DNA of 57,508 bases from Clostridia bacterium (lineage in GTDB: Bacteria > Bacillota > Clostridia > Oscillospirales > Acutalibacteraceae). Shown one piece after another: positions 1 through 57,508 of this stretch (positions within the stretch are counted from its first letter, which is position 1; each line of letters starts with the position of its first letter). The translations under genes were made by a program, and so were the position numbers. The DNA lies in the NCBI GenBank assembly GCA_017439585.1, contig JAFSIV010000009.1, positions 1 through 57,508 on the forward strand, written 5' to 3'. The notes below the pieces were generated by a model. The model was not told where the DNA came from. It made no database searches and worked only from the letters and a program-made list of their open reading frames with translations.

Positions 1-1
1 A

Positions 2-70
2 AAGCAAGCCGAAGCAAAAGCAAAATTAAAAATTGTAAATACAAATGATGAACAAGAAATATCTGCTTAA
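2..70 (+). CDS. 3' end of an upstream gene (partial)
   Basis: Frame 2 is open from the window edge to a TAA at 68-70, giving 22 hydrophilic residues rich in Lys, Ala and Glu. The next gene starts 22 bases later on the same strand, which fits an operon. The rest of the gene lies outside the window, so no function can be given. Confidence 0.45.
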   Translation, partial: KQAEAKAKLKIVNTNDEQEISA

Positions 71-92
71 TTAAAGAAAGGAATTGATAACA

Positions 93-533
93 ATGGAAAA
101 GAAAATTAGAGGTTATGAAATTGATTTTACAACAAACACACTATATATGAATTATAAGTTTGCAGAAGCCGCCAATATTCCAAAATCTAAAGAATATTTA
201 TTAGTTGCAGAAATTCGCAAAGATTTTCCAAAGATTAAAATAATAACTCGCGCAGGTCGCAACGCAAAAACTTGCAATGCAAATAAGCGCTTAACCTATG
301 CTAATATGGAAAGTTATATTAAAGGACAGACCGAAATGAATGTTGATGAATTGCTTTATTTGTTTGAACTCACAAAGATTGAATCAAAATGTGCGAAAAG
401 TCCTTATGCTTTTGTTAGGGATTGGTTTGTGAAACAGTTCCCCAATTATAAAGAATGTAAAATTCTTAAAGAGGATAAAATTATTCCTTTTGCGGAAGCC
501 GCTCCCCAAGAGGATGAGGAAAAAGTATCTTAA
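93..533 (+). CDS. Conserved mobile-element protein of unknown function
   Basis: A 146-residue soluble protein with no signal peptide or membrane segment. The start is the ATG at 93, which has an AAAGAAAGGA ribosome site about ten bases upstream; a TTG at 84 in the same frame is less well placed. Recognisable stretches are MNYKFAEAA near the N-terminus, KRLTYANME in the middle and SPYAFVRDWFVKQFPNY near the C-terminus. From memory, similar proteins recur in Firmicutes integrative elements next to small DNA-binding proteins, but no biochemical role is known to me. The C-terminus is acidic. It lies 14 bases upstream of a winged-helix gene and is probably co-transcribed with it. Confidence 0.75.
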   Translation: MEKKIRGYEIDFTTNTLYMNYKFAEAANIPKSKEYLLVAEIRKDFPKIKIITRAGRNAKTCNANKRLTYANMESYIKGQTEMNVDELLYLFELTKIESKCAKSPYAFVRDWFVKQFPNYKECKILKEDKIIPFAEAAPQEDEEKVS

Positions 534-547
534 AAGGAGCGATTAAA

Positions 548-1117
548 ATGCAAGAAGATTTAATAACATTTGATATTGAATGGTTAAGCCTGCCGAAAGC
601 CGAATTTAAAATGTTGCTTATGATTGCAGACATAGGAAAAAATTTAGGAAATGCAAGTGATATGTGCAGATACTTTAACCATTCGATACAAAGTAAAACT
701 AAAAACAAATTGCGCAAGGCTTTAAAAAGTCTTGTCGAACAAGATGTTATCAATTTAGAATTAAACAAAAATAATTATACCGCAACTCTGCAAAAAGAAA
801 TATTGCAGGCAAATAAAGTTGATGTGAAACGCAAATATATAACTGAAATCCTACATCACAACTACACTCAATCTGTTGCTTGGGAAACTGTTTTAAAAGT
901 TTATATTTGGTTGCTTGATAATGGTAAAACCCTCTTTACCAATAGACAGATAAGTGTGTGTATAGGAGTTTCTGAAAGCACAATAACAGAAGCAAAAAAG
1001 GCATTAAAAGAGATGGGTGCTTTTGATATAGAGAAAGTTACAATTAAAGAGGGCGAACAATTTTATAGATGTGTTGGGCAAATAGCCAATGCTTCTGCCT
1101 TTTGGAATAATGTATAG
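548..1117 (+). CDS. Winged-helix-like DNA-binding protein (element replication or regulation)
   Basis: A 189-residue protein whose two halves each look like a winged helix. Residues 10-80 resemble a replication-initiator type fold (SLPKAEFKMLLMIADIG, then KALKSLVEQDVINLE). Residues 110-175 contain a clearer helix-turn-helix (FTNRQISVCIGVSESTITEAKKALKEMGAF). A strong AAAGGAG site lies upstream. The stop is TAG, immediately followed by a long terminator hairpin, so the TAG is probably the true end here; reading through it would add only 16 codons, inside the hairpin. It may act in replication or transcription control of the element. No catalytic motif is visible. Confidence 0.7.
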   Translation: MQEDLITFDIEWLSLPKAEFKMLLMIADIGKNLGNASDMCRYFNHSIQSKTKNKLRKALKSLVEQDVINLELNKNNYTATLQKEILQANKVDVKRKYITEILHHNYTQSVAWETVLKVYIWLLDNGKTLFTNRQISVCIGVSESTITEAKKALKEMGAFDIEKVTIKEGEQFYRCVGQIANASAFWNNV

Positions 1118-1119
1118 AA

Positions 1120-1186
1120 AGCAGTTACTTTTTACTTTGAATATATGGTGATATATTTTACGAAGTAAAAAGTAACCGCTTTTTTG
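1120..1186 (+). terminator. Intrinsic terminator after the winged-helix gene
   Basis: An 18-bp stem (1120-1137 with 1163-1180, one mismatch) is extended by an inner AATATAT/ATATATT stem and followed by a T-run from 1180. It begins three bases after the TAG stop. Confidence 0.9.
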
Positions 1187-1235
1187 TTTATCAAATATCT
1201 TTAATAATGCGTATGCAATTTTTATTATATAATGA

Positions 1236-1292
1236 AAACTGATAGTTTCAAAATCGCGGCACTTTGTGCCGCTTGATTTGAAATATCAGTTT
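1236..1292 (+). promoter_or_regulatory. Long hairpin in the leader of the amber-containing genes
   Basis: An imperfect hairpin of about 57 bases. The outer arms AAACTGATA (1236-1244) and TATCAGTTT (1284-1292) pair, an AT-rich middle pairs, and the top GCGGCAC/GTGCCGC (1256-1262 with 1266-1272) is a perfect 7-bp stem with a 3-base loop. No T-run follows, so it is not a simple terminator. It ends 13 bases before the AAAAGGAG site of the next gene, so it should sit in that gene's leader. A role in mRNA stability or translation control is inferred. Confidence 0.55.
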
Positions 1293-1317
1293 ATGAAATC
1301 CAAAAGGAGTGTAATTT

Positions 1318-1518
1318 ATGAATTTTATTGAATCAATGCAGTAGTATATTCCGCCTTATTATAGAAATATGCACTTGGATGGTTTTGAGCCTTGGGAAAT
1401 TCAAGTTGCAATACGCAAAAAACACCGCCTATTAGTAGAAGAACAAAGAAAAAAACGCGAAGAACTCGAAAACCAATTTAATAATATTAACATTATAAGT
1501 GAGATAAAAATAAAATGA
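1318..1518 (+). CDS. Small element protein with in-frame TAG at codon 9 (66 aa if read through)
   Basis: The ATG at 1318 has a near-perfect AAAAGGAG site eight bases upstream. The frame reads MNFIESMQ, meets TAG at 1342-1344, then stays open as YIPPYYRNMHLDGFEPWEIQ and a Lys/Glu-rich helical tail to TGA at 1516-1518. The part after the TAG looks like real protein: an aromatic motif, then an amphipathic coil. If TAG is read as Gln, as in genetic code 15, the N-terminus becomes MNFIESMQQYIPPYY. Other explanations are a nonsense mutation or reinitiation at the ATG at 1372. It overlaps the next gene by four bases (ATGA). No function is known. Confidence 0.55.
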
Positions 1519-1655
1519 GTTAGAATAATAACCAAAAGGACAAGAAGAAAAAGAAAAAATCTGTTTTAGAAGCAGAGATAATGCGTATAATGGAAAAAAG
1601 CCTTAAAAAGACTTTAGATTTAGCATTAGATGAGATTTTAAAAGACTTTAAATAA
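1515..1655 (+). CDS. Small coiled protein with in-frame TAG at codon 3 (46 aa if read through)
   Basis: It starts at the ATG inside the ATGA that overlaps the previous stop, the usual arrangement for translational coupling. The third codon (1521-1523) is TAG. The frame then stays open for 43 codons to TAA: a Lys-rich stretch (NNNQKDKKKKKK) followed by a clean amphipathic helix (VLEAEIMRIMEKSLKKTLDL). With TAG as Gln the start reads MSQNNNQKDKK. No other in-frame ATG exists before codon 23, so without readthrough most of this peptide would be lost. A terminator follows at once, so both TAG-bearing frames sit in one transcript. Confidence 0.5.
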
Positions 1656-1658
1656 AGA

Positions 1659-1727
1659 TTGCGGTTGCCGCTCAAATGAACTCTTAAACAAAATTAAGGG
1701 AACAAGAGCGCGGCAACCGCATTTTTT
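1659..1727 (+). terminator. Intrinsic terminator after the amber-containing pair
   Basis: GCGGTTGCC (1661-1669) pairs with GGCAACCGC (1712-1720), with further pairing inside, followed by ATTTTTTG. It ends the 1318-1655 transcript. Confidence 0.85.
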
Positions 1728-1730
1728 GTT

Positions 1731-1982
1731 TTTATTATCTAATCGAACACAACCGCAAAGATCGTCATTTTGGATTTTTCATGCTTTTGGTCGCGCGGAG
1801 TGCCACACAATAACACCAAAGGCGAAAACAGATACTTTTTGCCTGAAAGCATACCCCACTATTTTGTGCAAGTGTTCACAAAAAGGTGGTGTGAATTGTT
1901 TGAACAAAATCGGCGGTATTTTGTGCGGTTTTGCGTGGTTTTAAACTGTTCACAAAAGCAACTGTTTTATTGAACACCCTTT
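1731..1982. other. No supported gene; short repeated motifs
   Basis: Two overlapping forward open frames of about 70 codons exist but neither has a ribosome site or a recognisable protein. The motif GTTCACAAAA occurs twice (about 1874 and 1950), with TTGAACA nearby. These may be recognition repeats or the remains of an old gene. Nothing more can be supported. Confidence 0.4.
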
Positions 1983-2186
1983 TTATTCTTTTATATGCTC
2001 AATTAAATCCGCAGGTTGACAATCCAAAAGGTCGCAAAGTTTTTCAAAAATAGACCAAGAAACCATTTCGCCTTTTCTTATCTTTTGGAGCATTGCTTCA
2101 CCCATTATCTTTTCAGTTCTAATCTTGTTAGTGTTATAACCTTTTTCTTTAAGTGTTGCGAGAACATCAATTTTATATTTTAACAT
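1983..2186 (-). CDS. Xre-family repressor, HTH_26 type
   Basis: A 67-residue single-domain helix-turn-helix protein (LATLKEKGYNTNKIRTEKIMGE, then LQKIRKGEMVSWSIFEKLCDLLDCQPADLIEHI), typical of small Cro/C1-type regulators. The start is the ATG at 2186, preceded by AGAGGTGAAAGTT; a longer frame to 2234 runs into the operator region and is not used. It is divergent from the serine recombinase. Three matching 17-bp palindromic sites lie in the shared spacer, one inside the recombinase promoter. The likely role, by inference, is to repress the recombinase and itself. Confidence 0.88.
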   Translation of the reverse strand: MLKYKIDVLATLKEKGYNTNKIRTEKIMGEAMLQKIRKGEMVSWSIFEKLCDLLDCQPADLIEHIKE

Positions 2187-2221
2187 AACTTTCACCTCTG
2201 CAATTATATTACCACAAAATA

Positions 2222-2312
2222 ACACTTGTTTCAAGTGTAATAATTACACAAGAATTGAGTGTAATATTTGTTGGTTTTGCGAATTGAATTACACTTGTTT
2301 TAGGTGTATAAT
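2222..2312 (+). promoter_or_regulatory. Recombinase promoter with three palindromic operators
   Basis: The promoter is TTGAAT (2284-2289), 17 bases, TATAAT (2307-2312). Three 17-base sites of the form ACAC-N9-GTGT lie at 2222-2238 (perfect inverted repeat ACACTTG/CAAGTGT), 2246-2262 and 2291-2307. The third fills the -35/-10 spacer. A minus-strand promoter for the Xre gene (TTGAAA, 17, TAATAT) overlaps the first site. This is a divergent, autoregulated switch in layout. Confidence 0.8.
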
Positions 2313-2344
2313 AATATCGAAGAAAAACAAAGGAGTAAAACACT

Positions 2345-2932
2345 ATGAATTATGGTTATGCAAGATGCAGCACAAATGAAACAAAGCAGGATATTAACAG
2401 ACAAGTCCGCGAACTGAAAGCGGCAGGTGCAGAGGAAATCTTTGTAGAGTATGAACATGGAGATTCTAAAATCAAGCAACAACAAGCCTTGATGTTTGAA
2501 GCGGCAAAACAAGGTGATACAATAATTGTTCTTGAAGTTCCGCGACTTGCAAGAAGCACACAACAACTTTGTGAGATTATCGACCTTGTAAGCACCAAAA
2601 GATTAAGACTAATAATTGTGGGAAGTATAACAATGGATTGCCGCGAGGGCAAAGCAGATCCAATGACCGAAGCCTTTTTACAAATGGCAGGTGTTTTTAG
2701 TCAATTAGAACTTGCTATGATAAGGGCGAGAGTTCGCTCAGGCATGGCAAATGCCAAAGCCAAAGGGAAAGTAATCGGCAGACCGCAAATGACTACACAA
2801 GACATTCCCCAAAACTTTATGCGACATTATCCCTCATACAAAGCGAAACAATTAAATATAAGCGAGTTTGCAAGGGTTTGCGATATGAGCAGAACAACCA
2901 TTTACAAATATCTTTCACTATTGGAAAACTAA
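2345..2932 (+). CDS. Small serine recombinase (resolvase/invertase family)
   Basis: 195 residues. The N-terminal catalytic domain (1-135) begins YARCSTNETKQDINRQVREL, with the nucleophile Ser9 after Arg7, and continues with LVSTKRLRLIIVGS and the long E-helix region LAMIRARVRSGMANAKAKGK. A Hin-type helix-turn-helix follows at 150-195 (ISEFARVCDMSRTTIYKYLSL). The length is that of resolvases and invertases, not of large serine integrases, so it more likely resolves or inverts DNA than integrates the element. An AAAGGAG site precedes the ATG. Operators in its promoter indicate repression by the divergent Xre protein. A bidirectional terminator follows. Confidence 0.95.
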   Translation: MNYGYARCSTNETKQDINRQVRELKAAGAEEIFVEYEHGDSKIKQQQALMFEAAKQGDTIIVLEVPRLARSTQQLCEIIDLVSTKRLRLIIVGSITMDCREGKADPMTEAFLQMAGVFSQLELAMIRARVRSGMANAKAKGKVIGRPQMTTQDIPQNFMRHYPSYKAKQLNISEFARVCDMSRTTIYKYLSLLEN

Positions 2933-2934
2933 AA

Positions 2935-2966
2935 GGGAGCGGCACAAAACCGCTCCCAACTTTTTT
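2935..2966. terminator. Bidirectional terminator between convergent genes
   Basis: GGGAGCGG (2935-2942) pairs with CCGCTCCC (2950-2957). T-runs follow on the plus strand (2961-2966) and on the minus strand (TTTTAGTTTT). It serves the recombinase and the convergent membrane-protein gene. Confidence 0.92.
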
Positions 2967-2971
2967 ATGTA

Positions 2972-3508
2972 TTAGTCTTTTATTTTATCATACCAACCAT
3001 CTTCGCCAAAAGCATCATTTTGGCAATCTTTACACCATTTGCCACGCATATCATCTTCAGGCACTCTGTCACCGCACATAGCACAAGTTTCGTAATTTGT
3101 TTTTGAAGATTTATTTGCATTATCATTCCATCCAAAGAATGTTACTCCAATTAACCATGCAATAAATAAAGTAATAGCAAATGTTATGAAAGTTATAAAT
3201 AAAAAATTTGGTTGTTTTTTACGATCTTTTTCTTCAATTACTTTTCTTTCTTTTTCAACGCTAACAAAATCTAAAATATATTTTGCGGCTTTTTCTCCTT
3301 CTTCTCGTTGATTCTGTTGCCTTAAAGGATAATAAAGAATTTCAAAGTCATACATTCCACTTCCCAAAAATATCGTAATTGCACCATATTTATCATTGGG
3401 TTTTGGTGTGCGATGGTTAGCGTCTATAATTGATGATAATGGTATCTCTTTTTTATTCACAATAATCTTATCATCAGTTAATGTCCAATTTCTAATACTT
3501 ACATACAT
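2972..3508 (-). CDS. Single-pass membrane protein with C-terminal zinc ribbon
   Basis: 178 residues from the ATG at 3508, which follows AGGGGGAAAAATT; the longer frame to 3589 covers a hairpin and is not used. Residues 1-85 form a small beta-rich domain (WTLTDDKIIVNKKEIPLSSI) that resembles short PH-like bacterial domains. A Lys/Glu-rich linker follows, then one hydrophobic segment (FLFITFITFAITLFIAWLIG, about residues 102-121), then a two-pair zinc ribbon CAMCGDRV...KWCKDC near the C-terminus. Function unknown. A terminator-like hairpin in its leader suggests attenuation. It is convergent with the recombinase and divergent from the WYL regulator. Confidence 0.75.
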   Translation of the reverse strand: MYVSIRNWTLTDDKIIVNKKEIPLSSIIDANHRTPKPNDKYGAITIFLGSGMYDFEILYYPLRQQNQREEGEKAAKYILDFVSVEKERKVIEEKDRKKQPNFLFITFITFAITLFIAWLIGVTFFGWNDNANKSSKTNYETCAMCGDRVPEDDMRGKWCKDCQNDAFGEDGWYDKIKD

Positions 3509-3521
3509 AATTTTTCCCCCT

Positions 3522-3559
3522 AAAAATAAAAAAGTGTGTGCAAACGAAGTTGCACACAC
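3522..3559 (-). promoter_or_regulatory. Terminator-like hairpin (attenuator) in the 5' leader
   Basis: On the minus strand a perfect 10-bp stem, GTGTGTGCAA/TTGCACACAC (3550-3559 with 3534-3543) with a 6-base loop, is followed by TTTTTTATTTTT. It lies just upstream of the AGGGGG ribosome site of the 3508 gene and no other minus-strand gene precedes it, so it is best read as a leader attenuator. Confidence 0.6.
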
Positions 3560-3583
3560 CGAAAAATGCAGACCTCGATTTGC

Positions 3584-3694
3584 TACCACACAAAATTTTC
3601 TACACTATCAAAAATGCGAAAATAGAGCCCACATTTTTACCAAAATAAAAATGTGCACTTTCAATAGTATAGAAATATTAAATTTTGTGTGGTA
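3584..3694. repeat. Nested inverted repeats between divergent genes
   Basis: A perfect 15-bp outer repeat (3584-3598 with 3680-3694, TACCACACAAAATTT and complement), a 9-bp second layer with one mismatch (3600-3608 with 3664-3672) and a perfect 9-bp inner hairpin CACATTTTT/AAAAATGTG (3630-3638 with 3647-3655). The whole could fold into one 111-base structure. Candidate roles are replication or transfer origin, recombination site, or large operator. None is proven. Confidence 0.75.
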
Positions 3695-3750
3695 TGTGTT
3701 AATTATACCACCGCCGCAAGCAAATATCAATAATTTAATTTATATTATCT

Positions 3751-3778
3751 TTGCTATTGGTTTGTTTTGTGGTATGAT
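3751..3778 (+). promoter_or_regulatory. Promoter of the WYL regulator gene
   Basis: TTGCTA (3751-3756), 16 bases, TATGAT (3773-3778), about 18 bases upstream of the chosen ATG at 3797. Confidence 0.55.
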
Positions 3779-3796
3779 ATAAAAGAGGTGTTGCAA

Positions 3797-4849
3797 ATGG
3801 CAGGAAGAAGTTATAACCAAAGGCACAAGGCATTACTTGTTTTTCAAATTCTATTAAGACAAACAGATAAAGACCACCCTTTGAAGATAGGCGAAATCAA
3901 AAAACAACTATCTAATTATGGAATAGAAGCAAATGTACATTCTATTGGTCGAGATATAAAAGAATTACAAAGGCTTTATTCGGCAGAAGTAATTAACGAT
4001 TTTGACGAGGTTGAAGATGGTGAGCGGATACCATATAAAATTGAATATGATGGGTCAGGTGAAAGAGGATATAAAGTAACCAAAAGACCTTGCAAATTTA
4101 GCGATTTACAACTATTGGTTGAATGCATACATTCCGCTCGATTTATATCGCAAAAGCAAGAAAAAAGATTGTTTGAAACAATAGCAGAATTTTGTAGTGA
4201 ATGGCAATATCAAGACTTGAATAATGAAACATATTTAGTTGACCGCTCAAAGACTAATAATAACAATATACTTTCATACATAAACACAATAAATGCCGCT
4301 ATCAAAGAAAATAAAAAGATTAAATTTAAGTATATGAAATACACCCTGCAAAACCGCGAGGCGCAAACACCACGCAGAAATGGCGCTTTTTATACTGTTA
4401 GTCCTTTTAAAATACTTATAAATGAGGGCAATTTTTATCTTTTAGCCTACAATGGAAAATATATAACAACATACCGAATTGACAGAATGGATAATGTTAT
4501 AAAATCAATAGAACTCCGCGAGGGAGCGGAGTTCTACAAAGATATAAATATGCAAGATTTTACAAAGCGCGTTTTTTCTATGTTTGGTGGCGAAGAAAAG
4601 AATGTTACAATAAGGTTCACAAATGACCTTCTCGACATCGTTATCGACCGATTTGGAGCAAATGGAGCAAGTTATACCCCTGATGATGATAAACATTTTA
4701 AAATTCATGTAAATGTTGAAGTTAGTAATATGTTTTACTCTTGGATTTGCGGCTTCCGCAAGAAAGCAACAATATTAAATCCGCCCGAAGTGGTCGAAGA
4801 TTTTAAGACATTCCTTGCCGACATCAACCAAAAGTATGAAAGTTGTTAA
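3797..4849 (+). CDS. WYL-domain transcriptional regulator
   Basis: 350 residues from the ATG at 3797, preceded by AGAGGTG; an upstream in-frame ATG at 3767 lacks a site. The N-terminal 70 residues form a winged helix (RHKALLVFQILLRQT...SIGRDIKELQRLY). The WYL domain runs from about 160 to 260 (NTINAAIKENKKIKFKY; YTVSPFKILINEGNFYLLAY; TTYRIDRMDNV), with Arg/Tyr residues that in this family bind nucleic acid or nucleotide ligands. A WCX-like C-terminal domain follows. WYL regulators often control mobile-element and defence genes. A divergent membrane-protein gene and a 111-base inverted-repeat region lie upstream. Confidence 0.92.
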   Translation: MAGRSYNQRHKALLVFQILLRQTDKDHPLKIGEIKKQLSNYGIEANVHSIGRDIKELQRLYSAEVINDFDEVEDGERIPYKIEYDGSGERGYKVTKRPCKFSDLQLLVECIHSARFISQKQEKRLFETIAEFCSEWQYQDLNNETYLVDRSKTNNNNILSYINTINAAIKENKKIKFKYMKYTLQNREAQTPRRNGAFYTVSPFKILINEGNFYLLAYNGKYITTYRIDRMDNVIKSIELREGAEFYKDINMQDFTKRVFSMFGGEEKNVTIRFTNDLLDIVIDRFGANGASYTPDDDKHFKIHVNVEVSNMFYSWICGFRKKATILNPPEVVEDFKTFLADINQKYESC

Positions 4850-4878
4850 TTTATACTGATTTATACTAATTTATACCT
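4849..4878. repeat. Three tandem 10-bp iterons
   Basis: ATTTATACTG, ATTTATACTA and ATTTATACCT follow one another without gaps, starting in the WYL gene stop codon. A period of one helical turn suggests a binding site for a protein, or an element-end signal. They lie about 60 bases before the first 203-bp module. Confidence 0.7.
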
Positions 4879-4939
4879 ATTGGTTTTAATTTGTGCCGCT
4901 CCCCATCAATTTATATTAAATAGTATTGAATTGTTTTAC

Positions 4940-5142
4940 TTGACATTTGTTTGTTTTGATTCTATAATGTGAGCAGACATTAACACAAATGATGTGTTCA
5001 ATGTTCGGTTTATTCACCCCTCAAAAGCGCAGGAACTGCACTTTATGTTGAGATGATGGGTCTTATCGGTGCAGGTAACAACCCCATGGTTGGTATGACT
5101 GTTGCTTGCGCAGTTGCAGTTAACGAAGCGCTTAATAAGTAA
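4940..5142 (+). repeat. 203-bp module, copy 1 (promoter plus gene tail)
   Basis: This is collinear, without indels, with 6238-6440. It begins with a consensus promoter, TTGACA (4940-4945), 17 bases, TATAAT (4963-4968), runs through about 60 bases without a conserved reading frame, and ends with a 38-codon protein tail to TAA at 5142. The tail is about 93% identical between copies and the leading part about 83% by eye. Confidence 0.85.
5029..5142 (+). pseudogene. 3' tail of a GGGtGRT-like gene, copy 1
   Basis: The frame reads AGTALYVEMMGLIGAGNN, then PMVGMTVACAVAVNEALNK and stop. This matches my memory of the C-terminus of GGGtGRT-family proteins (VEMMGLIGMGNNPMVG...). The frame is open back to 4993 but has no start codon before the ATG at 5053 and no ribosome site, so it is a detached gene end or a very short peptide of about 29 residues. 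The second copy differs by seven synonymous changes and one Ala/Val change, so both tails evolved as coding sequence. The family name is moderately certain. Confidence 0.6.
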
Positions 5143-5171
5143 TGCGTAATTAGGAATGTGTAATGCGTAAC

Positions 5172-5209
5172 AAAAAGGACTTGGAGAATTTTCTCCAAGT
5201 CCTTTTTGT
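5172..5209 (+). terminator. Intrinsic terminator after tail copy 1
   Basis: A perfect 16-bp stem, AAAAAGGACTTGGAGA with its complement (5172-5187 and 5192-5207), around a 4-base loop. The T-run is part of the 3' arm. Confidence 0.9.
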
Positions 5210-5375
5210 TATTTGTATTCAAGTATTTTAGGCATAATGACTATTTACAAATATTTTTCGTTATATCAAAATTTAAAGGTGGATGACACAAAATTCAAAA
5301 CCGTTCAATTTTTAAATGCTATAGTTTTTTATATATTAACCAATTCTTATTTTTTTACAAATTATCAATTTAATT

Positions 5376-6092
5376 TTATTCAGAGAAACCTTCCAAATAT
5401 TGTGAATCTATATAATATCTAATCTCAACTAGCGTATCGTTTACCGATACATAGATTTTTCTCGAAAAATCAATAAAACTTGTTGGAATATATACTTCAT
5501 CATAAGTAAAATTTTTAAAAGAACCTATATTTTCTTCTCGTACAACTGAAACAATTGGAATATTTTTTTCGCATTTAACATTTTTGATTTCTATGATATC
5601 ATGGTCATAATCTTGTGGAATTTTAATCAAATAATTATTAACGGTTTGATATTCAGATAAAACATCCAATTCACCTGATTCTCTTTTTCCTTTAAATGCA
5701 GGCAATAAGTATTCTTTTATTATATTAACATAATTTTCAAAGTTTCTTTTTTCATAAAAATTATTTTCCAAGCTAATTACATGATATTCAATTTTTGCAT
5801 ATTCATCACTAGAATTATATTCTCTAATTACTGATACATATGGATTATTAATATCTGTAAAATCATACTTATCAATTAATAGCCACTCATATAATCCATA
5901 GTTATTTATAAAACCAAAATCTTTGTAATTAACTAGAGAAATATCGGTTACATTTGCTGATTCCATTTCTTTAGAAAAATTATCAATAATTTCTAAAGAT
6001 GAACTATTATATTGGGATATATCGTTTTCTTTAGTGCATCCTGATAAAAACATGAGCAAGATTAACAATAATAAAATTATTCTTTTTAACAC
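5376..6092 (-). CDS. Lipoprotein of unknown function
   Basis: About 238 residues. The start is taken as the GTG at 6092, eight bases after AGGTGG; an earlier GTG at 6104 overlaps that ribosome site. The signal peptide KRIILLLLILLMFLSGC carries a clear lipobox, so the mature protein should be anchored by its first Cys to the outer face of the membrane. The rest is Asn/Tyr/Glu-rich with probable beta strands (YAKIEYHVISLENNFYEKR; KIYVSVNDTLVEIRYYID). No family recognised. The gene lies alone between the two 203-bp modules and is more AT-rich than the core genes, so it is probably acquired. Confidence 0.75.
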   Translation of the reverse strand: MLKRIILLLLILLMFLSGCTKENDISQYNSSSLEIIDNFSKEMESANVTDISLVNYKDFGFINNYGLYEWLLIDKYDFTDINNPYVSVIREYNSSDEYAKIEYHVISLENNFYEKRNFENYVNIIKEYLLPAFKGKRESGELDVLSEYQTVNNYLIKIPQDYDHDIIEIKNVKCEKNIPIVSVVREENIGSFKNFTYDEVYIPTSFIDFSRKIYVSVNDTLVEIRYYIDSQYLEGFSE

Positions 6093-6237
6093 TTTAATTT
6101 CCACCTATAATAAAAATACATATACTGAAGTTGTGCAAAAAATATGTAACATGACTTCGTACATTTTATTATACCATTGCTACCAATAAATTGCAATAAT
6201 TTGTTTTATTGTAATTATTTGATATCGGATTATTTAC

Positions 6238-6440
6238 TGGACAATTGTTTGATTCGATTCTATAATGTGGGCAGAAATTACTACAAGTGATGTGTTCAAT
6301 GTTCGGTTTTTAGACCTCTTAAAAGCGTAGGAACTGCGCTTTATGTGGAAATGATGGGTCTTATCGGTGCGGGTAACAACCCAATGGTTGGTATGACTGT
6401 TGCATGTGCAGTTGCAGTTAACGAAGCGCTTAATAAGTAA
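6238..6440 (+). repeat. 203-bp module, copy 2 (promoter plus gene tail)
   Basis: The same length and order as 4940-5142. The promoter is TGGACA (6238-6243), 17 bases, TATAAT (6261-6266). The core GTGATGTGTTCAATGTTCGG stretch is identical in the two copies. The tail frame ends at TAA 6438-6440. Confidence 0.85.
6327..6440 (+). pseudogene. 3' tail of a GGGtGRT-like gene, copy 2
   Basis: It encodes VGTALYVEMMGLIGAGNN, then PMVGMTVACAVAVNEALNK. Of eight differences from copy 1 over 38 codons, seven are third-position silent changes. As in copy 1, no start codon with a ribosome site is present. It is a detached 3' gene end, probably left by integration or recombination at such a gene. Confidence 0.6.
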
Positions 6441-6460
6441 TTCTAATTGCATAAATTAAA

Positions 6461-6488
6461 GGCTTGGAGATTTCTCCAAGCCATTTTT
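6461..6488 (+). terminator. Intrinsic terminator after tail copy 2
   Basis: GGCTTGGAGA (6461-6470) pairs with TCTCCAAGCC (6473-6482), followed by ATTTTTT. It resembles the terminator after copy 1 (shared CTTGGAGA stem), so the repeated unit may extend into it. Confidence 0.88.
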
Positions 6489-6497
6489 TAATTTTAA

Positions 6498-6526
6498 TTG
6501 CAAAATGTGTAGATTTATTATATAAT
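6498..6526 (+). promoter_or_regulatory. Promoter of the DUF4349 lipoprotein gene
   Basis: TTGCAA (6498-6503), 17 bases, TATAAT (6521-6526), 24 bases upstream of the chosen start codon. Confidence 0.7.
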
Positions 6527-6550
6527 TAAACTATGAAAGGGTGTGTATTT

Positions 6551-7378
6551 ATGAAAAAAGTCATTACATTAGCTATTGGCATTATTCTTATTATTTCAAT
6601 GCTTTGCGGTTGTAGCGAAACCGCCTCTAAAAGTGATATTGCTTATGAAAACGAGGGAATTGTTTCTGATGAAGTTTTGCAAGATGAGGCTATTAATTCG
6701 CGCAAACTAATAAAAGAAATTTCTCTAACTGCCGAAACAAAAGATTATGATAATTATATTGATGGTATTCGAAAAAAAGTAGTTTCAAACGGCGGTTACA
6801 TAGAATCCTCGGACGAATCAAACAGTTCGGATTTCAGAACATTTACCGCTACCATTAGAATACCTGTCGGTAAAACCGACAATTTTACTGATTATGCTTC
6901 TGAAAATGCTACGATTCAGAGCCGAAGCGAAAGTGTGAAAGATGTAACCGAAGAATATGTGGATATTGAGGCTCGAATAAAGGTTTACAAAGCCGAAGAA
7001 GAAAGTCTCATTGAAATAATGAAACAGGCGGACAATATCACAGATTTGCTTGCTGTTAAAGAGCAACTAGCAGATTTAAGAGCAGAAATTGAATCATATA
7101 CCGCTCAGTTAAAGAGCTTAGAAAATAAAACAAGTTACAGTACCGTATCGCTAACCGTTTATGAAGTAGAACGCGAGGTTAAATCCGAAGGATATTGGAG
7201 CAATATTTGGAACAATATTATCAAAGGATTTAAAAATGTTGGAAAAATCATAACAACTTTATTCGCTTTTGCATTATCGTCTATTCCCTATTTAGTTATT
7301 CCTGCAATTATTACTTTAACAATAGTTATTACCGTACGAATTTTGATAAAAAAGAAAAGCTTAAACAAAAAGATATAA
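6551..7378 (+). CDS. DUF4349 lipoprotein with C-terminal membrane helix
   Basis: 275 residues from the ATG at 6551, eight bases after AAAGGGTG. The signal peptide ends in a lipobox (ISMLCGC). Residues 45-215 match the DUF4349 pattern: KLIKEISLTAETKDYDNYI, then RIPVGKTDNF, SRSESVKDVTEEYVDIEARI, a coiled-coil region (LLAVKEQLADLRAEIESYTAQLKSLE) and YSTVSLTVYEV. A C-terminal hydrophobic helix (about 240-265) ends in a Lys-rich tail. DUF4349 proteins are membrane-bound with an exposed coiled coil; their role is unknown, with envelope stress or exporter association proposed. It has its own promoter and terminator. Confidence 0.88.
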   Translation: MKKVITLAIGIILIISMLCGCSETASKSDIAYENEGIVSDEVLQDEAINSRKLIKEISLTAETKDYDNYIDGIRKKVVSNGGYIESSDESNSSDFRTFTATIRIPVGKTDNFTDYASENATIQSRSESVKDVTEEYVDIEARIKVYKAEEESLIEIMKQADNITDLLAVKEQLADLRAEIESYTAQLKSLENKTSYSTVSLTVYEVEREVKSEGYWSNIWNNIIKGFKNVGKIITTLFAFALSSIPYLVIPAIITLTIVITVRILIKKKSLNKKI

Positions 7379-7389
7379 TAAAAATTTAA

Positions 7390-7417
7390 GGACTTGGAAT
7401 TTTCCAAGTCCTTTTTA
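7390..7417 (+). terminator. Terminator after the DUF4349 gene
   Basis: GGACTTGG/CCAAGTCC (7390-7397 with 7404-7411), extended by AA/TT, then CTTTTTAT. It lies between convergent genes. Confidence 0.85.
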
Positions 7418-7627
7418 TCTTGTTTTAGGATTATCAGATAATCCTAAAATATAATCGCTTGAGGTTTTATAGAATTTTGCAAGAGCAACAACAAACCTTG
7501 TTGGTATTTCCCTTTTGCCTGTTTCGTAATTACTATATACCCTTTGGTCAATAGAAAGATAGGCGGCAACTTCTTTTTGAACTAAATCATGGTCTTCGCG
7601 TAAATCCTTTAATCTTGGATAATACAT
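7415..7627 (-). CDS. Xre-family transcriptional regulator
   Basis: A 70-residue HTH_3 protein: RLKDLREDHDLVQKEVAAYL, then IDQRVYSNYETGKREIPTRFVV, ALAKFYKTSSDYILGLSD. This is the complete fold of Cro/C1 regulators with the usual SDYILGL end. It lies 45 bases downstream of another small HTH gene on the same strand. The pair may be one operon controlling the divergent membrane-protein genes through the palindrome at 7938-7957. That target is an inference from position. Confidence 0.9.
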   Translation of the reverse strand: MYYPRLKDLREDHDLVQKEVAAYLSIDQRVYSNYETGKREIPTRFVVALAKFYKTSSDYILGLSDNPKTR

Positions 7628-7672
7628 AAAATCACCTAATATAATATAAAACTCTTAACAATTATTTGAAAA

Positions 7673-7873
7673 TCATTCTTCAACATATTTAATGATATCA
7701 GATACTTCACAATTCAAAATGCGACAAAAATCATCAATTTTCATCGTGCTAATACCATTGCCTTTTTTTATTCTATCAATAGTTGCACTACTAATATTAT
7801 ACTTATTTATTAATGTGTATGATGTAATGTTTTTCTTTTTTAATGTTTCCCAAAAAGGAGCATAACTGATCAA
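7673..7873 (-). CDS. Xre-family regulator, HTH_26 type
   Basis: 66 residues from a TTG at 7873, which lies eight bases after AAGGTGG and begins the family-like ISYAPFWETLKKKNITSYTL. The frame extends to an ATG at 7894 but that start overlaps the ribosome site. The helix-turn-helix is NKYNISSATIDRIKKGNGISTMKIDDFCRIL, followed by NCEVSDIIKYVEE. It is divergent from the 7967 gene; the shared spacer holds a perfect 20-bp palindrome inside the opposite promoter, a good candidate for its operator. Confidence 0.85.
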   Translation of the reverse strand: MISYAPFWETLKKKNITSYTLINKYNISSATIDRIKKGNGISTMKIDDFCRILNCEVSDIIKYVEE

Positions 7874-7931
7874 AAACAAAACCACCTTAAACATTATAGT
7901 TATATTATTAGCATAAAGTTAAAATTCTCTC

Positions 7932-7960
7932 TTGACAATAGTCATAATTATGACTATAAT
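7932..7960 (+). promoter_or_regulatory. Consensus promoter with a perfect 20-bp palindrome in the spacer
   Basis: TTGACA (7932-7937), 17 bases, TATAAT (7955-7960). Positions 7938-7957 form a perfect palindrome with half-site ATAGTCATAA. A repressor dimer there would block RNA polymerase. The downstream ATG is at 7967, the expected +1, so the transcript is probably leaderless. Confidence 0.85.
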
Positions 7961-7966
7961 ATTAGT

Positions 7967-8386
7967 ATGTTAAAGATTTCTGGAAATAAATTAGTCTTAA
8001 CTTTTGGATGCATTTTGTCAATTTGCACAGGTACATTAATATATGCGTTGTTTAGGGAGAATACATATATTTCTAATATAATTATGTGTTTCGTTGATTT
8101 AACTTTTTTGAAAAGCATATTTATATGCCTTGAAAATAGTTTTACAAAATACTATTTGCCTGATTTTTTATGGGCATTTAGTCTTTCTTGTGGACTCTGT
8201 GTTATATTAAATCCTAAAAAAAATATAGATGTATTTTTATATTCAGGAATATCTTTCTTTTTCGGTTTAATATATGAAATATTACAAATCTGCAAAGTGA
8301 TTAATGGAACAGGAGATATTATTGACATAGCGCTATATTTTCTGGCTTCTTTAACAGTAAGTTTAATTTCATTAAGGAGAGTTTAA
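7967..8386 (+). CDS. VanZ-like small membrane protein, probably leaderless mRNA
   Basis: 139 residues with four likely membrane helices (about 9-27, 34-52, 66-82 and 88-105, with a last hydrophobic stretch at 118-135). The motifs YLPDFLWAFSLSC, GLIYEILQICKVINGTGDIIDIALYFLA fit VanZ-like proteins, in which a helix pair is followed by a DxxD pattern. The exact role is not known; VanZ itself lowers teicoplanin binding. The ATG begins only six bases after the -10 hexamer and has no ribosome site. It is followed one base later by a DUF5067 gene, so the two form an operon under the palindrome-bearing promoter. Confidence 0.75.
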   Translation: MLKISGNKLVLTFGCILSICTGTLIYALFRENTYISNIIMCFVDLTFLKSIFICLENSFTKYYLPDFLWAFSLSCGLCVILNPKKNIDVFLYSGISFFFGLIYEILQICKVINGTGDIIDIALYFLASLTVSLISLRRV

Positions 8387-8387
8387 A

Positions 8388-8879
8388 ATGAAAAAAGTTA
8401 TCAGTTTGTTTTTGGCAATTTTATTAATTGGTGCTTATGGAATATTTGCACTTGGCAGTGGCGAATCAGAGACAGTTGAGCAAGGAAAAGGGACCGTACA
8501 ATCAGAAGAAAATAAGTCAAATTTAGGAGATTATAAGGTAGAAATACTAAGTTGCAGACTTGCAAAATCATTCGATGATAAATCAGTTGTTATTGTTAAA
8601 TATAATTTTACTAATTATAGTGAACAGCCAACCGCTTTCTTCACAGCTTTTGATACCATAGCATATCAAAATGATATTGGTCTAAATAATGCTTATATTT
8701 TAAAAGATAATGCTAATTATTCTGCTGATAATCAAACTAAAGAAATTAAAAAAGATGCAAATTTAGATGTTGAAGTCGCTTACGAACTTAATGATACAAC
8801 CACCGACATAGTAGTTGAGGTTGAAGAACTTTTCAGTTTTAGCGATAAAAAAATAACCAAAACTTTTTCGATAAAATAG
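8388..8879 (+). CDS. Secreted DUF5067 protein
   Basis: 163 residues with an AAGGAGAG site upstream. The N-terminal signal sequence KKVISLFLAILLIGAYGIFAL is followed by GSGES and a short acidic linker; there is no lipobox Cys. Residues 45-160 match DUF5067: YKVEILSCRLAKSFDDKSVV, VKYNFTNYSEQPTAFFTAF, YQNDIGLNNAYIL and a final VEVEELFSFS strand. DUF5067 is an immunoglobulin-like extracellular domain of Gram-positive bacteria with unknown ligand. It forms an operon with the VanZ-like gene. The stop codon is TAG, which shows that the host uses TAG as a normal stop. Confidence 0.88.
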   Translation: MKKVISLFLAILLIGAYGIFALGSGESETVEQGKGTVQSEENKSNLGDYKVEILSCRLAKSFDDKSVVIVKYNFTNYSEQPTAFFTAFDTIAYQNDIGLNNAYILKDNANYSADNQTKEIKKDANLDVEVAYELNDTTTDIVVEVEELFSFSDKKITKTFSIK

Positions 8880-8897
8880 AAAATTAAATAAAGCTAG

Positions 8898-8946
8898 AAA
8901 AACGGACACATAAATAGGTTGTAGCCCATTATGTGTCCGTTTTTAT
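8898..8946 (+). terminator. Intrinsic terminator
   Basis: A 14-bp stem, AACGGACACATAA with its complement TTATGTGTCCGTT (about 8900-8912 with 8929-8942), then TTTATTTTT. Confidence 0.93.
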
Positions 8947-8952
8947 TTTTAT

Positions 8953-8980
8953 TTGAAAAATCCCCAAATTATGATATAAT
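8953..8980 (+). promoter_or_regulatory. Promoter of the histidine phosphatase gene
   Basis: TTGAAA (8953-8958), 16 bases, TATAAT (8975-8980), 29 bases upstream of the ATG at 9010. Confidence 0.7.
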
Positions 8981-9009
8981 GTTATTATCATAAAATATGG
9001 AGAAAAAAT

Positions 9010-9741
9010 ATGAAAATGCTTATAATCCGCCATGGCGACCCGTACTACCCAACCGATTCATTAACCGAAAAAGGTCAGAGAGAGGTTAAACTTTTAGCTG
9101 AGAAATTGAAAAAGGAGAACATAACCGATATATATGTTTCCCCTCTCGGCAGAGCCAAGCTTACCGCAAAACCAACCGCCGAAATATTTGGTATTGAGCC
9201 TGTAGTGCTTGATTGGTTACAGGAATTTCCTGTTAAGCTAGGGTTTGAATACAATACTGATTTTTACAAAGAAATGAAATCTCCTTGGAATATGCCACCG
9301 GAAATCTGGGCTAATGATAACACACTCTATGATATAAATCAGTGGCAAAATAGTGAGGTTTTAAACGGTTGCGATGTTTATGATACATACGAGCGCATTT
9401 GCAAGGAATTTGATAGTTTAATCGCAAAACACGGATATATCCGCGAGGGTAATCTATTTAAGATTGAGGAAAATGCCAAAAAGGAAAAAACAATCGCGCT
9501 GTTTTGCCATTTTGGCGTTGGAACTTCTATTATTGCGCATATACTCAATATGCCATTAATTGCCGTATGGAACTCAATATTCCTTCCTCCCTCTTCGGTT
9601 ACCACAATTTATATGGAACAGCATATCGCCTCGCGCCCGATAGCGCATGGGATATTTGTTGGAATCGGCGATACTTCACATTTATATGCCGGCAACGAAC
9701 CGATTTCTTGCTCAGGACTTCACGCTAAAACTTTAAAATAA
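9010..9741 (+). CDS. Histidine phosphatase family protein (phosphoglycerate mutase-like)
   Basis: 243 residues, with a GGAGA site before the ATG. The N-terminal MKMLIIRHGD carries the catalytic Arg7-His8-Gly9, the phospho-acceptor motif. ITDIYVSPLGRAKLTAKPTA is the usual second Arg region, and a late FCHFGVG supplies the second catalytic His. Members remove phosphate from sugars, nucleotides or cofactors; the substrate cannot be read from sequence. The protein is longer than the minimal 200-residue enzyme, with an insertion around 75-110 (NMPPEIWANDNTLYDINQW). It has its own promoter and terminator, so it is a single-gene unit. Confidence 0.93.
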   Translation: MKMLIIRHGDPYYPTDSLTEKGQREVKLLAEKLKKENITDIYVSPLGRAKLTAKPTAEIFGIEPVVLDWLQEFPVKLGFEYNTDFYKEMKSPWNMPPEIWANDNTLYDINQWQNSEVLNGCDVYDTYERICKEFDSLIAKHGYIREGNLFKIEENAKKEKTIALFCHFGVGTSIIAHILNMPLIAVWNSIFLPPSSVTTIYMEQHIASRPIAHGIFVGIGDTSHLYAGNEPISCSGLHAKTLK

Positions 9742-9762
9742 TATATTGTTAAATTAAATTTT

Positions 9763-9792
9763 AAAGGACTTAGGTTTCCCTAAGTCCTTTAA
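9763..9792. terminator. Bidirectional terminator between convergent genes
   Basis: AAAGGACTTAGG (9763-9774) pairs with CCTAAGTCCTTT (9779-9790), flanked by A- and T-rich runs on both sides. Confidence 0.9.
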
Positions 9793-9795
9793 AAT

Positions 9796-11904
9796 TTATT
9801 TCTTTATTGCTTTAATACAATTATTATACTCTGCCAAAACCTGAGACTCATTAAGAGCGGTTTTATATAGCTTTGCACCAACAACGGTGAAATTACCTGT
9901 TTTACCAAAGTTTTCCTCAGGATTAGATGGGTTAATGCCGATACCCAAAACATCAAATCCTGCATTTCCTATATTAAATTCACCGTTACCAAATGAAGCA
10001 GATGACGAAAGAATTCCGTTCATATAAACTCGCATTTGATTTGATTTTTTATCGTATGTTGCAACAAGGTGAATTAAGCTGCCGTCACTCATAAAGGTAG
10101 GTCCTTCGTTCGGCCAGCGTCTTGCAGCGCAAACGAGATTTTGCCAAGGATTAGTTGCGGCGTTAATTGCAGTCGCACCCATTAATAATTGCAACTGACC
10201 TCTTTCACCATAATCTCGATAGCACAGCGATGCGCCGCCAACATTTAGATTACCAAACAATGTTGCGCCTAATTTAGAGCTAACATCATCTTCAAAATCT
10301 GCACCCTTATTAATTTGAAGGAATAATTCGAGCGTGCTGCCGTTCATTAGCCAATTTTTGTATTCGTCGGCAGTTTTAAAAGGCAGATTAACAAGCAATC
10401 CTTCATTATCGGCATCACCGTTAAAAGCTGTTAATTTATAGTCTTTATCATTATATTTAACGGTTGTTTCGCCGATAGTACCAGCAGGCATAGAGACAGT
10501 TAAATTACCAAGTTTATCATAAGCCTTACCGTCCTTAAAGCCCAAATCAAACCAAGCCTCAGGCACGCTTTTTGCCGCTTTAACCGTTTTAGGCTTCAAG
10601 GTTGGATAGGTAGGCATTTCGGTAGTCCAATCAGGAACGCGCTTTTGAATTTCTTTATCAGAGGGATTATAAGGCAAGCCAAAAGTTACATTATATTTAG
10701 CAAAATCAAGGAACTGACGAACATTTTTGCTCTTGATTAACCAATTATTTGCTGAATTGAATGTATAGTGCGTTTCATAAGCGGAATAAGAAACGGGCAA
10801 CACTGCATAGGTTGGGTCAACAGTTGAATAAAATTCAACCGTACCATTTTGACCATGGTGCGCCATTTGGAGAATATCACTCTTTAAATAATCACCAAAG
10901 CAATTACAAGCTCTTTCTTGACCCATAGTATGAACATCGCCGGTTATCATAATGGTTTGACCTTCAATTTCAATTCTGAAAATTAAAGAAGACTGATTAA
11001 CATCAGAAATTTTTCCGTCTTTATATGTATTCGGATATAAATCTTCAAGAGTGAATAAAACCTCAACAACCGCATTTCTAATATAATATCTATCACCAGT
11101 ATGAGGAATTATTGTTCCAACCTCAGAATAATAATTTTTCATACATTCTTCAAAATGGCCATAACCCCTATTAGATTCTGGGAAATTATAATAAAAATTC
11201 TCAATTATAACTTTATCATGGAAATCATCAGAGAAATAATTAAACATACCGATATGATCACTATGCGGATGGGTGAAAATCCATGCCGCAATAACAGGCT
11301 TTTCGGTATCCTTTGGCGACTGTTCTTTAAGAATATTTAAAAGTTTGTTAGAATCAACCGAGTCTTTATCTCCGCCACCGCCATCAATTATTATAAAACT
11401 TCCGTCATCAAGACGGATAACAATACCCATTCCTGAATAAGAAAGAACATTTTCACCTTTAATACCGGTAAACAAAGACTGCATATCTTTACTTTTATAC
11501 TTATTATCTTTTTCACGAGGATAAAGAGCGTTTCTTTTTTCAGAAACAACCTTTATCTCGTTATAAAAAGGTCTGTAACTTAAAGTTGCTATTGTGTTTT
11601 GGTTTTTAAGGGTTGCGAACTTGTTTTCACCAATCTGGTTACTCGCGTGCTCCATAAATCCAGCATCAATAAGAGTTTGATAATAAACATCAAATTCCTT
11701 AGCTTCACCGTTTATAATCTGAACATATTTATCATTTTCCACTAACTCATACAAAATAAAACCATCGCCCTCATACTGAGGAAGCTTATCGTGAGTTAAA
11801 GTAGAAAGCTTAGATTCTTTATGCTTTTCTGTGCACCCTGCAAAAGCGCTCACAATGAATACCAAACTCAAAATAGCTGCTAAGATTTTCTGAAATTTTT
11901 TCAT
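9796..11904 (-). CDS. Lipoprotein with metallo-beta-lactamase and LamG-like domains
   Basis: 702 residues. The signal peptide ends with a lipobox (SAFAGC), giving a surface lipoprotein. Residues 135-390 form a metallo-beta-lactamase fold: IDGGGG, the metal motif HPHSDHIG, GDVHTMGQE and a later MAHHGQNG. This arrangement resembles ComEC-type hydrolases, which act on DNA, nucleotides or phosphodiesters. Residues 465-700 form a jelly-roll LamG/concanavalin-like domain (ATYDKKSNQMRVYMNGILSS), usually for sugar or surface binding. The pairing suggests a cell-surface hydrolase tethered to its target, but the substrate is unknown. A second lipoprotein gene lies just upstream and may share a transcript. 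Confidence 0.88.
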   Translation of the reverse strand: MKKFQKILAAILSLVFIVSAFAGCTEKHKESKLSTLTHDKLPQYEGDGFILYELVENDKYVQIINGEAKEFDVYYQTLIDAGFMEHASNQIGENKFATLKNQNTIATLSYRPFYNEIKVVSEKRNALYPREKDNKYKSKDMQSLFTGIKGENVLSYSGMGIVIRLDDGSFIIIDGGGGDKDSVDSNKLLNILKEQSPKDTEKPVIAAWIFTHPHSDHIGMFNYFSDDFHDKVIIENFYYNFPESNRGYGHFEECMKNYYSEVGTIIPHTGDRYYIRNAVVEVLFTLEDLYPNTYKDGKISDVNQSSLIFRIEIEGQTIMITGDVHTMGQERACNCFGDYLKSDILQMAHHGQNGTVEFYSTVDPTYAVLPVSYSAYETHYTFNSANNWLIKSKNVRQFLDFAKYNVTFGLPYNPSDKEIQKRVPDWTTEMPTYPTLKPKTVKAAKSVPEAWFDLGFKDGKAYDKLGNLTVSMPAGTIGETTVKYNDKDYKLTAFNGDADNEGLLVNLPFKTADEYKNWLMNGSTLELFLQINKGADFEDDVSSKLGATLFGNLNVGGASLCYRDYGERGQLQLLMGATAINAATNPWQNLVCAARRWPNEGPTFMSDGSLIHLVATYDKKSNQMRVYMNGILSSSASFGNGEFNIGNAGFDVLGIGINPSNPEENFGKTGNFTVVGAKLYKTALNESQVLAEYNNCIKAIKK

Positions 11905-11929
11905 ATAAATTCCCTTTCTTTAAATAATT

Positions 11930-12310
11930 TTATGGATTACAAATTTTGCAAGCCTTATAACCTTTTAAAATCGCCTCAGATTTATCTTTTATATAGACTT
12001 TATTTGTTTCATTCATTTTAGAAACCGAATCGCAAGAAATCTTATGAAATACACCTGAGTTTTTATTAACGCAATATTGGTAATCAGAATTTTCCTTTGG
12101 AACATATTTATCAATTACGGTTACATCGTCGGCGGAAATTACAGTATCATCAATATTCCCTGATTTTCCGGTTCTATAACCATTAACCGAATTATCCCTA
12201 GGCAGATTTATAACAACCTTTTCCCTATTAATTCCGGCTTCATTTTTATTGCAACCAATAAAACAAAATGACAATAAAATAACAATCATTAAACTTAAAA
12301 GCTTTTTCAT
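11930..12310 (-). CDS. Small lipoprotein with Ada-type Cys4 domain
   Basis: About 126 residues from the ATG at 12310; a GTG six bases earlier is less likely. The signal peptide ends LLSFCFIGC, a lipobox. The C-terminal 50 residues read YQYCVNKNSGVFHKISCDSV then YKACKICNP, which is the spacing of the small zinc-binding domain found at the N-terminus of Ada and at the end of many secreted nucleases. The middle is a short linker. It may bind metal on the cell surface; no catalytic domain is present. It lies 25 bases upstream of the MBL/LamG lipoprotein gene, so a shared transcript is likely. Confidence 0.8.
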   Translation of the reverse strand: MKKLLSLMIVILLSFCFIGCNKNEAGINREKVVINLPRDNSVNGYRTGKSGNIDDTVISADDVTVIDKYVPKENSDYQYCVNKNSGVFHKISCDSVSKMNETNKVYIKDKSEAILKGYKACKICNP

Positions 12311-12410
12311 AAACACACCATTTCAAATCAACTGTTTTTTAGTATATCAAATTTTCTAGTTTATTGCAATATTTTTCGTGAAAATAATACTAAAAAATTA
12401 TGAAATTCTA

Positions 12411-12439
12411 TTGTAAATACACAAAAACCGTGTTATACT
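12411..12439 (+). promoter_or_regulatory. Promoter of the phoH-ybeY-era operon
   Basis: TTGTAA (12411-12416), 17 bases, TATACT (12434-12439), about 30 bases before the TTG start of phoH. Confidence 0.65.
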
Positions 12440-12470
12440 ATACTAAATAATTATATAGAGGTAAACGCAT

Positions 12471-13442
12471 TTGTTTGAACAAAATATTGATATTGAGCAA
12501 ATTGAAGTAATGATAACTCTTTTCGGCAATTTCGACCAAAATATAAAACGCATTGAAAAGCGCCACGAGGTTAGTATAACCTCTCACGGAAGTTGTGTGA
12601 AAATCAAAGGTGAAAAAGAAAATGTTGAAATGGCGGTTCGAACCGTTGAGGGACTAATTACTATGATTAAAAAAGGTGAACCGATTTCGGATAGTAATAT
12701 AGATTATGTTGCCTCGTTAGTTGAAGACAATGAGGATAATATGCTAAGCGAAATCACCGATTCTGACTGTATTTGCATAACTTCAAAGGGTAAACCTGTT
12801 AAACCTAAAACGTTAGGACAGAAAAAATATGTTGAGGCGATTAAAAATAATACCATAACTATCGGTGTTGGTCCTGCGGGAACCGGTAAAACCTATTTAG
12901 CAGTAGCTCTTGCGGTTAATGCTTTTAAGCAAAAACAGGTCAGCCGAATTATTTTAACTCGTCCTGCGGTTGAAGCGGGAGAAAGATTAGGTTTTTTGCC
13001 AGGTGATTTGCAACAAAAAATCGACCCGTATTTAAGACCGTTATACGATGCCCTTTTTGATATGCTCGGCGCAGAAAATTTCCAAAAATGCCAAGAGCGC
13101 GGTGATATCGAGGTTGCTCCCCTAGCCTATATGCGAGGCAGAACACTTGACGATAGTTTTATTATTCTAGACGAAGCGCAAAATACAACCTGCGAGCAAA
13201 TGAAAATGTTTTTAACCCGTTTAGGCTTCAATTCAAAAGCGGTTGTAACGGGAGATGTTACTCAGATAGATTTGCCTGACGGTAAACGCTCAGGCTTAAA
13301 GCAAGCGGTAAGCATATTAAAAAATATTGATGATATCGCTATTGCAAGACTTAGCGGTAAAGATGTCGTGAGACACAGATTAGTTCAAGAAATTATAAAA
13401 GCATACGAAAGGAATTCTGAAAAAAATGAGCGTAAAGGTTAA
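12471..13442 (+). CDS. phoH: PhoH family ATPase
   Basis: 323 residues, starting with TTG eight bases after AGAGGTAA. The N-terminal 110 residues form a KH-like region. The P-loop GPAGTGKT is at 134-141, followed by RPAVEAGERLGFLPGD and LDEAQNTT (Walker B), the signature order of PhoH ATPases. PhoH proteins are predicted RNA-associated ATPases or helicases and are regularly found next to ybeY, as here, where the genes overlap by 17 bases. It is the first gene of the phoH-ybeY-era run. Length and motifs are normal. Confidence 0.97.
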   Translation: MFEQNIDIEQIEVMITLFGNFDQNIKRIEKRHEVSITSHGSCVKIKGEKENVEMAVRTVEGLITMIKKGEPISDSNIDYVASLVEDNEDNMLSEITDSDCICITSKGKPVKPKTLGQKKYVEAIKNNTITIGVGPAGTGKTYLAVALAVNAFKQKQVSRIILTRPAVEAGERLGFLPGDLQQKIDPYLRPLYDALFDMLGAENFQKCQERGDIEVAPLAYMRGRTLDDSFIILDEAQNTTCEQMKMFLTRLGFNSKAVVTGDVTQIDLPDGKRSGLKQAVSILKNIDDIAIARLSGKDVVRHRLVQEIIKAYERNSEKNERKG

Positions 13443-13908
13443 TATTGTAACAAAATATAAGAATGTTAAAATTCCAACAGGCACTAAGCTTTTAATTAGA
13501 AAATCCTGCAATGCAACCTTAAAGCTTGAAGGTATCGAAGATTCAGCTGAGGTTGATGTTACATTAGTGGGCGATGATGAAATTAAAGAAATGAACACGC
13601 AGTTCAGAAATATTAATTCTGCAACCGATGTTCTCTCTTTCCCCTTAGGTGAAAACGGAAAATTTGACCGTAACCCTGAAACTAATGCTATAATGCTTGG
13701 CGATATAGTGATTTCTATCGACCATGCGTTAAAGCAAGCCAATTTATACGGCCACGGTATTGAACGGGAAATCGCATTTTTAACCGTTCATTCGATGCTG
13801 CATTTATTAGGTTATGACCATGAAAACGGCGGTCTTGAACAAATGACTATGCGCGAAAAAGAAGAAAATGTTTTAACAGCGCTAGGTCTTGCTATCAATA
13901 AAATTTAA
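13426..13908 (+). CDS. ybeY: Endoribonuclease YbeY (rRNA maturation factor)
   Basis: 160 residues. The zinc-binding HxxxHxxxxxH motif is at His122, His126 and His132 (VHSMLHLLGYDHENGG), and the upstream RNINSATDVLSFPLG block is the family hallmark. YbeY is a single-strand endoribonuclease needed for 16S rRNA 3'-end processing and ribosome quality control. It overlaps phoH by 17 bases and lies 10 bases before era. This order is conserved across Firmicutes, which supports the call strongly. Confidence 0.98.
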   Translation: MSVKVNIVTKYKNVKIPTGTKLLIRKSCNATLKLEGIEDSAEVDVTLVGDDEIKEMNTQFRNINSATDVLSFPLGENGKFDRNPETNAIMLGDIVISIDHALKQANLYGHGIEREIAFLTVHSMLHLLGYDHENGGLEQMTMREKEENVLTALGLAINKI

Positions 13909-13918
13909 GGAAATTTTT

Positions 13919-14839
13919 ATGGAACAAAAATCTGCTTTTATAACAATTATCGGAAGACCAAATGTTGGAAAATCTTCCCTTATGAATAGAATTTTAGGTC
14001 AAAAGGTTGCGATTGTTTCTAATAAACCGCAAACCACCCGCACTCGTATTATGGGTGTTTTAACAAGGGATGAAACTCAACTGGTTTTCATTGATACCCC
14101 TGGATTTCATAAGCCGAGAAACGAGCTGGACCGCAATATGAACAAGGCGGTTGGAGACGGTATGTCCGATGTTGAGGTTGCTGTTTTGGTTATTGAAGCG
14201 GTAACCCAATTCAAACAGGAAGATAATTCTCTTCCCCCTGCCGAAGCCGAGCTTATTAACGAGCTTAAACGAAGAAAGCTAAAAGCGGTTTTGGCAATTA
14301 ACAAAATCGACCTTTTGCCTCAAAAAGACAAGCTATTTGAAATAATAACAAATTACACCTCTTATTTTGATTTTGAGGCGGTTGTTCCGCTTTCTGCCAA
14401 AACGGGTGACGGAACTGAAAGCTTAGTCTCTGAGCTTAATAAGTTTTCTAAACCGTCTCCTCATTATTTTGATAAGGATGATGTTACCGACCAGCCCGAA
14501 AAGGTTATGGTTGCCGAAATGATAAGAGAAAAGCTTTTGCGCTCGCTTGATAAGGAAGTGCCACACGGAATTGCGGTAGACCTTGAAAGGTTTATTGAGC
14601 GCGATACCGCAAGTGGTGAGCCTATTGTTGAGGTTGAAGCAACAATTATTTGCGAACGCGATTCTCATAAAGGCATTATCATTGGCAAAAACGGTGCTAT
14701 GCTTAAAAAAATCGGTATGCTAGCTCGAAAAGATATTGAAAAGTTTTTTGGAATAAAAGCCAATGTTAAGCTTTGGGTTAAGGTTAAAGAGGATTGGCGA
14801 AACCGCCAAGGTTTAATTCACACCTTTGGACTTGACTGA
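13919..14839 (+). CDS. era: GTPase Era
   Basis: 306 residues from the ATG at 13919, which has TAAGGA upstream; a frame to 13889 overlaps ybeY and is not used. The GTPase domain has G1 GRPNVGKS (12-19), G3 DTPGF, G4 NKID and G5 SAKTG. A KH domain near the C-terminus (EKVMVAEMIREKLLRSLDKEVPHGIAV; GIIIGKNGAMLKKIG) binds the 3' end of 16S rRNA. Era checks 30S assembly, and works with YbeY, encoded just upstream. Length and motifs are standard. Confidence 0.99.
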   Translation: MEQKSAFITIIGRPNVGKSSLMNRILGQKVAIVSNKPQTTRTRIMGVLTRDETQLVFIDTPGFHKPRNELDRNMNKAVGDGMSDVEVAVLVIEAVTQFKQEDNSLPPAEAELINELKRRKLKAVLAINKIDLLPQKDKLFEIITNYTSYFDFEAVVPLSAKTGDGTESLVSELNKFSKPSPHYFDKDDVTDQPEKVMVAEMIREKLLRSLDKEVPHGIAVDLERFIERDTASGEPIVEVEATIICERDSHKGIIIGKNGAMLKKIGMLARKDIEKFFGIKANVKLWVKVKEDWRNRQGLIHTFGLD

Positions 14840-14912
14840 TTTTTCCTATTATATTTCCATATAAAAAACATAAAATTATATTAAACAATTTCAGGTCGAA
14901 GAATTTCTCTCT

Positions 14913-15002
14913 GCCACCTTTTTTTGAAAGGCGCAGCGTGAAATTTGCAGTAAGGCTTGGCGCCTTACAAAAATAAACGCAAGAAAGGCAAATAAAGGTG
15001 GC
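14913..15002 (+). ncRNA. Possible structured RNA or leader between era and yqzL
   Basis: A 9-bp closing repeat GCCACCTTT (14913-14921) with AAAGGTGGC (14994-15002) brackets about 72 bases that contain a hairpin GTAAGGC/GCCTTAC (about 14950-14956 with 14963-14969) and other short complementary pieces. It could fold into a multi-branch structure just upstream of yqzL-recO. No known riboswitch class was recognised. The inverted repeats are clear, the function is inferred. Confidence 0.4.
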
Positions 15003-15054
15003 GAGCGAAATCGTAACAAGTTTGGCTCTTGTCGCCCTAATGGAAGTTTTTTAT

Positions 15055-15219
15055 ATGGAACAAAATATTTACTGGGAAAATTTCTGCAAATCTGGCGCTA
15101 TTTCCGATTATCTGATATATAAAAATTCCTTCAAGGAGGAAAAGAAAAATGCCTCTGTCTCAAACGAGGTTTTCTGCGGAGGGCTTGGTAATAAAGGAAA
15201 TGAATGTGGGCGAGAGTGA
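15055..15219 (+). CDS. yqzL: YqzL-like small protein
   Basis: A 54-residue frame starting ATG at 15055 with GGAAG about ten bases upstream. The core WENFCKSGAISDYLIYK matches the W--F--(S/T)G----YL-(F/Y)K pattern of the YqzL family, which lies between era and recO in many Firmicutes, as here. Its role is unknown. Oddly, the frame runs 71 bases into recO; usual YqzL proteins are about 47 residues, so the last third (CGGLGNKGNECGRE) is unusual. It was recognised from position plus motif. Confidence 0.7.
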   Translation: MEQNIYWENFCKSGAISDYLIYKNSFKEEKKNASVSNEVFCGGLGNKGNECGRE

Positions 15220-15910
15220 TAGATTAATCACTATTTTTACCCGCGAACACGGAATTATCAAAGCCTTCGCATCCGGTGCTAAAAACATTAAATCAAAAAA
15301 AGCAGCAGGCACTAGCCTGCTTACATACTCTGCGTTTTCTATTCTGAATAAAAAAGGTACTTTCAGAATTTTCGAAGCAACCCCCACGGCTTCTTTTTTT
15401 ACTATGGGAAGCGATATTGAAATTTTAACCTTATCGCAGTATTTTTGCGAATTGGCATTAGAATTTGCAGAAGATGATGTTCCAAACGAAGAACTTTTAA
15501 GGCTCTTTTTAAATTCTCTGCATTTCTTAACCAAAGAAAAACGATATCCCCCTCTTATAAAAGCTATAACCGAGCTTCGCACCGCCACCATTTGCGGTTA
15601 TATGCCTAATCTCATCGCATGTGATGGTTGCGGAAAATTTGAAGATAATGTTATGTTTTTAAGCCTTGAAAAAGGTAAGCTTTATTGCAGTGAATGTAAT
15701 AAACCAACCAACCTCGTTGCTATTGACAAGACCTTGTTATCTGCGCTAAGGCATATTGTTTTCTCGGAATTTAAAAACCTTTATTCTTTTGAAATTCCAA
15801 ATCAAAGCGCAGATATGTTATCAAAAATAACCGAGAATTATTTAACAACTCAAACCGACTATAATTTTTCTGCTTTGCAGTTTTATAATACTATTAAGGA
15901 GCAACTATGA
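15149..15910 (+). CDS. recO: DNA repair protein RecO
   Basis: 253 residues after a strong AAGGAGG site. The N-terminal OB-fold region reads FSAEGLVIKEMNVGESDRLI, the classic RecO opening, and continues HGIIKAFASGAKNIKSKKAAG. A four-Cys zinc site lies at about 151-177 (CDGCGKFEDN...LYCSEC). RecO loads RecA onto single-stranded DNA with RecR and anneals strands during gap repair. It overlaps yqzL at its start and mutS2 at its end (ATGA-like overlap of four bases), so the genes are translationally coupled. Confidence 0.97.
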   Translation: MPLSQTRFSAEGLVIKEMNVGESDRLITIFTREHGIIKAFASGAKNIKSKKAAGTSLLTYSAFSILNKKGTFRIFEATPTASFFTMGSDIEILTLSQYFCELALEFAEDDVPNEELLRLFLNSLHFLTKEKRYPPLIKAITELRTATICGYMPNLIACDGCGKFEDNVMFLSLEKGKLYCSECNKPTNLVAIDKTLLSALRHIVFSEFKNLYSFEIPNQSADMLSKITENYLTTQTDYNFSALQFYNTIKEQL

Positions 15911-18000
15911 AATACAATATCGAAAGATATTTGAAAACCTTAGAGCTAGATAAAATTTTAGAGCTTTTGGCAAACGAAACAACTGTTTTGGATGCCACTG
16001 AAAATGCAACTAAAATTTTACCCGAAAATAATATAGAAAATGTTAAAACTCTGCTTTCAAGAACCGAGGCGGCTTATCTTTTTATGTCTAGATACACTTC
16101 CCCCTCTTTCGGCGCGGCAGTAAATGTTAATTCCGCATTGGCCAGAGCGCAGTCGGGTGGTGTTTTAAGCCTTGCCGAGCTTTTAGATGTTTGCGAAACG
16201 CTTAGGGTTATACGCTCGTTAAAGGATTGGCGAGAAAACTGTGAGAGTATGCAAAATACTGCGATTGATTTTCTTTTTGATACTCTTTATCCCAACAAAT
16301 TTTTAGAAGATAAAATTAATTTTGTTATAAAAAATAAAGAAGAATTAAACGATAATGCCTCCCCTGTTTTATATGATATTCGCCGTAAAATCATAGCAAA
16401 ATCGGCAAAAATCCGCGATATCTTGGAAAAGATTGTTCACGGTCCAAGTGCCAAACATTTGCAGGAAGCAATAGTTACTCAAAGAGACGGCAGATATGTT
16501 GTTCCTGTTAAAATCGAAAACAAAGGTCAAATAAACGGTATCGTTCACGATACTTCTTCAACCGGCTCAACCGTATTCATTGAGCCTATGAGCGTTGTTG
16601 AAACCAATAATGAAATCAGAGTTTTGAAGCTTCGCGAAATCGAAGAAATAGAGCGAATTTTAACCGAATTATCCGCGGAAGCCGGAAATTTCTATGATAG
16701 CATTAAGACCTCTTTTTCTGCCCTTTGCGAGCTTAATTTGATATTTGCCAAGGCAAAGCTTGCTTATAAAATGAAGGCCTCTATTCCCTCTTTAAATGAA
16801 AAGGGTCAAATATATCTTAAAAATGCTCGTCATCCGCTTATCCATTATAAATCGGTTGTTCCGATTACTGTTGGACTCGGCAAAGATTATAACACACTAG
16901 TTATTACCGGTCCTAATACCGGAGGTAAAACTGTAACTTTAAAAACTATCGGTTTATTAACTTTAATGACAATGTGCGGACTTATGATTCCGGTTGACGA
17001 CGGAAGCAAAATTGCAGTTTTTGATAAGGTTTTTGCCGATATTGGTGATGAACAAAGTATTGAGCAATCCCTTTCAACCTTTTCTTCTCATATGAAAAAT
17101 ATTATCAATATTATTCATAATGCAGACAATAATTCGCTTGTTTTATTTGATGAGCTTTGCGCGGGTACTGACCCTGTTGAAGGCGCTGCCCTTGCAAAAG
17201 CAATATTAATGAGATTATCGGTTTATGGCAGCAAAACCGTTGCAACCACTCATTATCCCGAGCTAAAAGCATACGCTATTGATACCGATATGGTGGAAAA
17301 TGCATCTTGCGAATTTGATGTTTCAACCCTGAAACCAACCTATAAACTAATTATCGGTATGCCTGGTAGGTCAAATGCATTTGCAATTTCGAAAAGACTT
17401 GGTCTTGATGGTGATATAATTGAAACCGCCAAAGAGCAGGTTGCAGACGAGGATATGAAATTTGAAAGAGTTGTTGCCGCTCTCGAAGGTGCCCGAAGAG
17501 CCGCCGACCGCGAGCATACCAACGCTTTAAAGCTTCGCAAAGAGCTAGAAGATGCCAAGAAAAAAGCAGACCAAAAAGAGCATGAGCTTCAAAAAGCTCA
17601 GGAAAAGCTTATGGAAAAAACCCGCGAAACTGCAAGCGGTATTATAGATACAACTCGTTATAAATCCTCTCTTTTATTAAATGAGCTTGAAAAATTAAAG
17701 AAACAGCTTACCGCTCAAAATGCAGCCGAGCTTGCCGAAAAGGCTCGCAAGGCTTATAAATCCACCTTAAAAGATTTAGAAGATACTGCCGACCCTGTAA
17801 TGTCTAAAAATGCTTCCGGAGAGGCTGTAACCGAGCTTTCAAAGGGAGATATAGTAATTGTTGCTGATATTGGCAGAGATGCAACTGTGCTTGATATAAA
17901 CCTTAATAAAAAACAAGCCTTTGTTATGTCTGGCTCGATTAAAATGTGGGTGGGATTTGATAATTTAAGATACAAATCAAAAACTGCAAGCTCAACCTAA
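15907..18000 (+). CDS. mutS2: Endonuclease MutS2, core without Smr domain
   Basis: 697 residues. The central clamp/lever region is followed by an ATPase with Walker A GPNTGGKTV (about 337-345), Walker B LVLFDELCAGTDP and the switch THYPELKAYA, then a long coiled coil (ADREHTNALKLRKELEDAKK) and a KOW-like region (GDIVIVADIGRDATVLDINL). MutS2 acts on branched DNA and collided ribosomes through a C-terminal Smr nuclease domain. Here a TAA at 17998-18000 stops the frame just before that domain, though the same frame continues with the full Smr sequence to 18294. A single C-to-T change from CAA (Gln) would explain it. Confidence 0.95.
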   Translation: MKYNIERYLKTLELDKILELLANETTVLDATENATKILPENNIENVKTLLSRTEAAYLFMSRYTSPSFGAAVNVNSALARAQSGGVLSLAELLDVCETLRVIRSLKDWRENCESMQNTAIDFLFDTLYPNKFLEDKINFVIKNKEELNDNASPVLYDIRRKIIAKSAKIRDILEKIVHGPSAKHLQEAIVTQRDGRYVVPVKIENKGQINGIVHDTSSTGSTVFIEPMSVVETNNEIRVLKLREIEEIERILTELSAEAGNFYDSIKTSFSALCELNLIFAKAKLAYKMKASIPSLNEKGQIYLKNARHPLIHYKSVVPITVGLGKDYNTLVITGPNTGGKTVTLKTIGLLTLMTMCGLMIPVDDGSKIAVFDKVFADIGDEQSIEQSLSTFSSHMKNIINIIHNADNNSLVLFDELCAGTDPVEGAALAKAILMRLSVYGSKTVATTHYPELKAYAIDTDMVENASCEFDVSTLKPTYKLIIGMPGRSNAFAISKRLGLDGDIIETAKEQVADEDMKFERVVAALEGARRAADREHTNALKLRKELEDAKKKADQKEHELQKAQEKLMEKTRETASGIIDTTRYKSSLLLNELEKLKKQLTAQNAAELAEKARKAYKSTLKDLEDTADPVMSKNASGEAVTELSKGDIVIVADIGRDATVLDINLNKKQAFVMSGSIKMWVGFDNLRYKSKTASST

Positions 18001-18294
18001 AAAAAGAAAACCCGAAATGTTACAGGACTAAAATCAAATGCAGAGCGTGATGTTACGGGTGAGGTTAACCTTATAGGTATGGCTTCGGACGAAGCTATTT
18101 TAGAGCTTGACCGCTATATTGATAATGCCTTAATTTCCGGTCTTGAATCTATAAGGATTATTCACGGAAAAGGCACAGGAATTTTAAGAAAATCAGTTCA
18201 AAGCTATTTGAGAACGCATAAAGCAGTTAAATCCTACCGCCTTGGAACTTTCGGTGAAGGTGAAGCAGGAGTTACAATAGCAGAACTTAAATAA
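18001..18294 (+). pseudogene. mutS2: Smr domain of MutS2, separated by one in-frame stop
   Basis: The frame of mutS2 continues without shift: KKKTRNVTGLKSNAERDVTG, EVNLIGMASDEAILELDRYI, then IRIIHGKGTGILRKSVQSYL and GEGEAGVTIAEL. The HGKGTGILR loop and the xxLxG-x-xxxEA opening are Smr hallmarks. An internal ATG at 18079 could start a shorter protein but lacks a good ribosome site and would lose the first strand. So it is either a recently split gene, a free-standing Smr protein or a readthrough product. The domain itself shows no further damage. Confidence 0.85.
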
Positions 18295-18311
18295 ATATAA
18301 AGGATTGTTGC

Positions 18312-19526
18312 ATTATAAAAAAACTTAATCAAAATTTAAAAGCCGCTATTTTGCTAGGTTCTATGTGTTCTATTGCTTACTTTGCAGTTTATATTGCAAG
18401 AAATATTTTAAGCGCAGTAACACCACAAATGATAGGCGAAGGATATTCCGAAAAATTTATCGGTTCAATTTCTTCTATATACTTTGTTACCTATGCTGTA
18501 GGTCAACTTATTAACGGTGCTATCGGCGATAAAATAAAAGCTCGATGGATGATATGTATTGGACTTTTAGGCGCGGGTATAACAAACTATTCTTTCCAAA
18601 TTTTTGCGGATAAGCGTTTAGCCGCTACTATTGCTTATGCTGCAACAGGCTTTTTCCTATCTATGATTTATGCCCCGCTTGTTAAGGTTGTTGCTGAAAA
18701 CACAAAACACATCTATGCGGTTCGTTGCAATGTTGGTTTCACATTCTCTTCCCTTTTAGGCTCGCCAACCGCAGGTTTTTTAGCCTCATTCCTAGTTTGG
18801 CAAAGCGCTTTTACCGTAAGCAGCGCAACACTCGTTATAATGGCATTAATATGCTTTATTTTCTTCCTTACATTAGAAAGAAAAGACATTATAAAAACTA
18901 AAATTAAAAACGAAAATAAAACCGAAGAAAAGAAAAAAACAAAAAGTTTTAAAATTCTATTTAAGTATCAAATAGTTAAATACTCATTCGTTTCTATTAT
19001 AACAGGTATTCTCAGAACCTCGGTTGTTTTTTGGCTACCTACATATATAAACCAATACTTAAAATTTTCTGACAGAGATTCAGCTAAAATCTTTACCGCA
19101 GCAACCCTCATTATTTCATTAACTACCTTTATTACCATTTTTATATACGAACTTTTAGGCAGAAAAATGAATTTAACATTGTTTATAATGTTCGTTGCTT
19201 CAACAATTTTCTTTATATTTGTATTCTTTATTCCTCAATCAAGCCCTGTATTAAATATAATCATAATGGTTCTTGCAATTATGTCCGCTAACGGTGCCGC
19301 TACAATTATGTGGAGTGTTTATTGCCCAAGTCTTAGCGAAACAGGACTAATTTCAACCGCAACAGGATATTTAGATTTCTTAAGCTATATGGCAGCTGCT
19401 ATTGCAAATATAATATTTGCAAACGCTGTAAAAGCTATCGGTTGGAACAACTTGCTTCTTGTTTGGTTAGGTATCGTATTCACAGGTGTTTTGGTTGCAA
19501 TACCATTTAAAAGAAAAGCTAAATAA
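18312..19526 (+). CDS. MFS transporter, organophosphate:phosphate antiporter-like
   Basis: About 404 residues with twelve likely membrane helices. The N-terminus (SMCSIAYFAVYIARNILSAVTP) and GQLINGAIGDKIKARWMICIGLL fit the GlpT/UhpT (OPA) branch of the major facilitator superfamily. A charged central loop (KDIIKTKIKNENKTEEKKK) separates two six-helix halves. The start is uncertain: a TTG at 18351 has no ribosome site, whereas an ATT at 18312 lies seven bases after AAAGGA and gives a natural IKKLNQNLKAAILL N-terminus, so a rare AUU start is proposed. The substrate is probably a sugar phosphate or glycerol phosphate. Confidence 0.88.
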   Translation: MIKKLNQNLKAAILLGSMCSIAYFAVYIARNILSAVTPQMIGEGYSEKFIGSISSIYFVTYAVGQLINGAIGDKIKARWMICIGLLGAGITNYSFQIFADKRLAATIAYAATGFFLSMIYAPLVKVVAENTKHIYAVRCNVGFTFSSLLGSPTAGFLASFLVWQSAFTVSSATLVIMALICFIFFLTLERKDIIKTKIKNENKTEEKKKTKSFKILFKYQIVKYSFVSIITGILRTSVVFWLPTYINQYLKFSDRDSAKIFTAATLIISLTTFITIFIYELLGRKMNLTLFIMFVASTIFFIFVFFIPQSSPVLNIIIMVLAIMSANGAATIMWSVYCPSLSETGLISTATGYLDFLSYMAAAIANIIFANAVKAIGWNNLLLVWLGIVFTGVLVAIPFKRKAK

Positions 19527-19563
19527 TTTAAAAATTATTGCAAATACTAATTTCGGTGAAATT

Positions 19564-20076
19564 ATGATTACTGTTTTTTCAAGACCTCGATGCAAAGAAA
19601 GTAAAGAAATTGCCGAAATTCTAAAAAAGCACGGTGCTTCGGTTATTACTGAAAGCGCCGTGTTTTCGGGTATAGGAGATTTTTCGGTTCTGTTTCTCTC
19701 AAAACCGATAAAAATTTTCGGGAATAAAAATATTATTTTAATTGCAGATAATTTTGAATATTTATCAAAAACAAAAATACCAATTGGAACAATAGGTATC
19801 TGCGAATGTGGCGCTAAAAAGCCCTTAAAAACCTTTGAAAAAAACAAACTTCAAACTATTACCTGCGGTTTAAATCTTAAAAGCACCGTTACTCTTTCAA
19901 GTATAAATGAAAATAGTATGTTAGTTTGCCTTCAAAGAAGTTTGGTTTCTCTATTTGGGCAAACGATAGAGCCTGCCGATTTTAAAATAGAACTAAGCAA
20001 TAATTATCGTCCTTTTTCGGTTATGGCAGCTTGTATTATACTTCTGCTCTTAGAAATCAAGCCTGAAAAATTTTGA
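19564..20076 (+). CDS. Conserved hypothetical protein
   Basis: 170 residues from the ATG at 19564 (CGGTGAAATT upstream); the frame extends back into the MFS gene but without a site. It begins MITVFSRPRCKESKEIAEIL, contains IGTIGICECGAKKPLKTF, and a central LQTITCGLNLKSTVTLSSI with CLQRSLVSLFGQTIEPADF. The late part has one hydrophobic stretch (MAACIILLLLE). The TCGLNLKSTVTLSSI block recalls Mur-ligase-like fragments, but no nucleotide-binding loop is present. The function is not known. It lies 38 bases after the transporter gene. Confidence 0.75.
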   Translation: MITVFSRPRCKESKEIAEILKKHGASVITESAVFSGIGDFSVLFLSKPIKIFGNKNIILIADNFEYLSKTKIPIGTIGICECGAKKPLKTFEKNKLQTITCGLNLKSTVTLSSINENSMLVCLQRSLVSLFGQTIEPADFKIELSNNYRPFSVMAACIILLLLEIKPEKF

Positions 20077-20162
20077 ATTTTGCACCTTATTTTTTTGCTT
20101 GAATATTATGAAATGTATAATACTTATAGTTTCAGGCAAAAATACTTCATAGGGTGATACTT

Positions 20163-20462
20163 ATGGAAAAACTAAACAATCTAAAAACATATCTCGTGAT
20201 TATTATGGTTGCAGTTTCAATAACTTCAATTATAGTAACAATAGGTTTTGTTGTATCAAGCAAAAAGGAAAATCCTGCAAGCTGGATACTTCATTCTTAT
20301 GGAAATAATGTTGCTCTTTATAATGGCGACCAGATAATTGAGGTTTATGGCTCAATTATGCTTGATACTTTGCCTACAAGCGATAAAAAACAACTAGATA
20401 ACGGCATAGCATTTGCAACACGCGAGGAAGCTGTAAGCGCTATTGAGGATTATGATGGGTAA
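20163..20462 (+). CDS. Small membrane-anchored protein, BofC C-terminal-like
   Basis: 99 residues from the ATG at 20163, following AGGGTGATACTT. One N-terminal membrane helix (about 10-32, VIIMVAVSITSIIVTIGFVV) precedes an extracellular domain: SWILHSYGNNVALYNGDQII, then LDTLPTSDKKQLDNGIAFAT and EAVSAIEDYDG. The ALYNGD...LP-xD-xxQL-xxGI-x-x-x-EE-x-x-x-x-x-EDY pattern matches the C-terminal domain of BofC, a forespore-intermembrane protein in Bacillus that regulates pro-sigma-K processing, and related short proteins in Clostridia. A sporulation role is possible but not shown. A terminator follows. Confidence 0.78.
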   Translation: MEKLNNLKTYLVIIMVAVSITSIIVTIGFVVSSKKENPASWILHSYGNNVALYNGDQIIEVYGSIMLDTLPTSDKKQLDNGIAFATREEAVSAIEDYDG

Positions 20463-20468
20463 AATTAA

Positions 20469-20503
20469 CGGAGACTATTTCATTAAGAAAAGTCTCCGTT
20501 TGT
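20469..20503 (+). terminator. Intrinsic terminator
   Basis: CGGAGACT (20469-20476) pairs with AGTCTCCG (20491-20498), then TTTG. It separates the BofC-like gene from the convergent phosphoribosyltransferase. Confidence 0.8.
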
Positions 20504-20509
20504 TATTTA

Positions 20510-21049
20510 TTATTTAAAGAATAAAGGCAATTTTTCTAAGAAAATAATATCGTCCCGTTCGGCAGCATCGCCCTCAGCTAAGAACGCACAAGAAGCAGCT
20601 TCAATACCTCCCGCTTTCTTAACCAAATTTCTAACGGCAATTAAAGACTCACCTGTGCTTATAACATCATCAATAATAAGCACGCGTTTGCCTTTTAATT
20701 TATTAACCTCAGTTTCTCCCAAATAAAGCTTTTGCTCGTTTTTAGTGGTAATAGAATTAACCGAAACCTCGATAGAATTGCGCATATAAACCTTAACCCC
20801 TTTACGAGCGATTACATAAGGCTTACCTGATTGACGCGCCATTTCATAAGCTATCGGTATACTTTTAGCCTCAGGAGTTAATATAATATCAAACTCAGGA
20901 ACTTTTTTAAGCAGTTCCTCGCATCCTTTAATAGTAAGCTCAACATCCCCGAAAATAATGAAAGCGGCAATATCTAATTTATCGCTGACAGGAAATTTTT
21001 CAAGGTCTCTTTCAAGACCTGCTATTTTCATTCTATAATATTCAGACAT
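20510..21049 (-). CDS. Adenine phosphoribosyltransferase-like protein
   Basis: 179 residues, type I PRTase. The PRPP loop VLIIDDVISTGES is at about 123-135, preceded by ILTPEAKSIPIAYEMARQSG and YVIARK (hood region). The order and spacing resemble adenine PRTase (Apt), which salvages purine bases with PRPP, but the protein may act on xanthine or another base, or be regulatory like PurR. It is downstream of a HIT-family gene and alaS on the same strand; the gaps of about 50 bases permit one transcript. Confidence 0.88.
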   Translation of the reverse strand: MSEYYRMKIAGLERDLEKFPVSDKLDIAAFIIFGDVELTIKGCEELLKKVPEFDIILTPEAKSIPIAYEMARQSGKPYVIARKGVKVYMRNSIEVSVNSITTKNEQKLYLGETEVNKLKGKRVLIIDDVISTGESLIAVRNLVKKAGGIEAASCAFLAEGDAAERDDIIFLEKLPLFFK

Positions 21050-21098
21050 AAAATTTTCTCCTCAATTTTGCATTTTGCACTTTGCATTTTAAATTTCA

Positions 21099-21440
21099 TC
21101 AACCGGGTGGCCAACCTAAATCGCGGCGGGCAAGTAAATGAAAATGAATATGGAATACTGTTTGTCCCGCTTTTTCACCGCAGTTATTAACAACGCGGTA
21201 GCCATCTTCTAATTTTTCCTTCTCGGCAATTTTTTGAATAGCTTCAAAAACTTTACCGATTAAAAAGCTGTTTTCACTAGTTATTTTATTAGCGCAGCAA
21301 ATATGCTCTTTTGGAATAACAATCGCATGAAAAGGAGCCTGAGGAGCAATATCTGCAAAGGCATAAACATATTCATCCTCATAAATTTTAGTTGAGGGTA
21401 TTTCCCCTGCCACTATTTTGCAAAATAAACAGTCTTCCAT
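21099..21440 (-). CDS. HIT (histidine triad) family protein
   Basis: 113 residues from the ATG at 21440, after AAGAGGTG. It begins EDCLFCKIVAGEIPSTK with the Cys pair typical of the HinT branch, and ends VFHIHFHLLARRDLGWPPG, which holds the His-x-His-x-His triad. HinT proteins hydrolyse purine phosphoramidates and aminoacyl-adenylates. The gene lies directly after alaS (12 bases), so clearing alanyl-AMP by-products is an attractive inference, though the pairing may be chance. Confidence 0.95.
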   Translation of the reverse strand: MEDCLFCKIVAGEIPSTKIYEDEYVYAFADIAPQAPFHAIVIPKEHICCANKITSENSFLIGKVFEAIQKIAEKEKLEDGYRVVNNCGEKAGQTVFHIHFHLLARRDLGWPPG

Positions 21441-21452
21441 ATAAAACACCTC

Positions 21453-24077
21453 TTATTTTAATTGAGATTTAAGTATTTCCGTAACAGAAGCCAAAGCCTC
21501 GTCAATTTTAGCGGCATCCTTACCGCCTGCCATAGCGCTATCAGGCTTTCCGCCACCATTACCTCCGGCAATTTTAGCAACTTCACGAACAAGGTTACCT
21601 GCGTGGGCACCGTTTACAACAGCATCCTTACCGCAAGCCGCACAGAAGGTAATTTTTTCACCGTTTTGCGCCGCAAAAACAACAATAGTATCGCTGTTTT
21701 CTGCTTTAATGGTATCGGTCATTTTGCGAAGCTCGTCAGGAGAAGTATTATCCAGCCTAGCTTTTATTAATTTAACATTACCGATAATTTCTGCATCCTT
21801 TAAAATATCGGTGATTTTTGAGCCTGCAAGCTTGCTTTCTGCCTTTTCAAGAGACTGCTTAGTTTCTTTAAGTTCATTAACAACTGCATTTGCACGCTTA
21901 GCAACCTCGGCAACATTTTGAGCCTTTAAGACATCAGCCGTATTCTTCAAAAGCGAAATATTATCATATAAAACATTTAAAACGCCATGACCTGTAACCG
22001 CTTCAATTCTGCGAACACCTGCGGCAACGCTTGTTTCAGAAATTATATGGAAAAGACCAATTTTTGCAGTATTATCAACATGAGTACCGCCGCAGAGCTC
22101 AACCGAAGTGTCACCTGCTGCTACAACCCGAACAAGATCCCCATATTTCTCACCAAACAGTGCCATAGCACCCATTTTTTTAGCATCAGCAATAGGCATT
22201 TCTTCATTTAAGACAGCAATACCGCTTAAAATAGCGTTGTTTACAAAATATTCAACCTTTTCTATCTCATCAGCAGTTAAAGCCGAAAAATGAGTAAAGT
22301 CAAAACGAACAGCTGAAGCGTTTACCAACTGACCTGCCTGCTCAACATGAGTTCCTAAAATAGAACGCAAGCCAGCTTGCAAGAGGTGTGCCGCAGTATG
22401 ATTACGGCGAATAGCCTCGCGTTTATTAAAGTCAAAATTAGCTTTAACCTTATCTCCAACCGAAATCGAGCCTTCAAGCATTTTACCGCTATGAGTGAAA
22501 ATACCATCAGCAGTTTTTTGAGTATCAGAAACCTTAAAAACATTTTCTCCAATCTCAATAATACCGCTATCGCCAACCTGACCGCCGCTTTCGGCATAGA
22601 AAACAGTAGCATCCAGCACTATAACAGCCTTTTCGCCCTTATTTACGGTTGAAACATGCTCGCCTTCGCTTACTATATCAAGTATTTTAGCTTCACAATA
22701 ATTATCTGCATAGCCTAAGAAATTAGTTGCAGGGATATTTTCGAAGGTAATACCATCACTCTTCCAGCTTTCGCCATCAGAAGCCTTTCTTGAAGAACGA
22801 GCCTTTTCTCTTTGCTCGTTCATACATTCCTTGAACTTATCCTCGTCAACCTTCATACCCTTTTCAGCTAAAATATCTATTGTTAAATCGATCGGGAAGC
22901 CATAAGTATCATACAACTTAAAGGCATCCTCACCTGAAAGCATACCACCGTTTTTGGTTAATTCCTCTAGCATTGACAAGCCTTGGTCAATAGTCTTATT
23001 AAACGATGCTTCTTCATTAACAATAACCTTGGTGATAAGCTCTTTCTTTTCAACAAGCTCAGGATATCCCGACTTATTTTCATTTATAACAACATCGCAA
23101 AGTTCCATAAAGAAAGCTCTGTTAATACCAATTAATTTACCATGTCTAACTGCGCGACGAATAATACGGCGAAGCACATAGCCTCTACCCTCATTAGAAG
23201 GAATAATACCGTCGCTAATCATAAAGGTTGCTGCTCTTGCGTGGTCGGTTATAGCGCGGATAGAAATATCAACCTTATTATCCTTGCCATATTCTTTTCC
23301 TGAAATAGCGCAAACCTTATCTAAAATATTACGGAGAGTATCAACCTCGAACATATTATCAACCCCTTGCATAACGCAAGCAAGTCTTTCTAAACCCATA
23401 CCTGTATCAATGTTTTTATGTTCAAGCTCGGTATAAGTTCCGTCACCCATATTATTAAACTGAGAGAAAACATTGTTCCAGATTTCCATATATCTGTCGC
23501 AATCACAACCGGGTTTGCAATCAGGACTACCGCAACCGTATTTCTCGCCACGGTCAAAATATATTTCACTGCAAGGACCACAAGGACCTGTTCCATGCTC
23601 CCAGAAGTTATCCGCTTTTCCCATTCTAACTATTCTTTCCTCAGGAACACCGATAACATCTCGCCAGAAATCATAAGCCTCATCGTCCTCCTCATAAACA
23701 GAAGGCCAAAGCAATTCAGCAGGGATTTCAAGAGTTACGGTTAAAAATTCCCAAGCCCAAGTGATAGCTTCTTTTTTAAAATAATCACCAAAAGAAAAGT
23801 TTCCTAGCATTTCAAAAAATGTACCATGGCGTGCTGTAATACCAACTCTTTCAAGGTCGGGCGTTCTGATGCATTTTTGACAGGTTGTTACTCTGGTTTT
23901 AGGAGGAGTAACCTCGCCTGTGAAATACTTTTTCATAGGTGCCATACCTGAATTTATAAGCAAAAGAGATTTATCGTTATTAGGCACTAACGAAAAGCTA
24001 CCCAAACGCAAATGCTCTTTACTTTCGAAAAAGCTAAGATATTTTTCTCTTAAATCATTTAATGAAGTCCATTGCAT
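21453..24077 (-). CDS. alaS: Alanine--tRNA ligase
   Basis: 874 residues, the normal length. The class II catalytic core begins QWTSLNDLREKYLSFFESKEHLRLGSFSLVP, with TARHGTFFEMLGNFSFGDYF and the GRGYVLRRIIRRAVRHG motif. The editing domain carries HTAAHLLQAGLRSILGTHVEQ and the CGGTH metal site, and the C-terminal DHHA1-like domain ends with GGNGGGKPDSAMAGG. The enzyme charges tRNA-Ala and edits Ser or Gly mischarging. A consensus promoter lies directly upstream with a leader of only about 30 bases, so no T-box riboswitch is present. Confidence 0.99.
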   Translation of the reverse strand: MQWTSLNDLREKYLSFFESKEHLRLGSFSLVPNNDKSLLLINSGMAPMKKYFTGEVTPPKTRVTTCQKCIRTPDLERVGITARHGTFFEMLGNFSFGDYFKKEAITWAWEFLTVTLEIPAELLWPSVYEEDDEAYDFWRDVIGVPEERIVRMGKADNFWEHGTGPCGPCSEIYFDRGEKYGCGSPDCKPGCDCDRYMEIWNNVFSQFNNMGDGTYTELEHKNIDTGMGLERLACVMQGVDNMFEVDTLRNILDKVCAISGKEYGKDNKVDISIRAITDHARAATFMISDGIIPSNEGRGYVLRRIIRRAVRHGKLIGINRAFFMELCDVVINENKSGYPELVEKKELITKVIVNEEASFNKTIDQGLSMLEELTKNGGMLSGEDAFKLYDTYGFPIDLTIDILAEKGMKVDEDKFKECMNEQREKARSSRKASDGESWKSDGITFENIPATNFLGYADNYCEAKILDIVSEGEHVSTVNKGEKAVIVLDATVFYAESGGQVGDSGIIEIGENVFKVSDTQKTADGIFTHSGKMLEGSISVGDKVKANFDFNKREAIRRNHTAAHLLQAGLRSILGTHVEQAGQLVNASAVRFDFTHFSALTADEIEKVEYFVNNAILSGIAVLNEEMPIADAKKMGAMALFGEKYGDLVRVVAAGDTSVELCGGTHVDNTAKIGLFHIISETSVAAGVRRIEAVTGHGVLNVLYDNISLLKNTADVLKAQNVAEVAKRANAVVNELKETKQSLEKAESKLAGSKITDILKDAEIIGNVKLIKARLDNTSPDELRKMTDTIKAENSDTIVVFAAQNGEKITFCAACGKDAVVNGAHAGNLVREVAKIAGGNGGGKPDSAMAGGKDAAKIDEALASVTEILKSQLK

Positions 24078-24113
24078 AATCTAACATCCTTAAAACGATA
24101 TTTTAACTAATAT

Positions 24114-24142
24114 ATTATACCTCTAAGTAATGTATTTGTCAA
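24114..24142 (-). promoter_or_regulatory. Promoter of alaS
   Basis: On the minus strand TTGACA (24142-24137), 17 bases, TATAAT (24119-24114). It lies 37 bases upstream of the alaS ATG. Confidence 0.88.
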
Positions 24143-24163
24143 CGTTTTAAAGCTTTATAATCA

Positions 24164-24196
24164 CTAAAAAAGTCGCCCTTTTAAGAGCGACTTTGA
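24164..24196 (-). terminator. Terminator of the transketolase operon
   Basis: AAAGTCGC/GCGACTTT (24194-24187 with 24176-24169) around a 10-base loop; on the minus strand it ends in TTTTTTAG. It lies 10 bases after the transketolase stop. Confidence 0.88.
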
Positions 24197-24205
24197 AAGC
24201 TTTAA

Positions 24206-25153
24206 TTACTTTTTAAGGGAAATTGCTTTTTTAGCTTTTTCAACGATATTAACAGCTCTAAGACCAAATTCGTCTAAAAGCACGGGTGCAGCACCTGATT
24301 TACCAAACTCGTCATAAACGCCGAGCTTAACAACAGGAACAGGATTTTCTTCAGATAATGCTTCGCATACTGCACTACCTAGTCCGCCAATAACCGAATG
24401 CTCCTCAGCGGTAACAATACAACCTGTTTCCTTAGCGGCTTTAAGAACTATATCCTTATCAAGAGGCTTAATTGTTGCCATATTGATAATGCGAGCGCTT
24501 ATTCCCTCTTCTTTTAACATATCGTAAGCTATAAGCGCCTCGTTAACCATAAGACCGGTAGCTATAATAGTAACATCGTTACCTTTTCTTAGCTCAACAC
24601 CCTTGCCGATTTCGAATTTGTAATCCTCGTCGAAAACAACCGGAACAGCAAGTCTGCCAAATCTCATATAAACAGGACCGTTATGCTCCATAGCAGCTCT
24701 AACAGCAAGGTTAGCCTCAGTAACGTCGGCAGGGTTAATAATGGTCATGCCGGGGATAGTTCTCATAAGAGCTATATCCTCGCAGCATTGGTGGGTTGCA
24801 CCGTCTTCACCAACCGAGATACCTGCATGTGTGGCACCGATAATAACATTTAGATGCGGATAACCTACCGAGTTTCTAATCTGCTCGAAAGCTCTGCCTG
24901 CTGCAAACATAGCAAAAGAACTGCAAATAACTCTTTTGCCTGTTGCGGCAATACCTGCGGCAATACCAATCATATTTTGTTCTGCAATACCGCAATCATA
25001 AAATCTATCGGGAAATTCTTTTTTGAATGCACCTGTTTGAGTAGCGGCGGCAAGATCGGCATCCAAAACCACAAAATCGTCTCTTTCTGCGCCTAATTCT
25101 TTAAGAGCGTTACCAAAACCCACTCTTGTTGCAACTGATTTAACTTCTGACAT
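24206..25153 (-). CDS. Transketolase C-terminal subunit
   Basis: 315 residues. It carries the pyrimidine-binding domain (VVLDADLAAATQTGAFKKEFPDRFYDCGIAEQNMIGIAAG, with the catalytic Glu in AEQNM) and the transketolase C-terminal domain (GNDVTIIATGLMVNEAL; IINMATIKPLDKD). In Clostridia transketolase is often split into two genes, and the partner lies 14 bases upstream. Together they move two-carbon units between sugar phosphates in the pentose phosphate pathway, using thiamine diphosphate. The GGG/DGATHQ motifs are intact (GEDGATHQCCEDIALMRTIP). Confidence 0.97.
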   Translation of the reverse strand: MSEVKSVATRVGFGNALKELGAERDDFVVLDADLAAATQTGAFKKEFPDRFYDCGIAEQNMIGIAAGIAATGKRVICSSFAMFAAGRAFEQIRNSVGYPHLNVIIGATHAGISVGEDGATHQCCEDIALMRTIPGMTIINPADVTEANLAVRAAMEHNGPVYMRFGRLAVPVVFDEDYKFEIGKGVELRKGNDVTIIATGLMVNEALIAYDMLKEEGISARIINMATIKPLDKDIVLKAAKETGCIVTAEEHSVIGGLGSAVCEALSEENPVPVVKLGVYDEFGKSGAAPVLLDEFGLRAVNIVEKAKKAISLKK

Positions 25154-25167
25154 TAGCTTAATCCTCC

Positions 25168-26007
25168 TTATTGTAACTCTTCGAGCTTGGCTTTAAGCTC
25201 TGCCATAGCTTGTTCAAATAACTCGTCATTCGGTGCGGCACCGTGCCAATTAACTGCATTTTCCATAAAGGAAACACCTTTACCCTTAATGGTCTTTGCA
25301 ATAATTGCAACCGGCTTATCAATAGTTTTAGCCTCATTAACAGCTGCTTCGATTTGGTCGAAATCATTACCGTCTTCAACAATAATAGCGTGCCAATTAA
25401 ATGCTTCAAACTTCTTATCAATTGGTTCAGGAGAGTTTACCTCTGCAATAGTACCGTCGATTTGAAGATTGTTAAAGTCAACAAAAACAGTTAAATTAGA
25501 AAGACCTTTGTTAGCGGCAAACATAGCAGCCTCCCAAACCTGTCCTTCTTCAATTTCGCCATCACCTAAAACAGCATAAACCTTAAAATCGTTACCGAAA
25601 TGCTTAGCAGACAATGCCATACCAACTGCGGCAGAAATACCCTGACCAAGCGAACCGGTTGACATATCAACACCCGGAATATTTTTCATATCAGGATGTC
25701 CCTGCAAAATACTGTCCGGCTTTCTTAAAGTTGACATGAGCTCAGGCTTAAAGAAACCCCTTTGCGCAAGTACTGAGTAAAGCACAGGAGCGGCATGACC
25801 TTTTGATAAAACAAAACGGTCTCTGTTTTCCATTTTCGGATTTTCAGGGTCAATATTTAAAACCTTAAAGTAAAGATAGGTTATAATTTCGGTAGCAGAA
25901 AGCGAACCGCCCGGATGACCCGATTTAGCGCTATGCACCCCTTCTAAAATACCCATTCTCACCTTGCAGGCTGTGATTTCTAATTCTCTTTTAGCTTCGA
26001 AATCCAT
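25168..26007 (-). CDS. Transketolase N-terminal subunit
   Basis: 279 residues with the thiamine-diphosphate binding domain: HSAKSGHPGGSLSATEIITYLY, then SKGHAAPVLYSVLAQRG, GSLGQGISAAVGMA and the cofactor motif GDGEIEEGQVWEA...NLQIDGT. It needs the C-terminal subunit encoded 14 bases downstream to form the active enzyme, and the split form is normal for this group, not a frameshift. It follows a HAD phosphatase gene by 18 bases on the same strand. Confidence 0.97.
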   Translation of the reverse strand: MDFEAKRELEITACKVRMGILEGVHSAKSGHPGGSLSATEIITYLYFKVLNIDPENPKMENRDRFVLSKGHAAPVLYSVLAQRGFFKPELMSTLRKPDSILQGHPDMKNIPGVDMSTGSLGQGISAAVGMALSAKHFGNDFKVYAVLGDGEIEEGQVWEAAMFAANKGLSNLTVFVDFNNLQIDGTIAEVNSPEPIDKKFEAFNWHAIIVEDGNDFDQIEAAVNEAKTIDKPVAIIAKTIKGKGVSFMENAVNWHGAAPNDELFEQAMAELKAKLEELQ

Positions 26008-26025
26008 TTTTTTCTTCCTTTCAAT

Positions 26026-26859
26026 TTAAAATTTTGCCTCATTTGTTAAATAATCAATAAAATCTGCAACCGCACCGTCTTTGCAACTGCAAGTGATATA
26101 CTCGGCTAACGCCTTAACATCATCAGGAGCATCGCATGGCACTGCGCAAATATCGCTTGATTTTAACATTGGAACATCATTATAATAATCGCCTATGGCG
26201 AATAATTTACCTTTTTGAATTTTAAAAATTTCGCATATTTTTTCGAGAGCTTTAGCTTTTGAAGCACCTTTTGGCACTTGCTCTAAATAGTAATTCCAAG
26301 TACCACCTAAAAAAGCTGCGGTTGAAATAAATTCGCCCTCAATTTCATATTGAGAAAGCATTTCTTTTAAAATTTCGCGGTCTTGCAAGCTTTCGCAGGC
26401 AAAAAGCACCTTATTCCACTTTTTATAGGCAACATCTTTAAAATCAACATCAGGCGCAACAAATTTTTCATAATTCTGATGTATAGTTGCGATTTCGTTT
26501 CTTCTAAGGGTGAAAACCTCGGTACCGCAATGAACTTCGATACCAACATTTAAATCGCATTGTTTTACAATTTCGGCAATATAGTAATCATTTTTACTAA
26601 ATTCTTCTTGAAACAAGATTTTATTAACCGAATAATCATAAACAACCGCGCCATTTGCAACAACCGAAGGACCAATATTATTAACCTTTTCTAAAACACT
26701 GGTTAAAGCAGGAATAGACCTTCCGGTTGAAATGGAAAGCTTTCCGCCTTCTTTAACGAAAAAATCAATTTTCTCGATATTTTTCGGGTTTATGTATTCA
26801 TTGGACATTAAAGTGCCGTCAACATCACAGGCTAAAATACATCCGTCAAACCTACCCAT
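26026..26859 (-). CDS. HAD-superfamily hydrolase, Cof type
   Basis: 277 residues. The first HAD motif is LACDVDGTLMS (nucleophile Asp in DVDGT). Motif II is LSISTGRS, a C2 cap follows, and motif IV is FAIGDYYNDVPMLKSSD, with the late Lys in the KGASKAKALEKI stretch. Cof-type members dephosphorylate sugar phosphates, pyridoxal phosphate or flavin mononucleotide; the substrate is not readable here. It overlaps the end of the rluD-like gene by eight bases and may be co-transcribed with it and with transketolase. Confidence 0.95.
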   Translation of the reverse strand: MGRFDGCILACDVDGTLMSNEYINPKNIEKIDFFVKEGGKLSISTGRSIPALTSVLEKVNNIGPSVVANGAVVYDYSVNKILFQEEFSKNDYYIAEIVKQCDLNVGIEVHCGTEVFTLRRNEIATIHQNYEKFVAPDVDFKDVAYKKWNKVLFACESLQDREILKEMLSQYEIEGEFISTAAFLGGTWNYYLEQVPKGASKAKALEKICEIFKIQKGKLFAIGDYYNDVPMLKSSDICAVPCDAPDDVKALAEYITCSCKDGAVADFIDYLTNEAKF

Positions 26860-27763
26860 TACGCCTTAACCTCAGTAAAAATTTATTAAAATAATCGGGA
26901 ATATCGCTTTCAAATTCCATATATTCTTTTGTTTTAGGGTGAATAAAACCGATTTTTCGAGCATGCAAGCATTGACCTTTAAGCTCAGTAATCACCTTTT
27001 TAGGACCGTAAACATCGTCGCCTGCAATAGGATGACCTATACTTGCTAAATGTACTCTTATTTGATGAGTTCTGCCTGTTTCTAAACGAAGTTTAAGAAA
27101 TGTAAACCCACTTAGTCTTTCAAGAACTTCAAAATGAGTTATCGCCTCTCTGCCGCCTTTAACTATCGCCATTTGCTTGCGGTTGACAGGGTGGCGGTCT
27201 ATCGGGGCATTAACTGTTCCCGAATCTTCTTTAAAGTTGCCATAAGCTACGGCAATATATTCCCTTGTAAAAGAATGTTCTTTGATTTGTTCAGCTAAAG
27301 AAATATGAGACGCATCATTTTTTGCAACCATTAAAAGTCCGCTGGTGTTTTTATCAATGCGGTGAACAATACCGGGACGCATAACACCGTTGATACCCGA
27401 TAATGAATCTTTACAGTGATACATTAAAGCGTTAACAAGTGTTCCGTCAAAATTACCGGCGGCAGGATGAACAACCATACCCTTAGGCTTGTTAACAACT
27501 AATAAGTCATCATCTTCATACAAAATATCAAGAGGAATATTTTCGGCTTTTATATCATAAACCTCGGGGTCTGGTAATATTATTTTTATCCTGTCCCCTC
27601 TTTGAAGCTTGGCATTTTTCTTAATGCTTTTGTCATTAACGGTTATGTTGCCTGATTCGATTAATGAAGCTATTCGCGAGCGGGAAATATCTGTTTCATT
27701 TGCCGCAAAAACATCAACCCTTATAGGCTTGGTTTCTTCATAGAGCTTTTCAATTATCTCCAT
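26852..27763 (-). CDS. RluD-family 23S rRNA pseudouridine synthase
   Basis: 303 residues from the ATG at 27763 (GGAG eight bases upstream, inside the end of lspA). An S4 RNA-binding domain (RVDVFAANETDISRSRIASL, SGNITVNDKSIKKNAKLQRGD) precedes the synthase domain, with VVNKPKGMVVHPAAGN and the catalytic HRIDKNTSGLLMVAK (Asp in RID). RHLASIGHPIAGDDVYGPKK is also typical. It converts uridines in 23S rRNA; the RluD sites near helix 69 are the likeliest. It lies after lspA, a common Firmicutes order. The stop is TAG, overlapping the start of the HAD gene. Confidence 0.96.
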   Translation of the reverse strand: MEIIEKLYEETKPIRVDVFAANETDISRSRIASLIESGNITVNDKSIKKNAKLQRGDRIKIILPDPEVYDIKAENIPLDILYEDDDLLVVNKPKGMVVHPAAGNFDGTLVNALMYHCKDSLSGINGVMRPGIVHRIDKNTSGLLMVAKNDASHISLAEQIKEHSFTREYIAVAYGNFKEDSGTVNAPIDRHPVNRKQMAIVKGGREAITHFEVLERLSGFTFLKLRLETGRTHQIRVHLASIGHPIAGDDVYGPKKVITELKGQCLHARKIGFIHPKTKEYMEFESDIPDYFNKFLLRLRRNG

Positions 27764-28274
27764 TATAGGACTCCAATGCATTTTCGGATTTTATAGTCTT
27801 TTTAAGTCTAACGTCTTTAATTAAATCTAAAATGAAATACAGTACTAACATTCCGCCGCCGATAACAACCGCGCAATCGGCTATATTAAATACAGGATAG
27901 CTTGTCCAAAAACCGAACTGCAAGAAATCAACAACATATCCATTATAAAAAATTCGGTCTATTAAATTTCCAAGTCCACCAGAAACCACTAACACGAGCG
28001 ACCAAAACAGTAGCGGATTTTTCTTACCGATTTTAATTAAAACAAAAATACAAACTGCCATAACCACTGAGGTTAGAATTATAAGTGGCAAGGTTTTTCC
28101 ACCAAACATACCCCAAGCGGCTCCGGGATTTTTAACAAAAACTATATTTAAAACACCTTTTATAGCAATAAAGCCCTCGCCTAAATCAAAGTTGTTTAAA
28201 ATAAAAAGTTTTGAAATTCGGTCTAAAACTAAAACCAAAAAACCGCAAACAATTGCTAAAACGCAAGATAACAA
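27750..28274 (-). CDS. lspA: Lipoprotein signal peptidase (signal peptidase II)
   Basis: 174 residues, starting with TTG after GGAGGA. Four membrane helices are visible. The catalytic aspartates are Asp116 in LGNLIDRIFYNGYVVDF and Asp133 in FNIADCAVVIG; the KNPGAAWGMF segment is also diagnostic. LspA cleaves prolipoproteins at the lipobox Cys and is needed for the lipoproteins encoded elsewhere in this window. The C-terminal tail is longer than usual and Lys-rich. It starts two bases after the divIVA stop and overlaps rluD. Confidence 0.97.
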   Translation of the reverse strand: MLSCVLAIVCGFLVLVLDRISKLFILNNFDLGEGFIAIKGVLNIVFVKNPGAAWGMFGGKTLPLIILTSVVMAVCIFVLIKIGKKNPLLFWSLVLVVSGGLGNLIDRIFYNGYVVDFLQFGFWTSYPVFNIADCAVVIGGGMLVLYFILDLIKDVRLKKTIKSENALESYNGDN

Positions 28275-28276
28275 AA

Positions 28277-29038
28277 TTATTCCTCCGTTAAGTCAACTTG
28301 AAAGCCAGCCTCAGAATCTTCCTCGGTTTCAGCAATTTCAGCTGCTTCTGCAATAGCATTAGTTATATCTGAAATATCAGGAATTTCAGGCTTTGGAATA
28401 AAATCTTCTGCCTTTGGAGCGTTATCGATAGCGGCAGAAACAACCTTTGCCATATAAACAGGGTCATTGGGAACAGAATCGGGAACTTGACTTAATATTT
28501 CAAGATGCTCCTTGTATTTTGCGGAGATAGCGGATTTAAAAGCGGCAACCTCCATTTTAAGCTTATCAAACAATATTTGCTGACGCTCAACACTATCAGT
28601 AGCGGCGGCAGATATGCTTTCAGCTTTAAGTTCGGCGGTCTTAATCATATCTGCAAGCTCTTTTTCAAGATTTTCCTTGCGTTCTTTTGCCTTTAATTCA
28701 AAGCCCTCAGCTAATTGCTTTTCCTGCTCGGTTATAGCAACAATATTTCTCTCGGCGCTTTTAATGATTTCCTCGCTCTTTACCTTAGCATCATTAACAA
28801 TGCGGTCAGCAAGACCCTGAGCGCTAACCAAAACGCTTTGAATACTATCCTGAGAAGCTTTAAGCTCAGCAATTTTTTCCTCTAAGCCTTTGATTTTGCT
28901 CTCATATTCTCTTATTGAGCGTTCAAATTGAAGATAATCGGTCTCAATTTTATCTAAGAGGATGTCAACCTCCTCTTGCTTATATCCGCCCATAGCCTTT
29001 GCAAATTTAACATTTTTAATTTCATTTGCATTAAGCAT
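28277..29038 (-). CDS. divIVA: DivIVA-domain protein
   Basis: 253 residues. The first 65 residues are the membrane-curvature-sensing DivIVA domain (LNANEIKNVKFAKAMGGYKQEEVDILLDKIETDY). Long coiled coils cover 45-190 (EYESKIKGLEEKIAELKAS; KELADMIKTAELKAESI), then an acidic disordered tail rich in Glu, Ala and Asp. DivIVA proteins gather at poles and division sites and recruit partners for septum placement or chromosome anchoring. It sits between ylmH and lspA, a conserved order in Clostridia. Confidence 0.95.
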   Translation of the reverse strand: MLNANEIKNVKFAKAMGGYKQEEVDILLDKIETDYLQFERSIREYESKIKGLEEKIAELKASQDSIQSVLVSAQGLADRIVNDAKVKSEEIIKSAERNIVAITEQEKQLAEGFELKAKERKENLEKELADMIKTAELKAESISAAATDSVERQQILFDKLKMEVAAFKSAISAKYKEHLEILSQVPDSVPNDPVYMAKVVSAAIDNAPKAEDFIPKPEIPDISDITNAIAEAAEIAETEEDSEAGFQVDLTEE

Positions 29039-29051
29039 TATAAAACCACCT

Positions 29052-29786
29052 TTAAATGTATTTTTTATATTTTAAAACAATACGGTTTTTGCGCGTTTTA
29101 TCGCATAAAGACTCTATTATAAATTTGCCTTTTCCTCTAACGGTTATAACATCTCCACCTGAAATCTGTTTAGTTGACTTTTCTGTTTGAACAGAATTTA
29201 CCGAAACTAAACCCAAAGCAATTTTCTGAGATGCTTCATTTCTTGAAAAATTACAAAGCGAAGCCACAACTGAATCTAACCTTCCCGAAGCTACCGTACA
29301 GCTAAATTCAGCCAAACTGCTTTTTGATGGCAAAGGAAATTTTGCGCTAATACTAACCGACACACCTACCCTGCCAATCTTCTTGACCTCGTTTAGAATA
29401 TAATCTGCAATATCATTTGTAACAAAAGCAACAGCGCGCTCAGGCTCAACCAGAATATCGCCAACCGTTTCTCTGCCGATTCCAAGCGCCATAAGACTTC
29501 CTAAAAAATCTCTGTGGGTTAGATTATATTCTTTTCTGAAACTAAAAGTAATCGCGGTTATAGGAAATTTTTGCTCGGTTATATATTCAGGAAAACAGCC
29601 AAGCATAATCCTCTCGGCTTCATCATATCCGCCGAAAAATGAATAACTTGCCTTTTTGTTTTCAAGAATTTTTTCTGCAAAAACTGCTTCTTCAAGCGAT
29701 AAAAAGCCTAAAAATTTAGGTTTGTTAGTTTTCTCGCAGATATCAACTGTATCAGCAATGCGAGCAAGAAATATTTCAGACTGCAT
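29052..29786 (-). CDS. ylmH: YlmH-type S4 RNA-binding protein
   Basis: 244 residues. It starts QSEIFLARIADTVDICEKTNKPKFLGFLSLEEAVFAEKIL, contains FFGGYDEAERIMLGCFP and HRDFLGSLMALGIGRETVGDILV, and ends in an S4 domain (SGRLDSVVASLCNFSRNEASQKIALGLVSVN, GKGKFIIESL). YlmH belongs to the division-linked ylm cluster and has been tied to rescue of stalled ribosomes. It overlaps sepF by one base and is followed by divIVA, the order expected in Firmicutes. Confident assignment by motif and context. Confidence 0.96.
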   Translation of the reverse strand: MQSEIFLARIADTVDICEKTNKPKFLGFLSLEEAVFAEKILENKKASYSFFGGYDEAERIMLGCFPEYITEQKFPITAITFSFRKEYNLTHRDFLGSLMALGIGRETVGDILVEPERAVAFVTNDIADYILNEVKKIGRVGVSVSISAKFPLPSKSSLAEFSCTVASGRLDSVVASLCNFSRNEASQKIALGLVSVNSVQTEKSTKQISGGDVITVRGKGKFIIESLCDKTRKNRIVLKYKKYI

Positions 29787-30265
29787 TAAAGATACATATT
29801 TCTTTCTTCAAAGTCCTCTAAGAAAACCTCGCCCATCATATCAACACCGTTTGGAACGATTAAAAATGTTCCGTTAGAAACCTTTTTAATATTGCCATGG
29901 TTTGCGTATGTAGCACCGCTTAAAAAGTCAACTACACGGCGAGACATTTCCAAATCAGCATTTTCCAGATTTAAAACAACGGTTTTTCTATCGTTAAGAT
30001 GGTCAGCTATTGATCTAACATCCTCGTATCTTTCAGGCTTAACGAGAACAACCTGCATTTGAGCAGGATTATAGCTAACAGTTTTGTTTTTATTACCGCC
30101 AACCACTCTCGGTGAAGATTCGGCACGACGAGGAGCAGAATAGTTATCGGCCGGCTGAGGCTTTTTCTTTGGTTCTACCTTTTCAGCGGTTTCCTCAACC
30201 TCATTTTCAAATTCTTCTTCATCGGGGATAACAAGTATGTTTTTGATTTTATCCATTAATCCCAT
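29786..30265 (-). CDS. sepF: Cell division protein SepF
   Basis: 159 residues. It has an N-terminal amphipathic membrane helix (GLMDKIKNILVIP), an acidic low-complexity linker (EEEFENEVEETAEK), and the SepF globular domain from about 80: QVVLVKPERYEDVRSIADHL, KTVVLNLENADLEMSRRVVD and FLSGATYANHGNIKKV, ending with NGTFLIVPNGVDM. SepF polymerises into rings and anchors FtsZ to the membrane. It follows yggS, as in many Clostridia and Bacilli. Confidence 0.98.
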   Translation of the reverse strand: MGLMDKIKNILVIPDEEEFENEVEETAEKVEPKKKPQPADNYSAPRRAESSPRVVGGNKNKTVSYNPAQMQVVLVKPERYEDVRSIADHLNDRKTVVLNLENADLEMSRRVVDFLSGATYANHGNIKKVSNGTFLIVPNGVDMMGEVFLEDFEERNMYL

Positions 30266-30285
30266 TTTTATCTCTCCTTTAAATT

Positions 30286-30993
30286 TTAATATATTCTTCT
30301 GCCGAAAAGAGCAGTACCTAAGCGAATTAAGTTAGCACCCTCCTCGACTGCAATATCGAAATCATCTGACATTCCCATAGATAATATTTCCATATTACTA
30401 TTATCTATTTTTTTGTCTCTAATGTCAATAAACAGTTTGTACATTTTTTGGAAATATTTGCGATTTTCTTCGTTTTTTTCGCAAATCGGCGGAATTGCCA
30501 TTAAACCTTTAATATAAATATTAGGCAAAGCGGCAATTTCTTTAATATCTTGCTCTAAACTTGAAGCTTCGAAGCCCCATTTTGATTCCTCGTTTGCAAT
30601 ATTTACTTCAAGCAAAATATTAATCTTTAAATTTTTATTAACTGCCTGCTTTGAAATTTCTTTTGCAAGCTTAATACTATCAACCGATTGAATTAACTCG
30701 ACCTTATCAATAATATCCTTAACCTTATTGGTTTGCAAATGACCAATAAAATGTCTATGAGCAGAATTAATACTATCATTTTTAGATAAAAATTCCTGCA
30801 CCTTGTTTTCACCAATATAATCAATGCCGTTTTCAATAGCATAATTGACCGTTTCGGCATCAACCGTTTTAATTGCCGCAAGCAAAATAACATCTTTTCT
30901 ATTTCTGCCCGATTTTTTGAGAGCTATATCTAATCGCTCGTTTACGGCTTTTAAATTAGCATCAAATTCCTTAGCCGATAATTTTTCCATCAT
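30286..30993 (-). CDS. yggS: YggS-family PLP-binding protein (YlmE)
   Basis: 235 residues, with an AAAGGA site ahead of a double ATG. The fold-III PLP motif is VILLAAIKTVDAETVNYAIENG (Lys of the Schiff base near residue 43), followed by GENKVQEFL and HFIGHLQTNKVKDII, with a late LSMGMSDDFDIAVEEGANLIRLGTALFG. These proteins bind pyridoxal phosphate, keep B6 and amino-acid pools balanced and lack a clear catalytic activity. The usual KTV/KYV motif reads KTV. It overlaps the end of the HlyD-like gene by 23 bases. Confidence 0.96.
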   Translation of the reverse strand: MMEKLSAKEFDANLKAVNERLDIALKKSGRNRKDVILLAAIKTVDAETVNYAIENGIDYIGENKVQEFLSKNDSINSAHRHFIGHLQTNKVKDIIDKVELIQSVDSIKLAKEISKQAVNKNLKINILLEVNIANEESKWGFEASSLEQDIKEIAALPNIYIKGLMAIPPICEKNEENRKYFQKMYKLFIDIRDKKIDNSNMEILSMGMSDDFDIAVEEGANLIRLGTALFGRRIY

Positions 30994-32167
30994 AAAGCTT
31001 TTTTCCTTTCACAATAACTCGGTCATAAAGCCTTAATTCATTATTCTCACTAGCCACCTTTTCACAAATTATATAGCTATCGTTAGAATAAATCATATTA
31101 ACAGGAACAAATTTAACCTGCATACCGCTTAAAACATAAACTCCGCGAACCGAATCTACAACTCTCAAAGCCTTGCGCGGCACTCTAAGACCGCTGTATT
31201 CATTCTTAATAATAGTCATAGGACCGCTTCGCATAGAAGCCAATTCACTATTCATTTCATTACAGGAAAAAATTATAACCGCATTTTCGTCGATTTCAGA
31301 GGTATTAATTCTTTTAACAGTTACTTTAAGCTCAGGCGAAGATTTAATCGCAGTTTTAAGCTTTAAAATTTCGCCCTCTTTATATTTTAAAGATTCATCA
31401 ACCGAAACCTTTGCCGCAATATACCAATCATAATCTGATACTATTTTTCCAATAACATCTGAGGGCTTTTCCTCGGATGTTACATCATCTAAAAATTCAG
31501 GTGTTATTTTAGATATATTATCAGCCGTTAAAACATTTTCGTATCCATCAGTTGTTGAAACAAAATAGCCCGATTTATCCGACCTGATAAGTTGCTTTGG
31601 TGATGGCAAGCTATTATTAAGCTTAGCTTTTAAGCTTTCAAGCTGAGAAGAAAAATCAGTATTTTCTCCCATAGCCGCCTGTCGACGCCAAATAGCGGTT
31701 AAAAGCTCGTTAGAATAATTTTTAACATCATAAAAATCTCCCGAAGCGGAATTTAAAATCAATTCGTTTAATTGCTCGTCGATTTTTAATTTCATAAGGT
31801 CAAGGTTTGCGGTATCAATATCGTTATATCCCAAAATTTCCTCGATTTCGGCAATTTTTTGCTCAGTATCCTGACGCTCGCTAACCTTTAAGGAATCGGC
31901 TTCACTATCATAAATATTAGCAATAACACCGTTTTTTGCAACGCGGTTACCATCTGACACAACAAAGTGCATAACACCGCCGCCTGAATAGCTTATAAGG
32001 GTTTCGTTGCGGACTATAACACCGGTAATATCCAAACCGTCGCAAGCGGTATAATAAACTGCATTTTCGGTTTTTATAGGTTTATAAAATACCGCTAAAA
32101 GCTGATTTATTACAAATACAGCCGCCAATAGCATCAAAAAGAATTTTAATACTGATTGACCCTTCAA
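30971..32167 (-). CDS. HlyD-like membrane-anchored adaptor
   Basis: 398 residues. An N-terminal membrane helix (LKFFLMLLAAVFVINQLLAVF) anchors a long extracellular part: a beta-barrel/lipoyl-like region (GLDITGVIVRNETLISYSGGGVMHF), a coiled coil (SERQDTEQKIAEIEEILGYND) and another barrel stretch (YFVSTTDGYENVLTADNI; SGLRVPRKALRVVD). This is the organisation of HlyD-like or AcrA-like adaptors. Proteins of this type precede the yggS-sepF cluster in Clostridia, so a role in envelope or division is possible. No transporter partner gene is adjacent. Confidence 0.85.
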   Translation of the reverse strand: MKGQSVLKFFLMLLAAVFVINQLLAVFYKPIKTENAVYYTACDGLDITGVIVRNETLISYSGGGVMHFVVSDGNRVAKNGVIANIYDSEADSLKVSERQDTEQKIAEIEEILGYNDIDTANLDLMKLKIDEQLNELILNSASGDFYDVKNYSNELLTAIWRRQAAMGENTDFSSQLESLKAKLNNSLPSPKQLIRSDKSGYFVSTTDGYENVLTADNISKITPEFLDDVTSEEKPSDVIGKIVSDYDWYIAAKVSVDESLKYKEGEILKLKTAIKSSPELKVTVKRINTSEIDENAVIIFSCNEMNSELASMRSGPMTIIKNEYSGLRVPRKALRVVDSVRGVYVLSGMQVKFVPVNMIYSNDSYIICEKVASENNELRLYDRVIVKGKKLYDGKIIG

Positions 32168-32170
32168 AGC

Positions 32171-33106
32171 TTATTCCTCCTTTAAAAAATTTTCAACTAG
32201 CGTTCTGGCTTTATCTAAAATATTATCGGTTTCATCCTGATAAAGCCAATTTATATTTTCGTTTCTTCTGAACCATGTAAGCTGGCGTTTAGCATATCTT
32301 CTTGTTTGCTGCTTTAAATTCTCTTTTGCTTGCTCTAATGAACACTCATTATCAAAATATTCATAAAGCTCTTTATGACCGATAGCCTGAAAACCACCTT
32401 TATTATTACCGCTTTTATAGGTTTTTTCTGCTTCCTCTAAAAGACCATTTTGGCACATAATATCAACCCTGCGATTTATTCGGTTATATAAAAGCTCGCG
32501 GTCATTATAAGTTATTCCTAAAATTAACGGATTAAGATTAGACTTAATTTTATGAGACAATTCGTTTTGCTCGGTTTTGGTCTTACCTGCAAGGCGGTAA
32601 ACCTCAAACGCTCTTACTATCCGCTTTTTATCATTTGAATGAAGCTTTTTAGCAGATTCTTCATCAAACTCGGCTAACTTTTTTAGCATTTCTTCTCCAC
32701 CGATAGTATCATAAAGCTCTTCTAATTCTTTTCGCAAATCATAATCGGTCTCGGTTTCAAGAAACTCAGTATTATCAAGCAATGAAGAAATATAAAGCCC
32801 CGTTCCGCCAACAATAATCGGAAGCTTGCCTCTATTATTAATATCCTCAATAACCTTTTTTGCGGAAGCAACATAATCTGCAACTGAATACTGCTCATAG
32901 GTACTTAAAAATTCAAGCAAATGATGTTTAATTCCCTGCTTTTCATCCTCGTCGGGCGCAGCAGAAGCTATATGAATACCCTTATAAATCTGCATTGAAT
33001 CGGCAGAAACTATTTCTCCGCCAAAGCTTTTTGCAAGCTCAATACTTAAAGCGGTTTTGCCCGATGCCGTAGGTCCTACAATAAAAACTGTTTTTATCTT
33101 GCTCAT
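32171..33106 (-). CDS. miaA: tRNA dimethylallyltransferase
   Basis: 311 residues. The P-loop GPTASGKT is at 11-18, followed by VSADSMQIYKGIHIASAAP and the DMAPP-tRNA region (IVGGTGLYISSLLDN). MiaA adds a dimethylallyl group to A37 of tRNAs that read UNN codons; the MiaB enzyme that completes this modification is encoded 5 kb away in the same window (38078-39478). It starts at the mutL stop with a four-base overlap (ATGA), so it should be translationally coupled to mutL. Confidence 0.98.
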   Translation of the reverse strand: MSKIKTVFIVGPTASGKTALSIELAKSFGGEIVSADSMQIYKGIHIASAAPDEDEKQGIKHHLLEFLSTYEQYSVADYVASAKKVIEDINNRGKLPIIVGGTGLYISSLLDNTEFLETETDYDLRKELEELYDTIGGEEMLKKLAEFDEESAKKLHSNDKKRIVRAFEVYRLAGKTKTEQNELSHKIKSNLNPLILGITYNDRELLYNRINRRVDIMCQNGLLEEAEKTYKSGNNKGGFQAIGHKELYEYFDNECSLEQAKENLKQQTRRYAKRQLTWFRRNENINWLYQDETDNILDKARTLVENFLKEE

Positions 33107-34995
33107 TGTATTCTACCAAACTGCTTTTCAAGCTCGCGTTTTTTAATTTCGAATGCAACCGGTCTTCCATGCGGACAATACATAATATCACTCGAATACA
33201 AAACCTTTTCTGCTAATGCCTTCATTTCGGTTATATTTGTATAATTTCCGGCTTTTATAGCTGTTCTGCAAGCTATTGTATGCAAAAGGTCTTCTTCTTT
33301 TTCGGTTGATATTTTTCCAGATTTTATAATAGAATTGGCAACCTCTGAAACTACTGAGGTAATATCCGATTTTGTTAAAAATACAGGGATTGCTCTCACA
33401 AGAACAGTTGAGTTTCCAAAATCATCTATTTCAAATCCGCTTTTTTCTAAAATATCGGTATTAGTTATTATAGCATCGTATTCCTCTTTGCCTAATGTAA
33501 CCGACAAGGGACTAAGCAAAGATTGAACCTCTATTTTTTTATTTTGCTTTAATTCATTAAACAAAATTCGCTCATGAGCAGCATGCTTGTCTATCATAAA
33601 AATACTGCTACCCATTTGAGCAATAATATATGTTGAAAAAGCTTCTCCAATAACGATTATTGGCTCTTTTTCTTCGATTATTTCAGGTATTATGTCAACC
33701 TTCTCTTCTTTTGGTTGCACATAAGTTTTAGTATATTCTTCTTTTGTCATCGGCTCGGTCTTATTACCCTCAGGCGAGACAAAAGAATATCTATCTGCAA
33801 AGCTAGGCTTTGTTTCATCCTTAAAAACAACCCTTGCAGAATTATTTGGTTTTGTAATATTTTGAGCATTTATCGGTTTAGAATAAATCTGCTCAGCTAT
33901 TGTTTGTTTTGGCTTAACATCAATAGCCTGTTGTCTATACTCCTCGGTAGTCATACTTTTAAAACGGTCAAAAGCAGGGGTATTAAGCTTAACCTGAGGT
34001 CTTGTATCGCCCGAAATCAAAGCATTTTTAACCGCCGAATAGACCGCGTCAAAAATTCTTTTTTCATCAGAAAAACGCACCTCGGTTTTTGCAGGGTGAA
34101 CATTAACATCAACTATCTCAAAAGGAATGTTAATATATAAAACAAAGCAAGGAAATTTTCCAACCATAGCGCTGTTTTTATAAGCCTGCTCGACCGCGGC
34201 AACAACCGTTCCTGAACGAACCAGTCGACCGTTTAAAAAGGTATACTGGCTATTTCTGGTCGGCTTACAGGCAATCGGCTTGCAGATATAACCCGAAACC
34301 GAAACACCTGACATTTCGCCGCCGGCTTCAATCAATGAAGCAGAAAATTCTCTGCCTAAAACACTATAAATCGCAGATTTAATTTCACCGTCTCCCGAAG
34401 TGGAAAGGGTTTGCTTAGAGTCTCTGATAAATCTAAACGATATTTCGGGGTGAGATAATGCAATTCTATCTATAACAGCGGCGCAAGCGTTACCTTCCGA
34501 AACATCCTTTTTAAGAAATTTCATACGGGCAGGAGTATTATAAAAAATGTCTTTTATAACAATAGTAGTTCCCTTAGGGCAGCCAATTTCCTCATAAAGA
34601 ATTTCTTCTGAGCCCGCGATTTTATAATGAGTTCCACAAATGCTATCCTCGGTTGCAGTAAGCATTTCAACCTTAGCCACCGAAGAAACTGCCGCCAAAG
34701 CTTCACCTCTGAAGCCTAATGTTGCAATAGCGTCTAAATCTGCATCGGTTTTAATTTTGCTTGTTGCATGTCTTAAAAAAGCGGTTGGAACATCCTCAAA
34801 AGCTATTCCGCAGCCATTATCTGTAACACGAATTAAGCCTATACCTCCGCGCTGAATTTCAACCGTTATTACGGTTGCACCCGCATCAATAGAGTTTTCG
34901 ACGAGCTCTTTTATAACAGAAGCCGGTCTTTCTACAACTTCACCTGCGGCTATAAGCTCTGCAACATTTTTAGGCAATAAATTGATTTTCGGCAT
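33103..34995 (-). CDS. mutL: DNA mismatch repair protein MutL
   Basis: 630 residues. GHKL ATPase motifs: AAGEVVERPASVIKELVENSIDAG, NGCGI, ATLGFRGEALAAVSSV. The C-terminal dimerisation domain holds an endonuclease-type DKHAAHERILFNEL motif and a late CPHGRPVAFEI, as in MutL proteins of bacteria without MutH. It links MutS mismatch recognition to strand cutting. It is 21 bases downstream of mutS and overlaps miaA, a standard mutS-mutL-miaA order. Confidence 0.98.
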   Translation of the reverse strand: MPKINLLPKNVAELIAAGEVVERPASVIKELVENSIDAGATVITVEIQRGGIGLIRVTDNGCGIAFEDVPTAFLRHATSKIKTDADLDAIATLGFRGEALAAVSSVAKVEMLTATEDSICGTHYKIAGSEEILYEEIGCPKGTTIVIKDIFYNTPARMKFLKKDVSEGNACAAVIDRIALSHPEISFRFIRDSKQTLSTSGDGEIKSAIYSVLGREFSASLIEAGGEMSGVSVSGYICKPIACKPTRNSQYTFLNGRLVRSGTVVAAVEQAYKNSAMVGKFPCFVLYINIPFEIVDVNVHPAKTEVRFSDEKRIFDAVYSAVKNALISGDTRPQVKLNTPAFDRFKSMTTEEYRQQAIDVKPKQTIAEQIYSKPINAQNITKPNNSARVVFKDETKPSFADRYSFVSPEGNKTEPMTKEEYTKTYVQPKEEKVDIIPEIIEEKEPIIVIGEAFSTYIIAQMGSSIFMIDKHAAHERILFNELKQNKKIEVQSLLSPLSVTLGKEEYDAIITNTDILEKSGFEIDDFGNSTVLVRAIPVFLTKSDITSVVSEVANSIIKSGKISTEKEEDLLHTIACRTAIKAGNYTNITEMKALAEKVLYSSDIMYCPHGRPVAFEIKKRELEKQFGRIQ

Positions 34996-35016
34996 TCTGT
35001 CACCTTGCTTTCTAAT

Positions 35017-37614
35017 TTATTCTTTTGCTTTATTGCAAATATCAAACAAAATTTGCATAGACTCAATAGGTGTTAAGGTGTTAACATCTATTGCTTTAAG
35101 TTCCTTTAAAATACTTTCTGCATTTTGCATTTCTAATGGCAACTGCATATCAGTTTCCGAAGAGGTTTTATAGGTAACTATTCCATCGTTTTCAACCTCT
35201 TTTAAAATAGCTTTTGCTCGGGATATTACCGACTCTGGAATACCGCTAAGCTTTGCAACCTCAATACCGTAACTATCATCAGCCGCACCTTTAACAATTC
35301 TTCTGAGGAAGGTTATATCGTCGCCGCGTTTTTTAACGGCAACATTATAGTTTTTAATACCGTCAAACTCGTCCTCCATAGCAGTTAGCTCATGATAATG
35401 GGTTGCAAACAAGGTTTTAGCGCCGAGTTTTTTCTTATCATTAACATATTCAAGCACCGCTTTCGCAATAGACATACCGTCAAAGGTTGAAGTTCCTCTA
35501 CCAATTTCGTCTAATATAAGCAGACTTTTCTTGGTTGCATTCTTTAAAATATCCGCAACCTCGCTCATTTCAACCATAAAGGTTGATTGACCTGATGCCA
35601 AATCGTCCGAAGCGCCAACACGGGTAAAAATTGCATCAACAATACCGATTTGAGCCGAAGAAGCAGGAACAAAGCAACCAATCTGAGCCATCAAAACTAT
35701 CAACGCTGTCTGGCGCATATAGGTAGACTTACCTGCCATATTTGGTCCTGTTATAATAGCAGAACGGTTATCACCGATATTTAGATATGTATCATTTGAA
35801 ACAAAAGGAGTTCTTATAACCTTTTCAACAACAGGATGTCTGCCGTCAATTATATTAATGCTACCGTCATTATTTATAAGCGGTCTGCAATAATTATTTT
35901 CCACCGAAACATTTGCAAGCGAGCATAATGCATCAAGCAAAGCCACCGCAGAAGCGGTTCTTTGGAAACGAATAAGCTCGTTTGCCGTTTTCTTTCTGAT
36001 TTCATCAAAAAGCTCGAACTCTAATTGCTCAGAGCGGTCTTTCGCGGTTAAAAGCCTTTGTTCTATCTGCTTTAATTCCTCGGTTATAAAGCGCTCGCAA
36101 TTAGTAAGAGTTTGTTTTCTTATATAATCCTCTGGCACTCGGTCAAGGAAAGAATTAGTAACCTCGATATAATATCCGAAAACTTTATTATAGCGAACCT
36201 TTAAGTTTTTAATATCGGTTCTTTCTTTTTCTCTGGCTTCAATTTCTGCCAGAATATCGGTGCTGTTGGTTAAATCGCCTTTTAATGAATCAAGCTCGGC
36301 ATTATAGCCGCTTTTAATCATTTTACCATCTTTAACCGATAGAGGCGGATTTTCCTCGATAGCTAAGAAAATAAGTTCTCTGATATCATCAAGCGCATCA
36401 ATATCATTATAAATTTCTTTTAAAAGCTTAGAATTTGCATCTGCCAACAAAGATTTGAGCGCAGGAAAATTAACCGCAGTATTAGCAATAGCATTTAAGT
36501 CTCTTGCGTTTGCAGTTCCATAAACCACCTTGGTCATAATGCGCTCAATATCTCTAATACCGCTTAAATACTCCCCTATTTCGCCTCGCAAAATAGTTTT
36601 TGAGAAAAGCTCGTCAACCGCATTTTGCCTTGCAGTTATTTGGGCAATATTTAAAAGCGGCTTAGTAACAAAACCTCGCAAAAGTCTTTTACCCATTGCG
36701 GTTTTGGTTTTATCAAGCACCCATAAAAGCGAGCCTTTTTTAGATTTAGAGCGCATAGTTTCAATAAGTTCTAAGTTTCTAACTGCGGCCATATCAAGCT
36801 TCATATACTGCTCATCAGTATAAATTTCAACCTTATTTACCGATATATCGCCTGAAACACCTGTTTCATATAAATATTCAAGCACTGCACCCAAAGCGGC
36901 AGAGGCAGAGCTTTCAGTTTCGATACCTAAATTCTCGGTGCTTATAACCGAAAAATGAGAAAGTATGCGAGATTCTGTATTCTTAGGATTAAAGGAAGTT
37001 TCATTTCTAAAAGTTAAAACACCGGAAAGAGTATCCTCAAAAAATTCTGATAATTCCTTATTTTCTTTAACCGATTTTTCGGTAATTAAAACCTCACGAG
37101 GCTTAAATCTTGCTAATTCCTCGCAGATTTTATGGATTTTTTTATCATTTGAAAGGGTTGTTATAAAACATTCTCCGGTTGAAGCATCGGTAAAACAAAT
37201 AGAAGTATCATTTTTTGAAATGCAAACAGCGGCGAGGTAGTTGTTAACACCCTCGTCGAGCATAGTGTTTTCAATAACCGTTCCTGGAGTTATTATTCTA
37301 ACGATTTCTCTTTTAACAATTCCCTTAGCCGTCGCAGGATTTTCCACCTGCTCGCAAATAGCAACCTTACGGCCTTTTTCAATAAGTCTTGCTATATAAG
37401 CGTCACAGCTATGGTACGGTATACCGCACATAGGAGCGCGTTCCTTTAAACCGCAATCCTTACCTGTGAGCACTAATTCAAGCTCCTCGGAAGCGGTTTT
37501 AGCATCATCAAAAAACATTTCATAAAAGTCGCCAACGCGGAAGAACACAATACTATCTTTATTTGCTTCTTTTATCTCTAAATACTGCTCCATCATTGGA
37601 GATATTTTGGACAT
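35017..37614 (-). CDS. mutS: DNA mismatch repair protein MutS
   Basis: 865 residues. The mismatch-binding N-terminus (MMEQYLEIKEANKDSIVFFRVGDFYEMF) includes the Phe-x-Glu motif in VGDFYEMFFDDA. The ATPase has Walker A GPNMAGKST, Walker B LLILDEIGRGTSTFDG and the THYHEL switch. MutS finds mismatches and recruits MutL, encoded next. A short region near the C-terminus (ETDMQLPLEMQNA) resembles the beta-clamp binding motif. Length is normal. Confidence 0.99.
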   Translation of the reverse strand: MSKISPMMEQYLEIKEANKDSIVFFRVGDFYEMFFDDAKTASEELELVLTGKDCGLKERAPMCGIPYHSCDAYIARLIEKGRKVAICEQVENPATAKGIVKREIVRIITPGTVIENTMLDEGVNNYLAAVCISKNDTSICFTDASTGECFITTLSNDKKIHKICEELARFKPREVLITEKSVKENKELSEFFEDTLSGVLTFRNETSFNPKNTESRILSHFSVISTENLGIETESSASAALGAVLEYLYETGVSGDISVNKVEIYTDEQYMKLDMAAVRNLELIETMRSKSKKGSLLWVLDKTKTAMGKRLLRGFVTKPLLNIAQITARQNAVDELFSKTILRGEIGEYLSGIRDIERIMTKVVYGTANARDLNAIANTAVNFPALKSLLADANSKLLKEIYNDIDALDDIRELIFLAIEENPPLSVKDGKMIKSGYNAELDSLKGDLTNSTDILAEIEAREKERTDIKNLKVRYNKVFGYYIEVTNSFLDRVPEDYIRKQTLTNCERFITEELKQIEQRLLTAKDRSEQLEFELFDEIRKKTANELIRFQRTASAVALLDALCSLANVSVENNYCRPLINNDGSINIIDGRHPVVEKVIRTPFVSNDTYLNIGDNRSAIITGPNMAGKSTYMRQTALIVLMAQIGCFVPASSAQIGIVDAIFTRVGASDDLASGQSTFMVEMSEVADILKNATKKSLLILDEIGRGTSTFDGMSIAKAVLEYVNDKKKLGAKTLFATHYHELTAMEDEFDGIKNYNVAVKKRGDDITFLRRIVKGAADDSYGIEVAKLSGIPESVISRAKAILKEVENDGIVTYKTSSETDMQLPLEMQNAESILKELKAIDVNTLTPIESMQILFDICNKAKE

Positions 37615-37647
37615 TTCTAAACTTCCCTTATCTTAAAATCTAAAAAA

Positions 37648-38049
37648 TTAATGACAACCACCGCAGGTTGAGCAACTGCCTGTACAAGCGGTAGCCTCAC
37701 AGGTTTCGGGGTCTTCGCCATCTAGGGTTTTGGAGATTATAGTATTAATTTCATTAACCATAATATCAAGCTCTGCTTTAGCGGTGTTATATTCAACCAT
37801 AGCCTCGCTAGACATAATATCGCCATAAACCTTGCGCAAATTTTCATTTAATTCCTGAACCTTTGCGTCGTCTCTTTCGTCAGCTTGCATTAATTTATCA
37901 AGCTCCATACGGATAATATTAAAATTACCGATAGCGGCTTGAAGTTCTTTATCTTCATCATTAGCCAAACGAGCCTTTGCAAAGCGAATAAAACGCACGT
38001 CCTGTTGAATAGCTTTTCCTAAATTTCTAACTTGCTCAATTACATCCAT
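37648..38049 (-). CDS. YlbF-family regulator with C-terminal Cys cluster
   Basis: 133 residues. Residues 1-105 are the helical YlbF/YmcA fold (DVIEQVRNLGKAIQQDVRFIRFAKARLAND, then NFNIIRMELDKLMQ and EAMVEYNTAKAELDIMVNEIN). The last 20 residues read CEATACTGSCSTCGGCH, with five Cys. In B. subtilis, YlbF, YmcA and YaaT form the RicAFT complex, which binds two [4Fe-4S] clusters and directs RNase Y and competence/sporulation signals; cysteines there ligate the clusters. The gene lies between mutS and miaB, where YmcA-like genes are commonly found, and MiaB is also a [4Fe-4S] enzyme. Confidence 0.88.
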   Translation of the reverse strand: MDVIEQVRNLGKAIQQDVRFIRFAKARLANDEDKELQAAIGNFNIIRMELDKLMQADERDDAKVQELNENLRKVYGDIMSSEAMVEYNTAKAELDIMVNEINTIISKTLDGEDPETCEATACTGSCSTCGGCH

Positions 38050-38077
38050 TTTTTAATACCTCTTTTAAAATTTATAT

Positions 38078-39478
38078 TTATATAACAACACCTTTAAGTG
38101 CACCATCGCACGATGTTACTTTAACATTAACAAACTTTCCTAAGAGAGACTCATCTCCCTCAAACTCAATACTTGCGGTACCCGAAGTATGACCTGATAA
38201 CAGACCTTCGCCTTCAACACTGTCACAAATAACCTTATAGGTTTTGCCTAAATACTTGTCCTGATTTTTTAGAGCGATTTCCTCTTGAAGTTTTAATAGC
38301 TCATCAAACCAAACTCCCTTTTCTTGCTTTGTTACAGGGTCTGGCATAGAAGCGGCAGGAGTATTCTCTCGCGGAGAATAAATAAAAGTAAAAAGCGAAG
38401 AAAACTCAACCTCTTTAACTAAGCTTAAAGTTTCTTTAAAGTCCTCATAAGTCTCGCCCGGAAAACCTACTATAATATCGGATGTTAACGAAACATCTTC
38501 TATTTTTTCCTTAGCCATTTTAATAAGGTTCAAATAATGCTCTCTATCATAATGACGGTTCATTTGCTTTAAAATTCTATCGCTTCCGCTTTGGAACGGC
38601 AAATGCAAATGGCGGCTAACCTTTTTGCAATCACTGATAGTGTTTATAAGCTCCTCGGTGCAATCTTTTGGATGCGAGGTCATAAACCTGATAACAAAAT
38701 TGCCCTCAATATCATTTATCATACGAAGAAGCTTTGAAAAGGTTACCCCGTGAGCACAATCCTTGCCATAAGAGTTAACATTTTGACCTAAAAGAGTGAT
38801 TTCCTTATAGCCTGCATTTATCATTTCGCGAGCTTCTGAGAGGATTTTTTCAGGCTCGCGAGAACGCTCTCTGCCTCTGACATAAGGAACAATACAATAT
38901 GTGCAAAAATTATTGCAACCATACATTATTGGAAGCCAACCCTTATATTTACCGTCTCTTAAAACGGGAATATCCTCAACAATTTCTTCATTAGGCAAAT
39001 CGCGTTCAAAAATTCGCTTTGAACCGCTTAACCTTTTATAAATAAATTCAGGCAATCTATGAAAAACCTGAGTGCCTAAAACCATATCAATATAAGGATA
39101 GCTTTTCTTTATTTTCTCGGCAACCGATTCCTGTTGAGACATACAACCGCAAACCGCAGCCAACAGCTTTGGATTATTTTTCTTTAAGGCTTTAATTGTT
39201 CCTATATTACCATACACTCTGTCCTGAGCGTGTTCACGCACAGCACAGGTATTAAATATAATAAAATCGGCTTCCTCGCTGTTTTCTGTTATATTATATC
39301 CCATATTAAAGAGCATACCTTTTAAATGCTCAGAATCGCTTACATTTTGTTGACAGCCAAAGGTTATAACTGCAGCTTTCGGCTGATACTCATATATCTG
39401 TGGCAAAAGCTTTGAAACCTTATTTATATAAACCTCTTGCTCTAAAAAAACCGAAGCTTTTTGTTCGTTTTTTAACAA
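38078..39478 (-). CDS. miaB: tRNA-2-methylthio-N6-dimethylallyladenosine synthase
   Basis: About 466 residues. The start is taken as TTG at 39478, six bases after AAAGGGGAG; the frame runs to 39505. An N-terminal UPF0004 domain has Cys in TFGCQQNVSDSEHLKG and CAVREHAQDRV, and CGCMSQQE. The radical SAM motif is CNNFCTYCIVPYVRGRERSR. A C-terminal TRAM domain (KTYKVICDSVEG) ends the protein. MiaB uses two [4Fe-4S] clusters to add a methylthio group to i6A37 made by MiaA. All ligands are present. Confidence 0.98.
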   Translation of the reverse strand: MLKNEQKASVFLEQEVYINKVSKLLPQIYEYQPKAAVITFGCQQNVSDSEHLKGMLFNMGYNITENSEEADFIIFNTCAVREHAQDRVYGNIGTIKALKKNNPKLLAAVCGCMSQQESVAEKIKKSYPYIDMVLGTQVFHRLPEFIYKRLSGSKRIFERDLPNEEIVEDIPVLRDGKYKGWLPIMYGCNNFCTYCIVPYVRGRERSREPEKILSEAREMINAGYKEITLLGQNVNSYGKDCAHGVTFSKLLRMINDIEGNFVIRFMTSHPKDCTEELINTISDCKKVSRHLHLPFQSGSDRILKQMNRHYDREHYLNLIKMAKEKIEDVSLTSDIIVGFPGETYEDFKETLSLVKEVEFSSLFTFIYSPRENTPAASMPDPVTKQEKGVWFDELLKLQEEIALKNQDKYLGKTYKVICDSVEGEGLLSGHTSGTASIEFEGDESLLGKFVNVKVTSCDGALKGVVI

Positions 39479-39556
39479 GATATACTCCCCTTTATATATA
39501 ATCAATTTATTTTACCACAAACCGCAAACTATTTCAAGCGAGATTAATAAAAAAAT

Positions 39557-40105
39557 TTAACCCAATTTTCCAATTATTTGCCTGCCATTTTCTTTAAGCC
39601 AAAGTTTAGCTGTTTTATAATCAGGATAATATATTTCAACCAAATTCCAAAACCGTTTTGAATGATTTAATTCTTTTAAATGGCATAATTCGTGAACAAC
39701 TATATATTCCCTAACATATAAAGGACATAACATTAAAAGGCAGTTGAAATTTAGATTCCCTTTCGCAGAACAGCTTCCCCACCTGGTTTTCTGAGAACGA
39801 ATATGTATTTTATTAAATTCAACGCTCATTTCTTCGGCAAAAAATGAAACTAAATCAGGTATATTTTCCTTAGCCTCAATAATTAGATTTTCAAGATCTT
39901 GCGGGGTTAATTTTTTAGAAAATTCATTTCTATTTTCCATTATAGAAATATGCTTTAAAATCCAACCTTTCTTTTGATTTAAAAACTCTTCTATTTTTAA
40001 ATCGCTAACAAAATACGGTGCTCTTACAATAACTTTATTATTTTCCTTAATCTCGATTGCAACCGTTTTTCGACTACTTCTTATAATTTCAGTTTCAAAT
40101 TTCAT
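39557..40105 (-). CDS. YgjP-like zinc metallopeptidase (DUF45)
   Basis: 182 residues. The HExxH motif is VVHELCHLKELNHSKRFWNLVE, with a third ligand in NHSKRFW; TRWGSCSAKGNLNFN is the standard upstream block. Members are small SprT/WLM-like gluzincins with unknown physiological substrate, and are sometimes linked to type I restriction genes. None is nearby here. It is a single gene between the miaB cluster and the SASP gene. Confidence 0.92.
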   Translation of the reverse strand: MKFETEIIRSSRKTVAIEIKENNKVIVRAPYFVSDLKIEEFLNQKKGWILKHISIMENRNEFSKKLTPQDLENLIIEAKENIPDLVSFFAEEMSVEFNKIHIRSQKTRWGSCSAKGNLNFNCLLMLCPLYVREYIVVHELCHLKELNHSKRFWNLVEIYYPDYKTAKLWLKENGRQIIGKLG

Positions 40106-40177
40106 ATAACACCTGTTTTTAAAAATGATAAAAATATTATAACATAAACTTTAAATTTTTAAAAGGTATAAATAAAG

Positions 40178-40208
40178 CAAAAAGTCCTCCATAAAGAAGG
40201 ACTTTTTA
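40178..40208 (-). terminator. Terminator of the SASP gene
   Basis: AAAAAGTCCT/AGGACTTTTT (40207-40198 with 40188-40179) with a 9-base loop, T-run included on the minus strand. Confidence 0.88.
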
Positions 40209-40221
40209 AATAAATTAAATC

Positions 40222-40407
40222 TTATTTCATGCTGTTTTCGTAAGATTCAATCATTTTCTTAACCATCTGACCGCCGATAGAACCAGCCTGCTTAGCGGTG
40301 AGGTCGCCATTGTAACCCTGCTTTAAGTTTACGCCAACCTCGTTAGCAGCTTCCATCTTAAAACGGTTGAGTGCATCTTTTGCCTCAGGTACTACATGTT
40401 TAGCCAT
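40222..40407 (-). CDS. Small acid-soluble spore protein, alpha/beta type
   Basis: 61 residues, with TAGGAGAG upstream. The conserved core LKQGYNGDLTAKQAGSIGGQMVKKMIE includes the GPR protease cleavage region near its start (KMEAANEVGV) and the DNA-binding helix. These proteins coat the forespore chromosome and protect it from UV and heat; they are degraded at germination. Its presence with cotJ genes shows that the organism forms spores or descends from a spore-former. On the minus strand CATAAGATA about 55 bases upstream resembles a sporulation-sigma -10 box, but this is weak. Confidence 0.97.
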   Translation of the reverse strand: MAKHVVPEAKDALNRFKMEAANEVGVNLKQGYNGDLTAKQAGSIGGQMVKKMIESYENSMK

Positions 40408-40532
40408 TTTATTTACTCTCCTATAAAATTTTGTTTTTGCGTTTGCAATACTATCTTATGAAGAATAAAGAGTTTTATTTGCGGTAATTTTTGTCGTATT
40501 TTACATTTTTTGAGGAAAAATAAAATTTGAAA

Positions 40533-42350
40533 TTATTTAAATTGAGAATTGTAAAGTGTGCTATAAAAACCGCCTAGCTTTATTAGTTCATCGTGGCTTC
40601 CCTGCTCTGTAACCGCACCATCTCGAACCACCAAAATAGTATCTGCATTTTGAATGGTTGAAAGTCTATGAGCTATAACAAAACAGGTTCTGTTTTTCAT
40701 AAGAGAATTCATAGCATCTTGAATTTGAAGCTCGGTTCTTGAATCAACATTTGAAGTAGCTTCGTCAAGTATCAGCATGGGCGCGTCTGATAGCATCGCT
40801 CTTGCTATCGTTATAAGCTGACGCTGACCTTTCGAAATATTAACACCGTCATCTGTTATAACGGTATCATAACCCTCAGGTAAGCTTTCAATAAAATTAT
40901 GAATTTTTGCTGATTTAGCCGCCTCGTACACCTGCTCGGAAGTTGCATCCTCACGGCCATAAACAATATTTTCATAAATTGTGCCATGGAATAACCAAGT
41001 GTCTTGCAAAACCATTGTATAGGCTTTTCTGAGGTCTCGACGCCTTATTTTTAAAGCGGGCAAAGAATCCATTCGAATTTCACCGCTTTGAGGGTCATAA
41101 AAACGCATAAGCAGATTTATAACTGTGGTTTTTCCTGCCCCTGTTGGACCTACAATGGCGATAGTCTGACCCGATTTAACATTAATGGTTACATTCTTTA
41201 TAATTGTCTTTTCAGGAACATAACCAAAGGTTATATTTTCAAAATCAACATTACCTTTTACATCATTAAATTCAACCGGATTTTCGTCATCCTCAGGCTC
41301 TGGCTCTTCATCTAAAACCCTGAAAACTCTCTCTGCCGCCGAAATTGCCGACTGAAATTCGTGAAGTATATTTGAAAATTCGTTTATTGGACCTGCAAAT
41401 TTCCTTGAATACTGAACAAACTGCGCAACGCCGCCAAGTGAAATAAAAAATATCGAACCTGCCAAAACCTTGCCGCTTTGAGAATACATATATAGTATTC
41501 CTCCAAAAACCGCAACAAGCGATATAGAAATATTATTAATCAAATTTATAGTAGGATATAATAAAGCCGCATTATAATCGGCGTTATAACAAGCGGTCAT
41601 GGCGTCCTCATTTCGTTTGTTAAAACGAGAGCAGATAACCTCTTGTCTGCCATAAGCACTTATACTTCTGGCTCCTGATAGCATTTCCTCGGCATATCCG
41701 TTTAATTCACCGTACCGTTTGGAACGAAGCCTAAACAAAGGTCTAACCTTTTTAGAGCGAAATTTAGTAAATAAAATCGAAACCGGAACCGTAAACACAA
41801 AAATTAGTATCATAGGCTTTGATATTTGCCACATAAATATAAGAGAACCTATAACAGTATAAATACTGGTCATAACTTGAACAAGGTCGTGCGAAAGGGT
41901 GCTGTTAATTGTATCAACATCATAAGATAAATGGCTGATTATATCGCCCGTTGCATTCTTATCAAAATAGCCAACAGGTAAAGTGTTTAGCTTTTCAAAA
42001 AGCTCTTTTCTCATTCTGTAAATTATGCGTTGACTTAAATGAATCATAACCACCGCCAACAGATAGGAAAGCAACGCCGAAAAAGCATAACAAATTATCA
42101 TTATGATAACATTTTTCCAAACCTCAGGGAAATTTACCCCGCCTGCCTGCTCTATCGCGTCAATAGCTGCACCCGAATATCTAGGACCTAATAAAGATAA
42201 CTGATTAGATAAAAGTGTGAAAATAAGAGCGGGAATAAACAATGTCCACTGTCTGATAACATAACCGCCAAGGCGAATAGCAATACCTCTTCTCTCGGCA
42301 GACCTTTTCTTTTCGTTTTTAGATTTCATTTTATCAGTCAACGAGGACAC
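40533..42350 (-). CDS. ABC exporter half-transporter 2
   Basis: 605 residues. Six membrane helices (residues 30-330) are followed by an ATPase: Walker A GPTGAGKTT, signature NISKGQRQL (variant of LSGGQ), Walker B MLILDEATSNVDSRT and switch His in VIAHRLSTI. An N-terminal KSKNEKKRSAERR stretch is cytoplasmic. It overlaps the first exporter gene by 17 bases; the two likely form a heterodimer of the LmrCD or BmrCD type, exporting drugs or peptides. The pair is controlled by the MarR repressor encoded upstream. Confidence 0.96.
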   Translation of the reverse strand: MSSLTDKMKSKNEKKRSAERRGIAIRLGGYVIRQWTLFIPALIFTLLSNQLSLLGPRYSGAAIDAIEQAGGVNFPEVWKNVIIMIICYAFSALLSYLLAVVMIHLSQRIIYRMRKELFEKLNTLPVGYFDKNATGDIISHLSYDVDTINSTLSHDLVQVMTSIYTVIGSLIFMWQISKPMILIFVFTVPVSILFTKFRSKKVRPLFRLRSKRYGELNGYAEEMLSGARSISAYGRQEVICSRFNKRNEDAMTACYNADYNAALLYPTINLINNISISLVAVFGGILYMYSQSGKVLAGSIFFISLGGVAQFVQYSRKFAGPINEFSNILHEFQSAISAAERVFRVLDEEPEPEDDENPVEFNDVKGNVDFENITFGYVPEKTIIKNVTINVKSGQTIAIVGPTGAGKTTVINLLMRFYDPQSGEIRMDSLPALKIRRRDLRKAYTMVLQDTWLFHGTIYENIVYGREDATSEQVYEAAKSAKIHNFIESLPEGYDTVITDDGVNISKGQRQLITIARAMLSDAPMLILDEATSNVDSRTELQIQDAMNSLMKNRTCFVIAHRLSTIQNADTILVVRDGAVTEQGSHDELIKLGGFYSTLYNSQFK

Positions 42351-44052
42351 CTCCCATCTGCGAGTCGCTGATTTCTTTATACTCAGGACAGTTTACAAGC
42401 AAGTCCTCATGCTTTCCATAACCTATAACCTCTCCATTTTCGAGAACTAAAATTTTATCGCAAGACTTAACCGAGCTTACTCTCTGCGCGATAGTAATAA
42501 CGGTTGAATTTGATAATTCTTCACTTAAAGCCTGTCGTAAAGCGGCATCAGTTTTATAATCAAGGGCAGACGAGGAGTCGTCCAAAACTAAAATTTCGGG
42601 TCTTGCCACAAGAGCTCTCGCTATTAAAATCCTCTGTCGCTGACCGCCTGAAACATTTGTACCCTTTGAAGAAAGCATATAATCATATCCGCCCTCAAAA
42701 GAGGTTATAAAATCATGCGCTTGGGCAATTTTAGCGGCGCGGACAACTTCCTCATAAGGTATATCTCTTCCAAAACAAATATTTTCAAGAATAGTATCAG
42801 CATAAATGAAATCATTTTGCAAAGAAACACCAAACATCGAGGTTAATTCTTCTCTTGAATAGCTTTTCAGATTTTGACCGTTAATTCTAATTTCTCCCGA
42901 ATAGGCATCATAAAACCTGAGCAGTAACTTTAAAAATGTTGTTTTTCCGCTGCCGGTAGCACCGATAACACCCAAGCTCTCCCCTTTTTTAATAGTCAAG
43001 CTCAGATTTTTTAAATTATCTTTTTTGCCAAGATAAGAAAAACTAACATTATCAAAAACAATATGCGAATAATCCGTTACGGTTTCGCTTTTTTCGGTTA
43101 TATAAAAGTCATCAGGATTATTAATAACCTCAAATATTCGGTTTGCAGAGGCGGCGCATTTTGTATACATAACAAACATCCTCGATAGCGACATCATCGC
43201 CATTGAAATCAAAGTAAAATACTGCATAAAAGCAATAACCGTTGCCGCAGAGGATTTGCCGTTTGCCACCTGAAATGCCGCAACCGCAACAACACCCGCA
43301 ATACCTAAATTCATTAAAAGAGTCATTATAGGGTTAACCGTGCTCATTATAACACCTGCATGGCGTTCTTTTTTAGAAAGCTCGCGGTTAACTTTATCAT
43401 ATCTGCGGTTTTCATAATCGTTTTTAGATAACGCTTTTATAACCCTTATACCCTGAGCGTCCTCTCTGACAACACGCACCATATTATCAACCGATTTTTG
43501 AACACCGATATAAAGCGGAACACCTTTTTTTGAAACACTGTAAACCGTTATGAAAATTATTGGTAAGGTTGCTATCATAACAAGTGCTAAAACCTTGTCC
43601 ATAAATAGAGTTATTGCAATACCGCCTATAAGAAGTATCGGCGCTCTAACACCCATACGCTGAATCATATTAACAAAATTATGAACATTATATGTATCAG
43701 TGGTAATACGCGATTCGAGAGACGGAATCGTAAATCTATCGGTTTCCCTTGCCGATAAATAGAGGGTTTTTGAAAATAGGTCTTTTCTGAGCGCTCTCGA
43801 AAAATCAGTTGAAACTCTTGCAGCCATTCTGTTTGCTACAATATTTCCAACACAAGCTATTATACTGAAAGCTACCATTAAAATACCATAAGAAATAACC
43901 TTATTGATTTTAAGAGTTACTATAACATTTTCAAGAATATGGGTTAAAATAAAAGGTAAAATAAGCTCGGCTAATGTTCCGACAGTTTTTATTAAAAATC
44001 CAACCGCCATACGAAAGCGATACTTTTTAAGATAAGCCAAAATATGTTTCAT
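42334..44052 (-). CDS. ABC exporter half-transporter 1
   Basis: 572 residues with six membrane helices, then an ATPase: Walker A GATGSGKTT, signature NVSGGQRQR, Walker B ILVLDDSSSALDYKT. The residue after Walker B is Asp rather than the usual catalytic Glu (LDDSS), the hallmark of the degenerate site in heterodimeric exporters, and the switch reads TIAQR (Gln replacing His). Its partner at 40533-42350 carries the canonical Glu. So the pair should form one active and one degenerate site. It lies one base after the MarR gene. Confidence 0.96.
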   Translation of the reverse strand: MKHILAYLKKYRFRMAVGFLIKTVGTLAELILPFILTHILENVIVTLKINKVISYGILMVAFSIIACVGNIVANRMAARVSTDFSRALRKDLFSKTLYLSARETDRFTIPSLESRITTDTYNVHNFVNMIQRMGVRAPILLIGGIAITLFMDKVLALVMIATLPIIFITVYSVSKKGVPLYIGVQKSVDNMVRVVREDAQGIRVIKALSKNDYENRRYDKVNRELSKKERHAGVIMSTVNPIMTLLMNLGIAGVVAVAAFQVANGKSSAATVIAFMQYFTLISMAMMSLSRMFVMYTKCAASANRIFEVINNPDDFYITEKSETVTDYSHIVFDNVSFSYLGKKDNLKNLSLTIKKGESLGVIGATGSGKTTFLKLLLRFYDAYSGEIRINGQNLKSYSREELTSMFGVSLQNDFIYADTILENICFGRDIPYEEVVRAAKIAQAHDFITSFEGGYDYMLSSKGTNVSGGQRQRILIARALVARPEILVLDDSSSALDYKTDAALRQALSEELSNSTVITIAQRVSSVKSCDKILVLENGEVIGYGKHEDLLVNCPEYKEISDSQMGGVLVD

Positions 44053-44490
44053 TTATTTCTTCTCCTGATTAGTGGTAATTTCTTTTGCTTTTTCCTCAAT
44101 GCGCGATAAAACCGAGAAAAATATCTCTAATTCATCCTTAGGAATATCTTTTGAAATCAAATTATTCCATTCTTTCGCTAGTAATCTTACCTGCGGCAAA
44201 ATTTCCAACATTTTTTCGGTTGGATAAACCAACATACTGCGCTTATCGCCCGAATTTTCTTCTCTTCTTACATAACCTTTTTCTTCAAGCTGAGTTAATG
44301 TTCTTGCAACCGTGCTTTTATTAAGGCAAATTTCTTTTGCAAGTTCATCTTGCGAACAACCTGCCATCCTGCTTATAGCTAAAATAAAAGTATGGTGATG
44401 TGGACATATCCCATCAACATTTAACCTTGCCGCCCGATAAACCGATTGCGAGCGACTAATATTATTAAGTGATTTCATAAATTTTGGCAT
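44053..44490 (-). CDS. MarR-family repressor of the ABC exporter
   Basis: 145 residues from the ATG at 44490, after GAGGTG; the frame runs to 44571 only by passing through the promoter. The winged helix covers residues 40-110 (CSQDELAKEICLNKSTVARTLTQLEEKGYVRREENSGDKRSMLVY). A CPHHHTFILAI stretch precedes it. MarR proteins dimerise and lose DNA binding with ligands, often drugs. An 8-bp inverted repeat overlaps the gene's own -10 box and transcription start, so autorepression with the exporter genes is strongly suggested. Confidence 0.93.
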   Translation of the reverse strand: MPKFMKSLNNISRSQSVYRAARLNVDGICPHHHTFILAISRMAGCSQDELAKEICLNKSTVARTLTQLEEKGYVRREENSGDKRSMLVYPTEKMLEILPQVRLLAKEWNNLISKDIPKDELEIFFSVLSRIEEKAKEITTNQEKK

Positions 44491-44512
44491 TTTTTTGCAC
44501 CTCAAAACAAAA

Positions 44513-44559
44513 ATAGTTGCATACGCAACTATTATATAGAAAACAATTAAAAATGTCAA
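44513..44559 (-). promoter_or_regulatory. MarR-exporter promoter and operator
   Basis: On the minus strand TTGACA (44559-44554), 17 bases, TATAAT (44536-44531). An inverted repeat ATAGTTGC-ATAC-GCAACTAT (44513-44532) overlaps the -10 box and +1. The sequence is a textbook repressor site. Confidence 0.9.
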
Positions 44560-44589
44560 TAAAAAAGCCAAATATAAAGCATTATTTGA

Positions 44590-44633
44590 TATAAAAAAAT
44601 ACGACCTTTAAAGCCCGAAAGCCTTAAAGGTCT
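44590..44633 (-). terminator. Terminator after the cohesin gene
   Basis: GACCTTTAA/TTAAAGGTC (44632-44624 with 44611-44603); on the minus strand it is followed by GTATTTTTTTATAT. It ends the LRR-cohesin operon. Confidence 0.88.
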
Positions 44634-44649
44634 ATTTTAGTATAAAAAA

Positions 44650-46062
44650 TTATACTTTTTTCTTCTTTATAATAATTAGCGTAGTAACTATACCGCCAAT
44701 AATAATTAAAGAAGCAACTGCAATGATTATCCAAAAATCATAATTACCTTCGTTATTTTTATCTTCATCTTCGCCAATAGTTTCTTCTGTTTTTTCTTCA
44801 ATATTTGGTATCTCAGGTTCTGGATTTTTAAAAGGAATTTCTTCTCCCCTTTTTTCTCCGCAAATGCTACAAGTATAGGTTTTTATACCTGTCTCAGTTT
44901 CAGTGGCTTCCTTGGTTATAACCGCCTCACCAAATGCGTGTCCCTTTGCAGAAATATTCTGTTCTGCTTTTTCACCGCAAACGGTACATTTGCCTTCTTT
45001 TTTACCCATTTCAGTACAAGTTGGTTCAAGAACAACAACACTTTCGCTCATCTTATGTCCGCTTGCCTTGATAACATTTGTAGTTTCTTTCTTGCAACGG
45101 GTGCATTTACCGCTTTCAATACCCGTTTCGGTGCAAGTGGGCTCTTTTGTTATTTCAGGATTAGAAAATTCATGCCCAAGTGAATCAATATCCTGTGTTT
45201 CTTTATAAGAACACTTTGAACAGCTTCTTGTTTGTTGGCCCTTGCCTTCGCAGGTTGCCTCTTTTGTAGTTTTCCAACCACCTAAGGTATGACCTGTTGC
45301 CTTAATATCCCTATTCTCTACCTTTTGGCAGGTTGAACAAGTGCGTGTTTCTGTTCCCTTTGCAGTACAAGAAGGAGTTTTCGTTTGACTCCAACCGCCG
45401 TATGTATGATTGTTTGTTTTTGCAATAGTTTCGGTTTTTGTAGCACTGCAACCTGTTGCAGTACAAGTGTAGGTCTTGGTTCCTGTTTCCTTGCAGTTAG
45501 CTATTTTCGTTACAGTGCCACTGTTCCAAGTATGTGCCTTGGTTTCCACGTTACCACAAGCTGAGCAGGTGCGGGTGTGGTTGGTGTCGTTTTGCTTTGA
45601 ATAGTTGCCATAATTATGTGTTGCACAGTTGATTTTAACTGATTTTGAAGGTGTAATATTCATAATCTCAGTTGAGCCGTTTTTGGCTATGACATTAACG
45701 CTAACGCTTTGCGAACTTGCAGAAGCGGTTTTAGCCTTCAAAACCACCTTGAACAAGTTTCCGTTAACATTAGGTGAAGAAAGGCCTCCTAATGCACCTT
45801 TCTTTGTGGATGAATCAAATTTTGTTATTGAACCGCTTTTAAGCCAAGTGCCTGATACAAGTTCAAAATTATCTCTATGAGAAACCGCAACCGCAATAGA
45901 AGTTGCATCACCGCAACCGCTTACACTTACTGTAAATTCAATATTATTACCAACTGTTACGGAAGTATTTCCACTAAGTGCTCCGCTTCCTGCCGCGTTT
46001 ACGGTTATACAAAGCGACATCATTAAAACTATACAAACTAAAAAACTAATTATTCTTTTCAT
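44650..46062 (-). CDS. Membrane-anchored cohesin-domain protein with Cys-pair repeats
   Basis: 470 residues. After the signal peptide (SFLVCIVLMMSLCITVNA), residues 28-142 form a cohesin-like beta sandwich (NTSVTVGNNIEFTVSVSGCG; NLFKVVLKAKTASASSQSVSV). Then come about seven repeats of roughly 35 residues with the pattern GH-x-W/F...T-x-x-A/P-T-C-x-x-x-G...C-x-x-C (for example TPSCTAKGTETRTCSTCQ), each with three Cys. An acidic linker, one membrane helix (FWIIIAVASLIIIGGIVTTL) and a Lys tail end the protein. It is made from the same transcript as the dockerin protein encoded 17 bases upstream, which it could capture on the cell surface. Confidence 0.87.
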   Translation of the reverse strand: MKRIISFLVCIVLMMSLCITVNAAGSGALSGNTSVTVGNNIEFTVSVSGCGDATSIAVAVSHRDNFELVSGTWLKSGSITKFDSSTKKGALGGLSSPNVNGNLFKVVLKAKTASASSQSVSVNVIAKNGSTEIMNITPSKSVKINCATHNYGNYSKQNDTNHTRTCSACGNVETKAHTWNSGTVTKIANCKETGTKTYTCTATGCSATKTETIAKTNNHTYGGWSQTKTPSCTAKGTETRTCSTCQKVENRDIKATGHTLGGWKTTKEATCEGKGQQTRSCSKCSYKETQDIDSLGHEFSNPEITKEPTCTETGIESGKCTRCKKETTNVIKASGHKMSESVVVLEPTCTEMGKKEGKCTVCGEKAEQNISAKGHAFGEAVITKEATETETGIKTYTCSICGEKRGEEIPFKNPEPEIPNIEEKTEETIGEDEDKNNEGNYDFWIIIAVASLIIIGGIVTTLIIIKKKKV

Positions 46063-46079
46063 TTTTCTTTACTCTCCTT

Positions 46080-49000
46080 TTAGTATAACGGATAATCTTC
46101 CGGGAAGAATGTAAACATCAGCAAATGCTCAGCATCTGCATCATTAACAAAACCGTCTCCGTTAAAATCGCACTCTTGATTAACGGGATAATCCTCAGGG
46201 AAAAAAGTATACATCAGCATATACTCTGCGTCTGCATCTGTGATTCCCTCAACACCGTCGATATCACCGAGGGTGTAGGTAGGTTCTTCATCAGTTTTTA
46301 CGGTCCGTGCCGCACTTGCTTCACTTGCATAATATATGGCGGTTTCTGCCTTTCGCTGATAGAACATATAATTTGTTTCAGGTGTTAACTCTGAAAAGAC
46401 ATTGCTTGATTGCCAATTTATACCGTCGCGGGAGTATTCATAACCGCTAAGCGCAGTCAAAGTAACACTATTATGTGTTTTGCTTAAAATAGTTGGCGAG
46501 GACGGCTTAGATTGTATACCCTTATCGGTTTTAACCACAAATGGCTCACTGCTTTTGCTGACATAAGTAGTCTCGGTTTCCTTATATCTTTGATAGAAGG
46601 TATATTCCGCACCGCATAAAAGACCGCTGAATATATTGCTTGACTGCCAATTCACACCGTCTTTTGAATATTCGCAACCATAAACCGCATTAAGCGTTAT
46701 GCTAGTTGCCGTAGAGCTTTGCACCGTCGGGGCAATTGGGATAAGTGTTTGTTTTCTTTTATCTGTTTTTATGTTAACTCCCAAACTGCTTGGTGAAAAA
46801 GGGGTTGTTTCGGTAGAAGTCTGCCGAATATAAAAAGTATAATCTGTTGCGGGTAGAAGGTCTAAAAAAACATTACTTTCCTGCCATGTGACTCCATCTT
46901 TACTGTATTCACACATTTCTTGTTTTCTAAGAGTAACCGTTGTATCGGTAAAACTAACAATTATAGGCGCTGTCGGTTTTATAGCGTCCCCGCGTGTTCC
47001 ATTACATACACTGCAATCCACTTCAATTTTCCCTGTGTATTTACAGGAATAACAATCTATGTAATTTATACCAATATTCGTACTGAGACAACTATTACAT
47101 CTATATCCATCAAGCACCGTACCCATAATATAGTTAGTTATATTCTTACTACCGCACGACAAGCAATATCGCTCTGCATACCTGCCCTTTCCTTCACATT
47201 GACTACAAATTTTATTTACCTTGCCTGTACCTTTGCAATTATCACAATCATCAAACTCATACCATAAAGCATAAAACGTAATGTCTTCGTCTTTGGTATA
47301 TTCTTCGCCTGGCGCATATTGTTTTCCACACTTTTCTGTAGTACCCCAGCCGACAAATACATAACCATTACGAGTGGGCTTTTGTGAAGAAATATTTATT
47401 GGAACGCCTTCGCCCTTGAGTTGTGTCGCAGGAGTATTAGATCCACCATTTGCATTAAAATTCATATTAAAAGCTTTTTTGGTAAATATTGAAACTCCAT
47501 CACTGCTTTCACTCACTAAAGCATTATTTGAAGCCTTAACGCGTTGATAAAAACTATATTCGGAATTCGGAGTAAGGTTATTAAAAGTATTTGAAATCTG
47601 CCAATTTATTCCATCTATACTATATTCTAAGCCCTCGTAATTTTTTAATATAATACTATTGTGATTAACTTCTATTGCCTGTGGAACATCGGGTTTTTTG
47701 CTATATTTGCAATGGATACATGTTAAGCCGCAGTTCAAAGAATAATCATGTTCACCTACTTCTCTTAATTCCTTACAAACATTACATTCGCTATCGCAGA
47801 CATCATCATAGGTATGATTACCTGTTGCATCAATCATCGTGTTTTCGTTTCGCTTTAAATGACAACCCGAACATTCTTCGTGCTTGATACCCGTATCACC
47901 GCAAGTTGCATTTTTTTCGGTTATCCATTTAAAATTATGTGGTATTTCTCTTATTATGCCGCATACGTTGCACTCACCGTCGCATACGTTATCGTAAGTA
48001 TGATTACCTGTTGTATTAATCACCGTGTTTTCGTTTTGCTTTATGTGGCAAACTGAACATTCCTCGTGCTTGATACCTGTATCAGCGCAAGTGGCGTTTT
48101 TGTCGATTAACCATTTAAAGTCATGAGAATAATCTCGCGTGTAATTGCATACGTTACATACGGTGTCGCAGATATCGTCATAACTATGTTGCCTCGTATC
48201 TGTGCAAATTTCGTAATACCATTTGGTGCTTGTCAGAGAATTATTCGATGCACCCATTGATATTTTTTGTTTTTGCGTACTCGTTCCTTCGTAATAAACA
48301 TTTTTTATGTTATTACAATTAGAGAAAGTTGCTCTTCCTATTTCTGTTACACTTATCGGTATAGTAACACTTTCAAGTGAAGTGCAACCATAAAATGCAT
48401 AGCTATCTATTCTTGAAACGCTATCAGGTATGGTAATACTTGTAAGTGAAGGACAATTATAAAATGCATATTCAGATATAAATGTAACACTGTTTGGTAT
48501 GGTTATATAGTTGAGATTTAAGCAATCACTAAATGCGTATTCAGCTATAGTTTTTGTGCCACTCTTGATTGTGCGACTTCCTGAAATGGAGTTTTTAGCG
48601 TCTAAACAATGAGATCCTATATAAAGTATATCATTCTTCCAATTAGCAGAATTGTTATAATATGCGGTTCCATAAAACGCACTGCTACAGATAGATATAA
48701 CACTATCAGGTAAGTGGATATTAGTAAGATTTGTGCAATAAGCAAAAGCTTCGCTCTCTATACTTGTAATACTGCTTGGCATTGTTACACTTGTAAGTTT
48801 ATTGCACCCATAAAAAGCATAATTACCTATGCTTGTAACACCCTCAGGTATTGTAAGACTTGTAAGCTCTGTACAATTATCAAAGGCGTTTTGTTTTATT
48901 CTTGTAACCGGATATCCATCTAATTTTGAAGGAATTGTAACATGACCACTCAGGGGAATTTCGCTAGCAATAACAGTTGCTTCACCGCCTGATACAGTAT

Positions 49001-49109
49001 AGTGATAATAAAAATCTTTCTCCGCACTTGCGGTCATGTTAAATAACCCAAACGGCAACACCGTCAGAATTAACACAAATGTCAAAATGATTGATAAAAA
49101 TTTTTTCAT
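46080..49109 (-). CDS. Giant secreted BspA-type LRR protein with C-terminal dockerin
   Basis: 1009 residues from the ATG at 49109 (GGAGGAAATTTGGG upstream). Signal peptide at 1-30. Residues 45-280 hold BspA-like leucine-rich repeats (LTSLTIPEGVTSIGNYAFYGC). Four Cys-pair segments follow (about 305-460; CSVCHIKQNENTV). There are four Fn3-like repeats ending in 'FTYQR' style motifs (CEYSKDGVTWQESNVFLDLL), an InlB-type repeat (NMNFNANGGSNTPATQLKG) and DnaJ-like CxxCxGxG pairs (CDNCKGTGKVNKICSQCEGKG). The last 65 residues are a type I dockerin with two Asp-rich calcium loops (DIDGVEGITDADAEYML; DFNGDGFVNDADAEHLL). It is likely bound by the cohesin protein encoded next. Confidence 0.9.
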   Translation of the reverse strand: MKKFLSIILTFVLILTVLPFGLFNMTASAEKDFYYHYTVSGGEATVIASEIPLSGHVTIPSKLDGYPVTRIKQNAFDNCTELTSLTIPEGVTSIGNYAFYGCNKLTSVTMPSSITSIESEAFAYCTNLTNIHLPDSVISICSSAFYGTAYYNNSANWKNDILYIGSHCLDAKNSISGSRTIKSGTKTIAEYAFSDCLNLNYITIPNSVTFISEYAFYNCPSLTSITIPDSVSRIDSYAFYGCTSLESVTIPISVTEIGRATFSNCNNIKNVYYEGTSTQKQKISMGASNNSLTSTKWYYEICTDTRQHSYDDICDTVCNVCNYTRDYSHDFKWLIDKNATCADTGIKHEECSVCHIKQNENTVINTTGNHTYDNVCDGECNVCGIIREIPHNFKWITEKNATCGDTGIKHEECSGCHLKRNENTMIDATGNHTYDDVCDSECNVCKELREVGEHDYSLNCGLTCIHCKYSKKPDVPQAIEVNHNSIILKNYEGLEYSIDGINWQISNTFNNLTPNSEYSFYQRVKASNNALVSESSDGVSIFTKKAFNMNFNANGGSNTPATQLKGEGVPINISSQKPTRNGYVFVGWGTTEKCGKQYAPGEEYTKDEDITFYALWYEFDDCDNCKGTGKVNKICSQCEGKGRYAERYCLSCGSKNITNYIMGTVLDGYRCNSCLSTNIGINYIDCYSCKYTGKIEVDCSVCNGTRGDAIKPTAPIIVSFTDTTVTLRKQEMCEYSKDGVTWQESNVFLDLLPATDYTFYIRQTSTETTPFSPSSLGVNIKTDKRKQTLIPIAPTVQSSTATSITLNAVYGCEYSKDGVNWQSSNIFSGLLCGAEYTFYQRYKETETTYVSKSSEPFVVKTDKGIQSKPSSPTILSKTHNSVTLTALSGYEYSRDGINWQSSNVFSELTPETNYMFYQRKAETAIYYASEASAARTVKTDEEPTYTLGDIDGVEGITDADAEYMLMYTFFPEDYPVNQECDFNGDGFVNDADAEHLLMFTFFPEDYPLY

Positions 49110-49126
49110 CCCAAATTTCCTCCATC

Positions 49127-49513
49127 TTAAAACCATTCATTAATCAAATACATCATATCTTCTGCTTGGCGTTGGTTAAAGTATTGATATTTAGTTTCTA
49201 AATCACTACACTTTTCCTCATTGGTTGTACCAACACTAAACGCAGATTTTCTCAACCAAAAAATATTGCTTTCACAGTAGTTTTCCTCAATAAACTTTAC
49301 TGTGCCACCATACAAATGTGTCGCGCAAACACATATATCACAATTCGCAAAATTTTTAAAATCTTCTTCTAACAAATATCTCGTATCGCCCCGTGTTGTA
49401 ATACCAATTGTTTTATTTTTATAATGCAGAACTATCCACTTATCTTTTGCATTTTGCCTCGAATTTTTGGCATTTATAATTTCTACACGGTTTGAAATTA
49501 ATAAATCAATTAG
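49127..49513 (-). pseudogene. Gene remnant or non-ATG gene of unknown function
   Basis: The minus-strand frame is open from 49513 to TAA at 49127, giving 128 residues (NRVEIINAKNSRQNAKDKWI; KNKTIGITTRGDTRYLLEED; LRKSAFSVGTTNEEKCSDLE; QAEDMMYLINEWF). The sequence looks like real protein, but no ATG, GTG or TTG lies near its start; the first TTG is 42 codons in, at 49375. A consensus promoter (TTGACT, 17, TATAAT) sits just before the frame. It is therefore either a gene whose start was lost or one that uses a rare start. It precedes the LRR gene by 17 bases. Confidence 0.5.
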
Positions 49514-49610
49514 TTATATATCACTAATTATACATTATTCGATAGGATAAGTCAATGGCTATTAGTGATAAATAACTAACAAATTGATACATAGTGATAT
49601 ATCATCTATA
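49509..49610. promoter_or_regulatory. Divergent promoter region with three TAGTGATA sites
   Basis: A minus-strand promoter is TTGACT (49555-49550), 17 bases, TATAAT (49532-49527). Three related sites, TTAGTGATATATAAC (minus strand, about 49512-49527), TTAGTGATAAATAAC (49561-49575) and ATAGTGATATATCAT (49592-49606), cluster here. They are likely operator half-sites for the Xre protein encoded at 49642. Confidence 0.6.
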
Positions 49611-49641
49611 TATAGAAATACTAACTATGTAGGTGATAAGT

Positions 49642-49884
49642 ATGGGTATTTGCGAATTTACAGTAAACAGAATTTATGAGCTTTGCCGCGAGCGTAAAAT
49701 TACACCGAACGCTCTAAGCTATATGTGCGGAATTTCGCAGTCAACTATTAAAAGCATTTTAAACGGCGAGAGCAAAAATCCGGGTATTGTAACCATTAAA
49801 AAAATTTGCGACGGTCTTGAAATAACAATGATAGATTTTTTTGATACACCCGAATATAAAAAGCTTGAACAAGAGCTTAAATAA
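49642..49884 (+). CDS. Xre-family transcriptional regulator
   Basis: 80 residues from the ATG at 49642, preceded by TAGGTGATAAGT. The helix-turn-helix is ELCRERKITPNALSYMCGISQSTIKSILNGESKNPGIVTIKKI, with CDGLEITMIDFFDT following, the standard HTH_3 form. Three copies of a TAGTGATA-type site lie upstream, between this gene and the minus-strand gene remnant, and are its likely operators. It overlaps the end of the DUF6809-like gene by eight bases (convergent). Confidence 0.92.
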   Translation: MGICEFTVNRIYELCRERKITPNALSYMCGISQSTIKSILNGESKNPGIVTIKKICDGLEITMIDFFDTPEYKKLEQELK

Positions 49885-50134
49885 TCAATTCCTTTGATGC
49901 TTTTGCTCCTATTTTACAGGCATTAAAAAAAGCATCTTTAACCTCTAAAAAATGTATCTGGGAGGTAATTTCAAATAATTCCTCAAAACATTTTGTTTGT
50001 TCTTCGTTTAATTCGTTTCTGAGTTCTTTTTCTTTCACAAGTGCTTTCTTAGCAAGTAAGGAATATTCAGACTGTAAAGCAATATTTTGCTCAGAAAGAT
50101 ATTCAGAAAATAGTTTGCTTATAATTTTTTCCAT
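49877..50134 (-). CDS. DUF6809-like small helical protein
   Basis: 85 residues, with GGAGGT upstream of the ATG. It is almost all helix: KIISKLFSEYLSEQNIALQS, then KALVKEKELRNELNEEQTKC and FLEVKDAFFNACKIGAKASKELI. The EEQ-x-x-x-EEL...ITSQI-x-FLE-x-KDAF-x-x-ACKIGA pattern fits DUF6809, seen in Clostridia with unknown role. It is convergent with the Xre gene. Confidence 0.78.
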   Translation of the reverse strand: MEKIISKLFSEYLSEQNIALQSEYSLLAKKALVKEKELRNELNEEQTKCFEELFEITSQIHFLEVKDAFFNACKIGAKASKELII

Positions 50135-50188
50135 TTGTTTACCTCCGTTCTTGTTTCAAATATAATACATTAATTAAAAAAAGTCTTA

Positions 50189-50262
50189 TGCTGTCAGCAT
50201 AAATATAATAAATGCCGTGTTTTGTATGCTAAGTTGACAAAACGCGGCTTGTTTATTATAAT
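50189..50262 (+). promoter_or_regulatory. Kinase-operon promoter with two inverted repeats
   Basis: The promoter is TTGACA (50234-50239), 17 bases, TATAAT (50257-50262). A palindrome TATGCTG-T-CAGCATA lies around 50187-50203, and GCCGTGTTTTGT/ACAAAACGCGGC (50214-50225 with about 50237-50248) overlaps the -35 box. The second repeat could serve as an operator. Confidence 0.78.
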
Positions 50263-50286
50263 TAAACCCAAGAAAAGATTTGAAAT

Positions 50287-50721
50287 TTGGTGTTTAATTT
50301 GCTGAAAGATACAACAAAAATAGTTGAAGAGCTAGGTCTTAGTCCTGATTTTAAAACCTTTTATAAAGAAAATAAGGATTATATGGTTAAAGCAAATTTA
50401 TCCGAGCTTTTAGAGGAACTAATCATAAAATATAACCTTAAAAAATCTCAGGTAATTCGCGCGGCAGAAATGAGCGAGGTTTACGCATATCAAATTTTTT
50501 CAGGTCTTAGAACACCCGAACGCAAAAAACTTTTATGCCTTGCTATTGCAATGAAATTAACATTAGACGAGGTCCAAACCTTATTAAAATCCGCCGGTTA
50601 TTCAACACTTTATGTTAAGCTTCCGTTTGACAGCATTGTTTTATACGGTGTTTGCAAGAAATTATCGGTCGTTGAAATAAACGAAATACTTTATGAATAT
50701 GGTTTAGAAACCTTGGGGTAA
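50287..50721 (+). CDS. HTH protein of the kinase operon
   Basis: 144 residues; the start (TTG 50287, GTG 50290 or TTG 50299) is uncertain because only a weak AAGAAAAG site is present. Residues 45-100 form a helix-turn-helix (LIIKYNLKKSQVIRAAEMSEVYAYQIFSGLRTPERKKLLCLAIAM), followed by a second small domain (TLDEVQTLLKSAGYSTLYVK; FDSIVLYGVCKKLSVVEINEIL). From memory, proteins of this form commonly accompany Ser/Thr kinases in Clostridia, as here. It may sense or regulate the kinase rather than act alone. Confidence 0.82.
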   Translation: MVFNLLKDTTKIVEELGLSPDFKTFYKENKDYMVKANLSELLEELIIKYNLKKSQVIRAAEMSEVYAYQIFSGLRTPERKKLLCLAIAMKLTLDEVQTLLKSAGYSTLYVKLPFDSIVLYGVCKKLSVVEINEILYEYGLETLG

Positions 50722-50724
50722 AAA

Positions 50725-51675
50725 ATGAAAAAATGTCCTAAATGTAAGGCGGAAATCGAGGAAAATGCTCGCTTTTGTCTTTATTGTATGACCTCATTTG
50801 AGGAAAAAGAAACTATTGAGACAATTAAAGAAAATAACAAACGGTGGCTTTATATTATTGCCGCCTTATTAGCATTTCTGATATTTCTTGTGGGTATATT
50901 TATTTTTGGAAATAAAAACCCGAATAACAATAAAAAAGATACCTCTTCCAGTTTACCTATTACCAATAATTCAATTATTACAGGAAACGAAAATACTATA
51001 ACAAACGAGCAAAATAACGATATATCTCAAAGCAACAAAAATTCTAATTCAAATAGTATTAATGAACCTCAAACCCCATCAAATAGCGAGGGAAATGGTA
51101 CTAACCAACCATCAAACAATGAAACAACTAGTAATTCTTCTACATCCACTTCAAATAACAATAATACCGAAGACGACAATTCTGGCAATACTTCCTCAAC
51201 TGATACAATAACTAACGAAAGCAAAGCTGTTACATATATTTATCGTGATGCTAAGTACGGCGATGATTTTTCGGTTAACGCAAATTTAGAAAACTCGGTT
51301 GTTATAACGGGTGTTAAAACCGCCGCGACCAACGGCAAATACATTATCCCCGAAACATTGGACGGCAAAAAGGTTATTGCTATTATGCCGTTGGCTTTTT
51401 GCGAGGATAATATAAGTAATACTGTTAAAACGGTGGTTCTTCCCTCTTCGGTTAAAACAATTTGGAACAATGCTTTTGCAAATTGTTATAATCTAACCGA
51501 TATTTACTTTAAGGGCAATTCAATTTATACCGAAGCGTATGCATTTGCCGAAACCTCTAAACGCAACGGGACATTAACAATCCATTGTTCAGCAAATTGC
51601 AGCGACCGAAATTATAGGTATTATAAAAATAGCGCGTCAAATTATAACGCTAAATATGCAGAATGGAACGGCTAA
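50725..51675 (+). CDS. Zinc-ribbon membrane protein with extracellular LRR
   Basis: 316 residues. A zinc ribbon (MKKCPKCKAEIEENARFCLYC, two CxxC pairs) precedes one membrane helix (about 43-63) and a long Asn/Ser/Thr-rich extracellular linker (about residues 70-170). The end is a BspA-like LRR_5 segment (TPETLDGKKVIAIMPLAFC, KTVVLPSSVKTIWNNAFANC). Zinc ribbons at the cytoplasmic face with extracellular domains suggest a signal-transducing receptor for the kinase encoded next. Note that the giant protein at 46080-49109 also has BspA-type repeats. Confidence 0.85.
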   Translation: MKKCPKCKAEIEENARFCLYCMTSFEEKETIETIKENNKRWLYIIAALLAFLIFLVGIFIFGNKNPNNNKKDTSSSLPITNNSIITGNENTITNEQNNDISQSNKNSNSNSINEPQTPSNSEGNGTNQPSNNETTSNSSTSTSNNNNTEDDNSGNTSSTDTITNESKAVTYIYRDAKYGDDFSVNANLENSVVITGVKTAATNGKYIIPETLDGKKVIAIMPLAFCEDNISNTVKTVVLPSSVKTIWNNAFANCYNLTDIYFKGNSIYTEAYAFAETSKRNGTLTIHCSANCSDRNYRYYKNSASNYNAKYAEWNG

Positions 51676-51679
51676 GAAA

Positions 51680-52384
51680 ATGACTAGAAAACAATATCTA
51701 ACCGAACTTTTTAAAGTATATTCCCTAGTTTCTGTTCTTAGCGAAAAAAATAACTGCAAGGTGCTTAAAGTCAGAAACAAATCGACCGAGCGCGATATGG
51801 TTATAAGAAGTTACACCGAAAAAATTTCGGCTTATGAAGAGCTTTATAGCATAAATTCTCAGAATTTGCCACTCATTTATGATGTTATAAATTTAGATGA
51901 CGGGCAAATTATTTTAGAGGAATATATAAACGGTATCACCATAGCAGAAGTAATGGAAAGCGGAAAATATCATTATTTTGGAACGCGAAAGGTTATCCGT
52001 TCGGTTTGTAATGCTTTGAAAATTTTGCACGATAGAAATTTGGTGCATAGAGACATAAAACCCGAAAATGTTATAATTAGTAAGGATGGCAGAGTTGTTT
52101 TAATTGATTTTAATGCAGCTCGCAAAGTTTCTGCCGCTAGCAAAGATACTGTTATAATGGGAACTGTTGGTTACGCTTCGCCTGAACAATTAGGTGTGGC
52201 TCAAAGCGATACCAGAACTGATATTTATTCCGTAGGCGTTTTACTTAATGTTATGATTACAGGCGAACACCCAAGCGTAAGACTGGCAAAAGGAAAAGCT
52301 GGCAAAATCATCCGCAAATGCACTAGCGTAAATCCCGACGAACGCTTTCAATCAGCCGAAAAACTTATAAAAGCATTAAAATAG
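51680..52384 (+). CDS. Ser/Thr protein kinase, atypical
   Basis: 234 residues from the ATG at 51680, five bases after the upstream stop; an ATG at 51656 lies inside that gene. Catalytic loop NLVHRDIKPENVII and a GTVGYASPEQLG activation segment are intact, and the metal motif is DFN in place of DFG (VLIDFNAARK). The expected VAIK lysine is Arg (DMVIRSY) and no glycine-rich loop is clear. Similar DFN/short kinases are common in Clostridia. It lacks a membrane segment, so it probably works with the membrane-bound zinc-ribbon protein encoded before it. The stop is TAG. Confidence 0.9.
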   Translation: MTRKQYLTELFKVYSLVSVLSEKNNCKVLKVRNKSTERDMVIRSYTEKISAYEELYSINSQNLPLIYDVINLDDGQIILEEYINGITIAEVMESGKYHYFGTRKVIRSVCNALKILHDRNLVHRDIKPENVIISKDGRVVLIDFNAARKVSAASKDTVIMGTVGYASPEQLGVAQSDTRTDIYSVGVLLNVMITGEHPSVRLAKGKAGKIIRKCTSVNPDERFQSAEKLIKALK

Positions 52385-52420
52385 ACTTCAATCAAAAGTG
52401 TGATTGAAGTCTATTTTTGT
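52383..52420 (+). terminator. Terminator after the kinase gene
   Basis: AGACTTCAATCA/TGATTGAAGTCT (52383-52394 with 52401-52412), then ATTTTTG. It is also useful in the other direction for the decarboxylase operon. Confidence 0.9.
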
Positions 52421-52427
52421 ATACATA

Positions 52428-53831
52428 TTAATTTGAAAGGTCTTCGACAATAAGATTTCTAACTTCGTTATCGTCTTCCACCTTATCACGAACTGCAAAG
52501 AATTTCTCAGCAACCTGAGGGAAAAGCGCGTAGCTTAAAACATCCTCAGCGCATTTGCCTATTCCCTTTTCTTTCATTTCTTTGGCATAATTTTCAAGCT
52601 CAGGCTCTAACAAATCGGCCGGGCGGCAAGTGATAACCTTATCATCGCCGATAGCCTTTTTGCGAACCTCCTCATTAACAGGAGCAGGAAGTCTGCCGTA
52701 TTCACCGCGAAGAACAGCCTTAGATTCCTTTGGAACCATTTTATATCTCTCGCCTGAAAGCACATTAAGAACTGCCTGAGTACCAACAATTTGGCTAGTT
52801 GGTGTTACAAGCGGAGGATAACCGAAATCCTTTCTAACGCGCGGAACTTCATCAAGAACCTCATAGTATTTATCCTCAGCATTTGCTTGCTTTAATTGAG
52901 AAATAAGATTAGAAAGCATACCGCCGGGAACTTGATATATTAAGGTTTTGGTATCAACATTAAGCACCTTGGGGTCAAGAGTGCCTTCTGCTTTCATTTT
53001 ATCGGCAACAGTTCTGAAATGAGCCGCAACCTCACTTAAAGCAGTTAAATCAAGACCTGTGTCGCGCTCGGTACCCTTCAAGGTTGCAACCAAAGCCTCG
53101 GTTGCAGGGTTTGCTGTACCATTAGCAAATGGTGACAAAGCGCAGTCAACAATATCAACACCTGCCTGAACTGCCATTAAATAGGTCATATCACCTGTTC
53201 CGGTTGTGTTATGAGTGTGCAAATGAATTGGACATTTAACATTTTCTTTAAGCTTTTTAACCAAAGAATATGCATCAAAAGGAAGAAGCAAGTTTGCCAT
53301 ATCCTTAATACAAATAACATCTGCGCCCATACTCTCTAATTCCTTAGCGAGATTAACAAAATATTCTTCGTTATGAACAGGGCTTTCGGTATAGCTTAAA
53401 GCAGCCTCACAAATACCGCCGTATTTCTTAGTAGCCTTAATAGCCTGCTCAATATTACGAACATCATTTAAAGCATCAAAAATACGGATAACATCAATAC
53501 CGTTTTCAATAGATTTAGCAACAAAGGCCTCAACAACATCATCAGCATAATGCTTATAGCCCAAAAGATTTTGCCCTCTAAGCAACATTTGCAGCTTAGT
53601 ATTAGGCATATGCTTTTTGATAGTGCGAAGTCTTTCCCAAGGGTCTTCGTTTAAAAATCTCATACAAGCATCGAAAGTAGCTCCGCCCCAACATTCAACC
53701 GACCAATAGCCGATTTTATCTAGCTTTTCAAGAGCGGGAATCATATCCTCGATTTTCATTCTTGTAGCCGCTTGTGACTGATGAGCATCACGAAGAATAG
53801 TATCTGTAATAAACAGTTTTTTATTTTCCAT
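52428..53831 (-). CDS. oadA: Oxaloacetate decarboxylase alpha subunit (carboxyltransferase)
   Basis: 467 residues. The HMGL-like TIM barrel starts LFITDTILRDAHQSQAATRM (DxxLRDxHQS metal and substrate motif), with ICIKDMANLLLPFDAYSLV and HLHTHNTTGTGDMTYLMAVQAGVD (HxH zinc ligands). It lacks a C-terminal biotin domain; the carrier is encoded separately at 55071-55445, which is normal for this arrangement. It moves CO2 from oxaloacetate to biotin. It is the last gene of the oadG-carrier-oadB-oadA operon, with gaps under 20 bases. Confidence 0.96.
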   Translation of the reverse strand: MENKKLFITDTILRDAHQSQAATRMKIEDMIPALEKLDKIGYWSVECWGGATFDACMRFLNEDPWERLRTIKKHMPNTKLQMLLRGQNLLGYKHYADDVVEAFVAKSIENGIDVIRIFDALNDVRNIEQAIKATKKYGGICEAALSYTESPVHNEEYFVNLAKELESMGADVICIKDMANLLLPFDAYSLVKKLKENVKCPIHLHTHNTTGTGDMTYLMAVQAGVDIVDCALSPFANGTANPATEALVATLKGTERDTGLDLTALSEVAAHFRTVADKMKAEGTLDPKVLNVDTKTLIYQVPGGMLSNLISQLKQANAEDKYYEVLDEVPRVRKDFGYPPLVTPTSQIVGTQAVLNVLSGERYKMVPKESKAVLRGEYGRLPAPVNEEVRKKAIGDDKVITCRPADLLEPELENYAKEMKEKGIGKCAEDVLSYALFPQVAEKFFAVRDKVEDDNEVRNLIVEDLSN

Positions 53832-53848
53832 TACTTTACTCCTAAAAA

Positions 53849-55057
53849 TTACTTACAAAGCGCAATAAGAACACCTGCAGCAATAGCAGAGCCTATAACA
53901 CCCGCAACATTTGGACCCATAGCATGCATAAGCAAGAAGTTTGACGGATTTTCCTTTTGACCAACGCTCTGAGAAACACGAGCCGCCATAGGAACCGCCG
54001 AAACACCTGCCGAGCCTATAAGTGGGTTAACCTTGTTCTTTGTAAACAAGTTCATAAATTTAGCTAATAATACACCGCTTGCGCTACCCATACCGAAAGC
54101 TACAATACCCATAGCCATAATCTTTAAAGTATCTAGGTTTAAGAAAGCCTCAGCAGTTGCAGTTGCACCAACCGAAATACCCAAGAAAATGGTTACGATA
54201 TTCATAAGCTCATTTTGAGCGGTCTTACAAAGACGCTCGCAAACTCCCGATTCTTTCCAAAGGTTACCAAGCATTAAGCAACCAACCAAAGGTGTTGCCG
54301 AAGGAACTAATAAAGCCACGAAAATAGTTACAGCAATCGGGAAAATAATTTTCTCGGTTTTAGAAACCTTTCTTAAAGGCTTCATAATAATATTGCGCTC
54401 TTTTTTGGTGGTTAAAAGCTTCATAATCGGTGGTTGAATAACCGGCACCAAAGCCATATAGCTATATGCCGCAACCGCAATAGGACCTAGCAAATCAGGG
54501 AAAAGCTTAGAGGTTGTGTAAATAGCGGTAGGACCGTCTGCACCACCAATAATGCCTATTGAACCGGCAGCTTGCTGAGGGAAGCCCAAGTAAATACAAC
54601 CTATAAATGTAACAAAAATACCAATTTGAGCCGCCGCGCCCAAAAGCAAGGATTTCGGGTTTGAAATCAAAGGCTCAAAATCAGTCATAGCGCCAATGCC
54701 AACGAAAATTAAACAAGGATAAATACAGGTTTTAACGCCTATATAAAGAATATCCAATAAACCGCCGTTAGACATTATATGTCCATAGCTATGATAAAAC
54801 TCACTGCCCTCGTCCATAAAATTTGCCCAAAGGTCAGTATGATACATAGCGTCAAACGGGGTAAAAGCAGTAAGGTTAGTAAGCAACATACCAAATGCTA
54901 TACCAACAAGCAAAAGCGGTTCAAATTGCTTCTTAATTCCAAGCCAAAGCAAGAACAAAGAAATACAAATCATAACAAGAGAGGGCCAATTCTCAGTAAT
55001 CTTGCCAAAAAGCAGATAAAAGCCTGTCTCTTTTAAAAAACCTATCATCTGTTCCAT
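53849..55057 (-). CDS. oadB: Oxaloacetate decarboxylase beta subunit (sodium pump)
   Basis: 402 residues with about ten membrane helices. Diagnostic stretches are [19 protein letters not shown] (sodium site, with the Asp of GGADGPT) and [20 protein letters not shown], with [15 protein letters not shown] near the C-terminus. The subunit decarboxylates carboxybiotin and pumps two sodium ions outward. The N-terminus has [20 protein letters not shown]. It lies 13 bases after the biotin carrier gene. Confidence 0.97.
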
Positions 55058-55070
55058 AGAAAGTCACCAA

Positions 55071-55445
55071 TTAACCAATAACGCAAAGAGTTGCACCGGT
55101 TTCAACAGAAGAACCCCTAGAAACATTAACCGAAACAACAGTACCGTCGCAAGGAGCCATAATTTCGTTTTCCATCTTCATTGCTTCCAAAATAAATAAA
55201 ACATCACCTTTTTTAACAGTAGCGCCATTGCTAACATTAACAGCTAAAATATTTCCAGGCATAGGAGCAGTAACATTTTCTCCGTTTGCATTTGAAACAG
55301 GCGCTACTGCTACGGGAGCAGGAGCTGCTGCAGGTGCAGTGGGTGCTGCGGCGGGAGCGGGAGTCGCTTTAATATCAGCCGCGTCAACAACTTCGAGGGT
55401 TATTTCATAAGAAGTACCATTTACAGTAACGTTATATTTTTTCAT
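55071..55445 (-). CDS. Biotin carboxyl carrier subunit
   Basis: 124 residues. The N-terminal VTVNGTSYEITLEVV strand is followed by an Ala/Pro-rich flexible linker (about 27-52) and the biotinyl domain with the EAMKMEN motif, biotinylated Lys90. The linker lets biotin swing between the alpha and beta subunits. It corresponds to the gamma/GcdC-type carrier of decarboxylase pumps. The low-complexity linker explains the spurious reverse frame here. Confidence 0.96.
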   Translation of the reverse strand: MKKYNVTVNGTSYEITLEVVDAADIKATPAPAAAPTAPAAAPAPVAVAPVSNANGENVTAPMPGNILAVNVSNGATVKKGDVLFILEAMKMENEIMAPCDGTVVSVNVSRGSSVETGATLCVIG

Positions 55446-55465
55446 AATTTTTTTACACCTTTTCC

Positions 55466-55762
55466 TTATATTTTTTTAAATGATAAAATTCTGATTGCGG
55501 AAATATCAGTACCTAATTCCTCTGCAACCGCGGCAGAAACGGCAGCAATAATTTCCTGGCGATTTTCGATTGGCATTTGAACAGTATTAACTGTTGTGGC
55601 AGTGTTTGCAATTTTCTTCTCAGTGTCTGAAACCTTTTTGTTCTTGTTATCGCCAATAGAACACAAAGCACTAATTATTTTACAAAGCAAAACTATTGAT
55701 ATAAGACCTATAAAAACAACGCCTATACCCATCCCTACAATAAACCATTGATATGCAGTCAC
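55466..55762 (-). CDS. oadG: OadG-family small membrane subunit
   Basis: About 98 residues. The start is taken as GTG at 55762, seven bases after AAGGAGGT; a TTG at 55780 precedes that site. One N-terminal helix (WFIVGMGIGVVFIGLISIVLL) is followed by a charged linker and a C-terminal domain (PIENRQEIIAAVSAAVAEEL, then ISAIRILSFKK). This is the usual OadG form, which holds the pump together. It is the first gene of the operon, with a consensus promoter just upstream. Confidence 0.93.
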   Translation of the reverse strand: MTAYQWFIVGMGIGVVFIGLISIVLLCKIISALCSIGDNKNKKVSDTEKKIANTATTVNTVQMPIENRQEIIAAVSAAVAEELGTDISAIRILSFKKI

Positions 55763-55843
55763 TAACGGCACCTCCTTCAAGTGCTTTAATCCTTAAAATC
55801 TAAGCTATCATCAATAAAATAGCAAAAATTACCGATTATATCT

Positions 55844-55872
55844 ATTATATATATAAACTTAATATTATGCAA
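55844..55872 (-). promoter_or_regulatory. Promoter of the oad operon
   Basis: On the minus strand TTGCAT (55872-55867), 17 bases, TATAAT (55849-55844). It lies about 82 bases upstream of the oadG start, leaving a leader of about 75 bases. Confidence 0.8.
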
Positions 55873-56010
55873 GCAATTTTTTAAAATTTTTTCTTTTTAA
55901 TATTTTCTTTATATTTTACTTTTTTATACCATAGTAACCAAAATAAAGAAAACGAAATAGTATATTAAGGGACAATCATATTCCCTATTTAATATAAAGG
56001 AGCTGTCCTA

Positions 56011-56280
56011 ATGGAAAAAAGACTTTATGAGCTTCTTGAAATGCAAAAAATCTCAAACCGAAACAATAATGCAAGTAAACCTGTTATTGTTCCCTCTTGT
56101 ATAGACGGGGATTTTTGCGTATCAGAACCAAGACAACTAAACGGCGGAATTTTAACAATGGCTTTTGTTGACAGCCAACCTCTTGAAAGTGTTTATAATT
56201 CGGAACAGGCTTTAAAATGCGGAACCCTTTTCCCTAATATAAACAAACCGTTTTTATGCGGAGGTATGATGTATGAATAA
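56011..56280 (+). CDS. cotJA: Spore coat protein CotJA
   Basis: 89 residues, AAAGGAG upstream. The motif LTMAFVDSQPLESVYNSEQALKCGTLFPNINKPF is the CotJA signature (xxMAxVxxQxxxxxYxxxxALxxGTLFPxLxxPF). CotJA is needed to assemble CotJC in the spore coat, and is made in the mother cell under sigma-E in Bacillus. No clear sigma-E promoter could be read in the 120 bases upstream. It overlaps cotJB by eight bases. Confidence 0.95.
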   Translation: MEKRLYELLEMQKISNRNNNASKPVIVPSCIDGDFCVSEPRQLNGGILTMAFVDSQPLESVYNSEQALKCGTLFPNINKPFLCGGMMYE

Positions 56281-56536
56281 ACGAGAAATAAAAAAAAGAA
56301 TATATGAAATTGATTTTGCGATTTATGAATTAGTATTATTTTTAGACACCCACCCAACAAACCAAAAAGCTATGGAACTTCTTTGCGAGTACCGTAACAA
56401 GCGAGCCGAAGCGATAGCAAGCTACGAAGCACAGTACGGTGATTATATATCAACCATTAAAGATGTGCCAACATCTGACTGCTGGAAATGGCTCAAAGGT
56501 CCATGGCCTTGGGAAAATAATTTTATGGAGGGTTAA
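56273..56536 (+). CDS. cotJB: Spore coat protein CotJB
   Basis: 87 residues. The pattern IYEIDFAIYELVLFLDTHPTN, then ALxxY-like EYRNKRAEAIASYEAQYGDY, ends with WKWLKGPWPWENNFMEG, typical of CotJB. It helps to place the coat catalase CotJC. It overlaps cotJA (ATGA-type coupling) and is followed by cotJC after five bases. Length normal. Confidence 0.95.
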   Translation: MNKREIKKRIYEIDFAIYELVLFLDTHPTNQKAMELLCEYRNKRAEAIASYEAQYGDYISTIKDVPTSDCWKWLKGPWPWENNFMEG

Positions 56537-56541
56537 AATTC

Positions 56542-56745
56542 ATGTGGAAATATGAAAAGAAATTGCAGTATCCAATAAACATTAAAAATGTTAACCCTAA
56601 GTATGCGCAGATAATTATCAGTCAATACGGCGGCCCTGACGGTGAGCTCGGTGCTTCAATGAGATATTTAACTCAGCGTTATTCTCAGCCCTTTGACGAG
56701 GTTAAAGGTATTTTAACCGATATAGGTATTGAGGATTTATTTTGT
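56542..56745 (+). pseudogene. cotJC: cotJC, interrupted after about 65 codons by a mobile element
   Basis: From the ATG at 56542 the sequence is classic CotJC (manganese-catalase family): WKYEKKLQYPINIKNVNPKYAQ, SQYGGPDGELGASMRYLTQR, then EVKGILTDIGIE. Normal proteins continue (T)EE-LAHLE-M with the metal-binding Glu and His; here the frame turns into DLFCAFNDIYYKTNT and then low-complexity sequence, so the homology ends at about 56735. CotJC needs the rest (about 125 residues) to bind manganese. The missing part is not in the window. The lost part may lie beyond the inserted element and be rejoined by excision. The boundary is accurate to about 15 bases. Confidence 0.85.
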
Positions 56746-56774
56746 GCATTTAATGATATATATTATAAAACCAA

Positions 56775-56910
56775 TACAATACAACCCACTCTAAGACAGG
56801 ACAACACAAAGCAGTACAACAACAATCCAATACAATCCTTTACAGGACTAAACAGGACAACCCACTACACTACTACAACAACCCAAAACATTTCAAAACA
56901 ATACAGGGAA
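56775..56910. repeat. A/C-rich degenerate short repeats
   Basis: CAATACAA occurs several times (about 56776, 56781, 56830 and 56899 with one change), ACAGGAC or AAGACAGG-like units at 56801, 56841 and 56853, and GGACAAC at about 56803 and 56857. Spacing is irregular. It may be an iteron region, part of a replication origin, or the worn repeat-rich tail of a phage gene. Confidence 0.5.
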
Positions 56911-56931
56911 ACTGCAATCGTATGCGGTCGC

Positions 56932-56967
56932 ATAAATAAAGGAGCGATTTCTCGCCCCTTTATTTTA
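56932..56967. terminator. Bidirectional terminator at the element gene end
   Basis: AAATAAAGG-GCGA pairs with TCGC-CCTTTATTT (56934-56947 with 56952-56965) with one bulge. A- and T-runs flank both sides. It overlaps the stop codon of the minus-strand gene. Confidence 0.75.
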
Positions 56968-57483
56968 TATATCTCCGTTATAGATTTTGCTCCAAGTTTC
57001 CTTTTCATAATCTTCGTAAGGAAATTCCCATTTTTCTTTATTGCCTGTATTAACAAAATAGGAAATATATCTAATTCTTTTTTGTGGCTCATCTTCTGCT
57101 TCTGCAAACAATTCTTTAAATGCCTTTTCATTTATTACATTTGCTTTGTTTTCGGGTGGAAATATCAATTCAAACTCGTGACCGTTAATTGTATATGTAA
57201 CAGTTTCAGGGTCATTATCTGCACTTTTTCCGTATCGTTTGAGTGCATTTTCTCGATTTTTCTCGCACCTTTCATTATATTTCTTGTAGTCATTATCAAT
57301 ATTACCTTTCATAACACCCCATACGAGCGATATATCGCTCGATACGGTGGGGTTTATGTCATCAAAGGCATATTGACAAAAAGCGGTCATAATTGCTTTG
57401 CATTGTTCAGGTGTGGAATTATAAATCATTTCTTTATAAGTGCCAAAAAATATGGCGGTGTCAGGTTTTTTAATTTGTTTCAT
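56965..57483 (-). CDS. DUF6291-like element protein (phage/plasmid replication type)
   Basis: 172 residues with AAAGGAAA upstream. It starts KQIKKPDTAIFFGTYKEMIY and has PEQCKAIMTAFCQYAFDD, VSSDISLVWGVMKGNIDND and a Lys/Arg-rich YKKYNERCEKNRENALKRYG stretch, as in DUF6291 proteins that accompany replication genes of prophages and small mobile elements. The C-terminal part (INGHEFELIFPPENKANVIN, KEKWEFPYEDYEKETW) is poorly conserved. Its function is not established, probably DNA binding in replication. It defines the element that breaks cotJC. Confidence 0.8.
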   Translation of the reverse strand: MKQIKKPDTAIFFGTYKEMIYNSTPEQCKAIMTAFCQYAFDDINPTVSSDISLVWGVMKGNIDNDYKKYNERCEKNRENALKRYGKSADNDPETVTYTINGHEFELIFPPENKANVINEKAFKELFAEAEDEPQKRIRYISYFVNTGNKEKWEFPYEDYEKETWSKIYNGDI

Positions 57484-57508
57484 TTTTAATTTTCCTTTCG
57501 TGTTATTC

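Follow-up and report, generated by a model that had tools for sequence, protein, structure and literature searches.

In-frame TAG codons in a small module of a clostridial integrative element, possibly gated by the genetic code of a phage

The DNA analysed here (the window, 57,508 nucleotides) is contig 5 of a 1.49-Mb draft genome of a Clostridia bacterium, and its start falls inside a mobile element. Near that start lie two small coupled genes (Table 1), each broken by an in-frame TAG soon after its ATG. In gene 1 the ATG opens eight codons (MNFIESMQ) that run into the TAG, after which the frame is open until TGA (1516-1518); gene 2 reads MS, TAG, then 43 codons to TAA (1653-1655), and its ATGA overlap with gene 1 lies at 1515-1518. 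A prior sequence-only reading had singled out this pair for its ribosome site, early TAGs and coupling, and its coordinates proved exact. Neither gene matched a Pfam or NCBIfam model above cut-off, nor anything in PHROG or PADLOC.

Several smaller features surround the pair. The terminator-like element behind the Rep-like gene consists of a long inverted repeat and matches itself in reverse; the window terminator drew weak Rfam miRNA matches, which scored far under the cut-offs and were rejected. A short frame 3' of the WYL gene (~5030-5142) resembles part of a frame that lies close to the element in a related locus (L036, 12443-12658) and is possibly the insertion target of the element. The hairpin ahead of gene 1 has counterparts elsewhere: when 115 bases upstream were folded for each of 25 genes, 18 had a strong hairpin (z <= -3.9, measured against crude block shuffles) and seven did not. 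These hairpins, upstream of gene 1 or of a 110-aa gene in various loci, differ in sequence and are similar in build; our guess is that they stabilise the message.

Table 1. Features of the element part of the window, and promoter-motif sites in related element loci
Feature	Locus	Position	Strand	Remark
DUFb-like element protein, 146 aa	window	93..533	+	without in-frame stop; related elements have tandem paralogues
Rep-like winged-helix protein, 189 aa	window	548..1117	+	weak match to phage replication-initiation families; ordinary TAG at end
Intrinsic-terminator-like inverted repeat	window	1118..1185	+	directly 3' of the ordinary TAG of the Rep-like gene
TATAAT, likely -10 box	window	1228..1233	+	T-tract before it; partial match to the phage-like promoter of other elements
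Long hairpin, probably 5'UTR	window	1236..1292	+	immediately 3' of the -10 box; z about -4 against crude shuffles
Ribosome binding site AAAAGGAG	window	1302..1309	+	
Gene 1	window	1318..1518	+	66 aa if TAG = Q; amber codon 1342-1344
Gene 2	window	1515..1655	+	46 aa if TAG = Q; amber codon 1521-1523; ATGA overlap with gene 1
Intrinsic-terminator-like inverted repeat	window	1657..1728	+	3' of gene 2
Small HTH regulator	window	1983..2192	-	convergent to the module; Cro/C1-type homologue in L035, 55% identical
Serine recombinase, 195 aa	window	2345..2932	+	recurrent among elements
Cargo gene, 181 aa	window	2972..3517	-	without Pfam match
WYL-domain regulator, 360 aa	window	3767..4849	+	recurrent among elements
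Motif site (strict, loose or blastn)	L135	3652-3691		
Motif site (strict, loose or blastn)	L083	9535-9596		
Motif site (strict, loose or blastn)	L082	10382-10438		
Motif site (strict, loose or blastn)	L136	5268-5297		
Motif site (strict, loose or blastn)	L137	6308-6338		
Motif site (strict, loose or blastn)	L138	3460		
Motif site (strict, loose or blastn)	L039	6069		
Motif site (strict, loose or blastn)	L086	5369		
Motif site (strict, loose or blastn)	L088	8388		
Motif site (strict, loose or blastn)	L035	10117		
Motif site (strict, loose or blastn)	L037	10300		

Both genes are part of a small module of an integrative element that is present in other genomes of the same taxonomic order. The common layout comprises a tyrosine integrase, which in several loci lies close to a tRNA gene, DUF proteins that are paralogues of one another, a Rep-like protein and the small TAG genes, together with a convergent HTH gene, a protein of ~91 aa with resemblance to a portion of YqaJ-type exonucleases, DUF6809 in some cases, a serine recombinase, cargo that varies and a WYL regulator; it is not complete everywhere, related loci having much of it in common. 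Cargo differs by element (a trypsin-like protein in L040, an S-layer protein in L042, a radical SAM protein in L045, and unknowns) and sits between the recombinase and WYL genes or nearby. At one locus, L142, an intact tRNA-Val gene and a partial copy of it enclose ~8.6 kb, with both ends of the element visible. A near-copy of the window's element, L005, was assembled separately; it is 91% identical over window positions 72-1976 and retains both TAGs. Its contig is filed under a cyanobacterial MAG, reflecting either misbinning or wide transfer.

Gene 1 itself is rare: it matched 2 of 200 genomes of the family (one its own) and only its own among 70 genomes of the genus, L005 was the sole match among genome contigs, and phages, plasmids and viral contigs gave none. 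The search with a single-ORF homologue matched six of 398 family genomes, and an alignment search nine of 394 order genomes; in each set one match was unrelated when read. Most further elements came from the 91-aa neighbour, sought in 394, 87 and 220 genomes; its weaker matches (roughly E above 1e-26) lie mostly outside the sample, and L092-L099 are outside the counts. A nuclease found in relatives (see below) matched one of 216 order genomes, already known, and its alignment matched nothing in the phage collection. Likewise without match were plasmids and phages for a TAG-free homologue, viral contigs and plasmids for the Rep protein (in the window only weakly similar to replication-initiator families), and viral contigs for two alignments (A1 and A2). 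Two genome matches, L019 and L029, were unrelated once read and were dropped.

Besides genes 1 and 2, three further TAG-bearing families belong to the module: the 110-aa protein, a nuclease and a large putative replication protein. The nuclease is of the GIY-YIG type, with PF01541 above cut-off in L137 and L086 and just short of it in L045 (22.1 vs 22.6 bits). Among solved structures its profile is nearest to T4 endonuclease II (PDB 2wsh, E 2e-7), from which it differs in being TAG-interrupted in its own host. Its seven copies in the counted set hold 21 TAGs in aligned parts, two to four per gene; clearly internal ones number at most three per gene, and two genes have three. One copy, on a viral contig (L148), has three TAGs and adjoins an integrase and standard-code phage-like genes; two relatives found later on viral contigs, outside the counted set (L149 and L150), have none. 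No nuclease gene is in view in the window's element. The large protein gave no match in family and structure searches, and has motifs that we take to be reminiscent of archaeo-eukaryotic primases.

In-frame stops were counted by tblastn, with TAG, TAA and TGA all read through alike. At least one of the five module families is present in 28 of 36 loci, and 22 of these 28 carry an in-frame TAG; the 28 are partly related (L005 is a near-copy of the window and L037 of L035, and a single genome contains both L136 and L143). Six have a module family and no TAG (L035, L037, L041, L043, L044, L087), and eight counted loci have none of the families (L084, L085, L088, L089, L091, L134, L139, L140). Altogether the families contain 52 in-frame TAGs; TAA and TGA are absent from their interior, and the single TGA in the module listing is the end codon of a gene. 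Four of the TAGs, in the nucleases of L045, L136, L137 and L143, are among the final 11 codons and perhaps serve as ordinary stops, which leaves 48. Homology was the guide for genes 1 and 2; the other three families were first spotted with TAG read as sense, so that their TAG rates are a high, biased sample. TAG is thus the only stop reassigned in the module families, with TAA and TGA still stops, as in genetic code 15.

The rest of the element looks different. Eight other gene sets, covering 35,526 aligned codons, hold one TAG, two TAA (residues 3/332 and 349/350) and one TGA (residue 12/338). Recoding therefore does not extend across many genes of the element, as it does in a code-15 phage, and the earlier proposal that any special decoding is limited to the element is supported, here for a part of it. 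The single outlying TAG is at residue 129 of the aligned stretch of the L142 integrase (8039-8923), which matches Phage_integrase under table 15; excision of that element might itself be amber-gated. Beyond the five families, and not among the 52, are further TAG-bearing ORFs in L086 (one), L088 (two) and L137 (one).

A crude neutral simulation gives scale to these counts. Thirteen member sequences contain 26 TAGs, of which four lie near the gene end and are perhaps ordinary stops, and are free of internal TAA and TGA; in simulation each run gave the same sequences ~17 TAA, 17 TAG and 11 TGA, with TAA or TGA stops in every one of the 300 runs. Counting ORFs with TAG, TAA or TGA taken as sense (44, 43 and 57 ORFs) was tried and did not separate the codes, because chance extensions dominate; on the sequences compared, the homology-based stop count does. 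The sequence-only reading had called two adjacent early TAGs unusual for decay. On its own the pair is weak evidence; the L005 copy, with both TAGs kept, and the TAG-only stops of relatives, at other positions, raise the case above chance. Two observations that would have told against it were looked for: the TAG-free single-ORF relatives begin upstream of the TAG column rather than downstream of it, and the module frames are not full of other stops.

Alignment with homologues also bears on the residue read at TAG, which the same reading had suggested to be glutamine. Where the nearest relative is at least 70% identical (13 sites), the facing residue is Q at nine, T at two, E at one and K at one (by column, Q at six of nine). 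The 110-aa orthologues of L082 and L083 are reciprocal, the TAG of each lying opposite a Gln of the other, and in a set of three nucleases with 73-90% identity the two swap at three columns. At 50% identity or more (30 sites) the tally is Q 12, K 9, E 4, T 2 and one each of D, S and L, and at more distant sites Lys or Glu faces TAG as often as Gln; the large-protein alignment is poor in places, and facing residues there are weak. Mean BLOSUM support, over 52 scorable of 55 listed sites with L005 duplicates included, puts Q (0.96) narrowly above E (0.92) and K (0.80), followed by S (0.02). TAG in the module thus reads as a sense codon, with Gln the best reading, as expected for code 15, although the distant sites would not tell Gln from Glu or Lys.

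Phages with this code and a predicted Clostridia host are known. PhAss-1 (OQ749652), placed in a code-15 clade, has three annotated suppressor (CUA) tRNAs. The portions of its description that we draw on (PMC10607447) assign these tRNAs to Gln, predict a Clostridia host, count 41 ORFs containing TAG and report a primase 75% identical to its own in an Oscillospiraceae genome. Such tRNAs are known from code-15 gut phages more widely, 69.4% of 180 being of the Gln type, according to the portion of PMC10879173 that treats them. The proteins of the module gave little against phAss-1: a single nuclease query, and no other, had a borderline match (E 0.01).

A promoter motif links the phage and some elements. 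By blastn of 13 element loci against phAss-1, six (L082, L083, L135, L136, L137, L143) have short matches to a repeat upstream of phage genes and tRNAs, and L142 gave tRNA matches. This repeated sequence is a promoter of sigma-A-like type, made up of TTGACA, an A-tract, a T-tract and TATAAT. Its loose form occurs 27 times in the 136 kb of phAss-1, 13 times in the 36 element loci, once in 102.7 kb of other loci and not at all in the 57.5-kb window, whose own promoter has the TATAAT and T-tract and misses the full motif. Ten of the 13 are at the module, on the strand of the 91-aa gene and 0.5-3.7 kb ahead of it, and three are elsewhere; these ten fall in ~10% of the strand-length searched (binomial 3e-8; Fisher against plain TATAAT 3e-8), figures to be read with the motif having been picked after the matches were seen, some elements being related, and L035 and L037, among the ten, lacking TAG. 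The shared motif could be a generally strong promoter. In exact form it occurs in three viral contigs only, one with two CUA tRNAs. The viral contig IMGVR_UViG_3300029904_000022 (L163/L165), with two CUA tRNAs and the phAss-1 motif, is possibly a relative of phAss-1.

How, then, would the TAGs be read? The element could be a recoded prophage or satellite with a suppressor of its own, distant or undetected, such that recoding would time its own genes and no invader would be sensed. Some recoded phages have no visible suppressor tRNAs, as the part of PMC10607447 on this point states, and in L148 a TAG-bearing nuclease neighbours the integrase on a phage-like contig whose genes follow the standard code. 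Against this, the genes with TAG make up a small module rather than a late operon, and the ~8.6 kb between the tRNA-Val copies of L142 contain no CUA tRNA. Nor did ARAGORN find one in the window or any other scanned element locus, or Rfam in 11 loci, where the tRNAs are Val and Ser; a weak tRNA of L142, at first a suppressor candidate, proved to be the partial tRNA-Val copy. In the scanned loci no CUA suppressor tRNA was seen; such a tRNA is a trait of code-15 phages, if not a universal one. The earlier suggestion of a suppressor carried on the element is not supported and would now call for a distant or undetected gene. We consider this explanation unlikely.

Still less likely, in our judgement, is a CUA tRNA (Gln or Pyl) made constitutively by the host or another resident element, with the genes always translated. 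The search for such a tRNA that the sequence-only reading had called for came back empty: a T-arm/anticodon pattern applied to 18 host genomes (11 + 7) picked up nothing beyond tRNA-Arg(TCT), one tRNA-Leu and sites at which ARAGORN calls no tRNA. On the control phage phAss-1 the pattern recovers two of three CUA tRNAs (ARAGORN, three of three); it covers part of the CUA forms, and the genomes are mostly drafts, some incomplete, which leaves this explanation some room. Against it, neighbouring genes end in TAG normally. Four of the 49 window ORFs of at least 120 aa do so, and within elements TAG ends Rep genes (window, L005, L035, L037), HTH genes (L083, L135) and recombinase genes (L038, L041) at or next to the homologous end, in keeping with the earlier remark that the host uses TAG as a normal stop. 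In genes 1 and 2 and the 110-aa family the stop past the aligned end is TAA or TGA only; in the nucleases the four late TAGs blur which stop is normal. For pyrrolysine in particular, the fixed UAG position expected of a pyrrolysine protein is not seen, positions varying among relatives.

A further possibility is that the TAGs are leaky stops, passed at a basal rate by near-cognate tRNAs to give a deliberately low dose of protein. Most TAG-bearing copies of genes 1 and 2 do have a single TAG, and their products are small and possibly regulatory or toxic. With three clearly internal TAGs in each of two nuclease genes, however, basal output would be almost nil, which makes leakiness an implausible route. 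The element shares with programmed stop-codon readthrough the passing of a stop codon for a longer protein. In programmed readthrough the position of the stop and its cis context are usually conserved; in the element TAG positions vary among relatives (12 columns in the nuclease, two in the 110-aa family, 10 in gene 1, five in gene 2), several TAGs per gene are possible, and the next base is mixed (A 25, G 13, T 8, C 7). Regulated amber readthrough of the ordinary kind, another of the earlier suggestions, is therefore not supported, and leaky stops we regard as more improbable than either explanation above.

Finally, selection can be compared with decay. After the first TAG, dN/dS is 0.06, 0.14, 0.11 and 0.21 in pairs of TAG-bearing nucleases, 0.14, 0.24 and 0.24 in three pairs of the 110-aa family, and 0.23 (L136/L143) and 0.24 (L137/L143) in gene 1. 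Gene 2 of L136/L143, which has no TAG, gives 0.07, several other gene 2 pairs being saturated at synonymous sites, and the large protein 0.56. Constraint past the TAG is thus strong in the nuclease and 110-aa families and fair in some gene 1 pairs. The window's gene 1 by itself gives no clear sign of it in comparison with L005 (five nonsynonymous changes, no synonymous), and the L035/L036 pair has dN/dS 0.7 overall and 1.5 past the TAG. The unclear constraint in these gene 1 pairs, the fit of TAG = Gln and the existence of code-15 phages with predicted Clostridia hosts (PMC10607447, in the part cited above) would suit decaying relics captured from such a phage, their TAGs once sense and now dead stops, but we think this very improbable, as it was also in its earlier form, since dN/dS past the TAGs is 0.06-0.24 in two families rather than relaxed, internal TAA and TGA are absent although some pairs are at dS ~0.4-2, and module TAGs recur in many elements whose remaining genes have standard frames. 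Judged by comparison among loci, the TAGs are sense, confined to the module with one exception, and not decay.

We think it probable instead that the module is amber-gated, staying silent until a tRNA that reads UAG as Gln arrives in trans, most likely from a code-15 phage. The message has good ribosome sites; since UAG is a stop codon for the host and for the remainder of the element, translation in an uninfected cell would halt at the UAGs inside the frames. If TAG is sense at some time, a suppressor is present at that time; as TAG stops neighbouring genes and the hosts searched yielded no CUA tRNA, the simplest account has the suppressor come temporarily from outside, and we infer the phage as supplier along with the timing and the response. 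Full-length products would appear only with a UAG-reading glutamine tRNA, most likely the tRNA-Gln(CUA) of a code-15 phage: the two small proteins in the window and, in relatives, also the GIY-YIG nuclease and the large putative replication protein. Gating would not be universal, because six of the 28 loci have no TAG in their module families.

An amber-gated element would sense the phage by its genetic code and might answer as a satellite, a defence island or both; the presence of a nuclease speaks for interference, the layout as an integrating element for a satellite. More tentatively, and with rather less than even confidence, we propose that the whole may be a bacterial immune or satellite system triggered by the invader's genetic code, in which a nuclease, small proteins and a replication protein would be encoded by UAG-blocked messages, freed only by the suppressor tRNA with which a code-15 phage translates its own proteins. 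UAGs in series would hold such a system tightly off, and phage-like promoters may form a second control layer.

Known systems resemble this in part. Code-15 phages such as phAss-1 share with the module in-frame TAG read as Gln, Gln at TAG sites in relatives and the A-tract/T-tract promoter motif; phAss-1, in the account cited, has TAG in 41 ORFs and CUA tRNAs of its own, whereas here a recoded module of few genes sits in a standard-code integrative element where such a tRNA was not seen. Phage-inducible islands and satellites (PICI, and PLE of Vibrio cholerae) are likewise small and integrating, and carry an integrase and Rep-like proteins, some members having a nuclease as well; the element agrees with them in its proposed answer to a particular phage and in its integration by a recombinase at tRNA genes (the integrase beside a tRNA gene in several loci, the tRNA-Val copy of L142). 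Known phage satellites sense helper proteins, while the signal proposed for the element is the genetic code of the phage. No description of such a system was found in the titles and abstracts of the open-licence PMC papers that literature searches brought up (preprints not included). What would be new in kind is the proposed sensing mechanism; the comparative facts by themselves amount to a new variant of code-15 recoding.

Standard gene callers truncate or miss the TAG-interrupted genes of the module. If the proposal is true, the genetic code itself would serve as a signal of infection, in bacteria that use TAG as a stop and carry genes readable solely in the code of the phage. This would suggest one cost of recoding, which a recoded phage could hardly escape unless it gave up its code.
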